The notes under the pieces were generated by a model. That model was not told the origin of the DNA and did not search any database. It saw only the letters and a program-made list of their open reading frames with translations. Positions 1 through 64,000 of a stretch of 64,000 nt of DNA are shown piece by piece; positions within the stretch are counted from its first letter, which is position 1, and each line of letters opens with the position of its first letter. This stretch comes from Amaurobius ferox (lineage: Eukaryota; Arthropoda; Arachnida; Araneae; Amaurobiidae): contig OX578149.1 of assembly GCA_951213105.1 (NCBI GenBank), positions 5,062,606 through 5,126,605 of the forward strand. Direction: 5' to 3'. The translations under genes were made by a program, and so were the position numbers.

Positions 1-1469
1 TCAAATAAGCAATTTTCTTTCTTTTTTATTACTGTCAAATATCCCAACTCGCTAAAACAGTGGAAAATAATTCCCTTACATGGCTGTTACTGCTTATTAA
101 TGAATAAAATACTTATTAATGAGTCACATCATTTGTAAAATACCAAAATACCACACAGCAAACAATAAAGGCATCATCCGGTTTCGGAAGCAAAAATAGA
201 CCCTTCTTCAAAATAAAGCAGACAGCAATCACTCCTGTATGTCTCCTCAGGGATATAACAGGGATGTGCCACCCACCTTCAGGAAGGCGGCTCGTTTTGC
301 AGTTAAATATTAGAAGGTGTGTTTGAGTTCGCTTTGAGTTCTATTTTCAATGCAAGACTTCCTTACGTGAGGAGAACTATGTGTTAGGTCTCATCTGAAT
401 AATAGGCCTTGGCGTACGAGAGGTCCAGAGCCAATGGGGAAAATAATCTGTTTATCTTATCGAAAGTTGGATACTGCCTTATTCGGTACACAGGGTGGCA
501 TTGGTGTTTGGTATATAATATCCTTTTGTTTATTTGTACAGCCAAAATTTTATACATTTATTTGAAATAATATTTAATTAAAATAAAAATTCTTGGATAG
601 TAGATTATCTGAGTAGACACAGTCCACTTTTTCTCCACTAACGCTTCACCACTCTATTGCAGGTCACAATGGCCCCCTTCACAAGATCCTGGCTACGCTA
701 ATATATTCGGCAAGACAACTACTTATAGAATTTTTGTTTTATGAGAAGATTATTTTTAATTTTATATTTTACATGTACGCCACAGTATAATTAAAATTTG
801 TGAAAAAAAAATCAAAACGGCTTTCCAAATGATGAACTTTGGGAACATTGTCTTTAAATGCTTAAATCTGCACAAGGAGAATACATTTGATTTCCGTCCT
901 CGTCCATTAACTACAGTCTATTTTGCGGGTAAAATCATTTGTATTTAAATATTATTCCTTCTTCTTTCTTTTTTATATTTTATTTTTTGATGACCGCTTT
1001 TCTGAACACAACGCAAATCAAAATCCAAGTCCATGCGTCACCTCAGCATGTTTTGGATAAAAAATATTTCCGATCTATAAATAGGAGAGTCTATTTAAAA
1101 CTTTCTCAAGATGCCTTCCATATGCGTAAAAGGAACTTCTGGATCATTTGTTACTGTTCTGACGTTTATGATGTTTTATGAAAGCGAAAGATGCGATCTT
1201 TGTGTTCGATTCGCGGGTGGTTGTTGCCAGATGCAGAAGAAGAAAAGAACACGAATGCTTGCAAAGCGATGACTGATAACTTCCGTACCGACTAGATTTC
1301 TCGAAAGTTTCCCAACACATAGAGTTTCATAAATTTTCGGAAGATTTCGAGGTTTAAGAATATCTATTTTCGCGGTAGATGTGGAAAAGTGATTCAGAAA
1401 AAAAGTAAAAAATATATTTATGTGGCCGACACACGACTCTCCCTTCAAAATGAAATTTCTATTTTTAAC
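1..1469. other. anonymous AT-rich DNA, no gene seen
   Basis: No open frame here looks coding: the longest are about 80-100 codons, start in T-rich or A-rich tracts and show no recognisable domain. Apart from the small stem-loop at 183-215, I see no copy of any repeat family found elsewhere in the window. Confidence 0.5.
183..215 (-). other. hammerhead-like stem-loop motif (degenerate)
   Basis: On the minus strand the sequence reads TTGAAGAAGG, a variable loop, then CTTCCGAAACC. This is the layout CTGANGA, short stem, CGAAAC that recurs at 41532, 50045 and 53569. It resembles the hammerhead core reported in Penelope-like retroelements. Here the first C is replaced by T and one base separates CTGANGA from the stem, so a working ribozyme is unlikely. 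Confidence 0.3.
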
Positions 1470-2611
1470 ACTTTTCAACATAGTTGACTTGGTTCATTCT
1501 GTCTCACCGTTGGCGCGGTAACTGCAGTAAAAATGACTTTATCAAGAGGAAATTTTAGTACGTTCTTGAGACGGTCTACGGAATGGAAATGAATAATATC
1601 ACCCGATTCGTTTTGGATGGAACCCGGGTTAAAAAAGTGATCTATATTGAATCCTATGGGATCTCATTTTTCAAACATTTTTTTAAGCGACGTTAAAATT
1701 CGCAAATGGCTTCGAAAATTTTAGGAAATATTCAAATGGTCCCATAAAATATTTAAAAAAAGAAATTCAGCAAAATATATTTATTAGTTTTTAAATGAAA
1801 ATTAAAATAATAATGACACTTATATTATAAAGAGATCTAGTGACCCACTTTAAAATAAAATAGTGCATCAATTTTTTTTTCCAGTGTCAAAACCGGGATT
1901 TTTAAAGTTATTTTTAATTTATATTGAGTGTTGCAGCCATCCTAAAACCGCTTTATTTCTGCGTAATTTCTGTGCATCTATATTCTCCGCCAACGCAATG
2001 ACACTATTTTAGAGTTTAAATGATCATCCAACTTTGATTATTTCTACAACGAAGCCTCATTTTAACGTAAGCAGAATGTAAACACATCAAGCTGTAGGAT
2101 GGGTTGTATAAGAATGGCTGAATTTTTTTAACGCAAAATTATTTAACTTTGGAGTCTGGAATATAGCTGATATGAATAAAATATTCATTGATTTTACATA
2201 GAGAAGCAGACGATTTTATAGCATAGCCTTTTTCGATGAGGTTTTATGTATGCAGTTAGAAAGTATTTTCATCTCCATGGTTGCAAGTTAAGTAAAATAA
2301 ATTATTGTAGTATTGTTATAATCTTAAAAATAGCTGCTGAATGAAAGGAATGAAATAAAAGTGCATGAATGAAATATTCACTGATTTTACATAGAGAGCC
2401 AGATGATTTATATTTCGATAACGTTATTTGAATAAAGTTAATTTCTTTTCGATTAAGTTTTAAGTTTTTAAATAAAATAAATTATTGTAGTAGCGTGATT
2501 ATTTTAAAATTATCACCGCTCAATGTATCGCATTTTAGAGATGTTTAAATAAAATGGCATTGCAGTTGTAAAGTGTTTCATAATCATCTATGCTTTATGC
2601 ATGGTTGATTT
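1470..2611 (+). mobile_element. family F non-autonomous element, copy F1
   Basis: This is a nearly full copy of a 1.0-1.15 kb element, compared with copies at 14334, 15850, 28211, 9355, 50805 and 53630. It opens with a hairpin-prone start (ACTTTTCAACATAGTTG). A conserved block around CCCGGGTTAAAAAAGTG and a module reading GTGTTGCAGCCATCCTAAAACC follow. It ends with a small palindrome, ATGCTTTATGCAT, after GTGTTTCATAATCA. No coding capacity is visible. The open frames in it are not shared between copies. The end structure resembles families A, B and G. Confidence 0.75.
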
Positions 2612-3613
2612 TTTTTGTATTTTATACTCGTATAAATACCCGCCGTTGCCTGGAACAGAACCGATATAAAATAAACGGGATAGAGAATCGAAAACATGTT
2701 TAGAACCTCATCCCAATGCACACTATTAAAAATATAATCATTTTTGAGCATGTGCGTGCCTTTCTAGTTCCTCGAAAAAATCACCTCCGGTCATCCGAGA
2801 TTGAAACTTGGCCTACATACAGTACAGATGCCGGGGAAGAACCTAACGGAGATGGAATTTCTATTCCTCCTCCAGAGTCGGAGAAAAATAAAGGATACTT
2901 TACGACCCGAAAAAGGTGCTCTGGTCTAGAAGGTTAAATCTGCGCATTTATAGTATCGTTCACGAGTCAAAATCTAATGGGGTTGGAATTTTGATCCCCC
3001 AGGGTGGCGGAGAAAATGGAGGCTCGAAAAGCATTTTCCAACCATCCAGAGGACTTGGCAACATAGAAGGCTTGGGCACTTTATTTAACAATGTATGGAG
3101 CTTAGTATTAAAAAGAGTTGTCTGAATCTCATCGCGATGTATCAACCGTTTAGGTTACTTGAAGGCTTGTGAAACTTTTAGAGCCCTCAGCTTTTACCAG
3201 TCCCGTGGGAGAAATTGAAAATTTAGCTACGTTAGGTTCTGTCCCGTGGTCATTACTATAAGTATGCAAACAAAGATTGAGCCCTCAAACGCTCTAAGTC
3301 ACCTAGGAGTTAGTTTCTGTTTCATATCTGTGGCAGTTATTGTATACACAAGAAATGGAGCCCCCGACAGATGGTCCAATCAAAACGTACAGTCGAAACT
3401 TATTGAGGAGGGCCTAAAACATATATTGGCATCCAAATCTCGAAATGGAAAATGTTGGTGACAAAATATTTTATCTAAAATGAATTCTAAAGTATGAGAA
3501 AGCAAAAATTTGATTTTTGATCTTATTTTTTAGAGTATTAAATTCAGTTTGTACCTGCTGTAACTCCCGACAACGCCGGTCACATTTTTTTTAGTATACG
3601 GACGATATCATAG
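2612..3613. other. unassigned DNA with related ends, possible degraded element
   Basis: The left part carries ACCCGCCGTTGCCTGG near 2638 and the right part carries its approximate reverse complement (CCCGACAACGCCGGT near 3566), so this 950-bp block may be an old element with inverted ends. The stretch 3360-3500 resembles the 3' part of family G (AAAACGTACAGTCGAAAC, GGCCTAAAACATATA, then GTATGAGAAAG). Short open frames at 2716-3461 have no recognisable domain. Confidence 0.3.
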
Positions 3614-4691
3614 CCTATATAAATAAAATTGAAAATCTGTTTGTCTGTCTGCTTGTCTCATCATCACGGAAGAACGGCTGAATTGAAGTGGATGAAATTT
3701 TGTGGGTAGCTTTGAAATAGCCCCACTTAAAATGGCGTCCATAGTCTATATTTCGAGTTTCTAAGACCAGGGGTTGTCGAGATATTCATTAAGAACGCAT
3801 TCCATGAAGATAGCATTATGCTGACCCTATTGTTTCCGCCCATTTATTTGAAGAAAATGATATCATGTCGCTTAGCAACGGATTTAAATTCAATGTGTTT
3901 ATGCGGCAAACGATTTGTTATTAAATCTTTTCCGATTTAAATAATAAATATATGTATATTCGTATAAAATAAATTTCACCTATATTGCATTTTTGATTGG
4001 ATTAAATATATCCATTATGGTCTTTAGGTTTAAATCTTATTATTATTGATATCTTCGGGAATAATTGATATTTTCAATTTATGACGTCATAGCTTTATTT
4101 TGGCAAAAATGGTTGAAACTCATATGTTGTACGTAGTATGGGTCATCTTCTACAAATGCACGGGTATATTTTTTAATCTAAGAGAATATAAGTAGTACAG
4201 GTATATTGACATATATTGGAATGAAATACGGCCTATAGGTTTAAAGATGACGGGATTATTGATATTTTCAATTTATGACGGCATCTGTTTTATTTTGGCA
4301 AAGATTTTAGAAACTCATATGTTGTAGTACGTGTCATCTTCTACTGATACACGGATATATCTTCTAATATTCGCGAATATAGGTAGTACGGGTCCCATAC
4401 AATTTTAGCGCTTTTATTTTGCATATATTGGTCCAATTTCATATTTTTTGTACATTTGTTTATAAACGGGACCAGGAAGTTTTATTCTTCATATCTGAAC
4501 GTGAAGATCATTTTGTATAGTGACAACAGATATTGTTAACTTCTTTTTGGAGCATTCAATTAAACATAACATTTTGATAGAATATTTTGATTAACCATGT
4601 CATTCTGTAGACTACAGGAATTTGCACATGATCGTGCATTTAAAAAATTTTTATATTATATACTCCGTACGAAGAGCGGGTATATTGCTAG
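3614..4691 (+). mobile_element. non-autonomous Helitron, family C copy C1
   Basis: The left end is CCTATATAAATAAAATTG, one base from the TCTATATAAATAAAA start of the better copies, followed by a TCTG-rich tract. The right end is a short hairpin (CCGT...GCGG), then GGTATATTGCTAG with T following. Helitrons end in a hairpin plus CTAG or a variant and insert between A and T without target duplication, which this fits. The interior has repeated sub-blocks around GATATTTTCAATTTATGACG and no helicase or Rep frame. The copy is 1.08 kb against 2.2-2.3 kb for C2 and C3, so it is internally deleted. Confidence 0.8.
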
Positions 4692-5774
4692 TTATTTATA
4701 TGATAAGCAAAACTGATCTAATGTATCGGCGTCATGACTGCGCTCCCAACTCAAAAAACTTTTAAATAATCCGAAGCCTATTAAAGAAAATGATTCGCGC
4801 ACGAAATCGGAAAAGACATTCTATTTTTCCATTTGGACAACGATTGCGATGCAAGTGAAATGAAATCCTATTGAATGTGAATGTGCGAGAAAGTCGAGTG
4901 AAAACACTCACTGCAGGAAGTTTAGAGCCTACAGCTTGCTAAGAATTTAAGACGCAGTTAAAACAAAATGTGTATGACGTCCATTTTGGGTCGCCTTTTC
5001 AACATCAGTCTTTTCCGACGGCTCGTTTACACGAGGAAAATGATTAATCGAAACTCTAAAATATCAGTCACTCTTAAAATACTCTTTAAAATAAATCTGA
5101 CTTGAATTGGATCTAGAGAAAACACATTTTAATTCGAAATGTAACACACTATTTGAGTAACAGCGAGAAAAGAATTTCGAGAAACAGAGGATACTTCAAA
5201 TGATTTCCACGGCATTCATTCATAATCTTATTTTCTTTTAAATAGCTACTATTTTTCAATTAAAAATTCAACTACAAAAACGACCCTTTCCTAGATTTTT
5301 CGATTTCTCCGAATGTCCAATTATCCCGCATTATTGATTCAATGGCAAAAAAGGAAGATTTCCTAATGTTGAGTCTATTTATTGAAAGACTCAAAATAAG
5401 GAGTCATTTTCCAAAGAATTTTTTTTCACCTGCTTCCGCTGATTCGATCTCAATGGACACCACTTTTTAGAAAAAACCGAAAAGAAAACGGCATTTTAAT
5501 CTGGACGGTTTCGAAAGGCCTGTCCCAATCATGAAAATACTGTGATGAAATGCTGCTTTTTAAATGGTTCATGAATACGCAAACGATATACTTATTGTTG
5601 CAAAGACTTTTGATGCAAGAAAAAAAAATGGAATAAAATAAAATATTGGATGGACAATCGAATATAATATATTTGGAGTGAAGAGGGGGCTCTTTTTTTA
5701 CCAACTCCATTCCACCATGCATTCAGTCAAAGTCGTTCGGCAAAAATTGTCCATTTCTTTGATTAAATATTTTT
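4692..5774. other. anonymous DNA, no gene seen
   Basis: I see no repeat-family copy, tRNA or plausible exon. A 90-codon minus-strand frame (5450-5722) has no recognisable domain and its codon use follows the base composition. Confidence 0.45.
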
Positions 5775-6566
5775 TTATTTTCCATGCAATACATGGTAAT
5801 GTATAGGGAAAGTATTGGAATCATGCCGAAAATCTGAACTGGAGTTTCGACGGATCGACACGTTTTGGGACCTCTAGAACACGAAAAACTATTTTTAGCG
5901 TGACGCCTGTGTGTCTGCGAAATGTATGCATCCACTCTAACTCAAGAACGAATGGAATTAATTTCATAAAATTTGGAAAGTCACTTGTGGGTGACCCTGG
6001 TGCTGATAAGTTTTGGGTACGATTTGGGGTAAAAGAACCTGCCGTTTTTGAAAAATGGCTTGCAAAATTGGCTCGTATCCACTCTAGCTGTAAAACGGAT
6101 AGATCCAATTTTACAAAATTGGGTAGGTAAGTCTATTGTAGGTTACTCTGCTGCTGATTACACTTTGGTACGATTCGAAAAGGAAAACAACCTGCCTTTT
6201 TTGCGAAATGGCCCTCAAAAATCGTCAAAATGTAGAATAAAAAACTAATTATTCTCAAATATATCCATTAAATGTCTGTTTTATACGTCATGTTTAACGA
6301 TTGAAAGTATAAGATCAACCCCTTTACCCTAGGATTAGCAGTTCGCGAGATATTTCAGTGTTGTCGCATTTTCGCTACGTCACCATTGAAATGAAGTCCA
6401 GTTATCCAATGAGACAGGAAATCGAATTGAAAGTGCCAATTCAGTATTATTTTATATAATGATGGATGTTATTTTGAGCCATTAAATTCCATATAATGAA
6501 TTATTGAAGAAATAAAGAGAACGTGAATATGAGTCTGTAGGGAAAGTTATGTGCTGTCACATCCGA
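5775..6566 (-). mobile_element. family A element, copy A1
   Basis: Read on the minus strand it starts TCGGATGTGACAGCACAT, a variant of TCTGATGTGGGCAGCACATG. It ends with the hairpin CTATACATTACCATGTAT flanked by TTTCC and GGAAA arms. Inside are copies of a 130-bp sub-repeat containing GCACCAGGGT, CACAAGTGACTT and a TAGAGTGGATAC box. Near the 3' end is the shared module with CGTCGAAACTCCAG in place of the usual CGTCGAAAACTCGA. The overlapping open frames (5821-6248) translate this repeat and also occur at other A copies. Confidence 0.85.
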
Positions 6567-6589
6567 TTTTTTTCCATCGTGAAAGAAGT

Positions 6590-6632
6590 AATGTCCTTAT
6601 ATTATATAGAGAAATTCATGTGCTGCCCACAT
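6590..6632 (-). mobile_element. fragment of a family B 5' end
   Basis: The sequence TTCATGTGCTGCCCACATCA preceded by a TTATATTATATAGAGAAA tract matches the reverse complement of the B start (TGATGTGGGCAGCACATGA then TTTCCTTATATAATG). Only about 40 bp are left. Confidence 0.55.
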
Positions 6633-7077
6633 CATCTTTATTTTAGTATTGATTTAAAAATTTTTTTATTGAGCTGGATCCCATTTTTGTAAATATCTGT
6701 GAAGCGCAAAATGGTCCGATTTCAAGAAGCACCTATCGCAATAATTGGACATTATCTGGAGAGAAGAAAGCGTTTTAAAAAGTTCCGGCAAATGAGGTAC
6801 CCAGCCGAGAGACTTTTATCGGATTGTTAGGGGGAAAGTCGAAAAAGCGATTTCGTCCGTCGGCCAGACAGCACCTGCGCCTACTGAGGGAGAGAGAGAG
6901 AGAGAGGAAGAAAAATAGATTAAGAGTTTTTGCGTTGGGACAGTTTTACGAAAATGTCATACGATCGAAAATGAAACTCTGTAAATTCATTTGAAAACAT
7001 TTGAAATGAATTTATTGTGTAGAAATCAACTTTCGATGACGACTGAACGGGGTGGGAGTTTACGAACTGAATCCTGC
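6633..7077. other. anonymous DNA with a short GA run
   Basis: Nothing recognisable apart from a (GA)n tract near 6890-6906. No gene is supported. Confidence 0.45.
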
Positions 7078-7703
7078 GTAGGGAAAGTATTGTCGCAACG
7101 CGAGGGTTCGACGGATCGACACATTTTGGAACCTCCAGAATGCGATAAAACTATTTTTAGCGTAACATCCCTGTATGTGTGTCTGTATATCTGTCTGTGG
7201 AATATCTGCATCCACTCTAACTCAAAAACGAATGGATCCAATTTCATAAAATTTTGTAGATAAGTCACTTGTGGTTGACTCTGGTGCTGATTAGATTTTG
7301 GTATGATTTAGGATAAAAGAATCCGCCCTTTTCTGCGAAATGACTCGCAAAACCGCCAAAATCCAAAATATAAACTATGTGTGCTCAAATGTATCTAATG
7401 AATGCTTGTTTTATGCGTACTATTTGCCGATGAAAAGAATAAGACTTATCCCATCAGTCTAAGACTAGCTGTTCTTGATATATATATATAATTTTTGTTT
7501 TACATTTTTGCTACTCCGCTTTTGAAAATGCGTCCATTTATCCAATGGAAAGAAACAGCGAATTAAAACTGCCCAATCAATATAATTTCCAATAATGATA
7601 TGTGTTATTTTCTACCATTAAGCTCAATTCAACAAATTATTGAAGAAATGAAGAGAAAATAAAATTAAGTCTGTAGGAAAAGTAGTGTGCTGCTCACATG
7701 GGA
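7078..7703 (-). mobile_element. family A element, copy A2 (3' hairpin lost)
   Basis: The body matches A1 on the minus strand: TAGAGTGGATGC, GCACCAGAGTCAACC, CGTCGAACCCTCGCG. It ends at a TGTGCTGCTCACAT form of the 5' palindrome. The copy begins inside the terminal hairpin (GTAGGGAAAGTATTG), so the outer arm was lost. It has one GCACCAG sub-repeat where A3 has three. Confidence 0.8.
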
Positions 7704-8494
7704 TTTTTTTTTAGATGAAATTTCTTATTTAATTACAGTTTTTTAAAGAGCGAAGGAATATGAGATGCGGTCGTATAAAAATTCCAACTCTTTCTGTTGT
7801 AATGATGTCATTCAATACTTAAGAGGCGCTTCTAAATGAAACTAAATTACGCAATCGGTTTCGATGGTATTTTCTCCACCACGGGAGCGGAGTTCAGACA
7901 ATATTCCGGTTTAAGTCTTAAGTATCCTATACCAAACTGCAGAACAGCATCCATTAGAAATCTAGCCTATCACGAAAAGGGCTGGACCTAACCGATTGAC
8001 CTATTTTACCAATAACTCGCTATGTTTCCTTAGAATCAGTTAATGTTCTTAGAAAAGTAACCCATATTTTTCGATAATTATCATATTATGCTTTTAACAT
8101 AAAACTATATGTTGATAACTATATATCATTCATAAGCCCCTTTTAATTTCCGATAATTTAAATCACTATCAAGTTGCAGCAGTCACTAAATGGAATGTAT
8201 GACGGCAGTGAAGCCTCCGTTATCTCTAGAACATGTTCAGGTCACATAGGATGCTTTCGTCTTCAAAATTCCTTCGATAATTCTCTTCGACTGCAGCGTA
8301 AATCAGCTTAAACTTCGTGTACTTAACACCAATTGCAATCCACTCAGTCATATATCTTGAAACGATAATACACTCATCTCCATTCAGATTTTCAAACTTT
8401 TCATTAAAATGCAAGATTTCTCAGCTAGTCATTTCTTTTTGCAACAAGTAGATGCCCCCCCCCCTCACTACCGTCGCAATGATTAACATTTAAT
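7704..8494. other. anonymous DNA, no gene seen
   Basis: A 62-codon minus-strand frame (8226-8414) is the longest and has no recognisable domain. A run of ten C residues lies near 8455. No family repeat is visible. Confidence 0.45.
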
Positions 8495-8999
8495 TACAAC
8501 CATCGCTCCTATAACGTGGTTTCCGTATAACGCGGCGCAAAAATGGCAACAGTCCTCCCATATCGCGGTAGTCATAAAACGCGGTTTCCATATAAAGCGG
8601 GTAGTTTTATAACGCGGTTTCTCTTTAATACAAATCAATTGGCTTAAGCAGTATCGCTATAGTATGCATATTCTATTATGCTTTTACGGTTGAAATAAAT
8701 GGGGAATTCCCCTGTTTTTTCATTTCCATAAATCACCATTTTCCAATTTCAGTTATCAAGGAAATCCCCTGCAAATACAGAAATATACAGCACTGCGGTT
8801 TCCACATAACGCGGTACGAATGGTTCTGTTTTGTACTCATTCTGAGTTTCTTATAACGCGGTTTCCACACAACACGGTATGCGGTTTCCATATAGCATGG
8901 TACGAAATAATCTGATTTCCGCTAATCTGAGTTTTTTATAAAGCGGTTTCCATATAACGCGGTATAAATTAATCGCGTTAGAAAAGGGTTCATTGTACA
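8495..8999. repeat. family H: imperfect tandem ATAACGCGGTTTCC repeats
   Basis: About eight spaced, decayed copies of ATAACGCGGTTTCCATAT run across 500 bp, all in one direction. The right edge reads AAAAGGGTTCATTGTACA, so on the minus strand the block begins TGTACAATGAACCC. The left edge (TACAACCATCGCTCC) is a weaker version of the same. Terminal CAGT-AACCC plus TTATAACG repeats are typical of pogo/Tigger-type DNA transposons, which target TA. I infer a non-autonomous element of that kind. No transposase frame is present. Confidence 0.45.
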
Positions 9000-9354
9000 G
9001 GGGAAAAAGTGACCGTGAGGAAAGGGCCGACATTTTGCGCATAGTCTGCATAGCGCGAGAGCTGGAGAGTCCTACAGAAGTCCTTTCGAATCGAATTCTA
9101 TCAAAATATATAAAGGTAATATTTTTTTTCAAATAAAAATATCATAATATATATTACGTGCAAAAGATATTAAAAAATGACCTAGATTGCAGGGGTCATT
9201 CAATGGTAACAATCAACGTTAAAAAGATTATTTCGGAAGACATTAGTCTAGGAAATACATTTAATATTAGGACCATGAAATTTGACATACTCATCATTCA
9301 GAAATGGCTGGAATACATGATTTAGGACAGAATTGAAGGGAAAAACATGAAAGA
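9000..9354. other. anonymous DNA, no gene seen
   Basis: No repeat-family match or coding signal. The minus-strand frame 8851-9132 runs out of the H repeats and is not credible as a gene. Confidence 0.4.
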
Positions 9355-9512
9355 ACAATTATGCATAAAGCATTGATTATGAAACACTTTCCAACTGCAA
9401 TGCAATTTTATTTAAACATCTCTAAAATGCGATCCATTCAGCGGTGGTATTTTTAAAATGATCGCAATACTACAATAATTTTATTATATGTGAAAACTTC
9501 ATCGAAACCAAA
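9355..9512 (-). mobile_element. family F fragment, copy F5
   Basis: The sequence ATGCATAAAGCATTGATT followed by GAAACACTTTCCAACTG is the reverse complement of the F 3' end. It continues for about 150 bp through the CGATCCATTCAGCGGTG block. The rest of the element is missing. Confidence 0.7.
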
Positions 9513-9540
9513 TGATTCTCATACAAAAGAGTAAAATAAC

Positions 9541-10017
9541 ACATTCATATAGATACCTCTTCAAGTGTGTCACTGAAAATTGGCACTGAAAATGTAAAAG
9601 TGCCATTCTAGTGGCAGTCAACCCAGTTTTTTGCGTGTTTTTATCCATATTTTTATAGTGTGTAGATATCCATTTTAGCGTATTTCAAAATTTCGTGGAT
9701 GATAAAGGTCACCGAGATAGACACACATAGCTTCATGAGCACCCTAAAATTCTACCACATGCATTGTTCATATTTCTGAAACTCACTAGAGTCAGCAAAA
9801 TCATTAACTCTTGAACTGCAAGCATTTCCTTTTCCATTTATAGATCGATCGACTGCGGTGTTCAGAACAGAATAATGGGAAATCCATTCATATAGACATA
9901 GTTACCTTTTAAAGTGTGTAACTGCAAACGAACTTGTTTAAAAGTGTCATTCGAGTGGCAGTCAACACTGCTTTTGGAGTGTTTTAGCCTCATTTATTTG
10001 AGTGTGTAGATTTATGT
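9541..10017 (+). repeat. 130-bp direct repeat, two diverged copies 350 bp apart
   Basis: Copy one (9541-9672) and copy two (9888-10017) share ACATTCATATAGA, AGTGTGT(C/A)ACTG, then AGTG(C/T)CATTC(T/G)AGTGGCAGTCAAC and TGTGTAGAT, in the same order and spacing. The 215 bp between them are not repeated. This could be a pair of terminal repeats of an unknown element or a local duplication. No coding frame is associated. Confidence 0.6.
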
Positions 10018-10566
10018 GTTCTTTTGATCGCGTCTCCTTTGATCTCTCTCTCTTTCCTATACGTACAAGCATACAATAGGTAGATGGACGTGTTCGAACA
10101 CGATGTCCAACGTGTTCGAAATGTATCTTAAAGCATTTTTGTCCATTAAAATTCCGATTTCTAAAATTTTGGGGAGAAAACAATACATTCCCTATACAAT
10201 AGTATGAGAAAGAAAATATTCGGATATTCGGGCGTATTAAAGAAAGCGTTTTTATCGAATCCTCTTGGGGGAAAAGGACAATTTAGTTTATTTAACAGAA
10301 AGAGATGGACAACATCTGCGTTCGGAGGAAAAATAGTCATTTCTTGCACTGGAGCAGTTTTCGTTACTATCTGAAAATAAAAATATTTTGGAGGTGTCTA
10401 CAATTTGACTCGCCCCACTGCCAACAATTTTGTGCGGAATAAAAATGAGACGGCAATAATTTATTATATGCAATAATTATTCGATTTATATATACGGCAA
10501 TAATTTATTCGATCTCAATGCAGTGACACATGATCCTTGTATTCGTCCCGAGCGGATGAGTGCAAC
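10018..10566. other. anonymous DNA with a possible G-type terminus
   Basis: ACATTCCCTATACAATAGTATGAGAAAG at 10184-10211 (written here in two parts: ACATTCCCTATACAATAG and TATGAGAAAG) resembles the terminal hairpin of families G and A. Nothing else is recognisable. Open frames at 9962-10473 on the minus strand have no domain. Confidence 0.35.
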
Positions 10567-11060
10567 TTTAAAGAGCTTTGCTGCCCCAACTGGGAATCGA
10601 ACCCTGCAGTTCTGAACTGGCCAGCCGATGCTCTATCATTGAGCTACTGGGACTGCATTCCAAATTCTTATCATCAAAGTGGACTCTCCACTCTCTAATG
10701 CCAGATGGGCGGGCCACTGACCATATGACTGACCACCTTCTATTGGTTTTACCTCGGGTGAGTCTTCTGCTACTATTGCTTTTACCCATGTTAGTATCCT
10801 GCGTGGCCGTTATCCTCTCCATTTGAAATGGGCGCTCCACCTTTCAGAGTCCACTGAGTCCGTACTAGTCTTACTAGGATCACTTTCAAATCCCAACATT
10901 TTTGCACTCACCTTACAGGACTGATATGTTCGAGTGCCATTGTAAAGAGCGGTGTTGCCCCAAACGGGAATCGAACCCTGGATTTCCGAACTGGCCAGCC
11001 GTCGTTCTACCGTTAAGCTACTGGGACGAGATAGCAGAATCTTATCGTTGAAGTGCTTCA
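10567..11060 (-). mobile_element. TRIM-like element with tRNA-like terminal repeats, copy 1
   Basis: On the minus strand: left terminal repeat 11060-10941, internal part 10940-10687, right terminal repeat about 10686-10567. Each repeat holds a tRNA-like sequence (11027-10955 and 10652-10580) with GTCCCAGTAGCT at the 5' end, an A-box region and a B-box region (GGTTCGATTCC). After the left repeat the primer-site position reads TGGCACTCGAAC, against TGGCGCCCGAAC in copy 2. A small deletion removed the start of the right repeat, and no target duplication is recognisable, so this copy is older. Open frames inside it are read-through of the repeats. Confidence 0.8.
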
Positions 11061-11984
11061 AATAATTTTAAGAAAAATCGCGCTCACTGCGGAGAACGTA
11101 AAATTTCCGCAACTCGTGAGAACTTCTCAGCCAGCAATGGTGTCAGCAAATGCATGATTCGAATTAAAATAGGATGTTGAAGCCTTGTGGATATCTATAG
11201 GCAACTTTGATGCAAGGGTTTTAAATACGAGGAATATGAGGTTGGGCGATCAGCTCGGAAACCTGTCAAAAATTGCTAGCTTGGCGTCGTATTTCGTCAT
11301 TAGAAACACCACGGACCAGGTGGACTTCGAGAGTTGTTGCCAAAATACGGCAAGTTTTCGCATTATCATAATTAAAACTTGTTTGCTCATTTTGAAGTGG
11401 TAATATCCAGACGTAAACAACTTGCGCAGAAACGTTTAATGGCGCTGTACACATCCTTCCTCAGTGACGTCCAAAGAGATCGAGTGACGTCGGTGGAATA
11501 GCATGATAGTCGCAGTTCACCCATTCGTTCTCTTCAGAGAGCCAGAGAATAAAATGCGCGCGTTTGCTATTTTCGTGACGGCGCCCGGGATAATCACCTG
11601 TGGTTTTGACGGACACATCCCCCCCTCCCCCCCAACGCAGCTCAGCTCAACCTAGCCCAATACAGCTTCGGTGAACGCCCAAGAAAAAGTATGACTTAAA
11701 ACTAAACATTCGGTTCCATTTTGAAAATATTGATATCATGAGAGAATTTGCACAATCTAATATCCGTGATGTACCGAAAATACTCAAGAAAGAAACAAAT
11801 CATTGGAGTCGCATCGTGCCTCATCCCCATCATGAATGTCAGCCTCATTACCGTATTCGGATAGAAATGGAACAGGTTTTCCAAATACTCTGCTGGACGA
11901 TTGGAAGGGTCCCTGATTAGGACGCATCCTCTGAAAAGCTCCGGCCATAATTTGTTTTAATAAGAGGCGGAATGATTTATTTTA
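11061..11984. other. anonymous DNA, GC-richer in the middle
   Basis: Two CRE-like TGACGTC sites lie 21 bp apart at about 11464 and 11485, followed by a GC-richer stretch (GACGGCGCCCGGGATAATC) and a C-rich run near 11620. These could be remnants of a promoter, but no initiator, exon or transcript feature supports one. Open frames of 60-72 codons on both strands have no recognisable domain. Confidence 0.35.
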
Positions 11985-12115
11985 GAAATCGAGATGCTAA
12001 GGTTTTCGTGATTTATGTTTCGGAGACGCGTGTGCTGTCTGTTCCCAGAGACGGCCATTTGCATATTTTGAACGATTCCGGCTCATTCTCAGTTAGGAAT
12101 GATTTATGAATCGTC
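11985..12115 (+). repeat. dispersed repeat J, copy J1
   Basis: A 27-bp stretch at 12005-12031 (from TTCGTGATTTATG to GGAGACGCGT) is identical to the reverse complement of 14089-14115. Looser similarity continues on both sides (GAGATGCTAAGG against GAGTGCCAGCC; GAATGATTTATGAATCG against GAATGATTTATTCCGAATCG). It is a decayed repeat of unknown class. Confidence 0.6.
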
Positions 12116-13499
12116 GCGGTGGTCATCCATTACGGACGAGGAGCGGCGTTGTGAGTGAATGGAAACGTTGTCTGCAGTCGAAAAGGTGTCATCATCACCG
12201 GACAGAGTCGATCTGACGGGAACGGCTGTTGAAATAAGTGTCGATACATAAATCCCAGAGAACATTCGGATAGATTCATTCAGAGATGGCAAAATGTCTC
12301 AATGGCAAAATGTCTGTGTTCAGAAATGGCAATGCCTAATTGTGAAAATCGCCTACTTTTCAAAACGTTGAATTTTAATCGCAAGAGTTTAACTTTTATT
12401 TCAATGGCAATTTGAAACAATTATTCCAATGATACAATAGTTATGGGTTGTCGTTTTCAGAAAGTGTGTTCTTAGAGGGGATAAGCATTTAATCCAAAGG
12501 GGGAAAACATTTTTGGGGGTAGGTATCACTTTCTTTTCTTCTATTTTCCTACAAAAATATATTAGCAAGTACACAAATACCTCGTATTTCTGAATGACGA
12601 AATTTATTTCTGCCTGTATTGAGTGCTATCGAGTAAAGTATCATGAAGATAAAGAGACTCCGACCACTCTTTTTATGAGAGCGAATGAGCTTGAAATTAG
12701 TATCTTTTGGAGTAGTAAGCGACCCCGTTATTTAAAGCACCAGTAAGCGTAAACTGGAACACGATATATCCTGTAGCCGCCTTACAAGGCCACAAAACGA
12801 GCTGTGATGTAACCATAAAACATCCATTCAATTCCCAAGACATTCATAAAAAAATATATATATCCTCCAAAAAAAAAGTTACGTATTCATAATTCACTCG
12901 CATCCCGTCAGCTCCTGAGCGATGACCGGCTTATATACACTCTCCGTAGAAATGTCTAGAAAAGTAGTCGACAACAAAACTCGGCAAAACTGGCCAAGAG
13001 GACGATCTTCCGAGGTCCAGCATCCCGGACCTTCTATTCAAAACAACGGTTAGTGTCGTTTTCCCCGGAGAATAGTCACTGTGCCGTGAAGACTTTGGTA
13101 TTCCTAGCAATGCATACAAGAAATACTTGTATGCATTGTTAGGAATACGAATGCCGAGCGACTCGATTTCCTCGATTCTTGCACACAATGGCTCGATGAC
13201 ATCTGTGGGCAATAAAGTTTGAAGACAAATGCCTTGATAAGTGAATTTAATTCTTTATGATAAACGAGTCATCAGGCCCCTTTAGAGACAGGAATACTAA
13301 CATGCTGAAAATGTTACAACTTTTAATAAGTAGTATTATTTTAACAATGCCGTTTAGCCTGCAAAACATCATCATTGAAAATAGGCTCCCGTGGTGAGCT
13401 GCATCGATTTTCTAGGTGATCGAGGAAGGATGGAGGGTTTGGAAAGACTTTTCAACCCTAAATAATTCATCCATAAATGATTTATCCATAAATAACTCC
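12116..13499. other. anonymous DNA containing one strong hairpin
   Basis: Apart from the hairpin at 13098-13148, there is no repeat-family copy or plausible gene. The 93-codon minus-strand frame 12931-13212 spans the hairpin, so part of its product is a mirror artefact. I do not recognise a domain in it. Confidence 0.4.
13098..13148. repeat. hairpin with 23-bp arms and 5-base loop
   Basis: The arms GTATTCCTAGCAATGCATAC(AAG) at 13098-13120 and (CTT)GTATGCATTGTTAGGAATAC at 13126-13148 pair fully except for one G-T wobble. The loop is AAATA. It is too short and too perfect for an ordinary microRNA precursor. A recent inverted duplication or cruciform-forming site is more likely. Confidence 0.75.
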
Positions 13500-13806
13500 T
13501 TTTATGCATTATTATGTCCAGTTTTGTCCTGCTGTTCTATTGAGAACTATAACATTTCGAATCCATTTCAAAAGTTTTCGTTCGAGTTTCAAAAAGTTCT
13601 ATTTCGTTAAGATTTTTCATGAACCACCTCCGATAAGAAATTTCGTAAAAATGCATTATGTGTGGTCGCTATCGTGGATACAAGAAATCGACTACAGACA
13701 GACGGACATCACTCCAAAAAGAGTCAAAACGTACTTAGGCGGTCCTAAAACATATAGCTAGAAATCTAAAAATTTCGTGAAAACAATACTTTCTATGGTA
13801 TGAGAA
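13500..13806 (+). mobile_element. family G element, copy G1
   Basis: It aligns with the minus strand of 52206-52515: TTTTCGTTCGA, TTATGTGTGGTCG, ACAAGAAATCG, a microsatellite position, CATCACTCC, TTTCGTGAAAACAATACTTTC, then a terminal hairpin TTTCTATGGTATGAGAAA. The order (motif, microsatellite, CATCACTCC, AATACTTTC hairpin) is the one seen at the 3' ends of A and B. The left boundary is uncertain. Open frames here (13416-13761) are repeat-derived. Confidence 0.65.
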
Positions 13807-14333
13807 AGTGAAAATTGAAATATGTTATTCATGGAAGCCCAAAATAAATAGTATTTTTTTTTAATTGTCTTTCTAGTAGAGCGTTCCCCAAATCGAACCT
13901 ACATGGACGCTGAACTCTTTCTATAGTTTCAGGTGACAGCGATGACGACGCTGACATTCCCGACATCATCCTTCACTTAAGAGTCTTATCATTAGACGCG
14001 CGCGTAAATACAGCGTGTCTTTCCCTACGATTCGGAATAAATCATTCTGCGGAGAACGAGTCCCAAATTATGGAAATTTCTCGAAGTGACGCGTCTCCGA
14101 AACATAAATCACGAAGGCTGGCACTCGATGCTATTCTCTCTTATGAAGATTGAGTCATTGGATGAATATTTTCACTTACATCTCTATTATGAAAGGGTAA
14201 TGATGCCCGAGAGTAAAAAGTTTTCCATTTGCATTGCGGAAAATGGATAAACAGTTTGAAAGGCTTTTTAATATACTTGAAAATATACTTGAAAGGCACT
14301 TTTAATATACTTGAAAGGCACTTTATAATATAC
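13807..14333. other. anonymous DNA with repeat J2 and a short tandem repeat
   Basis: It contains repeat J2 and, at 14263-14337, three to four imperfect copies of AATATACTTGAAAGGCACTT. No gene is supported. Confidence 0.45.
14028..14135 (-). repeat. dispersed repeat J, copy J2
   Basis: Inverted relative to J1. The identical 27-bp core is at 14089-14115, with weaker similarity extending to about 14028 and 14135. Confidence 0.6.
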
Positions 14334-15338
14334 TTGAAAAATGTTTATGACTTGGTTCATTCTGCTTGTCTGTCTGTCTGTTTGCATGCTCACTGCCGTA
14401 AAAATGACCTTATCAAAATTAAATTTTAGTATGTTCTCTAGACGGTCTGTGGGACCTATTAGAATGTGAATGAATAATATCACCAAATCGTTTTGGATGA
14501 TATTATTCATTTACATATACCCGGATTGAAAAAGTGAAATACATCGAACCCTATGGAACCTCATTTTTCAAACATTTTTTAGGCAACGTTAAAATTCACA
14601 AATGACTTTGATAATTTTAGGAAATATTCAAATGATCCCATAAAATATATAAAAAAAATTTTAGCAAAATAGGTTCGGTAATTCTTTAAATAAAAATTAA
14701 AATAATAATGACGCCCATATAATAAGAAGAGATCACGTGATTCGCTTCAAAATAAAATAGGACATCTATCTTTTTTTCCCCAGAGTGAAAATTTTTAAAG
14801 TTCTTTTAAATTTATATTGAGTGTTGCATCCGTCCTAAAACCGGTTTTTTTTGCGTATTTTCTGTGCATCTGTATTCTGCGTCCACGCAATTGCACTATT
14901 TTTGAGTTTAAAGGATCACCCAACTTTAATTATTTCTACAACGAAGCCTCATTTTAATGGATGCAGAATGCAAACAACTGATTGTAAGATAAGCTGTATA
15001 AGAATGGCTAAATTCATAAAAATATGAAATAATTAATTTAATTTGCATTAAGTTTAACTCTGGAGTCTGAAATAAAAATGATATGGATGAAATATTCATT
15101 GCTTTTACATAGAGAGCCAGATGATTAATATTTCGATGAAGTTCATTTTTTTCGATCAAGTTTCAAGTTTTCAAGTAAAATAAATTATTGTAGTTCTACG
15201 ATCATTAAAAAGTTTTCACCGCTGAATGTATCGCATTTTAGAAAATAAAATTGAAAAATAAAATTGTTTAAATAAAATTGCATTTTATTTGGAAAGTGTT
15301 TCATAATCAATGCTTTATGCATGATGGATCTTTCTTGT
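14334..15338 (+). mobile_element. family F element, copy F2
   Basis: A near-complete copy colinear with F1, carrying TTATGACTTGGTTCATTCTG, a CTGT microsatellite, GTGTTGCATCCGTCCTAAAACC and the 3' ATGCTTTATGCAT palindrome. It differs from all other F copies at 14466-14514, where a 22-bp stretch has been copied back in inverted orientation. It forms the first half of the tandem duplication described in the findings. Confidence 0.8.
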
Positions 15339-15344
15339 TTACTT

Positions 15345-15450
15345 TAAATGAAATGCATGGTAATGTATAGGGAAAGTATCTGAAATCGTGTCGAAAATCG
15401 CAACTCGAATTTTTGCATCTTGAGACCTCTCTATAATACGAAAAAGCTAT
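15345..15450 (-). mobile_element. family A 3' fragment, copy A7
   Basis: ATGCATGGTAATGTATAGGG, AAAATCGCAACTCGAA and GAGACCTCTCTATAATACG match the reverse complement of the A 3' end. About 100 bp remain, between F2 and repeat M1. Confidence 0.7.
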
Positions 15451-15454
15451 CCAA

Positions 15455-15595
15455 AGCCTGCTCGTACGGTGATCTCGTATAGCCACTCATTGGAAGGGTT
15501 GCAGATCACTGAACACCAACTGGCTAAAACAATAATTATCCAAGAGATAATAGAACCTTTAGGTTAGAAACATATCTACAAATAACATAAAAATA
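15455..15595 (+). repeat. repeat M, copy M1
   Basis: It matches 16622-16747 (CGGTGATCTCGTAT, CACCAACTGGCTAAAAC, AGAGATAATAG, ATCTACAAATAACATAAAAAT). The two copies occupy equivalent places downstream of F2 and F3, which identifies them as halves of a tandem duplication. Confidence 0.75.
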
Positions 15596-15599
15596 TGAA

Positions 15600-15842
15600 A
15601 TAATTAATCTAATTTGCATTAAGTTTGAAGATGGGATCTGCATACCCTTTCGCCTAGTTGATAATCTTTTCAGTTGATATTCTTTTCGTACCAACTCGGA
15701 GATTGCCACTTACTTAAGGAATAGTACAATTTTACTTATTATGAATAAATATTGATAAAAGTATATTTATATTTTCTAAATTTAATATTTGACCTTTCTA
15801 TATTGAAGCTCCGTTATATGAATATGAGCCCACGTCTACCTA
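15600..15842 (+). repeat. repeat O, copy O1
   Basis: TAATTTGCATTAAGTTT, CAGTTGATATTCTTTT, TATGAATAAATATTGATAAA and GAGCCCACGTCTACCT recur in the same order at 17718-17884. Here it follows M1 directly. In the second copy a B element separates M from O. Confidence 0.75.
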
Positions 15843-15849
15843 AATGAAG

Positions 15850-16590
15850 TCAAAATTCGCAAATTGCTTCGAAAATTTTAGAAAATATTCGAATTATCCC
15901 ACAAAATATATAAAAAAAATTATAGGAAAATAGGTTTGGTAGATTTTTAAATAAAAATTAAAATAATAATGGCACCCATATTGTACTAAGAGGTCATGCA
16001 ATCCACTTCAAAATAAAAATGGACATCCTTCTTTTCTCCCAGAGTAAAAATCGTGATTTTTAAAGTTCTTTTAAATGTATACGGGGTGTTGCATCCGTCC
16101 TAAAACCGCTTTATTTTTACGTATTTCCTGTGCATCCACATTCTGCGCCAACGCAATGACACTATTTTTGAGTTTAAATGATCATCACACTTTGATTATT
16201 TCTACAATGAAGCCTCATTTTAATGGATGCAGAATGCAAATAAGTGATTGCAAAATGAATTGTGTAAGAATAGCTGAATTTTTTTCAAGCAAAATGATTG
16301 AACTCTAGAGAGTCTGGAATAAAAGTGTATGAATGTATATAATGAAAATATTCACTGCTTTTGCGTAGAGAGTCAGACGATTCCAATTTTGATGACGTCA
16401 TTTGAATAAAGTTCAATTTTTTCGATGAAGTTCTCAAGTAAAATAAATGATTGTAGCTCTGTGATCATTAAAAAATATCAGCTCTGAATGTACAGGTATC
16501 GCATTTAAAGATGCCATATACTAAGCGGATTGGATTTCAGTTGGAAAGCGTTTCATAATAAATGCTTTATACAGGATTGATCTTTCTTGT
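15850..16590 (+). mobile_element. family F element, copy F3 (5' part missing)
   Basis: It starts within the element at GTCAAAATTCGCAAATTGC and runs to the 3' end (GTTTCATAATAAATGCTTTA). The start is where the second half of the tandem duplication begins, so the 5' loss reflects the duplication breakpoint and not a separate truncated insertion. Confidence 0.75.
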
Positions 16591-16621
16591 TGTTTTCATT
16601 TGTTCTTTAGAATACGAAAAG

Positions 16622-16747
16622 CCTACTCGCACGGTGATCTCGTATTGCCAGTTATTGGAAGGGCTTCAGATCATTGGACACCAACTGGCTAAAACATAAT
16701 TATCCGAGAGATAATAGGCTAAAAACGTATCTACAAATAACATAAAA
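16622..16747 (+). repeat. repeat M, copy M2
   Basis: Second copy of M. It ends at AACATAAAAA, immediately before family B element B1. Confidence 0.75.
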
Positions 16748-16749
16748 AT

Positions 16750-17715
16750 TCTAATGTGGGCGGCACATGACTTTCCTTATAGTATAATGCAATGAATATA
16801 CTAATTTTACAGTTAAAAAAATGGTATTCTTATAGTAGATACCTATATTCTTTTCAAGATACTGAATTTTCTTCAATGAGTCGTCATTTTCATTGACGTA
16901 GCGTCATTTTTATCCATTGGGCGAGATTTTAGTTAATTTGGTAACATATAAAAAAGTCGCTAACTTGGCGACATTCCGCCAAATTCGTCGCCAAAATCTC
17001 GCCAAGCGTTATGGACCGTCACCTCCGAGAGCCCTAATATCGGGGGTGACGTATAGACGGAGAGATAAGTTATTCTTAGAGCAGATAAATGACTATTGGC
17101 GTTCAAATACAAAAGTATTACTCAAAGTATCTTTTCTCGTGAATGGAACGAGTTAGATTCACGAGAATGATATCATCCAATGTATCGCATGATTATTACA
17201 TATGAAAAGTGAATATGTTTCTTAAGAGTTAATATTTTTTTTATTTTACTTGATTTTTTGCTAAATTTATTTAAAAAATGTGCAATATCTCGAGAACGGT
17301 TCATGCTAGCATCCTATAGCTTGTGCTAATCGTTTTCTAAGGAAAAATGACATAAGAAATGTCTATTTGCGTCATTTTGTTAAAGGTTTTGATTTTTTGA
17401 TGATTTTTTCAAAATTTCACTCGACAATTTAGGGGGGTTCTGAACATTCGATTGTGTTTTAAAACAATAGGTTTCCAGTATTCACGATTGTGATTTGTGT
17501 ATCCAATTTAATTCGAATCGCTCCATTCGTTCATGAGATATCGTCTCCACAGACTCACTGACACACAGACATCACCTCAAAAATGTTCGATTCATGATCA
17601 GGGATGCTTGAAACGTGATCTCCCGTCGAAAACTCGAATTCGAATTTTCGACCTATAATAATTTTCGACCTTTCGGCAATATTTTCCTTATACATTATGT
17701 ATATAAGGAAAGTAA
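16750..17715 (+). mobile_element. family B element, copy B1
   Basis: A full-length copy starting TCTAATGTGGGCGGCACATG with ACTTTCCTTATA after it, and ending in the hairpin CTTATACATTATGTATATAAG between TTCC and GGAA arms, then AAAGTAA. The 5' half has the repeated TTTGGCGA and CGCCAAA module shared with Helitron family C. The middle has GATTTTTTGATGATTTTTTC. The 3' part has CAGACATCACCTCAAAAATG and CCCGTCGAAAACTCGAATTC. The paralogous empty site at about 15592-15602 sets its boundaries to within a few bases. No protein-coding frame is conserved among B copies. Confidence 0.85.
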
Positions 17716-17717
17716 AA

Positions 17718-17884
17718 AAGTAATTAATTTAATTTGTATTAAGTTTTTATATCAGTTGATATTCTTTTGCACAATCTCGAGGATTGTACAATTTTACTTA
17801 TTATGAATAAATATTGATAAAAATATATTAATATTTTAACTTTCTATAGTGTTGCTCCATTCTATGCATTTGAGCCCACGTCTA
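17718..17884 (+). repeat. repeat O, copy O2
   Basis: Second copy of O, following B1 directly and ending GAGCCCACGTCTACCTGG, which closes the tandem duplication. Confidence 0.7.
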
Positions 17885-18120
17885 CCTGGAGCAGATTTTT
17901 ATTTTGCCTCTTTTTCAAACATTGAATGGCCTTGCTAGATTTAAAAGTGTTCAAAACAGATTTATTAATATAAAAAATACGTAGCAATCCATAATAACAT
18001 TTATTTAATAATACTAAAATAAAATAAAATATTACAATAATACTGTATAAACGATACGCAGCAAACGTTGATTTAATAATTCGAACAATGAAGTTAAAAC
18101 GAAGTAGAACTTAAAAATAA

Positions 18121-18954
18121 TCTGATGTGGGTAGCACATGACTTTTTAATAGATATTCTTTCCAAGATATTAAATTTTCGTCAATTAGACGTTATTTTCA
18201 TTGATTTAGCGTCATTTTTGTCCATTTGGCCAATTTTTCGTTAATTTAGCAACATTTAATTCCACCAAATTCGTCGCCAAACTCTCGCCAAGCGTTATGG
18301 ATGCAGAAATAAGTTTTTCTTACAGCAGATAAATGACTATTGGCGTTCAAATACAAAAGTATGACTCAAAGTATCTTTTTTCATGAATGGAACGAGCTAG
18401 TTCCACGAGAATGATGTCACTCAATTTATCACATGGTATTACATATGAAAAGTGAACATGTTTCTCAATAGGAAATTTTTTTTTATTTTATATAACTTTT
18501 TGATAATTTTTTTTGAAAAATGTGCAATATCTCGAGAACAGTTTATGTTAGCGTTCTAAAATTTATGTCAATCGTTTTCTAATGAAAGATTACTTAAGAA
18601 ATGTCTGTTTGCGCAACTTTATTAGAGGTTTTGATTTTTTGACGATTTTTTCAAAATTTCACTCGAAAATTAAGGGGGGTTCTGAACATTCGATTGCGAA
18701 TGAAAACAATAGGCTTTCAGTGTTTACGGATTGTAATTTTTGTACCAAATTTCGTTCGAATCGGTCCATTCGTTCGGCAGTTATCGTCTCCATAGATTCA
18801 CTGACACACACACACACACACACACAGACATCACTTCAAAAATGTTCGATTCGTGATCAGGGATGTTTGAAACGTGCTCTTCCGTCGAAAACTCGAATTC
18901 GAATGTTCGACCCCGTCATAATACTCTTATACATTATGTATATAAGGAAAGTAA
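18121..18954 (+). mobile_element. family B element, copy B2
   Basis: It begins TCTGATGTGGGTAGCACATG and ends with the TACATTATGTATATAAGG hairpin and AAAGTAA. It includes the TTTGGC module, a GATTTTTTGACGATTTTTTC block, an (AC)n tract near 18804-18827, GACATCACTTCAAAAATG and CGTCGAAAACTCGAATTCG. A 133-codon frame (18582-18983) is the longest in this copy, but matching frames are broken in the other copies, so it is not a gene. Confidence 0.85.
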
Positions 18955-19824
18955 TAAACATTTTCATTTCGAAGCACATATAAATAGAAAATAGTGTTAT
19001 TTAATTTTAGTATAAAATATTTTAATGGAATAGTCCCATTCTTGAGAAGACCGGGGTCCTCTATGTATTCCTTTTGTTGCACTATGTAACTCCCTATAGT
19101 TTGTTTGGAAAATACATCTGTCTCTTACAAAATTAGATTAGAGATTGGAGCTACACGACTAGAAAGTACAACTGACCCATTATAATAAAATATAGATATT
19201 GAATTCATTAAGAATCAAATATTAATTTAATTAATGAACGACAACAAAAAAAAATGGTAATAATAAAACAAGATTAATATATATATATCTCTCAAATGAA
19301 CTTTAAAATTGCATTGTATATTGAGTGGGATACATCACACTCTGTGTGGTAAAATAGTTCTATTGTTTCTATAACAATAGGGTGGTTTTTCTAATTAAGA
19401 ATAATACCTAGTATATGAATATAACATTCTATATAATGTAAGCAAGCATTTACATATTAAATTGTATTGAGCCTAAAAAAGCCATTGTGAAAGTGAAAGA
19501 GATCAAAGGATCCCATAAAGGCAAGAATAATGAATATATGAGGAAACAGATTCAATTGATTCTATTTTGATGAATATTCGAATTTGCTTAAAAGGTATTA
19601 AGCTTGAAATGTTTATGAATCTATTTAAAATGGACTAAACGGCAAATATTATTACGATATTTAATAGAACCTCAGGAATCATTAAATAAATAAAGGGATT
19701 GAAGATACAAAAAAGTGGATTCCTCGTGATATTACGAATTGATTTAAAAAAAATGTTTTCTTAATAAATTAAGTGGTCATACCCATACTCTAAATTTTAT
19801 ACTCTTCTGTTTCAATATTTAATT

Positions 19825-19868
<44 letters not shown>

Positions 19869-20546
19869 TAAGAAAATCCAAAGATATATAAACAAATTCT
19901 AAAGCTAATCATAGAGCGTAAAGGACTTATATGTTAAATGATAAGCATGTATTACGCATTAAACAAGTAATTGGTTTAATTAATAATTATCTATTTGTAT
20001 GTAATAGGCATTTGTTGCATTTTTAATGTTGAATACCTTGTGTTTTTCCTGCTTTTACTTTTGATTGAACTTTTACTTTGGGCTTCCTATTTTCAAGATT
20101 GGCAACACTAGTTTCTATTTTATTCTATTCTTCTTATTCTGTTCACTGTCTTTTCACTTCATGTGTGACAACAGTAGGGTAGTTTATTCATACCATCTCT
20201 GCATATCTAGGTAGGCTTATTTTATTTTTATTAGTAGAAATTAGCCTTACTGTCTCTATTATACGTTGTTTCTATAATTCCCAGAGGTGCAGAATAACCT
20301 TTTTGTTCAAGGTAACAAGGTCATTCAATGAAAGAAACTATTAGAAGGCATATTTTGCATACATCCCAGATGATTTTACAATATCCTTACCTTCTATTCA
20401 TTGTTGTTCATTCTCTTTTTTAATTAGTTTTAATTCATACAGTTTGTTTTTCTGTTTACCCCGTCTAATTTTCGTATTACTGACTTGAATTCTCTTAATT
20501 TTTTATCTAGTAATCAATTGGACTTTTTTTTTGTTATATATATATA
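18955..20546. other. anonymous very AT-rich DNA, no gene seen
   Basis: About 1.6 kb without a frame of 60 codons. No copy of families A-H is visible. The (AT)n tract at 19829-19865 is the only clear feature. Confidence 0.5.
19829..19865. repeat. (AT)n microsatellite
   Basis: An uninterrupted AT tract of 37 bases, followed by GTTTAA. A second long tract at about 32719-32755 is followed by the same GTTTAA. Confidence 0.9.
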
Positions 20547-22763
20547 CTAGCAACATACCCGTTCTTCGTACGGAGTATATAATATAAAGAAACTTATAAT
20601 TCTCAATCATGTGCAAATTCTGTTAAAATATTAAATGTATTGCTCCTAAAGAGAAGTTTAAGAATATCTGTTCTCACTAAGCAAAATTATCTTCACAGGC
20701 AGATCTGAAGAATAAAACATCCTGGCATCTTTTGTAAGCAAATTTATAAAAAATATGGAATTGAATCAATATATGCAAAATAAGAGCGTTAAAATTGTAT
20801 GGGACCCGTACTACTTATATAGGCAAATATTAGAAGATATAACCTGTATTAGTAGATTACATGTATAAATTGAAAATATCAATAAATCCGTAATCTTTAA
20901 ACCAGAAAAATTGATTCGAATATGTGCCGAAATGAAAGTGCTAAAATTATATGGGAAGATATACCCGTACTACTTATAATGTCGTAGATTAGAAGATATG
21001 GCCTAATGTTAGTAAAAGATTACCCGTATTTATAATATGAGTCTTAAAAATCTTTGCCAAAATAGAACAGATTAATTAATAAATTAAAAATATCAATAAT
21101 CCCCGTAATCTTCATACCAGAAGGCCGCACTTGATTCCAATATATGCCAATATATGCCAATATACCTGCACTATTTATATTCTCAGAGATTAGAAGATAT
21201 AGCCGTGCATTTGCAGAAGATTACTCGTACAACGTGCAATATATGAGTTTCAACCATTTTTGCCGCAATAAAACAATGGCATAAGAAATTCAAAATATTA
21301 ATAATCTCTGAATCAATAATCCCGAAAACATCAATAATAATAATGTTTAAATCTGAAGATCGTAATTGATATTATCCAGTCAAAAATATGATGGCAATGA
21401 AATTTATTTTATATACATATCTTCATTATTAAAATTGGAAAATACTTAATAAAAATCTTCTTCCTCATAAACTCACTGGATTTAAATCCGTTGCTAAGCG
21501 ACATGTTATGATTTGCTTCAAATAAATTGGTGGTCAAAATATCGTCTGAATAATGCGATCTCTAATGAAGGTTTGGCGGCATTTAAAAAAATCGCCAAAT
21601 TTATCGCCAAGTGGGACTGTAGAACTGACAGTGCCACTTGGCGATAAATGGACGAACCATCATCAAAATATTATCCCCTAAAAAAACACAATTTCATTTA
21701 TTTAGCGCAATTTTATCAATTTCAATATATTTTTATGGATTTACAAACATTTTTATCAATTTGGTGATATTTTAAAAATTCGCTAAATGTGTTACTAAGT
21801 AAGACGGTTGGACTGACAGACAAATGCTAACGAAACACCAGTTCAGTACTTTCTTCTAGCAAAACAAAATAAATTTCATTTATTTACATCGTTTTTATCA
21901 ATTTGGAGATATTCCAATCAATTTGGCAACGTTTAAGAAATTTGCCAAGTTAGCGATATCCAGCCAAATTCGTAGTTCTAAATTTGCAGATCTGAATAAA
22001 ATATCGTGTTCCAGTTTGGATATAATAAATGAAAACACTAAAATATTATTAGAAGATATACCCGTTCTACTCTTTTTCTGTTTCAACAATCGGATAAATG
22101 AATTTATTGGGTAGACAGAATATATGAGTTTATTAGCTAAACACAATATATAAGCTTGAAACCTCTTTGCCAAAATAAATGAAAATGATGTACGCAGTTC
22201 GCAATTAATCTAATTAAAAGAAAAATCAAACCGTTTTTTCCTAAAATATATTTTTATATCCATCTATTTATTATTCAAATCGAAAAAAAAAAAATTAACA
22301 AACACATTTAATTTTATTGCGTTGCCGAGCAACATGATATAAGATATAATCTTCCTCATAAAATGCGAAATTAAATAACTATTTTTATTTCTTTATACTT
22401 TTCATCGTTGAGTAAAAGCTTGTGAAAAAAATAAGCCATGGAGGTAGATTTTTCCACTTAAATTCATGTTTCAAGCAATTCATGCTTTCAGATAGTGACT
22501 AATTAGCGCAAAAAATCTCCACCAAACTCAGAAATAAAGTTTTATTTCTCTTTGACGTCTTAAACAAACGATTTTCCTCCCTTCTGTTTGGATAAACCAC
22601 GGAGTTAGAGAGTAGAACTCCTAGGAAAAAGTTCCGTTTTTCATTAATATCTCGACAACCCCTGGTCTTAGAAACCCGAAACTTGGACAAAATTTATGGG
22701 GGCTATTTCAAGGCTACCCACGAAATTTTATTCAATTCGGTTCAACCGTTCTCTCACACATTA
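20547..22763 (-). mobile_element. non-autonomous Helitron, family C copy C2 (5' end lost)
   Basis: The Helitron 3' end lies at the left: on the minus strand ATATACTCCGTACGAAGAAC, then GGGTATGTTGCTAG followed by T. The body matches C3 throughout, with AATATATGCCAATATA tracts, a strong internal hairpin at 21601-21647 and the TTGGCAAC / GCCAAGTT module shared with family B. At about 22763, just after TTCGGTTCAACCGTTCTC, it stops short of its TCTATATAAATAAAA start and passes into a 5'-truncated A element. Two short minus and plus frames (21898-22173) are not conserved in C3. Confidence 0.8.
21601..21647. repeat. internal hairpin of Helitron C2, 14-bp perfect arms
   Basis: TTATCGCCAAGTGG at 21601-21614 pairs perfectly with CCACTTGGCGATAA at 21634-21647, and ACTGT/ACAGT pair again inside the loop. 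C3 has the same structure near 58719-58766 with a few mismatches. Confidence 0.8.
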
Positions 22764-23493
22764 ACGTGCATCCTGTTTTGAAATGACGCTCAATTTACAC
22801 TTTGATTCAATTTTCATTTTCATTCGGTAACTTGACGTATTTTCAAAGACAGTGTAGCAAAAGTGCGAAAAACTGTAGCTCGAGGAAGGTTATTTTTTAA
22901 TCGTCAAAAATTAGGTATAAGACAAACATTGAGTGGATACATTTCAGTATACATAGTCTTTTGTTTTAAATTTTGGCAATTTTTGCGGGCCATTTGCAAC
23001 AAAAAGTAGGTTATTTCTTTCAAGATCGCAGCCAAATCTAATGAGCACCCTAGTATCCTACATGTGACTTTTCTACCATATTTTGTGAAATTAGATCAAT
23101 TGGTTTCTCAACTAGAGTGGATATAGACTTTCTTGCGAACTATTTCGCAAAAATAGGCAGTTTCTTTTCTTTTTTTTTCCAAATCGTACCAAAATCTAAT
23201 CAGCACCAGAGTCATCCACAAGTGCCTTATCTGTTACATTTTGTGAAATTTTGTTAAATAGTTTTTTCACTAGAGTGGTTACATACATTGCACACACAGA
23301 CAGACACACACAGAGACAGACAGATAACACAGACATACACCAGACATACATTGCACACACAGACACACATGCACAGACGTTACGCTAAAAATAGTATTTT
23401 CGGGTTCTTGTCGGAACGTAGAGATTCGTCAAATACTCGAGTTATGATTCCAATGCTTTTCCTATACATTACCCTGCATTACAGGAAAAGTAA
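22764..23493 (+). mobile_element. family A element, copy A3a (5' truncated)
   Basis: The body runs from a CAATTTACACTTTGATTCAA block to the 3' hairpin (CCTATACATTACCCTGCATT) and AAAAGTAA. It includes two sub-repeats with TCATCCACAAGTG or a variant, a CAGACACACA tract and GACGTTACGCTAAAAATAG. Its last base is three bases from the TC start of A3b, so the two are head-to-tail. Confidence 0.8.
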
Positions 23494-23496
23494 AAA

Positions 23497-24492
23497 TCTA
23501 ATGTGGGCAGCACATGACTTTGTCTGCAGACTCAAATTCATATTTTGTTTATTTCTTTAATAATTCGTTAGATTGTGTTTTATTGCACCAAATAACACTA
23601 AATTTACATTTTAAATTCAATTTTTGTTTTTATTTGGTAATTGGATATTTTCCCGAAATCGGCGTAACAAAAATGCAAGAAATCTCAAATATCTTGAGAA
23701 CGGTTAGTCCTAAAGTATAATGGAGTATGTTATATTCTTTTCCACGTCAAAACTTAAGTATAAAACAAAAACTCATTCAGCATATATATTCTTTTTTTTT
23801 TTTCGATTTTGGCGATTTTAGCGGGCCTTTTCGTAAAAAAAGGCAGGTTGTTCTTCTCCGAATTGTACCAAAATCTAATCAGCACTAGAATATCCCACAA
23901 GTAACTTATCTACCAATTTTTGTGAAATTGGGTCAATTGGTATTTTAGTTAGTGTGGATAAATGAAATTTTTGCGGGTCATTTCGTAAAAAAAAGCAAGT
24001 TGTTCTTTTCCAAATCGTATCAAAATTTAATCAGCACCAGGGTGACCTACGATTGACGTCAGTACCAAATTTTGTAAAATTTGATCAATTAGTTTTTCAG
24101 TTACAGTGGATATGGGCCTTTGAGGGCCATTTCGCAAAAAAGGCGGGTTGGTTTATTTCGAATAGTATCTATCCAAAACTAATCAGCACCAGGGTCATAT
24201 ACAAGTGACTTACCTACCAAATTTTATGAAATTCGGTCCATTAGTTTTTGAGTTAGAGTGGATACATACATTGCACAGACAGACACACAGACAGACACGC
24301 AGACAGGCACACAGCCACACAGACAGGCACACAGCCACACAGACAGGCACACACACAGACGTCACATTAAAAATAGTTTTTCCGTATTCTAAAGGTCTCG
24401 AAACGTATAGATCCGTCGAAAACTCGAATTGCGATTTTCGGCATGATTCCAATACTTTCCCTATACATTACCATGTATTGCAGGGAAAGTAA
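23497..24492 (+). mobile_element. family A element, copy A3b (longest copy)
   Basis: Complete ends: TCTAATGTGGGCAGCACATG at the left, and CCTATACATTACCATGTATT plus GCAGGGAAAGTAA at the right. It contains three copies of the 150-bp sub-repeat (near 23820, 23970 and 24125), each with GGCC or GGTC plus TTTCG, then AATCAGCACCAG and a TTAGT-TAGAGTGGATA box. A CAGACAGGCACACAGC minisatellite lies at 24275-24358. Terminal structure: ACTTTCCCTGCA near the 5' end of better copies is the exact reverse complement of TGCAGGGAAAGT at the 3' end. Confidence 0.85.
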
Positions 24493-24540
24493 AAATGGTT
24501 TCATTTAAAAATCGCCCACCTAATCGTCTGCATTTTAATT

Positions 24541-24700
24541 CCCGTTCAAACATTTCCCAAACTGGCAACGGCGAGATAACAATCTCCGCGTTCTGTACGG
24601 AAAGGCGCGAGCATTTTTATGAATAGCGATTAAGATAAATATCTTTCGGAAAATAGAATCGGCGTTGACATTTTCTAAATATTATTAATGAGGGAGGACG
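24541..24700 (+). repeat. dispersed repeat K, copy K1
   Basis: CTGGCAACGG, AGATAA, then CGATTAAGATAAATAT, GGAAAATAGAATCGG and CGTTGACATTTTC occur in the same order at 31110-31275 and 33745-33945. The three copies are strongly diverged. Class unknown. Confidence 0.6.
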
Positions 24701-24985
24701 GGGAAAATCCCATCCCTCTTCTTTCCCAAACGAGTTTAGTGGCGTGTCATTCTAGGGGATAGACAATAGGAGAACGGAAAATTGTGGATTTTGGAAAACA
24801 AACGAAATAAAATATGAAAGTGAACGCGCCTATTTTTTATACGGTCACGATATGACTGACCGAAATAGTTTAGTTCATAATAAATAGTCAGTGAAATTGT
24901 TTTCTTGACTCTGCGTTAAAAAGTATCGGTATATAATACATGATTTTCTGTACAGATTAGTTTTTCTTGGAATAGTGATAAAAAA

Positions 24986-25533
24986 CCTGATGTGGGCAGC
25001 ACATGACGATTTTTGCGGGCCATTTTGCGAAAAAAGGCAAGTTATTTTTTTCCAAATCGTACCAAAATCTAATCAGCACCAGGGTGACCCACAAGTGACT
25101 TATCTACCAAATTTTGTGAAATTTGATCCATTAAATTTTTAGCTAGAGTGGATACAAGCTTTTGCGGGCCATTTCACAAAAAAGACGGATTCTTTTATCC
25201 CGAATCGTACCCAAAACTAATCAGCACCAGATTCGTCCACAAATGACTTACCTACTAAATTTTATGAAATTCGGTCAATTAGTTTTTTAGTTAGAGTGGA
25301 TACAAAATCTGCACAGACAGACAGGCAAACACACAGACAGACACACAGACAGACACACAGATACACAGACGGACACACAGATACACAGACATACACACAG
25401 ACGTCACGCTAAAAATAGTTTTTTCGTATTCTAGAGGTCTCGAAACGTGTAGATCCGTCGAAAACTCGAGTTGCGATTTTCGACATGATTCCAATACTTT
25501 CCCTATATATTACCATGTATTGCAGGGAAAGTA
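24986..25533 (+). mobile_element. family A element, copy A4 (internally deleted)
   Basis: Both ends are present (CCTGATGTGGGCAGCACATG and the TACCATGTATTGCAGGG hairpin). About 320 bp after the 5' palindrome are deleted, so GCAGCACATGAC is joined to GATTTTTGCGGGCC. Two GCACCAG sub-repeats, a CAGACAGACACACAGA tract and CCGTCGAAAACTCGAG follow. Confidence 0.85.
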
Positions 25534-25711
25534 AAAATAGCATATGTCTGACGCGTGATTTTGTTTAACACATAACTAATCAGTGATTTTAAGAACGTGA
25601 AAGATAAAAAGTTACGAATAAAATTATACTATGTGTGAGGCCAAAAATATTAAGGGCTGAGGCCATAATAAGATGATGCATCGTTGAAAACATCGAGCCG
25701 GAACAAAAAAA

Positions 25712-26452
25712 TCTGATGTGGGCAGCACATGACTTTCCCTGCAGACTTATATATACATTCTCTTATTTTAATTAAATTTAATTCACTATTAATTCAATTT
25801 TCGTTCTCATTTGGTAACTAGACCCATTTTCAAGGGTGGCGTAGAGAAAAAACAAAACAAAAAAAAATATCTCGAGAACGGCTAGTTCTAGTGTAATGGG
25901 GTTGGTCTTATCCTTTTCTTCGTTAAAAATTACGTATAAAACAAACATTTAATGGATATATTTCAGCATACGTAGTTTTTTATTTTAGATTTTGTCGATT
26001 TTTGCGGCCATTTTGCAAAAACAGGCAGGTTATTTTTTTCCGAACCGTACCAAAATCTAATCAGCACCAGGGTGATGCACAAGTGACGCATCTACCGAAT
26101 TTTGTGACATTCGGTCCATTAGTTTTTCAGTTAGAGTGGATACAAGCTTTTGCAGGCCATTTCGCAAAAAAAAGGCGGGTTCTTTTATCCCGAATCATAT
26201 CCAAAACTAATCAGCTCCAGACTCGTCCACAAGTGACTTACCTACCAAATTTTATGAAATTCGGTCAATTAGTTTTTTAGTTAGAGTGGATACAAAATCT
26301 GCACAGACAGACACACAGACGTCACGCTAAAAATGGTTTTTTCGCATTCTAGAGGTCTCGAAACGTGTAGTTCCGTCGAAAACTCGAGTTGCGAATTTCA
26401 ACATGATTCCAATACTTTCCCTATACATTACCATGTATTGCAGGGAAAGTAA
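25712..26452 (+). mobile_element. family A element, copy A5
   Basis: The clearest ends in the family: TCTGATGTGGGCAGCACATG, ACTTTCCCTGCAGAC, and at the right CTATACATTACCATGTAT, TGCAGGGAAAGTAA. Two sub-repeats and a very short CAGA tract. The 92-codon frame 26002-26280 is a translation of the sub-repeats. Confidence 0.85.
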
Positions 26453-28210
26453 AAGGAGGTGAATGGCGACAACAATAACCTCAATTTTAAGTGATATGGA
26501 TTGGACCATAAAACCATTGATTAAGTTGCATGAATTGAGGCAGGAGACAGACTGGCGGTTGGTATTGGGACTCTATTATAGAGTCCCATTAAAAATTAAT
26601 AACAAATACGATTCAGAGAATTGCCAAACTTATTTGGATTGCTAAATGCCTTCGTTTGTTTTCACTGACATTCAGTTATTATCTTATTATTCTTATTTTA
26701 ATTATTTTATTTTTTATTCTTATTCTATGTGCAACCTCGCTCATTGCTCTTTCCCCTCATTTTGGTCCCTGGTTCTACGTCTCCCAGATGATCTATAAAA
26801 TGACTCCATCGAATGGAATGGTGAGCGAGACCCACAGAAATAGTGTTTTTTCTGACGGTGTCTATTTCAGAGTCTTTAAAAACAACAGAGGATGATTATA
26901 TGTGCGATATTGAAATAAAATTCGAACCTTTATAAATGCATTTAAATATTCTCTGTCAAGAGATAAAAATGGCTAGCTACGTCAGCTTGTCATTTCATTC
27001 GACGCTCCGTTCGCTTTGTATGGGATTTTCAGATGTAAAGTAAAGTTTTCGTCGTCACGTACGGGTAGCAAAAATACTGATTCGAGCATTATCGTGTTCT
27101 AGGATGGGGTTTTCTATATTAGACTCAGATTGAATCGGAGCGAGGGGAAAAACAACGTTAGCGAGATTGAACTTCCGAGCTTTATTTGATCTGTCATAGC
27201 ATAATCATAGCACTAAAAATAATAAAATAACCATTGGCTGTTGGTTTAGATAAATCCATTTTTATATTTCAAGGGATGTTTGCCTCATTATTTTATTCTA
27301 TTTTCATGTTCATTGTCTTATAATATTACTTTTCTCACATACACATAGAATAATCCATAGAAAAATGATGTGTGTCGAAAATGTGTATTCGAGATTGTTT
27401 TGAACATATCTGAACTAGCATCGAGCATTTTGTCAGAACATTTAAAGGAATTTGGAACACGGAAGTACAATAATGGACTGTAACTTATATATGAGGTCAA
27501 TGACTTATGCACGGATGAGTTTGATGAACAGATGAGCAGCACCTATGAACAGATTAATGAGATGAACAGAACCTATGAACAGATTGGTTAGATGAACAGA
27601 TGAATAGAAACTATGAACATATTATGAGAAAGTATTAAATGTGGGCTTTCTGGAAAAAAAAATCAACTACGAAATTATCTTTATTAAAATGATTTTACTT
27701 TATTATGGACGAGCAAAGCTAAGTCCATTCTCCACTCCTAATGACTCAAAATCAACATTTGTCCGAATTTTACGATCCTTTTTACCCGAAAACTACAAAA
27801 AGTAGAAAGCTGAAATTTTGTATATATACGTGAAATGACACCCATTTCAAGTATTAAATCAAACTATAACAGGGCGAAAGGCCCCTTTTTAAACAGCTTA
27901 TGCTCACTAAGCTTTGTACAAATAATAAATTAACAAGCGTGTGCCCTTGCATGCATTAGGATTGAAACAGGTTCCTGTATATTAAATAGCTATTTAAATA
28001 GGTTACTTAATTTCATTATTTCCCCGTGTTCTAATGTATTTCATTGAATATTCAAATTATAAAAACTTATAGCCTCTTTTTCTATTACAATCCTCAAATT
28101 AATTTTTTATATTTCTAATTTCGAAATTATTTATTAAATTAAAAAATCTTTCACAGCTCGCATGCTTATTATACGCGAATGCATTGAAAGCCCGGTTTTC
28201 TAACAATTTA
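26453..28210. other. anonymous DNA with a 30-bp direct repeat, no gene seen
   Basis: Short frames at 26463-26895 and 27318-27542 show no recognisable domain. The 79-residue frame at 26656 begins in a T-rich, hydrophobic tract and has no supporting context. At 27520-27620 a unit of about 30 bp (ATGAACAGAACCTATGAAC) occurs three times imperfectly. Nothing else is recognised. Confidence 0.4.
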
Positions 28211-28475
28211 CAACATAGTTGAAAAGTGTTTATGACTTTGTTCATTCTGTATTTCTCTTTGTTCATTCTGTTAGTACGATAAAAACGATCAGAATGAAAT
28301 TTTAGTATGTTGTTGAGACGGTCTGTAAGACATATGGGAATGTAAATGAATAATATCACCGAATTCGTTTTGGATTCAACCCGGGTTGAAAAGTGAAATA
28401 CGTTGAACCCTAAGGGACCTCATGTTCCAAACATTTTATAAACGAAGTTAAAATTCACAAATGGTTTAGAAAATT
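28211..28475 (+). mobile_element. family F fragment, copy F4 (3' truncated)
   Basis: It starts CAACATAGTTGAAAAGTG with TTATGACTTTGTTCATTCTG after it and continues through ATGAATAATATCACCGAATT and AACCCGGGTTGAAAAGTG, stopping at AGTTAAAATTCACAAATGG. Confidence 0.75.
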
Positions 28476-28534
28476 AATTATGAACTAAACTATTAATGTG
28501 AACTATTTAATTATATTGCTATATTACAATGTAA

Positions 28535-29236
28535 TAAAAGCTTAAAATTTAGTATATGGGCTAATCATTTGATAAAAAAAAGGATGAATACGGTTTCTCA
28601 AAAATGTTTATTTAAGGGGGTGCTACGCGGAAAAACGTTCGAAAAGTAAAGTGTTAGAAAAAACATTCTTCATGATAGGATAGATACTTCAAATTGATGA
28701 ACGGGTAGATAGTTTGAAAGCAAGAAAGTATGCAATTTCAGTTTGTCAATATCTGTTACTTTAGGGGGGGGGGGGGCGCACACCGATATGTTCGATTTTC
28801 CGAATAAATGAGAGACGTTTCCTTTTAAATGGCATATGGGCCAATCATTTGATCAAAAACCCAAGATGAACAGAGTTTATCAAAAATGATCATTTATGGG
28901 TGTGCTCCACAGAAAAACGTTCGAAAAGGAAAATGATAAAATAGTGTGCTTCGGAATGAGATAGAGATTGGTGTACGTGTAGATATTTTGAAAGGAAAAT
29001 GCGCGATTACAGCTTTCCGATATTTTCTACTTTAAGGGGTGATCCAAATACAAATGTTCGATTTGCCAAATAAATTTGAATCCCGAATTATTCAAAATTT
29101 ACGTTATTTGAGGGTTGTTTCTTGTGAAACAGTTGATTTTCCACAGGCATTCAGCTCCTTCCCGGTCGTCCAATTAGATACTCTAAGTCCTCTGGACGAG
29201 TCGGACGGCCTGGGGCTTTCACAGGCATTCAGCTAG
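28535..29236 (+). mobile_element. Helitron family D, copy D1 (5' end unclear)
   Basis: Made of diverged internal units of about 285 bp, each with TATGGGCTAATCATTTGAT, TTTCAAAAATGTTCATTTA, GAGATAGAGACTT and TTTACTACTTTAGGGG. The 3' end, once the SINE insertion at 29157-29219 is ignored, is CAGTTGATTTTCC, then ACAGGCATTCAGCTAG followed by T. D2 begins at once. One unit has a run of 13 G residues at 28764-28776 where others have four. Confidence 0.6.
29157..29219 (+). mobile_element. 63-bp fragment of SINE family E with 15-bp target duplication
   Basis: CCTTCCCGGTCGTCCAATTA and GGACGAGTCGGACGGCCTGG match the 3' part of family E. The 15 bp CACAGGCATTCAGCT occur immediately on both sides (29142-29156 and 29220-29234), as expected for a target-primed retrotransposition. 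Confidence 0.75.
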
Positions 29237-30219
29237 TATATACTAATTGCCAAGTGTCCGTCTGTCTGTCTGTGACGCTTTTTAGGCACTTTCCGTATAG
29301 ATAGACTTGCAATTTGATACACGGGTCTATCGTTCGATAAAACCCAGTGGAAAAATCAAATTTTTCGAAAACATTCTATAGAGGTGTTACGCCACACCAA
29401 AAAGTTCGAAAAGTGAAATAGAAAAGCATGCTTTGCGATGAGATAGAGACTTTAAATTTGGTGTACTGGTAAATCGTTCGAAAGGAAGAAAGTGTGCAAT
29501 TTCAGTGTTCCAACATTTGCTACTGTAGGGGTGCTGCACACTAAAATATTCAATGGAAAAAGTCTCCCTTACAATGTGATAGTGGCTTGAAATTTTGTAT
29601 ATGGGCTAATCATTTGATAAAAAATCCTAAGACGAATACAATTTTTCAAAAATGTTCATTTAAGTTGATGCTACACAGAAAAATGTTCGAAAGGTGAAAT
29701 GATAATAAAAGCGATAGGATAGGGACTTCAAATTTGGTGAATTAGTAGATAGTTTGAAAGGAAGAAAGTGTGTAATATCAGATTTCCAATATTTACTACT
29801 TCAGAGGATGACGCACACCAAAATGTTCGATTTACCGAATAAATGAGTAACGCCTTCTTTAAATTTTGATAGAAGCTTGAAATTTGGTACTTGGGCTAAT
29901 CATTTAATGAAAACACCCAAGACGAAAAAAGTTTTTCAAAAATATTCATTTATGGGTATGCTACACAGGAGAACGTTCGTAAGGGGAAATGATAAAACAG
30001 TATTCTTCGGGATGAGATAGAGACTTTAAATTAGTATACGGGTAGATAGTTCGAAAGGATGAAATGTGCAATTATTCCAACATTTTCGTCTTTAGGGGGC
30101 TCTGCACACCAAAATATTCGATTTGCCGAATGAATGTGAAATGCGAATTATTCGAAAATTTATATTATGCTGGGGTTGTTTTTTGCGGGACAGTTGATTT
30201 TCAACTGGTATTCGGCTAG
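29237..30219 (+). mobile_element. Helitron family D, copy D2
   Basis: It follows D1's CTAG directly, opening TATATACTAATTGCCAAGTG with a CTGT tract. It holds three 270-285 bp internal units as in D1. The 3' end is a perfect 7-bp hairpin, CAGTTGATTTTCAACTG, then GTATTCGGCTAG with T following. No Rep/helicase frame is present, so it is non-autonomous. Confidence 0.65.
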
Positions 30220-30434
30220 TTTTTTATATAATTCTGTTAAATAGTATGCTGCGATTTTCGAAGCATTAACGAAATAATGAGAGAAGAGGGTTTGGTTTGC
30301 AGTAAGTCTCAATGATATGCCACGCTGCCAGGCGAGGCATGACTTTCATGGAGGACTTTTTAAGACAAACGGGACGGCATGAACATTAAATGCTAAGAAA
30401 TCCACAGAATCATCGCACACACCCTCTGTCACTA

Positions 30435-30923
30435 TGTAAAGAGCCTTGGAACCAACCGGGAATCGAACCCTGGATCTCCGAACTGCTCAGTCGACGCTCT
30501 ACCGTTGAGCGACTGGAACGAACTTGCGAGTTCTTATCGTTGAAGTGGACTCTGCGCTCTTCACCCCCTAATGTCAGATTGGCAGGCAGCTGACTATCTG
30601 AACGACCACCTCCTGCTATTTTTACCTCAGGTTAGCCTCCTGATACTACTATTTTTATCCAGGTTAGTATCACGTGTGGTCTTTATCCTCTCAATTTAAT
30701 CCATCTTACAGAGTCCACTAAATCAGTACTAGTCGTATTAGGTCACTTTCAAACCTTCGACATCTTTGGACTAACCTACAGGGTTCATGGGTTCGGGCGC
30801 CATTGTAAAGAACCTTGCTCTCCCAACTGGGAATCGAACCCTGGATCTCCAACCTGACCAGGCGACGCTCTGCTGTTGAGCTACTGGGACGAAAGGGCTC
30901 TTATCGTTGAAGTAGACTCTGCA
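30435..30923 (-). mobile_element. TRIM-like element with tRNA-like terminal repeats, copy 2 (best preserved)
   Basis: Minus strand: left repeat 30923-30804, internal 30803-30557, right repeat 30556-30435. The left repeat starts TGCAGAGTC and the right repeat ends CTTTACA. The 4 bp ACTA flank it on both sides (30431-30434 and 30924-30927). Directly after the left repeat, one base precedes TGGCGCCCGAAC, a 12-base match to the primer-binding site used by retroelements primed by tRNA-Lys. A purine-rich tract (TAGGGGGTGAAGAG) precedes the right repeat. Each repeat contains a 74-base tRNA-like sequence. No protein frame is present. Replication must depend on enzymes from another element. Confidence 0.85.
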
Positions 30924-31109
30924 ACTACCATTCGAGACAGGATTCGAACCTTTCCTTTGCGGAATAATTCGTCAATATGGTAGAAGCTGTAGACTTAACG
31001 TCACGGGTGTTTTCTCTCTACATAAGCCATTTACTTTAATTTACGTCTATTAACGCAGGCTGTCATTTCCGACGCCATTTATCATTTTTCACACTTTTAT
31101 GCGTTTTAT

Positions 31110-31275
31110 TTGTGGCTAAACTATTCTTATTTGCTTATCGGAATCTGGCAACGGTCAGATAGGCGTTGTTTATGAAAAAAAAAACTCAGTCGACCTTTTT
31201 ACTTTCCTTGATTAAGATAAATGCCCTTAGAAAACGGAATTAATGTTGACATTTCCTAATTCTTATGAATGAACA
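31110..31275 (+). repeat. dispersed repeat K, copy K2
   Basis: It has TCTGGCAACGG, CAGATAGGCG, GATTAAGATAAATG and GTTGACATTTCCTAAT, aligned with K1 and K3. Flanking DNA differs. Confidence 0.6.
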
Positions 31276-31374
31276 ACCGAGCCATTCATGGGGGAGTTTA
31301 CTTGCCATTGAAAGCTGATGTTCTTAATAGTAGAACCATACTGTGCAGCAAAAGGAGCAAAACAATATTTCTGT

Positions 31375-31562
31375 ATATTAATGAGCGCATTATTGACGAA
31401 TTGTAAAACAAAAGACTTTACATCTTTAGCGAGACTTTAAAAACTACAGAATACAGGATATTTTTTAAAAGGATGCAGTTTTCAATGACTATGAAATTTT
31501 TATTAATGGCAATGCATTACTGGAGACAGCGCTTTAACAGTTAAGTTATATTGTGAATGTGT
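31375..31562 (+). repeat. repeat X, copy X1, directly left of TRIM copy 3
   Basis: About 190 bp, from ATATTAATGAGC to TGGTGAATGTGT-like TTGTGAATGTGT, matching X2 at 32039-32232 with roughly one change in ten and a few indels. It ends exactly where the TRIM's left repeat begins. Confidence 0.75.
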
Positions 31563-32038
31563 TACAGAATTCACTTCGACCATAAGAGCCATTTCGTCTC
31601 AGTAGCTCAACGATGCAGCGTCAGCTGGCCAGTTCGGAGATCCAGGGTTCGATACCGGAGTGGGTGAGCAAGGCTCTTTACAATGGCGCCCAAACCCATC
31701 AACCCTGTGGGTGACAGTGACCCTAGTGCGACTGGTACGGATTCAGTGGACCCTGGAAGATGGAGCGCCGATTTCAAATGGAGGATAACGACCCCGCAGG
31801 ATATTAACCTGTGTAAAAATAGTAGTAGCAAGAGGCTAATCTGAGGAAAAAAAAACAGGACGTGATCAGTCAGCTAGTTAGTTGCCCGTCAATCTGACAT
31901 CAGAAGGTGGAGAATGTAGAGTCCATTTCGACGATAAAAGCTTGCCATTTTTCCCCAATAACTCAACGGTAAAGCGTCGGCTGGCTAGTTGGGAAATCCA
32001 GAGTTCGATTCCCGTTTGGGACAGCAAGTCTGTATACA
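31563..32038 (+). mobile_element. TRIM-like element with tRNA-like terminal repeats, copy 3
   Basis: Plus strand: left repeat 31563-31682, internal 31683-31914, right repeat 31915-32038. Primer-site match TGGCGCCCAAAC at 31684-31695. Purine tract AGAAGGTGGAGAA just before 31915. The tRNA-like parts (about 31596-31668 and 31951-32024) keep AGTAGCTCAACG or a variant and GGTTCGAT or GTTCGATTCCC. It is bracketed by direct repeats X1 and X2 instead of a short target duplication. Confidence 0.8.
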
Positions 32039-32232
32039 ATATTAATGAGCTCATTATCGATGAATTGTAAAAAGAAAAAACTTTACATTTTTAAAAACTA
32101 TCAAGGACTTTAAAAACTATCAGAATACAGGATTTTTAAGAGGATGCAGTTATCAATGACTATGAAATGGTATGTATGACAATGCATGACTCGAGACAGC
32201 GCTTTGACCGTTAAGTTATATGGTGAATGTGT
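32039..32232 (+). repeat. repeat X, copy X2, directly right of TRIM copy 3
   Basis: It begins at ATATTAATGAGC immediately after the TRIM's right repeat and ends GGTGAATGTGT. It is the second copy of X. Confidence 0.75.
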
Positions 32233-32710
32233 CTTGTGCGTACTTTACCTGCAATGAATAATTACTGTGCGCAGAAGAGCACCAGCCAAGTTTTTCTCAA
32301 ACATTTACCGCGCAATGTTGAAGGCCAAGATTGGCAACTTCAGAAACAAAAAGGAGTGAAATGCTGATTTTTCTGTCAGGTCGGTGCGATGAAACAGGGC
32401 GTGGTTTATTTTAATTCAGTCAACTTTTCGCATCGATGCGTCAAAAATAGTATATTTTGTTTTGTGGGAAATTTCCACTTTTGCATTTAATCTCTCTAAA
32501 GCCGACTCATACATTTAGAAGTTTAATATTCGTTGTGTTGAGAATTCCACTGCTATTCTTAAAAAAGAAAAAGAAACAGCAGACATGTCTCTCTATCAAA
32601 TTTTTAAATAACCGTAATGGTTTTAAAATCTTGCAAAAATATTTATCAGATTTTTTCAGTTTCTCTCTCAAATAGGACGACTTAAATCAACACTCTGTAG
32701 ATACCTGTTT

Positions 32711-32758
<48 letters not shown>

Positions 32759-33035
32759 TAAATAATATATCTCCTATGAAAATTGTTGAAGGAAATACAC
32801 TAATGATGGGTCAAAACCTAAATTTTTCTTAAAATATGCCGATATTCATCGAAATTCCACTGGAAATGTGTTAGACAATTGAAATTGGTGTTAAAGTTAG
32901 ACAGTTGAAATTGGTGTTAAAGTTAGACAGTTGAAATTGGGTATGCTGATTACCAGTAGATACAGTTATAAGGGAAATTGCAAATTTAAAAACTTCTCTT
33001 ATGAATCTCTCTCACAACCTGCCCGAAGGTTTCGA
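32233..33035. other. anonymous DNA with microsatellite and 26-bp tandem repeat
   Basis: It contains an (AT)n tract at about 32719-32755 and 2.8 copies of a 26-bp unit (GTTAGACAGTTGAAATTGGT...) at 32870-32941. No gene is recognised. The 72-codon frame at 32457 is compositional. Confidence 0.45.
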
Positions 33036-33330
33036 GTACTAACCAACCTTCGTTTTCTTTGTCTTCTTCGACACACACCGTCAGATCCACTAAAAGGTAT
33101 AGTGTAAGGCATCTGTTGGATCGGCTGTGAAGTGTCACCCGATTTGAACTGGCATTCACGGGGACCTCTCCGAAAGGACTTACGGACCTACATATTTAAC
33201 GTGATCCTACTCCGCATGAACATGGCAACAGTTTGGGAAATAGTCATGGCAACAGTTTGGGCAGGAATCGAACTCGGGTTATCCATATGCAATCCCCGCT
33301 TGCTAACCACTGGACTGTGCCCCCCCCCCC
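33036..33330 (-). mobile_element. SINE family E, copy E1
   Basis: On the minus strand the tRNA-related head carries CCAGTGGTTAGCAAGC (A-box region) and GGTTCGA-like AGTTCGATTCC (B box). The body carries ACGTTAAATATGTAGG, AAGTCCTTTCGG and CCGTGAATGCC. It ends in an AAGAAGAC-rich tail. A 25-bp duplication (CATGGCAACAGTTTGGG) lies at 33222-33261. Confidence 0.8.
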
Positions 33331-33545
33331 CTCAACCTTCGTTTCCTTCCTCTTAGACCCAGACCATCCGATCTACCCAAAGGCGTAAGGTATCTGTTTG
33401 GACGGTCGGGAAGTGCACCCCATTTAGATCGGAACCCAGTGCGGGAGAGGCATCTACAGGGACCGTACCCTCCTTCCCCTACCACCCACCTCTCTGAAGG
33501 ATTTACGAACCCACGTGTTTAAAGGGATCGTACTCCGTGTGACAG
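33331..33545 (-). mobile_element. SINE family E, copy E2 (head missing)
   Basis: The body and tail of E (GTCTGGGTCTAAGAGG, CCGACCGTCCAAACAG, GGTAGGGGAAGGAGGG on the minus strand) directly follow E1's poly-C edge. The tRNA head is missing beyond about 33545. Head-to-tail SINE pair. Confidence 0.75.
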
Positions 33546-34934
33546 CTTTCCTCTTCTATATTCCATCTCCCTTTCCCACATTGATGGATCGCAGCCACCT
33601 ATTTTTACTTCACAGACGGTAAAACACATCTGAAAATGATGGATCGGACAAAAATACGACGAATTATCGAACATGGAAAAAAAATAATAAAGGTATCGGG
33701 TTCAATTCACGCTCATCAATACTCGTTAATCTAACACATCCTTCATTTTCAGCCCAATTCGTCATTTCTCCCTTTTTATTCATTTTCAGGAATGGCTAAA
33801 ATAGTCTTAATTGAGTAACGAAATCTGGCAACCTACCGACATCCTTTACCTGAGCGCCGAGGGATAGCAGGGGCGGAATTTCATCAGCCACAGTTAAAGA
33901 TAAATAAATATTTTCTGAAAATGGAAATCACGTTGACATTTTTCGGATCGAACACGTCGCCTTTAGTGGGTGTTTCAGTCGCGGGTCAAGATGAATGGTT
34001 TGAGATACGTTGAAGACTGTATCTTCGAAACAAAACCGCCGTTTGGATGTAGAATATCGTAGTTTATACGAAATGACACGTGGGTGGTATTTCTCTGAAC
34101 ATATTGTTTTCTTTTATTTCCTGATCTAACTCTGAAGGCATTTTACGCTATATTCTCTCCCATGGGTTTTTCTTGAAGTAATATTATATATATATACACA
34201 GGATTATTAGGGAATTCCTGAAATACTTCAATAACTTTGTATGAAAAATCCATGAGTATAAGCGTGCACAATCCTTGAAGGGAAATTAATATAGCCGGGA
34301 TAACAAACTCGGCAATGAAGCGCAATAGACAAAAATGGTATAGATTCGTTGAATGTGTAGAATTTGATCCTAAAACTGTTACAGAAGACATTTATCGGAC
34401 ACAATAATTGTATTGTCGAATGATTGTCTTATTTGAGAGTGGTACAATCAACAAAACTTGCCTCAACATAAATATAACGTAAAGCCTGTATATAATGTTC
34501 TGCGTCAGAGAAAATGCATATTTGCATTTTAAAAAAAATAGGACCCCGTACTTTGACAAGCATTGCAGGCGTCACCGCAATAGAGGACATACTGATACAT
34601 TTTTTTGACAGATGTTTATGGCCTTCCGTGTTTCGTGCGTTCTGGGTGTGGATTCCTAATCATTAGACGTTTATCTAAAACTTTTCAATCGACTTCGACT
34701 ATCTTGCTGTCGACTTAGTTATCTCCACTTTTCAGTTCCCCGTCAGGGGCGTTGCAGTCCCTTTTATTCGATCGGGAACGGTTTATTTACTATAGATCAA
34801 TAGATAGAACTAACATGTACACTCATAGCCATTGGTCATTTCCTTACAAAGTACTGGGACATTCTAGTAAAATATATATATATATATATATACATATATA
34901 TGTACATATACACATACATTATATATATATATAC
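33546..34934. other. anonymous DNA containing repeat K3
   Basis: Repeat K3 lies at about 33745-33945 (TCTGGCAACC, AAAGATAAATAAATATT, GAAAATGGAATCACGTTGAC). The rest holds an AT-rich tract near 34870-34930 and no supported gene. The 82-codon minus-strand frame 34143-34391 has no recognisable domain. Confidence 0.45.
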
Positions 34935-35968
34935 TCACTTCCAAAAGTTAAGGCACGCAATGCAAATCTTAATTTTTCGAAACCGTATTTGAATTTGAGT
35001 GGCTGAAAATCGCTGCGAATGTAGATGGCAGTATGCAAATATCGTATGTTACAGCCAATCACGCATGACTGTCCGGATATATGCTAATTAGGCAGTCGTT
35101 GGAGACGCCAGCATTCTGAAGGATTTGAGGAAGTGCATTTAAATGCTGATACGAAGTGTTTATAACTTTTGTATGATTATTTATAATGATATTCGTGCTT
35201 CTATGGCTGAAAGAAGACGAATAACAGATAGTGCTCGCTGGCGTGCTATCGGACGCATTGAAGCAGGACAATCAAACAAAGATGTCGCTATTTTCTTTGG
35301 AGTTGATCATTCTGTAATTTCTTGATTATGGAAACAATTCCAAACAAGTCAAACAGTTGTCGGAAGACCCGTGTCCGGTCGTTAAAGGTTAACCACTCCC
35401 TCTGATGATCGGTACATTGCTATAGTAGTCAAGCGGAATCGACGAGCGACCTCCACAACTGCTACATCTTCGACTGCAGCAGCACTTGGTAAGACAATAT
35501 CTGCCAGTACCGTGCGCCGAAGGCTCCACGTGAAGGGACTGTACTCCCGAGTACCACGTTTTTGTATTCCACTAATCGTCCAAGCCAGGGGGCAAGCTTA
35601 AAGTGGTGTCGTCAACATGTCAATTGGACTGTCTCAGATTGGTGCAACGTCCTGTTCACGGACGAGCCCAGATTTGTCCTAGAATCAGATGATAAGCGTG
35701 TAAGGGTCTGGAGAGAAAGAGGCACAAGCAATCAGGCCAAGAACATCATCGAATATCACGCATTCAGAGGTGGCAGCGTCATGGTTTGGGCTGGCATTTC
35801 AATGGGATATCGCACACAGCTGCGCATCTTTAAAGGAAGTTCTATGACGGCTGCATGGTATCGGGATAAAGTCCTAGAACGTATTACGAGACTCTACGCT
35901 GCAGCAGTTGGTCCTGAGTTCCTTTTTATGGATGATAATGTCCGTCCCCATCAAGCTAACATCCTTGA
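34935..35968 (+). mobile_element. Tc1-like DNA transposon, 3' truncated
   Basis: The left side begins after an AT tract with CACTTCCAAAAGTTAAGGCA, placed about 270 bp before the transposase start, as expected for the inverted-repeat end of a Tc1 element inserted at TA. The matching right end (reverse complement) was not found downstream. The element breaks off inside the transposase at about 35968. Confidence 0.75.
35203..35968 (+). pseudogene. Tc1-like transposase, broken
   Basis: The relic reads MAERRRITDSARWRAIG then a helix-turn-helix (AGQSNKDVAIFFGVDHSVIS). Stops follow at 35323 (TGA, where an Arg codon is usual) and 35383 (TAA). A frameshift near 35580-35593, in a run of G residues, moves reading to the frame that continues LKWCRQHVNWTVSDW. 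The catalytic core shows the first Asp in LFTDEPRF and the second in FMDDNVRPH, the DDN-RPH signature of Tc1/mariner enzymes. The third acidic residue and the C-terminal part (about 80-100 residues) are missing because the sequence changes abruptly after ANILDG. The apparent start at 35562 is a TTG inside the gene and is not used. It cannot make active enzyme. Confidence 0.9.
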
Positions 35969-37182
35969 CGGTGTCATGTCGCAATTCTGCGCCATGAGCC
36001 TTTTCTTGTTTTTCTGTGAGAAAAACATCTTTCTTTCCTTCCGTGCCTGTGCTGTGTTTCGGTAAGCCTCGTTCGAATTGATTTTACGTTAAAATCTGAG
36101 TTTCGTCGAGAATTCGTTGGCTCGGCTAGGTTTTCTGTCTGGGCTGGGATGTGTGACGTATGTTCGGAAGAGATCGGCTGTTACCGGGGCGCGCTTGCCT
36201 GCCAATCAGGAAGCGGCGCGAGGAGAACTTTTCTGTGGGCCTCGAGAGACCCCAGGGATTGGAGCTGGAGTTTCCGACTGGTAAAGTCGCATCGTGAAAT
36301 TGTCTTAGATGAAGAAGACAAAGGGTTTTGGCCAAAATGGCTAAGGTGGCCGAAATGGGCATTTGTTTCGTATGAAACCGCCCTACTTTTCCGGAGCTGA
36401 TTGAAGAAGAACCTGGAAGATTTTCGACGTTCCTTTACAATTATTCTAAATTTATTCTTTTTATTCCAGGAAATCTATCCCGCGGACTTTTGATCCCATG
36501 GTATCTTTGAGATGAATTCTTGTCGTGGACGGCCTGGCAGCTAGCCATGTTAAGGAGAGATGACCAGTTATCCAAAATTTGGATTTTTACGTTCGGCATT
36601 CGGCCGTGTTTTCCTGTATGGAACATTTCTACACTTTGTTAAATTAATCGGAACACAGGTAAATTCTTTTATTCGGAACCAGACGTTCCGCTGCACCGCA
36701 GGCATAGAAAGATAATAATTGATTTATAATGGTTTACTCAGTTGAAAGTAAAATATTGTTGATTTAAGTTTATGATTTAAGAAATAACGTATTGATTTAA
36801 AAATAGATGTTGGTTGATAATTTTTCTGAACAGAGCATATATAATGAAATATGTGTTAATGATAAAGAAAGCTCTGAGTATTTTGAATTATAATTAAATA
36901 TATATATATTCATAAATTTGCAAGTCATTAAAATAAAAGGATTATTTGATTGATAAATGTGCCTGTTTTTTCCTTGCATTTTTTTCATGTTTTTACTCAC
37001 TGTATACCATTTAGGATATAATTCTCCTAAACTGGGAAAATCTTTAGAAATCGAACCTTGGGTATATTTTGGTGATGAAGTTAAGTATGATAATTACAAC
37101 TTCTTTTGTTTTGCTAAATTACGTTCACTGGTCTTGTGTGTAGCGGAATCGGTACATGCAGGTTGGTTCTGAAACCGCTACC
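35969..37182 (+). other. GC-richer block joined to the Tc1 relic, possible LTR
   Basis: It starts TGTCATGTCGCAATTCTGCG at the break in the transposase and reaches GAAACCGCTACCACA at 37182, followed by AATTGGTGCCTGTTCCC, which could be a primer site. TG...CA ends are consistent with an LTR of 1.2 kb. However, no second copy, gag or pol lies in the window, and the missing Tc1 part is not found on the far side. The part 36110-36400 is clearly richer in G and C than its surroundings. Possible splice signals (TTTATTCCAG at 36461-36470, ACACAGGTAAAT near 36654) are unproven. Confidence 0.3.
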
Positions 37183-38872
37183 ACAAATTGGTGCCTGTTC
37201 CCTTCCCAGAGTGTATCAGTGAGAAATGTTAATTTTTTATGAAGGAATGCAAGAAAATTTTTGTTTTGATTGTGTGCATAAGTATTGCAGTTTTGATTTG
37301 TCAAAGTAAGTGCAAAATTCTTTTATTGGTGCAAAATTATTTGAATTATAAATGGGCAGGAAATTGTTGTTTAAATGTCATAGAGTAAATATAAAGTGCA
37401 AAAAGCACAAAAGCCCATATGCACCTGAGTATTATTTGCTTATTGAATATTTGTTGCATATATATACATTCCTTGATTCATATATGTCACACATAAGCAT
37501 TTACAAAATTGTATATGATATATAAAAGTGATTTAAAATTTTCAAAAACACATACACTGAAAAGTAAATGCATAAATATTGCACACACACATTTTTTCTT
37601 ATCTGTTGTGCTGATGCAAACATTTAAAAAATCATTCCTTTTGACAAAATTCACATACAGAGGGTTTGTCACCTATGTTTTGAGAGTGGTGATTATTCGC
37701 CCCACATTAACTTGACTCGACACTGTATTATCAATACAAAATTCTTGTGGCAGTTTCACATACAGATGGCAATTTTAGTCGCCACAGTCATCAACGTCTT
37801 GGTCTAAACACAGTAAATCCGCATGCCAAATCCGCATGCGGGAATGATCAGCTTCATTTTGAAACACACTTCGCCTACTCGCGAAAATTGTATAGTCATC
37901 TATATGACTTTATCCAAGAGCTCGAAAATAAATTACTTTTTATCATAGAAAGTTTTAGAAATATATATAAACAATTACATTAGATTGTTCATTTTATCAA
38001 ATTTTTTTTTATATAATACACGATACACTAGTTTTAAGAATACGGTGATTAATTCTATGGATAAAGAAATCACAGTATATAAAGTGAAAGGGTTTATAGA
38101 TAGAAACGAGCTTTTTCCATAATGGGGGACAAAATAAGAGGACTCCAGCAAAAGCGGGAAGCCGTCTAAAAAAACTTTGCATGGACACTCAATTTAGCAT
38201 GTACGATATAATAAGTAAAGCATTGCGAACAAGGCTGAATAAAATACTGCAAGGCTGAATAAAATACAGCAAGCAAAAGGGTGTCAAACTTTCGCAAAGT
38301 ACGCATTTTTCTGATGTCCGATCACTCAGTTTCATTCCTCCTGGTTGTTTCATTGGATCTCTCTTGCTGTTTCATTTCATCTTCTTATCTTCTAGTCTGG
38401 AAACGCTATTCATTTAGTGTCGCGTGCTCACCTTTTCTGCCAGTAGACTCATTTCTACCGGATGTGGTTGATAGAATTCATGTGGGGAGGTCAAATGCTC
38501 GCGTTCGCTTGGGCTCGGTCCCGTAAAATATCGTTACACTAAACAAAGCAAATGTCAAAACAATTTCCATCGAATGGTGCAAGAGAAATAAAAGTTAGAT
38601 AGGGAAAAAATGTGCAGCCACGAGGGATTGCAGTACATCCTGGGAGAATAGTTGAAAGAAATAATTGTGTATGTTACTTCGCCACTAAGTAAATTCAAAA
38701 CAAATATAGATTGCAAGGTTTGTTAATGACCATTCCATGAGTACAAATATTATAATAAAAAAAAGGCAAAATTCCGATGAATTAGATTTCGTTTTGAAAC
38801 CTTGACCCATTGCAAATCTTGGCTGCGCCAAATAACAACACAAAATCGGAATAGCGCAATAATGACGGATAC
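37183..38872. other. anonymous DNA, no gene seen
   Basis: Small direct repeats only: AATCCGCATGC twice near 37818-37840 and AAGGCTGAATAAAATAC twice near 38231-38268. The frame 38281-38526 has no recognisable domain. Confidence 0.4.
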
Positions 38873-39168
38873 ATTCTTCTTCTTCGACCCAGACCGTCCA
38901 ACCTACCCGAAGGTGTAAGATATCCGTTTGGACGGCCGGGAAGCGCCCCACCCCCCATTTAGACCGGAACCCAGTAGGGGAGGCATCCACAGGGACCGTA
39001 CTCTTCTTTCCCTACCACTAACCTCTCGGAAGGATTTACGGATCTATATGTTTAACGGGATCGTATTCAGCGTGAACACAGCGACAGTTTGAGCAGTGGT
39101 AGGAATACAACTCAGGTTCTCCGAGTGCAATCTCTGTGCGCTAACCACTGGACTGTCGCGCTCCGAGC
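38873..39168 (-). mobile_element. SINE family E, copy E3
   Basis: Full-length on the minus strand: head with CCAGTGGTTAGCGCAC and a B-box region, body with GTAGGGAAAGAAGAG and CCGGCCGTCCAAACGG, tail GGTCGAAGAAGAAG. Confidence 0.8.
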
Positions 39169-40337
39169 ACTGAGGAATGAATTGTTACGCAATCAAACCC
39201 AGAATTATTGAATTTCTGCTACAGTTGAGTTTCTGCTACAGTTGAGGTTAAATTTCTGCTACAGTCTGCTACAGAACATGAATAGTATGCTACAGTTTAT
39301 CAAAAACTTTTTCGCGCGCATTAGGACGTGAACCTTTGACCCATTCCCATCTAAACACGCGCTCTATTCACCGAAATAGAGAAATAAGTCCTACGCGCAA
39401 CGAGATTGACAACGCCCCAAGTGTGCGTCAACGAAATCTAAAAACATTTACTTCATAATCACGTTTTTTTTTTATCGCCCTGCATAGTACAAAAATGTTC
39501 CGAAGCAGTGGAAGTGTTCAATACGTAATCACCGTCAATAGCAACAATGTCGAGAATCTAAAAAAAAAAGACACACACACTGTTTAGTGTTTAAAGTTTA
39601 GCGAACCTTTCTTAAAATATTTTGGGAGAAAAACGCCGATGTCGGCTGGATGACTTAAACAAGGGATATTTATTTTCTTTCTCATTTTTTTTCAACATCC
39701 TTGGCAAGCATTTTATATTAGCACTTTCATTTTTTTCTTCAGGAAATTTAAAAAAAAGACTTTTCACGGAGAATTTGGAGAAAGATTGAAAATGGCTACA
39801 AAATGAGGGCCATTCTACCGTGAAATGAGAAACTAAGACTTTTGTGGGGCACAGCTTGCTGCCGATGTTACTCGGCGCATACTGATAATCCATAAAAAAA
39901 AATCCTGTTATTATAAAAGTGGTAGAGTAAATTTTACAATTATAGAATATGCATATCAAAACAAATGTTAATACACCGCCCAATATTTGATATTTTAATG
40001 GCACAGCGAACGTTTTGACGCAGATCAAACACTTTGCCAGTCCCTGCATAAGACAAAAATGGGGGTCATCGCGAAGTCCACTTTTACAGCCATATGGCTG
40101 TAAAAGTGCTTGCTTCTTGGAGATATTGAAATAGCATTATTTTTATCAGCTAGGTTAGGGGACACCCTATATTTTTTAAAATCTATCAGAAATATCGTGT
40201 GCCGTTTTAAATACTTCACACGATCGTAACGGACTCCTTAAAAAAACAGAGCGTTTTCCCAACATGAAGTTTTTATCTTTAGAGCTCTTTCTGTAGCCAT
40301 TCTCTCGAAGAGTTGAGGGCGAGCAGTTTCTTTTGGA
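39169..40337. other. anonymous DNA with a perfect palindrome
   Basis: At 39213-39246 two perfect copies of the 17-bp TTTCTGCTACAGTTGAG occur, then partial ones. A 145-codon minus-strand frame (39612-40049) is long for this composition, but it starts next to a palindrome, has no recognisable domain, and its hydrophobic segment follows from T/A-rich DNA. I do not call it a gene. Confidence 0.4.
40079..40108. repeat. perfect 30-bp palindrome
   Basis: CACTTTTACAGCCAT followed by its exact reverse complement ATGGCTGTAAAAGTG, with no spacer. Pairing stops at once outside the 30 bases. Confidence 0.95.
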
Positions 40338-40700
40338 GGGGTAGGACAGCCCAGTGGTTAGCGCATGAGGATTGCCGATTCCCGCCTCTGCCCAAACTAT
40401 CCCGTGTTCACTCTGAGTACAGACACGTTAAATATTTGGGTCCGCAAGTCCTTTCAAGAAGTGGGTGGTAGGGGAAGGAGGGTACGCTTCCTGTAGAAGC
40501 CGCCCTCCTTGGGTTTCGATTCAAATTGGGTCAATTGCATGGTACTTCTCGATCATTCAAACAGATACCTTACACCTTCGAGTAGGTCAGACATGTATGG
40601 GTTGGAGAAGAAGAAAAAGTTTATTTTGTACCGGCTGTCCGAACACATACCTTATACCGTCGGGTAGGTCGAACTGTCTGGGTCGAAAGTTTATTTTGTA
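40338..40700 (+). mobile_element. SINE family E, copy E4, with extra tail
   Basis: Head GGACAGCCCAGTGGTTAGCG and GCCGATTCCCGCC. Body with CACGTTAAATATTTGGG, GGTGGTAGGGGAAGGAGG and CCTTGGGTTTCGATTC. Tail GGAGAAGAAGAAAAAG at 40600-40618. A second partial tail unit (GTCCGAACACATACC, GTCGGGTAGGTCGAAC) follows to about 40700. Confidence 0.8.
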
Positions 40701-41488
40701 GACAGTTTATCATGAGTTAAAATGATCGACCTGTAACAGACCTTTACCTGCAACAGATCTAGTTTTCTTTAAAATGCTTTTTTTATCTCGTGAAAGTTAA
40801 ATTGTTAGAGGTTTGGAGCGTTGAAGACCCAGGCCGACCGGCTCGTCAACAGGGACATGAGCAACCGATTAGCCGGCCGAGAGGTTTGGAGCGTAGGTAC
40901 GAATTTCTTTCGAAACGCTTTAAGGACACTCTCATAAGCATGACCAGAGAAATCGGGCGCCAAAATAAAAATGCTTTTACTCTATGAAGACGCCCTGTTC
41001 TTCGACGGACAAACAGGAGGACTGTCTGTATTGTCTGACGTATTACAAACAGTAGACGATGTTTGGGATTCATTTTTGTGGGAATATGAGTGGCACTCGA
41101 TTGTAAAAGTTTTCATTTCAATTTTTCTGTCCTTTATAATAAAATTGCCAGACCTCTTGATTACCCTGTATAAACAGTAAGAATAAGCCTCTTTCGTCAA
41201 TTTAAATGACTAAGCCTCATCACAAATAGTTAAGTTATTGTGACTTAAAAATAGAGGCGCTGCTTACTCAAAAGCAATAAAAATTAAACGAAATCACCAA
41301 AAAGATATCAGGTTGCAAAAAAGAAAAATAATAATAATAATGTCTAAAAAGTAACTACATATTTGAGACTACGGAATTAAGTAGCAATAAATCACAAATA
41401 GAGGAAACAAATGAAATAGAGGAAACAAAAGAATGAAATAAATAGAATAGAAAAGTAATAACTAGAATGGATACGCGTTAATTTTAAT
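40701..41488. other. anonymous DNA, no gene seen
   Basis: Several 65-75 codon frames overlap on both strands at 40790-41200, which is typical of non-coding DNA. None has a recognisable domain. AATAGAGGAAACAAA is repeated in tandem near 41397-41428. Confidence 0.4.
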
Positions 41489-41654
41489 AAACTTTTAAAT
41501 TAAAGACGTTAAATTTAAGTGGCGATCGCCACTGATGAAGGGCATGGGGTTGCCCCCGAAAGCGCTTTGAGTTTGTAAATTTATGTACGTCGAAGAAGGA
41601 GTTTTATTAAATGACTTTTTAAATTTATTTTGGTTGTCTTTAATTTAAAAGTTT
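41489..41654 (+). other. hammerhead-like stem-loop flanked by a 19-bp inverted repeat
   Basis: AAACTTTTAAATTAAAGAC (41489-41507) is the exact reverse complement of 41636-41654. Between them are a 14-base palindrome GTGGCGATCGCCAC (41519-41532), CTGATGA (41532-41538), a stem GGGCA...TGCCC and CGAAAGC (41557-41563). CTGANGA plus GAAA around a closed stem is the conserved core of hammerhead ribozymes, known from Penelope-like retroelements. An extra A after CTGATGA and the lack of a good third helix argue against activity. No Penelope reverse transcriptase was found nearby. Confidence 0.4.
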
Positions 41655-42321
41655 ACTGAAATGTAATTTATTTTATAAAACGCTAAAAGTGCTTTCCCAG
41701 GCATGTTTCGCTCTTCTGTAGAAATCAAAGCTTCTTGCAGATTTTATTCGCTATTGTTTAAAAAATCCTTATAATGGAGATTTTACAAACCGCTGTTGGC
41801 AACTCTCGGCGGTGCAGCATCGATCAAAAGTGTACATCAAGTAACGGGTCGACCCTTAAAGCCGCCATTTCAGATAAATCTTACAGCCGATGCCGTTTTA
41901 ACGATTTCTCCTGCTGGCCATTTTCTTATTTATATAAAATATTTCTGAGAATTGCATTTATCAGAGTTATTACTGGAGTGAAGTTTTTCGCAATTAATTT
42001 CTGGATAATAAGAGCACGAGTACGCTTCTGTACATAAAATTTTTTGCCCATAGAAACACATAATGTGAATAGGGCGAGACATTTCCTGTTCGAAAACTAT
42101 TTACTTATTCATTAGGCTTGTTTTTCCAATCTATTTCGAAGACAATGAAAGATACATAAGACAGCACACCCGTACCAACATAGACAAGAAAGAGCCTGCC
42201 TTGGTTGATACGGGTGCTCTGTCTCATTGATTCCGGTTAAGAAGGCCTTCTTTTACTTTCGAAATCGGTTGACTCTATATTATGTTGTCTTAAGAGGTTT
42301 TTATTTTACAGATCCATTTTA
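41655..42321. other. anonymous DNA with repeat L1
   Basis: Repeat L1 (about 41773-41870) has AACCGCTGTTGGCAAC, AGCATCGATCAAAAGTG and CGACCCTTAAAGC, matching L2 near 45480-45575. The 87-codon frame 41774-42037 starts in L1 and has no recognisable domain. Confidence 0.45.
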
Positions 42322-42590
42322 ACGGAGCGGGATAGCTCAGTAGTGAAGGCACAGGAATGGTACTTGCTCGATTCCCGGCTCTGCCCAAACTATATCCGTA
42401 TTGTGGAGTACTGGTACGTTCAATCTGTGGGTCTTTAAGTCTTTTAGAAAGGTTGTAGCAGGGGGAGGAGGTTACGGTTCCTGTGGATTTCACCTCCACT
42501 GGGTTACGGTCTAAATGGGGTAGCGCCGCCCTGGCCGTTCAAATGACTTTTGGGTAGGTCGGACGGTCTGGGTAGAAAGAAAGAAAAAAG
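42322..42590 (+). mobile_element. SINE family E, copy E5
   Basis: Head GGGATAGCTCAGTAGTGAAG (A box) and GCTCGATTCCCGGC (B box). Body with GTACGTTCAATCTGTGGG and CCTCCACTGGGTTACGG. Tail GGTAGAAAGAAAGAAAAAAG. Confidence 0.85.
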
Positions 42591-43320
42591 TATTTATTCT
42601 GACAGTAATAAAACATTCTCAAGTACGGCTTATCTTAATGTAATCGCAGTGATTTTATGCGTTGCCATTAAAAACTATTTTAGCTAAAACAATTTTAGCT
42701 AAAACAAGTTTTCAATGAAAGCTATTTATTCTTTTACTTTTCAATTTTTCGACTTTCAAGGGATATTTAAAAAAAAAAAGAAAATATTTCAATTTTCCCC
42801 AATTATATAAACTAGTGAGGCCCACGGTCATTCTTCCCGTAAGTCATTTACAAATCGGGTTTACTCATGGGATGCCTTACTATAATAAAAGACAGCACTT
42901 AATCACGACCACCCAACAAATGGAGGTATTGCAATGTCAACTAGAAATGAATCCAATGTTCGGCTTCGCTTTTAGTATCTGAGGTCACTCGACGGAGAGC
43001 TCAAGAATACCGTTCTTTACATGGAGTTAGGGGAAAGGAGATAAAACTCCTCTGGAAGAAACGCTTGAAAATACCATAATGCTTTGCGAATTATATCCCC
43101 CAGGAGGAGTATAATTAACCAATATTATTTCACAGTAAATTCAAAGATAAAACAATTTTGAATATTCTATATTGCTTCAGTTCTAATTGGCAGTGTGTTC
43201 ATTTTTACAAAATGGACAGTTTAAATGAATTCGCCCTACAAATGCACACAATATAGGACTACTTATCTTGTCCCAGAATGATTGGCTCAAACTATATGGC
43301 CGTTTTCTTAATATAGAGTT
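42591..43320. other. anonymous DNA, no gene seen
   Basis: ACTATTTTAGCTAAAACAA with a second TTTTAGCTAAAACAA beside it (about 42673-42709) is a small tandem repeat of a palindrome. No gene is supported before the RT relic. Confidence 0.4.
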
Positions 43321-43640
43321 TTACTTCCTTACTTTTACCTCCATGGTACTCCCTTTAATATTTATATTGACGATCTAATTAGAGTTTTAAAATCCATAAA
43401 TAATATAAAATGCCCGATTTTTACAGATGGCCAGGTCACTTGGACACAAAGCATCTAAAATAAATGCTGAGGTTTCTATAGAAAGGACACTAAATGAACC
43501 ACGTGAGGTATCGTTAGGCTGGTGTAGGGATAAGACTGTTAATCTAGCAACGACGGCCGCACATTCTCCTTGACTCGACAGAGAATTTATCCGGAACTAC
43601 ATGATATAAATGCTCCTCAGAAAATGTTTATTATCTGTTT
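43321..43640 (+). pseudogene. non-LTR (LINE) reverse transcriptase fragment, heavily decayed
   Basis: In one frame (43345-43458) it reads GTPFNIYIDDLIRVLKSINN then IKCPIFTDGQVTWTQSI, which follows the RT pattern P-LFNIYI-DL, spacing, then Y/F-A-D-D at the catalytic site. Here that site is FTDG, so an essential Asp is lost. A stop at 43456 and frameshifts follow. In another frame near 43517 comes GWCRDKTVNLATTAAHS, like the WC...M.VN..KT block downstream of YADD. From about 43564 FSLTRQRIYPELHD fits the following FTL...R.IYP.L stretch of Jockey-type elements. No full domain, endonuclease or ORF1 remains. The family assignment rests on the order of these blocks. Confidence 0.7.
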
Positions 43641-44148
43641 GGTAATACACTCATTTGGAGGGTGTGCATGCAATTTATATCAGAACAGGTTAAAAAAGAT
43701 TCAATATTTTGAACCGGTTTGCGGGTCCTATATGGGAAAATCCCCATCCAACCGTTAAAGTCCACTACTACACTTTTGTGTCGCCCCACCTAATGTACTA
43801 CGTAAAAAATCTTGCTAGCATTTCAAGTTTTTAAGATGTAAGCGTTAGAAACTTGAAAAACGGAACATTTTCAAACTTCTTCAACTCGACAAAACTATTA
43901 CCCCGGAAACTATGAGATATTTTTTTTAAAATTATATTTTTAAAAAATGAATTTTTGATGTATATTTTTGCAGTTTACTTTTTATATCTATATTTTATAG
44001 TTTCGGAGATATTTCGAGTGACAATAAGAAAAAACACAAATACTTTTTACGTATAAAAATGTTAGAAATATGAAAATATCGATTTTTTTTTTATATTTTC
44101 ATAATCTAGACATTATTTCTGATAAAATAAGAAACATTATATACCTTT
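43641..44148. other. anonymous DNA after the LINE relic
   Basis: A short frame continues from the RT relic but has no recognised blocks. The stretch 43800-44140 is very A/T-rich with no feature. Confidence 0.4.
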
Positions 44149-44943
44149 CAACTTTCCCTGCCATACATGGTAAAGTATAGGGAAAGTATTGGAATCCTAC
44201 CGAAAAGCGCAACTCGAGTTTTCGACGGATCGACACGTTTTGGGACCTCTACTATTATTAGCCTGACATCTGTGTGTTTATGTGTCTGTCTGTGCAATGT
44301 ATGTATCCACTCAAACTCAAACGAATGGACTCAATTTTATAAAATTGGATAGGAGAGTCACTTGTGGCTGATCCTGATGCTGATTCGTTTTCGGTACGAT
44401 TCGGGATAAATGAGCCCGTCTATTTTTGCAAAATGGCCCGCAAAAATGGCCTGCATTCACTCTAGCTGAAAAACGAATAGATCCAATTTCACAAAATTGG
44501 GTAAATAAATCACTTGGGGGTCGTTATCCAGGTGCTGATTCGATTTTGGTACGATTCGGAAAAAAAAATAACCTGCATTTTTTTTCCAAAAGGTCCGCAA
44601 AAATCCTCAAAATCTAAAATAAAAAACTACGTTTGTTCAAATATATCCATTAAATGCTTGTTTTATACGTCATTTTTATCAGTAAAAAAAAAAATCAGAC
44701 CCATCCCATGACACTAGGACTAGCCGGTTCTCGGGATATTTTAGTTGTTTTACATTTTCGCTACGCCACTTTTGAAGACAAGTCCACTTACCAAATGAGA
44801 ACGAAAATTGAATTAAAAGTGCACATTCAGCGTCATTTTAAATACTGATTGTGGGCCATTAAACTGAATTTAATGAATTATGGAATAAATAAGAGAACGT
44901 GAATATGAGTTTGCTGGGAAAGTCATGTGCTTCTCGCATCAGA
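44149..44943 (-). mobile_element. family A element, copy A6
   Basis: Minus strand: it starts TCTGATGCGAGAAGCACATG with ACTTTCCCAGCAAAC after it, and ends with the hairpin CTATACTTTACCATGTATG and GGCAGGGAAAGT. Two sub-repeats carry GCACCTGG or GCATCAGG variants. The CTGT-rich tract near 44280-44300 and the CGTCGAAAACTCGAG box are present. Confidence 0.85.
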
Positions 44944-46105
44944 TTTTTATTTATTAGGTTTGGAGGTATAAAGAGTTCAAAGTGTTTACATTTTTCGTAA
45001 CGCTCCGATTTGCGCCATAGATACCATAGATGTTATAAACATCATTGACATCATGAATGCAAAGATGTTATTGACATCCGAAAGTTTGATGCATTAAATT
45101 TGATTAAATTCGTTTGTTAATGGGAGCGTCCATTCATTGTGTTAAGTCAGGGGATGGTGTAAGTTGGCAGGTTTTGATAAGGGTTCCAATAAGAAATCGC
45201 ATATGTCTGTGGATATGAGGAGCAGATGGGAGGAAATCTTCCGCATCTTTGTGAATGGCGGATGTGAGATTATCTTCTGCAACTTTATACCGGTGTATGA
45301 TGGGCTTACTCTTCTAGTATGACTATAATCTATAGAAATGTGACATTTTAATCGGACATTTTGATGAAATACAAAATGTGTCGCGTATGAAAAGCATTCT
45401 TTCCGATATTTGAGAGAAACTTAAGACCTTCGTTTTATAGTCCTCCTACCCAATTGAAAAGGTGACTTTAAAAGAACTTTTTTTTATCTTTAACATTTTA
45501 TGAACCGCCTTTGGCAACGAGCGAACTTGAGAGCATCGATTAAAGGTTTCTAAGTAAGGACGAGACCCTTAAAACTTTTCACTTTTTTGCTAACAGCCCA
45601 TTATAGTTTTTTTTTCATTTTTCTCGGTAGAGGTTTTTTTTTATAAATATCAATACCTATATATAATGCCGAATAAAAATGGATTCACTTAAAATAAACA
45701 TGTAAACTTAATATGTAAACAAAATAAGATACATTTTTATGTCATTTATATTTCTAAAATCATATTTGTTTTATCCGAGAGCGAGCAATGGAATTAAATA
45801 ACTCATATGTATTTTTTGATGCGAATAAAATCTACAGAGTACCTCTGACGGAAATCGGAGCGTAAAGGAAAATAAAAACATTTTAAATGCTTATATCTCC
45901 GAACCTAATAGATAAATATGCCAATGATTTCTACTCGTTCTGTGGGAAATAAGGTACCCCTTTATGAATAGGCAAAACTAATTTCAATATTTTATTATTT
46001 TGAACATTTATTGTTCCGTAAAAATTAAAATGTTTTTAACCGAGCGAGATTGTGTTTCATCTTCGCCTATTATCAATCGAGATATCTTCTAAACTATAAA
46101 AAAAA
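44944..46105. other. anonymous DNA with repeat L2
   Basis: Repeat L2 lies near 45480-45575 (GAACCGCCTTTGGCAAC, AGCATCGATTAAAGGT, GACGAGACCCTTAAAAC). No other family copy or coding signal is visible. Confidence 0.45.
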
Positions 46106-47012
46106 TCTAATGTGGGCAACACATGACTTTCCTTATATAATGTAATGAATTTACTACTTTTACAGTAGAAAACATAGGTTTTTCTCATAGTAGATACTAA
46201 TATTCTTTCCAAGATATTGAATTTTCGACAATTAGTCGTCATTTTCATTGATTTAACGTCATTTTTATCCATTTGGCGAGATTTTCGTTAATTTGGCAAC
46301 ATTTCAAAAAGTTGGCGACATTCCGCCAAAATCGTCACCAAAATCTCGCCAAGCGTTATGGACGAAGAAATAAGTTATTCTTACAGCAGATAAATGACTA
46401 TTGGCGTTCAAATACAAAAGTATTACTTAAAGTATCTTTTTCCATGAATGGAACGAGCTAGATCCACGAGAATGATGTCACTCAATTTATCGCATGGTAT
46501 TACATATGAAAAGCGAACATGTTTCTCAATAGGAAATTTTTTTTTTATTTTATATGACATTTTGATAATTTTTTTGAAAAATGTACAATATCTCGAGAAC
46601 GGTTCATGTTAGCGTTCTAAAATTTATGTCAATCGTTTTCTAATGAAAAATTACATAATAAATGCCTATTTGCGTAACTTTACTAGCGGTTTTGATTTTT
46701 TGACGATTTTTTCAAAATTTCATTCAAAAATTTAGGGGGGTTCTGAACATTCGATTGCGTATAAAAACAATAGACTTCCAGTGTTTACGGATTGTGATTT
46801 TTGTACCAAATTTTGTTTGAATCGGTCCATTCGTTCGTCAGTTATCGTCTCCACACACACACACACACACACACACAGACAGACATCATTTCAAAAATGT
46901 TTGATTCGTGATCAGGGATGCTTGAAATGTGCTCTCCCGTCGAAAACTCGAATTCGAATTTTCGACCCCGTCACAATACTTTCCTTATACATTATGTATA
47001 TAAGGAAAGTAA
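46106..47012 (+). mobile_element. family B element, copy B3
   Basis: Complete: TCTAATGTGGGCAACACATG, ACTTTCCTTATATAATG, and at the 3' end CCTTATACATTATGTATA, TAAGGAAAGTAA. It contains the TTTGGCGA/CGCCAAA module, AATATCTCGAGAACGGTTC, an (AC)n tract at 46854-46876 and GTCGAAAACTCGAATTCG. Confidence 0.9.
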
Positions 47013-47694
47013 TAAGTATGCACCGTAAAGATAGATATGCACTGAACACGCTCAGTATGAAAACTAATTTATAAATTAGCTATAAATTCTCTTACAAAGA
47101 TTTCAAAATTTTTCCAGAATGGTCTTGAAGAAGATTGAAAATATTTCGTATTTAAAGTTTGTAATGATTGTTTATCGAAAACTATAAAAGTGCTAGCTAT
47201 AAACAGCAAGCATGTCATCTTTGAAAGCCCTACAAGGACGTATAATTTTATTTTGAATTCAGTTCTTAGTTTGCGAAAATTTTGATATGTTAATAGTCTG
47301 AGTTGTTGAAACTTTGAATGCAAAAAAAAGTGAGTATAACAAGTGATGAAAACCTCCCGAATATTGCAGGTGTTTCCTCAGCGGTGAAATGTTGGTGTAC
47401 AAGCTCCAGATATTTTGTTTTGCTTTAAAGCATGTAGCGTGTGAAGTGAATGCTGGGATTCTTAAGCTGTTTAATGATGGATGCGGCTTGACGAGAAGAA
47501 ATGGAAGTGTACTTTAATACATAATAATATTCAATAGTAATAATAGTAATAATTTAATAATTTGAATTGTTTTGAAAAGGTGGTTTGAAATTCTACATTT
47601 TAATCTGTTTCGAAGCGGTTTGTTCACTACCCAGAAAGACGTTACTTACGCAGAATTATGTCGACTCCGTTGAACAAGAGTAACTGCCGATTTA
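47013..47694. other. anonymous DNA, no gene seen
   Basis: The 84-codon minus-strand frame 47069-47323 has no recognisable domain. No repeat-family copy is visible. Confidence 0.4.
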
Positions 47695-47816
47695 TTACTT
47701 ATATACATAATGTATAAGGAAAGTATTGTGACGAGGTCGAAAATTCGATTTCCAGTTTTCGACGAGAGAGCACGTTTCAAGCATCCCTCATCACGAATCA
47801 AACACTTTTGAAGTGA

Positions 47817-47849
<33 letters not shown>

Positions 47850-48590
47850 CAGTGAGTCTGTGGAGACGATAACTGACGAACGAATGGACCGATTCAAACG
47901 AAATTTGGTACAAAAATCACAATCCGTAAACACTGAAAGACTATTGTTTTTATACGCAATCGAATGTTCAGAACCCGCTAAATTTTCGAGTGAAATTTTG
48001 AAAAAATCGTCAAAAAATCAAAATAGACATTTCTTATGTAATTTTTCATTAGAAAACGATTGACATAAATTTTAGTACGCTAACATGAACTGTTCTCGAG
48101 ATATTGCACATTTTCCAAAAAAATTATCAAAAAGTTATATAAAATTAAAAAAAAATATTTCCTTTTGAGAAACATGTTCACTTTTCATATGTAATACCAT
48201 GCGATAAATGTGGTGACATCATTCTCGTGGATCTAGCTCATTCCATTCATGGAACAAGATACTTTGAGGAATACTTTTGTATTTAAACGCCAATAGCCAA
48301 TCTGCTGTAAGAATAACTTATTTCTCCGTCCATAATGCTTGGCGAGATTTTGGTGACGAATTTGGCGGAATGTCGCCAACTTGGCGACATTTTTAATTGT
48401 TGCCAAAATCACAAAAATCTCGCCAAATGGATAAAAATCACGCTAAATCAATGAAATGACGACTCATTGAAGAAAATTCAATATCTTGGAAGGAATATAA
48501 GTATCTACTATAAAAATAACATTTTTTTAACTGTAAAAGTAGTAAATTCATTGCATTATATAAGGAAAGTCATGTGTTGCCCACATCAGA
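47695..48590 (-). mobile_element. family B element, copy B4
   Basis: Minus strand: starts TCTGATGTGGGCAACACATG, ends in the CTTATACATTATGTATAT hairpin whose outer arm has lost TTCC. Inside are the (GT/AC)n tract at 47821-47849, AACGGTTC-like ACAGTTCATG, and CGTCGAAAACTGGAAATCG. It is opposite in orientation to the other B copies. Frames 47646-48063 on both strands come from this repeat. Confidence 0.9.
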
Positions 48591-50040
48591 TTTTTTTTAT
48601 TTATGTAACATGAATAAACCCTCAAAATTATATCAGTCGTATCACCTGCTGTCTTTAATGCTCATCATCCATCCGATATCATTGTGTTTTCGGAAACATT
48701 GGTTTTGAGTCATCGGACAGAAATCATGACCAATTCTTTTCTTAAATATTTATTTTATATTTTAATCTATCATACTATTACGTAAAAAATGATTTAGAAT
48801 TGTTTAATTTTACGTATCGTTTGAAATCTAGTGTGTCAAATATTATTTATGACCCAAATCTATTTCGGTGCTGAGATGATCAAAGGAGATAACCCAAAAA
48901 GTAAGATGTCGTAGTGAGGCACCGATTGTAAACTTTGATATTTCTGGAAAGGAGTATGCTTATTTGAGAAGAATTGTTGACATTGTTGATGAAAAGTAAA
49001 CTTTTCATAAAGTCGTAAGCAGTGTTGTGCAGCGGCAAAGAAAGAAATGCAAGAGTCAGGTTTTCAATTGAAAATACTGAATCTGCGTTTATATAAATTT
49101 CAGAATATTTACCAAATTACAATGGCTTGCTGTCATAAGCATGTGCATCATGAACATATACACGTTGACTAATATAGGTAAATCGCGGAAGAGGTTCACT
49201 CTGGAAGCATCACTAACAGTAAACTTTAGTTACCTTTAATATGTTTTAACCTCGTGCAGGTCACACACCAAAACACTAAACCTTTTACTAACACATTATA
49301 GTGGAATCTTTAAACTAGGATCGGTCAATATTGCTTAAGATTAAGAGCATCAAAAATCACCGGTGTATAAATTTCTGCCAGTGACAAAAAAACGTCACTC
49401 ACAGACTAACTCATCTGAACAAGAGCTTTTTAACTTTCAACACCGTAATCATCTAATAACAAGACATTATATCAGAAGATCGTAAGATAAGATGTGATCA
49501 AAAACGAACGATCGAGCGAACGACCGATCGATAAGATGTTTCCACAGTGATGAGTACCTATCAGAATACTACGTTGTCCGGGGTTCAAACCAAAATATGC
49601 AAATGAGTTTGTGTACGAGTCGGATATTCAATTTGAATGGAGACTTCTGCTGAAAGAACGTCGTGAGTCACTCCCGAGAACGAAGTGAGCGGTTCAAAAA
49701 TAAAATTGAGTTTATGAACATCGTTCAAGGGAATGGTGAATCACGATGTTTATTTACATTCTTCCAGCAGGAATGCCCTCATTGAAGAGACAATAACTTT
49801 GGGGCGCAATAATTTAAGTAACTTAAGGAGCAGTAAGTTGGTTCTCCACTGTTTTAACACACTTTTCAATTCTCATTCTGAAATTACCCCAGCAAATACA
49901 TGCGGTGAAAATCGAATAAAACGAACGATTGTATACGCTGCAAAACCAGGATGGAAACCATCAAAAATTTCTTTAAAAGAACTAAATTAATATAAAAATT
50001 TCTATAAACACAGCATAATAATAAAATTTAGATATCAACT
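48591..50040. other. anonymous DNA, no gene seen
   Basis: About 1.4 kb with only short frames. The one at 49733-49990 (85 codons) has no recognisable domain. A GA(C/T)CGAT-rich patch lies near 49505-49535. Confidence 0.45.
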
Positions 50041-50075
50041 GGTTTCGAAGGATAAAAAATAGCCTTCTTCAAAAA
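50041..50075 (-). other. hammerhead-like stem-loop motif (degenerate)
   Basis: Minus strand: TTGAAGAAGGCT, loop, ATCCTTCGAAACC. Same layout as the motif at 183-215, again with T in place of the first C. Confidence 0.35.
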
Positions 50076-50239
50076 GCGCATCTTAGCTTATTCAAAAATG
50101 TTTGATATCGGAGTGTACAAGTCTACAATTGCTAAACCTTCTTGTGAAGACTCTAATTATGCTTTTCCTTTTTCAGAAGCCAAAATCATTGTTAAATCTA
50201 ATTAAATTTTTTAAATGGATTCTTGAAAAGTTCTTAATT

Positions 50240-50760
50240 GTTTCTCTATAAAACATAATGATTATTGCCTCTTTTTCCTTTCCGCTTTCAAATCTGTAGT
50301 ATAATTTTCCCTTTCTTCATTTTTGCCATTATTTGTTTTCCTTGTTCCGGATTTTATTTATTCAGCTGTCATTTTTTATTTGTTAAAATTAGCTCATATA
50401 GTCTTTGAAACCAGATGGTTTCTTCATATTGGTTTTTCATTTTTATTCCAGTTTTCATTGATTATTTTGCCTTTGTTTTCTATTATTTTATTTATTTATT
50501 TTTTGTTTGTATCTTTTGTAACTGGTTAAACGTCTCATGCTTCACCGCCACCATTTTAGTAAGTTTACTTGCTCCTTAGTTTTCCTATTTTCTCAGCTAT
50601 TTCTTCTCTTTTGTATTTATTCTTTTCGTTTATTTATTCTCTTATTTATGCTTCACTTGCTTATTCTTTATTTTCTGCTATCCTTTTTTCCCTCATCAAT
50701 TCTAATTTTTCTGTCACTCATTTTCTCGTCTCCTTGATTTTATCTCTTTCATTTCATCTC
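50240..50760. other. strand-asymmetric T/C-rich stretch
   Basis: About 500 bp in which T and C dominate the plus strand. Three overlapping plus frames (50323-50820) give very hydrophobic products only because TTT, CTT and ATT codons are common. They lack a shared frame or start context, so I reject them as membrane-protein genes. Confidence 0.6.
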
Positions 50761-50804
50761 ACTGCAATGGCAACATTCCTCCTACCGTCAGCCACGTGTG
50801 CTAA

Positions 50805-51348
50805 CGTTATCGAAATATAAATCGTCTGGCTCACTATGTAAAATAAGTGAATATTTCATTCATATCACTTTTATTCCAGAGTTCAAAATAATTTTGCGTG
50901 AAAAAAATTCAGCCATTCTTATACAACTCATCTTACAATCACTTGTTTACATTCTGCAACCAGTAAAATTAGGCTTCGTTGTAAAAATAATCAAAGTTGG
51001 ATGATTCTTTAAATTAAAAAATAGCGTCATTGCGTAAGGGCCGAATATAGATGCATAGAAAATGCGCTGAAGTAAAGTGGTTTTAGGGCGGATGCAACAC
51101 TCATATACATTTAAAAGAACTTTAAAAATCACGAATTTGACTCTGGGAAAAAAGACGGATGCCTTATTTTATTTTGAAGTGAGTCACGTGATCTCATCCT
51201 ATTAGACGGCTGTCATTATTATTTTAATTTTGTTTAAAAAACTTCCGAACTTTTTCTGCTGAAATTTAATTTATATATTTTATGGGATCATTTGAATATT
51301 TACTAAAATTTTCGCAGCAATTTGTAAATTTTAACTCCGCTTAAAAAA
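50805..51348 (-). mobile_element. family F fragment, copy F6
   Basis: Minus-strand match to the F interior: TTTTAAATTAAAGAATCATC-like block, GAGTGTTGCATCCGCCC, TAAAACCACTTTA, to ATATAAATCGTC. Both F ends are missing. It abuts TRIM copy 4. Confidence 0.75.
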
Positions 51349-51349
51349 T

Positions 51350-51699
51350 AGATCTGGAAGTGATCCTAGTACGACTAGCACGAATTCGATGGACTCTGAT
51401 AGATGGCCAATTTCAAATTGAGACGAACACAGATTCAAACTGAGAATAACGACCACGCAGGATTTTAACCTGGGTAAAAATAATAGTCGCAGAAGGAGAA
51501 CCTGAGGTAATAATAGCAGAAGGTGCTCAGTCAGATGGTCAGTTGCTCGCCAACCTGACATTAGAGGGTGGAGAATGCAGAGTCCACTTCGACGATAAGA
51601 GCTTGCCATTTCGTCCCAGTAGCTCAACGGTAGAGCGTCGGCTGGCCAGAAAGGAAATCCAGGGTTCGATTCCCGGTTGAGGTAGCAAGGTTCTTTACA
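51350..51699 (+). mobile_element. TRIM-like element, copy 4 (5' truncated)
   Basis: The internal part (51350-51575) begins at GATCTGGAAGTGATCC, and the right terminal repeat runs 51576-51699. The purine tract AGAGGGTGGAGAA comes directly before TGCAGAGTCC. The tRNA-like sequence at 51613-51686 is among the cleanest: GTCCCAGTAGCTCAACGG, GGTTCGATTCCCGG. The end CTTTACA is intact. The left repeat and primer site are missing. Confidence 0.8.
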
Positions 51700-52205
51700 A
51701 ATTTGCTAAAAATTTGTCTCGAATATTCTAATAACATGAGCGAAAATAATGGTCCGTTTCAAAGATCTCCATCTAGATCAGAGGGCCAGTCTTTTAACAG
51801 CCTATCCCAATCCATACTTATACTATCCCTTACTTAACTAAAACGTAACTAAAGTTAAAAGTTACACTGATATAAACTAACTCTATTCATTTTTAATGGC
51901 AAAAAATATAAACTACGACGCCTCGTGGATGGAACCCACGTATTTTATTTAAGTATTTTATAACTTCTCTGTGACATCGATGCTAAAAATACATCCAATG
52001 ATGCCTACGCGAGAGTCACCTTCGCAAGTCGTGTGAAATCATTCTGGAGGAGAGAAAAACATTAATTTATGGAAACATTCATTAATTTATGGAAATATAA
52101 CATGGGTTGGGATGCATTTTTATCATAAATCCAATTTGTATTACCATATATAAATTTTTTAGAAATACATTGCAATGTCGCGTCATTAGAATATTAAATC
52201 GTGCA
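51700..52205. other. anonymous DNA, no gene seen
   Basis: A short duplication (ATTAATTTATGGAAA twice near 52060-52097) is the only feature noted. Confidence 0.4.
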
Positions 52206-52282
52206 ATTTTTACTGTCTCATACTATGCAGTAGAGGAGAAAGTATTGTTTTCACGAAAATTATTTTGGGAGTGATGTACGTA

Positions 52283-52331
<49 letters not shown>

Positions 52332-52515
52332 GTATGTTGCCGATTTCTTGTGCATACCATACCGACCACACATAATAGTGGATCTTCACGAAAATTCATA
52401 TCCGGCTTTGTTAGAAAAAAATCTAGATGTAGATAGATTGTTTTTAATTCGAACGAAAACTTCGAAATGGACTCGAAATTATATATGTTTTTAACATGGC
52501 AGCACAAGACAAATT
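52206..52515 (-). mobile_element. family G element, copy G2
   Basis: Minus-strand counterpart of G1: TTCGTTCGAATT, TTATGTGTGGTCGG, ACAAGAAATCGG, then a long (AC)n tract (52287-52329 as GT), CATCACTCCCAAAATAA, TTTTCGTGAAAACAATAC, TTTCTCC hairpin. The 110-codon frame 52223-52555 is read through this repeat and the microsatellite. Confidence 0.7.
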
Positions 52516-52831
52516 TGGATAGAATCCTGTTTAAAAGGGGTTCTTTAAGGCTCAATGATCCGGAAACTTAAGAGTTTCAATCATTCTAGTGAAAAATAAT
52601 CGCGATACAATATTTGTGTTTCTGACGCCATTATCCCCCTTCGGGGTCAAGTGGGGGGTTACATTATCAAGTAGGATATCCATGAAAATATTTTCAAACC
52701 CTTTAAAGTAAAAGATAACACGCTATAAAGGTCATCCTTTGGACCGATATTTCAAACTTTTGCTAAAATATTTGTGAAAAAAGTTTTTAAAATATAGATT
52801 CTGGTGTGAGAAGGAGGAGTAGAGTCTCCAG
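52516..52831. other. anonymous DNA, no gene seen
   Basis: Nothing recognised between the G2 element and the minisatellite. Confidence 0.4.
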
Positions 52832-53111
52832 AGTCCTACTCATTCTCCAGAGTCCTACTCATTCTCCAGAGTCCTACTCATTCTCCAGAGTCCTACTCAT
52901 TCCCCAGAGTCCTACTCATTCTCCAGAGTCCTACTCATTCTCCAGAGTCCTACTCATTCTCCAGAGTCCTACTAATTCTCCAGAGTCCTACTCATTCCCC
53001 AGAGTCCTACTCATTCTCCAGAGTCCTACTCATTCTCCAGAGTCCTACTCATTCTCCAGAGTCCTACTCATTCTCCAGAGTCGTACTCATTCTCCAGAGT
53101 CCTACTCATTC
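52832..53111 (+). repeat. 19-bp minisatellite, 15 units
   Basis: Unit AGTCCTACTCATTCTCCAG, with starts every 19 bases from 52832 to 53098 without a single indel. Variants: CCCCAG in place of CTCCAG at 52902 and 52997 (exactly five units apart), ACTAAT at 52971, TCGTAC at 53081. Since 19 is not a multiple of 3, the long frame across it (52806-53159) repeats every 57 bases and is not a protein gene. Confidence 0.95.
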
Positions 53112-53329
53112 ACTAAAAATCAAGATCGTAGAATGTTGTTAGAATGCCGAACCAGCTGAAAACACTTCCTGAATATGTGGTTTTACTCATATCAAGGTGA
53201 TTTCTACTTTCTCCTAGAATCGTATGAAGTATCTGGAAAAAATTCTGCAAAATATATAACTCTGTCTTGCTACTGTTAGGTGAAAATTCACCCATAACGT
53301 AAATTACGAACGTATTTATCTTTAAGGGG

Positions 53330-53384
53330 CTTTCATTTTAATTGGAACAAAGACCAGAATATTTTGTTCCAATTAAAATGAAAG
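53330..53384. repeat. perfect hairpin, 22-bp arms and 11-base loop
   Basis: CTTTCATTTTAATTGGAACA plus AA (53330-53351) pairs perfectly with 53363-53384. The loop is GACCAGAATAT. Confidence 0.9.
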
Positions 53385-53568
53385 TAAGTTTAATAAAAAA
53401 AACATAATTTCTTATTTATATAAAAGGAAGTAGTTATTGAATGTTATCAAGATGAATTAGAACTATTAAATGTATTGGAGAGTGTTCATATAGATTAGCA
53501 GGGGAGTTTGAGAGATAGGAGTAGCAAGATAGGGTTAAGCACACATATTGTAAAAATGCAGCATATAA

Positions 53569-53612
53569 CTGTTTCGAGAAAACGTTGGATCCTCTTCGTC
53601 AGTGTTAAACAG
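53569..53612 (-). other. hammerhead-like stem-loop motif
   Basis: Minus strand: CTGTTT, AACA, CTGACGA, AGAGG...CTC, GAAACAG. The outer CTGTT/AACAG arms pair, the core CTGANGA and GAAA are intact, and the closed stem has GAG/CTC. The helix between cleavage-site position and core is almost absent, and an extra A follows CTGACGA. It is the best of the four such motifs in the window for outer pairing. Flanked by the hairpin at 53330 and by F7. Confidence 0.4.
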
Positions 53613-53629
53613 ACTAGCAAAGTCAAAAC

Positions 53630-54571
53630 CAAAGAAAGAACAATCATGCATAATGCATTGATTACAGAACACTTTACAACTGGATTGCGATCCGCTGTAT
53701 GTATCGCATCTCTAAAACACGATACATTCAGCGGTGATACTTTTTTAATGATCACAGAAATACAATCTTTTATTTTACTTGAAAACTTAAAACTTCATCG
53801 AAAATAAATTAACTTTATTCAAATGACGTCATCGACATATAAATTGTCTAGCTCTTTATGTCTCTTTTATTTAGGACTCCAGAGTTAAATAATTTTGCGT
53901 GAAAAAAATTCAGCAAATACAACTTATCTTACAATCACTTGTTTGCATTCTACATCCATTAAAATGAGACTTCGTTGTAGAAATAATCAAAGCTGGATGA
54001 TCATTTAAACTTCAAAATTACGTTGGCGTAGACTATATGTGCACAGAAATACGCCAAAATAAAGCGGTTTTAGGACGGATGCAACACTCTATAAATTTAA
54101 AAGAACTGTAAAAATCATTTTTATACTGAAAAAAAGATGGATGCCCTATTTTATTTTGAAGTGGGTCAGGCGAACTCTTCATATTATATGGATGTCATTG
54201 TTATTTTAATTTTTATTTAAAAAACGACCGAACTTATTTTGCTGAATTTTTTTTTTATATATTTTATGGTATAATTTGAATATGTCCGAAAATTTTCTAA
54301 ACAATTTGTGAATTTTAACTTCGTTTATAAAATGTTTAGAAAATGAGGTCCCATAGGGTTCAATGTATTTCGTTTTTTTAACCCGGGTTTAATCCAAAAC
54401 TAATTAGGTGATATTATTCATTTACATTCCCTTATGTCCCACATATCGTCTCAACAACATACTAAAATTTCAATTTGATAAAGTCATTTTACGGCAGTTA
54501 TCGTACGAACGGACAGACAGACAGACAGAAATATCAAAGTCATAAACACTTTTCAACTATGTTGGAAAGTA
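53630..54571 (-). mobile_element. family F element, copy F7
   Basis: Near-complete on the minus strand: ACTTTCCAACATAGTTG, AAAAGTG, a CTGT tract, then AATAATATCACCTAATTAG, CATCCGTCCTAAAACCGC, and the 3' ATGCATTATGCATGATTG palindrome at 53643-53662. Confidence 0.85.
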
Positions 54572-56741
54572 TTAAAAGTGAGTCAAAACGATACACCCCA
54601 CTGCACAAAGCGTTTTTAACTTGCGCATAAAGTATTTTATTCTCCGAAAACGTGTGAATTTCAGATTTCGATAGGTTATTGAGCCATCATGTGAAAAAAT
54701 ATTGTTTTTAGGCGTGTGTGCGCATGTGCATGCCTATTTTTGATATTAGTTCATGCAGAGATTATCCAATGAAGAAAAAAATTGAAAAACGACGGTTATG
54801 GGTCAAAGTCGTTTTCGAATAACCCGATAGACCCAATTCTGAAGTATATTATAACTCGTTTCTCTAGACTTATGAGTCTCATTCCCCGGATTCATTCCAT
54901 ATCGTATTTTAGAGATAAATCATTTAGAACGTTTTATCTTTTGCGTTAGAAGATAAAATAAAATTAAAATATATCCAAGAATTATAGATATCACGACACG
55001 CTCCTAATATTCAAATTAAAATGACTTTCTCCGTTCCATTTAACTTCAATGAATTTCCTGGCCACCGGTGAAGTTCAGGTGAATTCGAGGATGAATACAA
55101 AACCCCTTATCTCGTTACGGTCCTATGATTTTCTCAATGAAATGATGGACCTTCTTTTCCCTTTCATTTCCTTCTTCTTAAAAGGACGTACGAGATAAAA
55201 GAGGGATGGAGAAAGTGAGAGGGGGATTTCTTAAGGAGTCGAGCCGTTTTCTACGGGGATAACGTTGCAGTCTATTCTTTTGTAAAAGACATTTTGTACT
55301 CTTTGACACATCGGTAAAATCTTACACAGATTTTCATGGGCCGTTCCTTACTTTTTATGTATGTTCTTTGCTCATGCATTCAGAGTACATGTGAAATTTT
55401 ATACAAATTGGGTTCATTTGTATAAAATGAGAAAAATTCCTCAAATTTCTCGCAAAATTCCCAAAGTTCCTCATTTGCATAAAATGAGAATCTTTAAGCA
55501 CCCTAATCCCTTCGTAATGAAAAGTCAATGTGTGTACGCTTTATGTATGTCTATCTGCAGTAAAATGACCCTGCCCTGCTAACTAAAAATAATGGCAGCA
55601 TTCCCTAGAGGAGAATTTAAAAAGCGAAGATGACAGAATGGTAGAGCATTGTCTCCAAAGCAGAAATGGACTCAAAAACTGTTATTACAGAAGGCATTTA
55701 ATGGATGCAACAGGGCTGCTGGCTGTCCTACTCAGGAATGTTCAAATAAACATGACTTGCACGGACAGTTTATATACAACCTGCTTTGAACGCCCTCTGT
55801 CGGCCACCATGCACATGCATTTGAGAAGACTTCGACTAGGACTTAGAGTGCCACCCTGTCGCAGTCCCTGACGATGCAGTAGCATCCCGTAAACTCGACT
55901 GAATGAGGATTGAGTAGGCGACGAGTTTAAGGGGTGGATGATGCACCACTCATAATGCGTCGCTACACATTAATGTGTGACACTTTAAACGAAAGAAATG
56001 CAATAAAAAATAATGGATTGCTATAAAAGGAAAGATATAACAATTATAGACGAAATAACTAATCCCTTTAAGAATAAATAATTGGGTGATATTAGATGGT
56101 TTCTTACACTTATATTTTCTTCACCCTGCTTCATTCCGTAAACGACGGAGGAATAAAATGACTACTGTAGAAACCCATTGCTCCTCGAAATAATGTAAGG
56201 TTTCCTCGACAACCTCCAGTCTTTCACTGTACGTCATCGTATTTCACTTCTTCACCCTCCGATTCTTCATTTTCTTTCACCAGTACAGCAATTTCATCCC
56301 CTCCTAAAAGGTGATCCTTTTATTTTCATTATGCCATATCCACTCGTCCACATCACCGTTGTAGCTGCTCCACGGCCTGGAACCCTGTCCATTAAGTACA
56401 CGAGCCCAGAATGTTCTGTCTCCTTTGGGTTCTCTTCCCGAGTGCCTAGTTTTAATAATGAACTCCCGAGAAATTCAAGACAGACCCCGTCCTTATAGCT
56501 ACGTATCTAACTTTGATATAATGTGTTTTAAACCTGACTAAATTGCTTAATTGAAAATTATATATCCATATAAAAGAGGAAATAAATTGCGAGACTTTCT
56601 TGCACTGTTCGTGCGACTTGGGCATTATGACAAAAAAAAATCAACAAAATTAAAAAGTTCAATTGTAACTTTTACAATAAAAGACGTAGCTAGTAATACT
56701 AGTTTTATAGCCTGAAAACGACTTTAAATAGAATAAGAAAA
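54572..56741. other. anonymous DNA, no gene seen
   Basis: About 2.2 kb without a clear repeat copy. The 77-codon frame 55638-55871 sits in slightly GC-richer DNA, but I recognise no domain and see no splice signals that would join it to another exon. Confidence 0.4.
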
Positions 56742-57698
56742 TCTGATGTGGACAACACATGACTTTCCTTATATAATGCAATGAATTTACTGCTTTTATA
56801 ATAAAAAAATAGGTTTTTCTTATAGTAGATATTTACATTCTTTCTAAGATATTGAATTTTCGTCAATGAGTCGTCATTTTTATTGATTTAGTGTCATTTT
56901 TATCCATTTGGCGAGATTTTCGTTCTTTTGGCAACATTTAAAAAAGTTGCCAAGTTGGCGACATTCCGTCAAATTCGGCGCCAAAATCTCGCCAAACGTT
57001 ATGGACGGAGAAATAAGTTATTCTTATAGCAGATAAATAACTATTGGCGTTCAAATATAAAAGTATTACTCAAAGTATATTTTCTCATGAATGGAACAAC
57101 CTAGATCCACAAGAATGATGTCACCCAATCTATCGCATGATATTACATATGAAAAATGAACATGTTTCTCAACAGTTAATATATATATTTTAATTTGTTG
57201 AATTTTTTGATAAATTTATTTAAAAAATGTGCAATATCTCAAGAGCGGTTCATGCTAGCGTTCTAAAGTATATGTCAATCGTCTTCTAAGGAAAAATGAC
57301 ATAAGAAATGTCTATTTGCGTAACTTTATTAATGGTTTTGATTTTTTGATGATTTTTTTCAAAATTTCACTCGAAAATTTAGGGGGTTCTGAAAATTCGA
57401 TTACGTTTAAAAGCAATAGGCTTCCAGTATTCACGGATTGTGATTTTTGTACCCAATTTCATTCGAATCGTTCTATTTGTTCGTGAGATATCGTTTCCAC
57501 AGACTCACTGACACACACACATATACTTTCACACACACACATACTTTCACACACACACACACACAGACATCACCCCAAAAATGTTCGATTCGTGATCAGG
57601 GACGCTTGAAACGTGGTCTCCCGTCGAAAACTCGAATTCGAATTTTCGACCACGTCACAATACTTTCCTTATACATTATGTATATATAAGGAAAGTAA
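56742..57698 (+). mobile_element. family B element, copy B5
   Basis: Complete: TCTGATGTGGACAACACATG, ACTTTCCTTATATAATG, 3' CTTATACATTATGTATATAT, AAGGAAAGTAA. The TTGGCAAC/GCCAAGTTGGCGAC module is well preserved. Two AC tracts are separated by ATACTTTC (57505-57563). Confidence 0.9.
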
Positions 57699-57780
57699 TT
57701 ATAAAATAAATAATATAATAGAAAAAAAGTAATAGAAAACAATTATAATAAAATAAAATTTTAATGAAATATATATATGA

Positions 57781-60088
57781 CTAGCAGCATACCCGTTCTT
57801 CGTACGGAGTATATAATATAAAGAAACTTATAATTCGCAATCATGTGCAAATTCTGTTAAAATATTAAATTTATTGCTCATAAAGAGAAGTTTAAGAATA
57901 TCTGTTCTCACTATGCAGAATTATCTTCACGGGCAGATCTGAAGAATAAAACATCCTGACCCCTTTTGTAAGCAAATTTACAAAAAAAAAAGGAATTGAA
58001 TCATTATATGCAACCCCGTACTACTTATATTATCGTAGATTAGAAAATATGCCAGTGTGTTAGTAGAAGATTACCCGTATTACAATATGAGTCTCAAAAA
58101 TATTTGCTAAAATTAAAGAGATGACGTAATAAATTGAAAATATCAATAATCACCGTTTTCTTTATACCAGAAGGTCGTAATTGATTCCAATATATGCCAA
58201 TATATATCAAAATATATGCCAATATATATCAAAATATATGCCAATATATATCAAAATATATGCCAATATACCTGTACTACTTATATACTCGTAGATTAGA
58301 AGATATATTGCATTTGTAAAAGATTACTCGTACAACGTACTATATATGAATTTCAGCAATTTTCGTCATAATAAAACAATGGCATAATAACTTGAAAATA
58401 TCAATAATCTCTGAATCAACAGTCCCCGAAAATATCAATTATAATAATGTTTAAACCTGAAGAAACCTTTTTATATTATCCAGTCAAAAATGCAATGTCA
58501 ATGACATTTATTTTATATACATATCTTTATTATTCAAATCGGAAAAGATTTAATATAAAATGGTATGCCGCATAACACATTGGATCCGTTGCTAAGCGAC
58601 ATGATATCATTTGCTTCAAATAAATTGATGGAAATCATATCATCTGAATAATGCGACCTTCATGGAAGATTTGGCAACATTTTAGTCAATTTAGCGATAA
58701 CTTAAAAAATCCCCAAATTTATCGCCAAGTGGGACTGTAGAACAGATAGTCCCATTTTGCGACAAATTGACGAAACATCATCACAATACTATCCCCTAAC
58801 AAAACACAATTATTTTCATTTATTAAGCGCGATTTTATCAATTCCATGATATTTTTATGGACTCACAAATATTTTTATCAATTTGGTGATATTAAAAAAA
58901 TTCGTTAAATGTGTTACTCAGTAGGATGGATGGACTGTCCGACAAATGCTACCGAAACATCATTTCAGTACTCTATTCTAAAAAAACAAATCATTGATTT
59001 GCGTCATTTTTATAAATTTGGAAACATTTCCGCTAATTTGGTAAAGTTTAAGAAAAGTTACCAAGTTATTTAGAGATATTCCGCTAAACTCGTAGCTCTA
59101 AATTTGCAAATCTGCAGAATAAAATATTCTGACCCCGTTTGTATATACTAAATGAAAACACTAAAACTGTATTATAAGATACAGCCGTTCTACTCTTTTT
59201 CTGCTTCAACAATCGGCTAAATGAATTTATTGGGTAAACACAATATATGAGTTTATTAGCTAAACACAATATATGAGCTGGAAACCTCTTTGCTAAAATA
59301 AATGAAAATGATGTACGCAGTTCGCAATTTATATAATTAAAAAAACAACCAAACCTTTCATTTAAAAATATATTTTTACATCCATTTATTTATTATTCAA
59401 ATAGAAAAAATAATAATAAATATTAACAACACATTTAATTTCATTCCGTTGCCGAACAACATGATATAAGATAGAATCTTCCTCATAAAATGCGAAATTA
59501 AATAGCCATTTTGATTTCTTTATACTTTTAATCGTTGAGTAAAAGCTTGTGAAATATAACCACGGAGGTAGATTTTTCCATTTAAATTCATGTTTCAAAC
59601 AATTCGTGTTTTCCGATAGTGACTAATTAATGCAAAAATCCTGCACTGAGCTCAGAAATGAAGTTTTATTCACGTTGACGTTTTAAACAAACGATTTTCA
59701 TCCTTTCCGTTTGGATAAACCACGGAGTTAGAGAGTAGATCTCCTAGGATAAAGTTCCGTTTTTCATTAATATCTCGACAACCCCTGGTATTAGAAACTC
59801 GAAACTTGGGCAAAATTTATGGGGGCTATTTTAAGGCTACTCACAAAATTTCATTAAATTCGATTCAGCCGTTCTCTTGTGATGATGAGACAAACGAAAT
59901 ATTCGTTTTTCACTAATATCTCGAGAACCACTGGTCGTGGAAACTCCAAACATAGACTAAATTTTAAGTGGGGCTATTTCTAGGCTACCCACAAAATTTC
60001 ATCAAGTTCGGTTCAGCCGTTCTCCCGTGATGATGGGACAAACAGACAGACAGACAGACAGACAGATTTTCAATTTTATTTATATAGA
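57781..60088 (-). mobile_element. non-autonomous Helitron, family C copy C3 (complete)
   Basis: Minus strand: begins TCTATATAAATAAAATTG at 60088 with A before it, and ends ACTCCGTACGAAGAACGGG, TATGCTGCTAG at 57781 with T after it. The hairpin CCGT/ACGG lies 11 bases before CTAG. At 2.3 kb it is the longest C copy. It seems to have a second near-terminal block (CCGTTCTC followed by GATGAGACAAACG at 59868-59895), suggesting a duplicated 5' region. It contains the TTGGCAA/GCCAAG module and the internal hairpin near 58719-58766. No helicase frame. Confidence 0.85.
58190..58265. repeat. 23-bp tandem repeat inside Helitron C3
   Basis: AATATATGCCAATATATATC plus AAA repeats about 3.5 times. C2 has a shorter tandem of ATATATGCCA at the equivalent place, so the array grew within this copy. 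Confidence 0.85.
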
Positions 60089-60519
60089 TTTCAATATCAA
60101 AATCGCGCATACACGAATTGAAATGCAAATTTCCGCATGAAGAGACCAAAGAACTCTCGTCGTACATTTACGTGACGTCACACAAAGAGATCCAGCGAAG
60201 TTAAATAAAACTCCCAGATCTATCGGAATGGCGTAGGTCTTTTTAAATTAGCGCCCGACGTAGTTATCTCGTGGTATTTTCCCGGATGTTTATTGCGCTC
60301 AAGTCTTGCTTTCTTCAGACTCATTTCCTGAATGGCCAACTCAACTTTCTACAGGGACGAACGGAGCATATCGGCGAGCCAGTCCTAATCAGTACCACCC
60401 TTAGAAATACATCATGTTCTAAGAATGGAATCGTCCTCGAACTTCATAGCTCAGTTGAAATAAGAAGAAAACGAAAAACAACACGTTATATTTCATTATT
60501 TTTTAGATTTATTTATTCA
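60089..60519. other. anonymous DNA, no gene seen
   Basis: A 122-codon frame (60271-60639) crosses from this stretch into Helitron C4, so its second half is transposon. The first part has no recognisable domain. Confidence 0.4.
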
Positions 60520-61347
60520 CTACGAACATACCTGTTCTTCGTACGAAGTATATATAATATAAAAAAAATCATGTGCAAATTCCTATACTATTCTAAATGT
60601 CATTTTTATTCAAAGCATTCTATTAAAATATTTAAATGAATGCTTCTAAAAAGAAATTTAAGAATCTGTGTTCTTACTATATAAAATTATGTTCCTAGGA
60701 AGATCCTAAGAAGGATACAAAATTACCTTCCTAGAAGAAATTATCTTCCTAGAAATTATCTTCCTAGGAAGACGAATAAAATATTCTGGTTCTGCTTGTA
60801 AACAAATTCGCAAAAAAATGAAATCAAATCAATATATGCCAAAATAAAAGCGTTAAAGTTGTATGGGAAAATATACCCGTGTGCTAATAGAAGATGACCC
60901 GTACTACAATATATGAGTTTCAACCGTTTTTGCCAAAATAAAACAGATGACATAGTAAATTGTAAATATCAATAATCCCAAAGTAATCTTTAAAAATCCA
61001 GCCAAAAATACAATTTCGATGAAATTTATTTCATATACATTTCTTTATTATATAAATTGGAAAATATTTAATAAAAATTGTCTGCCGCACGAACACAATG
61101 GATTTAAACCCGTTGCTAAGTGACATGATATCATTTTCTTCAAATAAATTTACGGAAAAATATCGTCTATGGACTATTCAACTGCGTAATTTGAATTAAT
61201 ATTTAGTCAATCCTTGGTCATAGAAACTCGAAATAGACTCAATTTTAAGTGGGGCCTACCCGTAAATTTCATCCAGTTCGGTCCAGTCGTTCTCCCGTCA
61301 AGATGAGACAAACAGAGAGACAGATTTTCAATGTTATTTATATAAAT
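60520..61347 (-). mobile_element. non-autonomous Helitron, family C copy C4 (deleted)
   Basis: Minus strand: 5' edge near 61347 (AAATTTATATAAATAACATT in place of TCTATATAAATAAAATT), 3' end ATATACTTCGTACGAAGAAC, AGGTATGTTCGTAG, where CTAG has become GTAG. An expanded patch of CTTCCTAG and AATTATCTTCC repeats lies at 60711-60775. It lacks the central part of C3. Confidence 0.75.
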
Positions 61348-61949
61348 TTATTTATTTTCGATGATGAGTTTTACTTAAGTGTCTTGTTTGCGGGGCATTA
61401 ATTACAGTACGACTTTTCAATCGTGTATTTATTGTCTTCATTTATACGCGTTTCACGTAATCATTTTATGCTTATTTTTACTCATTACATAATCATATAC
61501 CCCCTTTTGTAATGGATATATTCCTTTTATCTTGCTTTTTTGCTGAGGTCATACGTCTAACGTTTTATATTATCCACCAGGAGCACTGTGGTAACTTCTT
61601 TTATTTGAATGGGAATACTTACTTTACTTATGGATGAACTGTGCACTCTTAAAGCTTTCGTCACAAAATGATCGGGGGAGTTTAAGGACTTTTCCAGGAA
61701 TCGTACATAAAAACTCGTTACCGAACAAATAATTAAAAATCTATTATTTTCTTTATATAACACATTTTGTCTCAAAATCTGATTTTCTTTAAAACAAATC
61801 GAATCTCTCTACATCCTGAATGAGCGTTTCGAATCCCCTAAACAGCCCAAGGTTACGAAATGTGGGGTTTTAGAAAGTTTTTAATTGCAAATAATTAAAC
61901 GTAGTGTTGCGAAGAATTATGTGGAATCGGCAATGTATTCCAAAGGATA
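61348..61949. other. anonymous DNA, no gene seen
   Basis: A 72-codon minus-strand frame (61557-61775) has no recognisable domain. No repeat copy is visible. Confidence 0.4.
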
Positions 61950-62096
61950 CAAACATGAGTGAGGATGGAAAACTGCAGCGTCCACTTCGACGACAATAGC
62001 AATTTTGGTAGCAGTAGCTCAACGGCAGGGCGTCGGTTGGCCAGTCACGAGATCCAGGGTTCGATTCTCGGTTGAGGCAGCAAGGGTCGTGAAATA
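61950..62096 (+). mobile_element. TRIM-like element, copy 5 (right terminal repeat only)
   Basis: A short piece of the internal purine tract (GAGGATGGAAAAC), then a terminal repeat from 61974 with AGTAGCTCAACGGCAGG and GGTTCGATTCTCGG. Because part of the internal region is kept, this is a 5' truncation and not a solo terminal repeat. Its end (GGTCGTGAAATA) is diverged. Confidence 0.7.
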
Positions 62097-62317
62097 ACTA
62101 ACGGTATTTCTAAAAAAATCATTATCGTAAATAGTAACAGCGTATAGCTAGTCACTCTCCAGTCGTCTTACAAGGTCAAAACAGTTACAATAGAAAGTCT
62201 GTTGGATATTTCACTCATTCACAAAACAGAAGATGGGATTTTAGGGATATTGACGAATTCCTAATTCACTTTCACTAAGTATCACGTCATCCCATTCCAA
62301 CTCAACGATGGCCAGCT

Positions 62318-62813
62318 TGTAAAGAAACTTGCTGCCCCAACCTGAATCGAACCCTGGATCTCCGAACTGCCGACACTCTACCGTTGAGCGACTGGGACGA
62401 AATGGCAAGCTCTTATCGTCGAAGTGGACTCTGCATTCTCCACCCTCTCATGTCAGAGTGACGTGCAACTGACCATCTGACTGACCACCTCCTACTATTT
62501 TTACCCCAGGTTAGTCTCCTGATACTACTATTTTTACCCAGGTTAGTATCCTGCGGGGTCGTTATCCTCTCCATTTGAAATCGGCGCTCCATCTTCCAGA
62601 GTCCGCTGAAACCGTTCTAGTTGTTCTAGGGTCACTTTCAGACCTGCGACATTTTTGCATTACCCTACAAGGTTGATTGGTTTGGGCACCATTGTAAAGA
62701 GCCTTACTCCTCCAACCGGGAATCGAACCCTGGATCTCCGAATTGCCCAGCCGATGCTCTACCGGTGAGATACTGGGACGAAATGGCAAGTTCTTATCGA
62801 AGTGGACTCTGCA
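62318..62813 (-). mobile_element. TRIM-like element with tRNA-like terminal repeats, copy 6
   Basis: Minus strand: left repeat 62813-62693 (121 bp), internal 62692-62436, right repeat 62435-62318 (118 bp). The 4 bp AGCT occur immediately on both sides (62314-62317 and 62814-62817). Primer-site position: TGGTGCCCAAAC. Purine tract: AGAGGGTGGAGAA directly before the right repeat. The tRNA-like sequence in the left repeat (62779-62705) keeps GGTTCGATTCCCGG. The right-repeat one has a few deletions. Confidence 0.85.
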
Positions 62814-62821
62814 AGCTTATA

Positions 62822-63125
62822 TATCTTCTATTTGTTTGCTTGTTCGACAAAGACCGTGCGACTTATCCGAAGGTGTAAGGTATCTGTTTGGTCGGCAGGA
62901 CCAGTGCTACCCAATTCAGTGCAAAACCCAATGGGGGCGGCATTCACAGGAACCGTATCCTTTTTTCCCTACCACCCACCTCTCGGAAGGACTAATAGAC
63001 CCACCTATTTAACGTGCCTGTACTCCGCGTGAACACGAGGATAGTTTGAGGCAGGGCCGGATATCGAACTCGGGCTATCCGAGTGCAATCTCTGCGATAA
63101 CATACTAAGCTGTCCCACCCCCTTA
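62822..63125 (-). mobile_element. SINE family E, copy E6
   Basis: Minus strand: head with CAGCTTAGTATG and GAGTTCGATATCCGG, body with GGTGGTAGGGAAAAAAGG and CCGACCAAACAGATACC, tail CGAACAAGCAAACAAATAG. It lies 8 bp from TRIM copy 6. Confidence 0.75.
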
Positions 63126-64000
63126 TATGCTCTCTGTAGAAAGTACCATAAAAGCCACGTAACTCTCGGAATTAAGAACCACACTACAACATTTGAGAAG
63201 TTTCCAGATCTCGTCCAAAGTCTCTAAATCGTCGATATTTCACTAAATGGCATGTTCAAGATCACCCAATGGGTCACCATGGTCAGGCGAAACTAAACCT
63301 TTAAATAATGCAATGGTTGGCTGTGAGTGTCGTTTTTCCTCGGGAAAAGTGAAAATATTGTAGGTATCTGTAACAATATTTTTTTTTTTACATTTCATTT
63401 GCATAAATTTCATCCTAACATCCGTATCTATCGTTTAAGATAAACTTCTACTTTCTACACTCAGAATTCGTCATTTAAATCCCCCCGATCTGCCACACTC
63501 GTTTCAGTAGCGTTGTGAAGATGAATGTCTTTCGCGCCCCTGTGCGTGAGTGTTGTTATCTATACACATATTCCAATCTATTCAGAAAACAATCCCTCCC
63601 ATTGCGTTCCCCAAATGCATTTCGCATTCCTTTCGTTTCGGGTGGATATAAAAAAGGATGCGGAAGGTCGCCCACTCCGACACTATTTCAATCTTCCGAG
63701 GTTTTTGTAGCGGGAAAAAAGTATTTTGCAACACGTTCCTTTCAGACGCGTGTTTTCGATCCTATGTGCGGCAACAAATAATTACGCAGTTTTACGTGCC
63801 TCCACAAAATGGATCACCCGCATTATCTAGAGAGGAATTGCTAAGATTGAAATACCGAGGCAGCCGAGAAGCGGCCATATGGGTGCCTTTCTTTTAGAGA
63901 TAAAAAATAACACGTGACGCCTTGCTGATTTTGGAAATACAGTATAATGATAAAAAAAGGCATCCAGATGTCCTATATTTCATTGTAACATACGGAAGTT
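63126..64000. other. anonymous DNA, possibly with a small exon near 63800-63897
   Basis: A frame ending at 63897 reads FYVPPQNGSPALSREELL then RLKYRGSREAA, with more charged, less composition-driven residues than others in the window. An AG lies before it (TTACGCAG at 63781-63788), and a TATAAAAAAGG box lies at 63648. A second, overlapping frame covers 63515-63781. I recognise no family and cannot confirm splicing, so this is only a candidate. Confidence 0.2.

What the first reader, a model, noticed from the sequence alone, without database searches (positions are those of the whole stretch)
30435..30923. A miniature LTR-type retroelement (TRIM) whose terminal repeats contain a tRNA-like gene
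Seen: direct terminal repeats of 118-124 bp, TG...CA ends, a TGGCGCCCGAAC primer-site match one base inside the left repeat, a purine tract (AGAGGGTGGAGAA in copies 4 and 6) touching the right repeat, and a 4-bp ACTA target duplication. The same plan is found at 10567, 31563 and 62318, with truncated copies at 51350 and 61950. Known: TRIMs are LTR, primer site, short spacer, purine tract, LTR with no genes, and plant Cassandra elements carry 5S rRNA promoter sequence in their LTRs. Inference: this family carries a pol III tRNA-type promoter in its LTR. I do not know whether an animal example with a tRNA gene in the LTR has been described.
Basis: partly seen in the sequence, partly recalled or inferred. 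Interest (0 to 1): 0.9.

Follow-up and report, generated by a model that had tools for sequence, protein, structure and literature searches.

The report
Spider mini-retrotransposon with tRNA-like LTRs
This 489-base piece of spider DNA is a gene-less LTR retrotransposon with a tRNA-like sequence in both of its ends, a kind named Helenus in 2024; its sense strand has no run of four T's, as would suit transcription by RNA polymerase III, and a larger element in the same genome that shares its primer site is its likely helper.

Summary
The element (minus strand) has LTRs with TG...CA ends (one base changed in its 3' LTR), a TGGCGCCCGAAC primer site one base inside the 5' LTR, a purine tract and an ACTA duplication. 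The host is the spider Amaurobius ferox.

Of 39 two-LTR copies, 19 have an exact 4-bp duplication at the projected ends, and the 5' and 3' LTR column majorities are identical over 124 positions: against a dimeric SINE. Within-copy LTR identity (84.7%) barely exceeds random pairing (83.9%), which I read as one old burst. An internal signature occurs 14,376 times.

Kojima 2024 (PMC10886601) already named such elements Helenus, in six animal phyla; its Table 1 lists no chelicerate. So: a new member of a known kind.

Two additions. Sense-strand runs of four or more T (pol III stop signals) number 14 against 65 in dinucleotide shuffles, while A-runs are not depleted. A larger element (about 4.57 kb, inferred) with an otherwise different 320-bp LTR shares the LTR's last bases, primer site and about 20 bases of leader: a likely helper. 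Pol III transcription is untested; solo LTRs and the helper's coding capacity are unresolved.

The parts
30435..30923 (-). whole element (Helenus-type TRIM)
30804..30923 (-). 5' LTR (sense orientation), TGCAGAG...TTTACA
30435..30556 (-). 3' LTR, CGCAGAG...TTTACA (first base changed)
30819..30890 (-). tRNA-like sequence in the 5' LTR (RF00005, 28.6 bits, gathering 29)
30448..30519 (-). tRNA-like sequence in the 3' LTR (RF00005, 27.2 bits, gathering 29)
30873..30883 (-). A-box-like TAGCTCAACAG in the 5' LTR
   Evidence: read; motif named after PMC10886601
30830..30840 (-). B-box-like GGTTCGATTCC in the 5' LTR
   Evidence: read; motif named after PMC10886601
30791..30802 (-). primer-binding site TGGCGCCCGAAC (tRNA-Lys type), one base inside the 5' LTR
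30557..30569 (-). purine tract AGGGGGTGAAGAG next to the 3' LTR
30924..30927 (.). target-site duplication ACTA (+ strand)
30431..30434 (.). target-site duplication ACTA (+ strand)
62318..62813 (-). second two-LTR copy, duplication AGCT/AGCT in sense orientation
31563..32040 (+). third two-LTR copy, no duplication left
10569..11055 (-). fourth two-LTR copy, worn ends, no duplication left
51355..51700 (+). partial copy: part of the internal region and the 3' LTR
61974..62088 (+). single LTR, possibly a worn solo LTR (flanks AAAC/TAAC)

Best explanation
This is a Helenus-type TRIM of a spider (Amaurobius ferox): a gene-less LTR retrotransposon of 489 bp whose LTRs each carry a tRNA-like sequence with A- and B-box motifs that is predicted to start RNA polymerase III transcription, and that was likely copied in trans by a larger Gypsy-like element. 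[quoted passage not shown] As the sense strand of the family carries few runs of four T's, it would read through both LTRs and stop at a T-run in the flank. The repeated part (R) would then be the stretch from the tRNA-like start to the LTR end. tRNA-Lys would prime at TGGCGCCCGAAC, the short first DNA would jump to the matching 3' LTR, and the extra flank at the end of the RNA would be left behind, so that no stop signal is needed inside the LTR. The purine tract would prime the second strand, and an integrase supplied in trans would make the 4-bp duplication. Shown: anatomy, duplications, equal 5' and 3' LTR majorities, primer-site match, T-run depletion, and a larger element with the same LTR end, primer site and leader start. 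Inferred: transcription, R, use of that helper.
For: 4-bp duplications at exact projected ends in 19 of 39 copies; per-base match 0.67-0.74 at the four positions, 0.10-0.46 for other position pairs. About 0.85^4 = 0.52 would survive at the LTR identity measured, close to 19/39 = 0.49. 5' and 3' LTR column majorities identical over 124 positions. Primer site 12 of 12 in 17 of 39 copies and at least 11 of 12 in 31 of 39; four exact copies of a 22-base tRNA-Lys 3' end in the host. Whole-length Rfam tRNA matches up to 42.6 bits. Columns of an A-box and a B-box window (the latter set two bases late in the script) vary less than other non-CpG columns: 17 columns, 0.051, against 89 columns, 0.087, one-sided p = 0.017. 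Sense T4+ runs 14 against 65 (sd 6.4, minimum 51) in dinucleotide shuffles; A4+ runs 101 against 85; T4+ per kb 0.71 in elements and 13.8 in flanks. A nine-LTR array of about 3.2 kb (L049) has no sense T4 run. Arrays of LTR-internal units of 380-382 bp. Larger element with ...CTTTACA-N-TGGCGCCCGAACAGG and an AAATAACCCNGTAGGTTAG leader, two LTR hits 4,245 bases apart, LTR of about 320 bp with AATAAA, protease-like remnants.
Against: No transcript, small RNA or pol III binding was examined. Within-copy LTR identity hardly exceeds random pairing. Only 4 of 10 LTRs in the window match the tRNA model at E <= 1, this copy's two below the gathering score; ARAGORN calls a tRNA in 4 of 38 loci, with three isotypes. 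The array L048 has one TTTT in each of its 8 LTRs and L002 has two, so T-run absence is not universal; and pieces of the larger, presumably pol II element also have fewer T-runs than A-runs (4.4 and 13.6 per kb), so part of the bias may not come from pol III. The helper's protease match is weak (Pfam E = 0.078, 13.6 bits, cut-off 26, frame broken), and another of the five pieces gave two presumably chance matches with better E-values (0.018, 0.028); no RT was seen. With primer sites masked, two of five helper copies (L073, L081) score below the best random genome piece. The 35 copies from outside the window are the best matches to the window copy, not a random draw.
Confidence: 0.85

Rival explanations
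1. The element is a TRIM, but the tRNA-like sequence is a passenger or relic: transcription would be by RNA polymerase II from the LTR or from neighbours, and the box motifs are kept by descent.
For: No pol III transcript is shown here or, by its own text, for published Helenus. The tRNA match is weak in the window copies. The larger element has AATAAA in its LTR, so the likely helper would be a pol II element.
Against: Sense-only depletion of T-runs in the TRIM (14 against 65); lower variation in box columns; the tRNA-like stretch is whole, in sense orientation, in both LTRs. No AATAAA appears in the 124-base LTR majority.
Confidence: 0.2
2. It is a dimeric tRNA-derived SINE inserted by a LINE through target-primed reverse transcription; the two tRNA-like halves only look like LTRs.
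For: Within-copy identity of the halves is close to that of random pairs (0.847 and 0.839); tRNA-like sequence with A and B boxes; no genes.
Against: 4-bp duplications at exact ends, primer site and purine tract, 5' and 3' halves with identical majorities, arrays that share LTRs between units.
Confidence: 0.03
3. It is a unit of a dispersed tandem repeat (satellite-like spread by recombination), with the arrays as the source form and the single copies as two-LTR fragments.
For: Arrays of 4, 8 and 9 LTRs exist, with near-identical units.
Against: Single copies have precise ends and 4-bp duplications; array units are more alike than scattered copies, so the arrays look younger.
Confidence: 0.02

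Closest known systems
Helenus (Kojima 2024, PMC10886601): TRIMs with a tRNA-derived sequence in their LTRs
   Same: Two short LTRs with a tRNA-like sequence holding A and B boxes, primer site and purine tract, 4-bp duplications in animals, tRNA-Lys among the primers, length range 311-1263 bp, tandem arrays in the zebrafish family.
   Different: Host is a spider; Table 1 lists only Hymenoptera among Arthropoda. T-runs and a same-genome larger element sharing the leader were examined here.
[quoted passage not shown]
   Same: Pol III-type promoter sequence in both LTRs; tandem arrays of LTR-internal units (PMC7215508, passages).
   Different: 5S rRNA, not tRNA; described with conserved pol III terminators in its LTRs, whereas the present family has few sense T4 runs.
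Animal TRIMs of ant, tapeworm and bivalve (PMC3532108, PMC4558846, PMC6934838; search listing only)
   Same: Short non-autonomous LTR elements in animals.
   Different: The abstracts as listed mention no tRNA-like sequence in the LTR; the papers were not read.
tRNA-derived SINEs
   Same: tRNA-like sequence with A and B boxes, no genes, copied in trans.
   Different: SINEs use target-primed reverse transcription and have no LTRs, primer site, purine tract or 4-bp duplications (established knowledge; also PMC10886601 introduction).

Membership tests
TRIM | Two direct LTRs with TG...CA ends, under 1 kb, no genes | tested here: met
   489 bp; among the 25 longest open frames of the window listed none overlaps 30435-30923 (frames under 90 aa not examined)
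TRIM | Primer-binding site just inside the 5' LTR and purine tract before the 3' LTR | tested here: met
   at least 11 of 12 bases in 31 of 39 copies; AGAGGGTGGAGAA abutting the 3' LTR in 21 of 39
TRIM | Short (4-6 bp) target-site duplications | tested here: met
   19 of 39 exact at 4 bp, 2 of 39 at 5 bp
TRIM | LTRs identical at insertion, so within-copy identity above between-copy identity | tested here: inconclusive
   0.847 against 0.839; 10 of 20,000 permutations reach it; 5' and 3' majorities identical
TRIM | Solo LTRs | tested here: inconclusive
   one possible case at 61974; the genome-wide LTR count was asked eight times and never answered
Helenus | tRNA-derived sequence inside the LTR with box A (TRGCY, YGG) and box B (GGTTC) | tested here: met
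   TAGCTCAACGG and GGTTCGATTCC in the LTR majority; Rfam tRNA matches
Helenus | 4-bp duplications in animals | tested here: met
Helenus | Mobilised by a Gypsy-type element (inferred in the paper for animals) | tested here: inconclusive
   larger element with shared LTR end, primer site and leader start; protease-like remnants only, no RT seen
Helenus | Transcription by RNA polymerase III (expected, not shown, in the paper) | not testable with these tools
   no RNA data here; for the paper's own caution
dimeric tRNA SINE | Target-primed insertion: longer variable duplications, 3' tail, no primer site or purine tract | tested here: not met

The most novel reading that the evidence does not exclude
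A pol III-driven LTR retrotransposon that has given up an internal stop signal: its sense strand was kept free of T-runs so that pol III crosses both LTRs and stops in the flank, and the first-strand jump trims the tail. It is served by a pol II helper whose leader can carry several copies of the LTR-end plus primer-site module, and it shares with that helper only the last LTR bases, the primer site and about 20 bases of leader.
Probability: 0.4. Interest if true: 0.6.

Novelty: new member of a known kind. Interest (0 to 1): 0.42.

Why it matters
It extends tRNA-bearing TRIMs to chelicerates, as far as my searches reach. It offers a test of the pol III idea that needs no RNA, an idea which the 2024 paper leaves without experimental proof: if pol III makes the full-length RNA, the sense strand should avoid T-runs, and the same count can be made on published Helenus, Ajax and Cassandra sequences. 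A larger element in the same genome that shares the primer site and leader start, but hardly the LTR, gives an animal pair in which to ask what a TRIM must keep to be copied. With some 14,000 internal signatures, the family could also inflate tRNA gene counts in spider annotations.

Tried and rejected
Dimeric SINE: rejected on duplications, ends and equal 5' and 3' majorities. Functional tRNA gene: rejected; ARAGORN finds none in the window and 4 in 38 loci, as Leu, Gly, Asn and Gly. A copy number above 100,000, guessed from six copies in 64 kb: rejected; 19 random 10-kb pieces gave 0 hits and the internal signature count is 14,376 with 1 in the control. Proving the helper by Pfam on unbroken pieces: one weak protease match in 5 pieces, next to two presumably chance matches in another piece with better E-values. 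Spidroin search for naming the host: not answered; the host was named by COX1 and by assembly span and chromosome lengths instead. LTR to internal ratio for solo LTRs: not completed (eight requests). Cassandra's first description (PMC2311327): not held. Longest open frames of the window against Pfam: no match at E 0.01 in 3 of 3.

Full report
Host. The window lies in G000:C18:5062606-5126605 of a 3,564,777,782-base assembly in 276 contigs. Its COX1 (locus L031, read with table 5) is 93% identical to an Amaurobius entry and at most 88% to the other 119 proteins listed. The Amaurobius ferox assembly spans 3,564.8 Mb, with 23 chromosomes, a longest scaffold of 214.31 Mb and chromosomes of 182.28, 180.23 and 172.74 Mb (PMC11249506, abstract and passages). 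Contigs C2, C1, C3 and C5 have 214,309,029, 182,283,388, 180,232,785 and 172,735,607 bases. I take the host as A. ferox; the scaffold number differs (288 in the paper).

Observation. The element at 30435-30923 is on the minus strand and has the features claimed, with one base changed at the start of its 3' LTR. Four two-LTR copies and two partial copies lie in the window; two of the four keep exact 4-bp duplications.

Family sample. All 50 places listed were used, as L001-L008 and L036-L067, several places sharing one array. Dropped before counting: L001 (the window copy itself) and L003 (same array as L002). This leaves 44 groups with the window: 39 two-LTR copies (4 in the window, 35 elsewhere), three arrays (L002, L048, L049) and two single LTRs in the window. 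My notebook gives the split of the 39 as 5 and 34, which is wrong. The 35 are best matches to the window copy, so the sample leans towards complete and similar copies.

Ends. At the projected ends 19 of 39 copies have an exact 4-base match and 2 of 39 a 5-base match. Of 48 shifted offsets two (10 and 9 matches) overlap the same duplication, and 46 give 0-3. Each of the four positions matches in 67-74% of copies, other position pairs in 10-46%. With within-copy LTR identity of 0.847, about half of 4-bp duplications should survive, as seen.

LTR pairs. Within-copy identity is 0.847; between copies it is 0.839 (5' to 3'), 0.837 (5' to 5') and 0.843 (3' to 3'). 10 of 20,000 permutations reach the observed mean. 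The majorities of 39 5' LTRs and 39 3' LTRs differ at none of 124 positions. Divergence from the column majority averages 9%. One old burst of nearly identical copies would give this; a dimeric SINE would be expected to show fixed differences between its halves.

tRNA-like sequence. In the 9 of 38 loci given to, 30 of 33 LTRs match Rfam's tRNA model from position 1 to 71 at E <= 1, 20 of them at or above the gathering score of 29 bits, best 42.6. In the window 4 of 10 LTRs match, at 27.2-30.8 bits. ARAGORN calls a tRNA in 4 of 38 loci, and on the LTR majority only at a relaxed setting, as Gly(gcc) with a mismatch in the anticodon stem. I read it as tRNA-derived, not as a working tRNA gene. Columns in an A-box and a B-box window (the latter set two bases late) vary less than other non-CpG columns: 0.051 (17 columns) against 0.087 (89), one-sided p = 0.017; this is modest.

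Primer site and purine tract. TGGCGCCCGAAC is perfect in 17 of 39 copies and has at least 11 of 12 bases in 31 of 39. Four exact copies of a 22-base tRNA-Lys 3' end (recalled sequence) occur in the genome, none in the control, so the host has a fitting primer. AGAGGGTGGAGAA abuts the projected 3' LTR start in 21 of 39 copies.

T-runs. In the 39 copies there are 14 sense runs of four or more T, against 45 (sd 6.5) in single-base shuffles and 65 (sd 6.4, minimum 51) in dinucleotide shuffles; runs of four or more A number 101, against 92 and 85. Flanks have 13.8 T-runs per kb, elements 0.71. 26 of 39 copies have none; this copy has none. L049, nine LTRs and eight internal parts over about 3.2 kb, has none. 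Against the pattern: L048 has one TTTT in each of its 8 LTRs, in the LTR head, and L002 has two. Pieces of the larger element (3,888 bases) have 4.4 T-runs and 13.6 A-runs per kb, so part of the strand bias may be general. The first T-run downstream of the 3' LTR lies 2-276 bases away in 32 of 39 copies; 7 have none in the flank held.

Copy number and arrays. A 24-base internal signature with up to 3 mismatches, which finds 36 of 39 sampled copies, occurs 14,376 times, with 1 in the control: about once per 248 kb. The window, with six copies in 64 kb, is a local cluster; 19 random 10-kb pieces have no match at E <= 1e-5. The array units are 380-382 bp and 95.8-100% alike, more than the scattered copies, so the arrays likely grew later.

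Larger element. The pattern TTTACANTGGCGCCCGAACAG with up to one mismatch occurs 2,004 times, control 0. I fetched 15 pieces holding 16 of the 69 exact hits listed, chosen partly for odd letters before the primer site. Ten carry TRIM sequence, and five (L071, L073, L076, L079, L081) are another element. In these an LTR ending ...TTTACA is followed by N-TGGCGCCCGAACAGG and, in some, by further modules TTTACA-N-TGG: 1, 2, 1, 6 and 3 such motifs in the five, in that order. Downstream comes AAATAACCCNGTAGGTTAG or a variant; the TRIM has AAATCAACCCTGTAGGTTAG. With primer sites masked, three of the five score 28-31, reached by 0-3 of 1,000 single-base shuffles for three TRIM copies tested; L073 scores 23 (8-11 of 1,000) and L081 20 (54-73 of 1,000). 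The best of 399 random genome pieces scores 27 for the one TRIM copy so tested, so two of five are not above it. A 118-base LTR query finds 40 scored places of 642 candidates, 39 of them 95-97% alike, including two pairs 4,245 bases apart on C7. Pieces of one of these show a purine-rich stretch before TGTTGG, an LTR of about 320 bases with AATAAA ending CTTTACA, and, in broken frames, VLIDTGSE and VILGIDLL, which I recall as typical of retroviral-type proteases. Pfam's Asp_protease matches at E = 0.078, under its cut-off, while another piece gives two presumably chance matches at 0.018 and 0.028. I infer an element of about 4.57 kb, likely Gypsy-like and likely the helper. One TRIM copy, L078, also carries three primer-site modules.

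Prior work. Kojima 2024 (PMC10886601; parts 1-4 of 6 of the text, the figures and tables section, and a term search seen) defines Helenus as TRIMs with a tRNA-derived LTR sequence, with 4-bp duplications and likely Gypsy helpers in animals. Table 1 lists only Hymenoptera among Arthropoda, and the text holds no 'spider', 'arachnid' or 'chelicer'. Its supplement and Repbase were not seen. Listings showed me no report for spiders; they cover only the papers held and the terms used. Cassandra arrays and terminators are from PMC7215508 (passages). One search for 'multiple primer binding sites' with 'retrotransposon' listed one paper, on immune responses to endogenous retroviruses.

Verdict. By the structural features tested, a Helenus-type TRIM: a new member of a known kind in a host group not listed for it. 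The mechanism beyond structure is inferred.

Noticed in passing
L079 (G000:C19:100435748-100436218), also L073 and L081: Leader of the larger LTR element repeats a module TTTACA-N-TGG... (LTR end plus primer site): six strict motifs in L079, two in L073, three in L081, one each in L071 and L076.
   Followed up: partly
L078 (G000:C17:123961260-123961730): A TRIM copy with three primer-site modules in a row.
   Followed up: no
L049, L048, L002: Tandem arrays of 9, 8 and 4 LTRs with 380-382-bp units, some units identical.
   Followed up: partly
window 1-64000: Six TRIM copies or pieces in 64 kb against about one internal signature per 248 kb genome-wide: a local cluster, about 5 Mb from the end of contig C18.
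   Followed up: partly
window 23815-24360, 25011-25403, 26000-26295: Related units of 148-152 bp in two or three tandem copies; the first two are followed by ACAGACAG-type microsatellites.
   Followed up: no
window 52825-53111: A 19-bp unit repeated 15 times at 97% match.
   Followed up: no
window 35493-36062: Longest open frame (190 aa, + strand) contains WCNVLFTDEPRF, which I recall as Tc1/mariner-like; Pfam gave no match at E 0.01.
   Followed up: partly
window 62492-62553: A tandem repeat of a 32-bp unit, 1.9 copies, inside the internal part of the TRIM copy at 62318.
   Followed up: no
G000 C18:46387339, C14:14907619, C17:83013789 and others: Many copies of mitochondrial COX1 on chromosome-size contigs, some covering nearly the whole Pfam model.
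   Followed up: no
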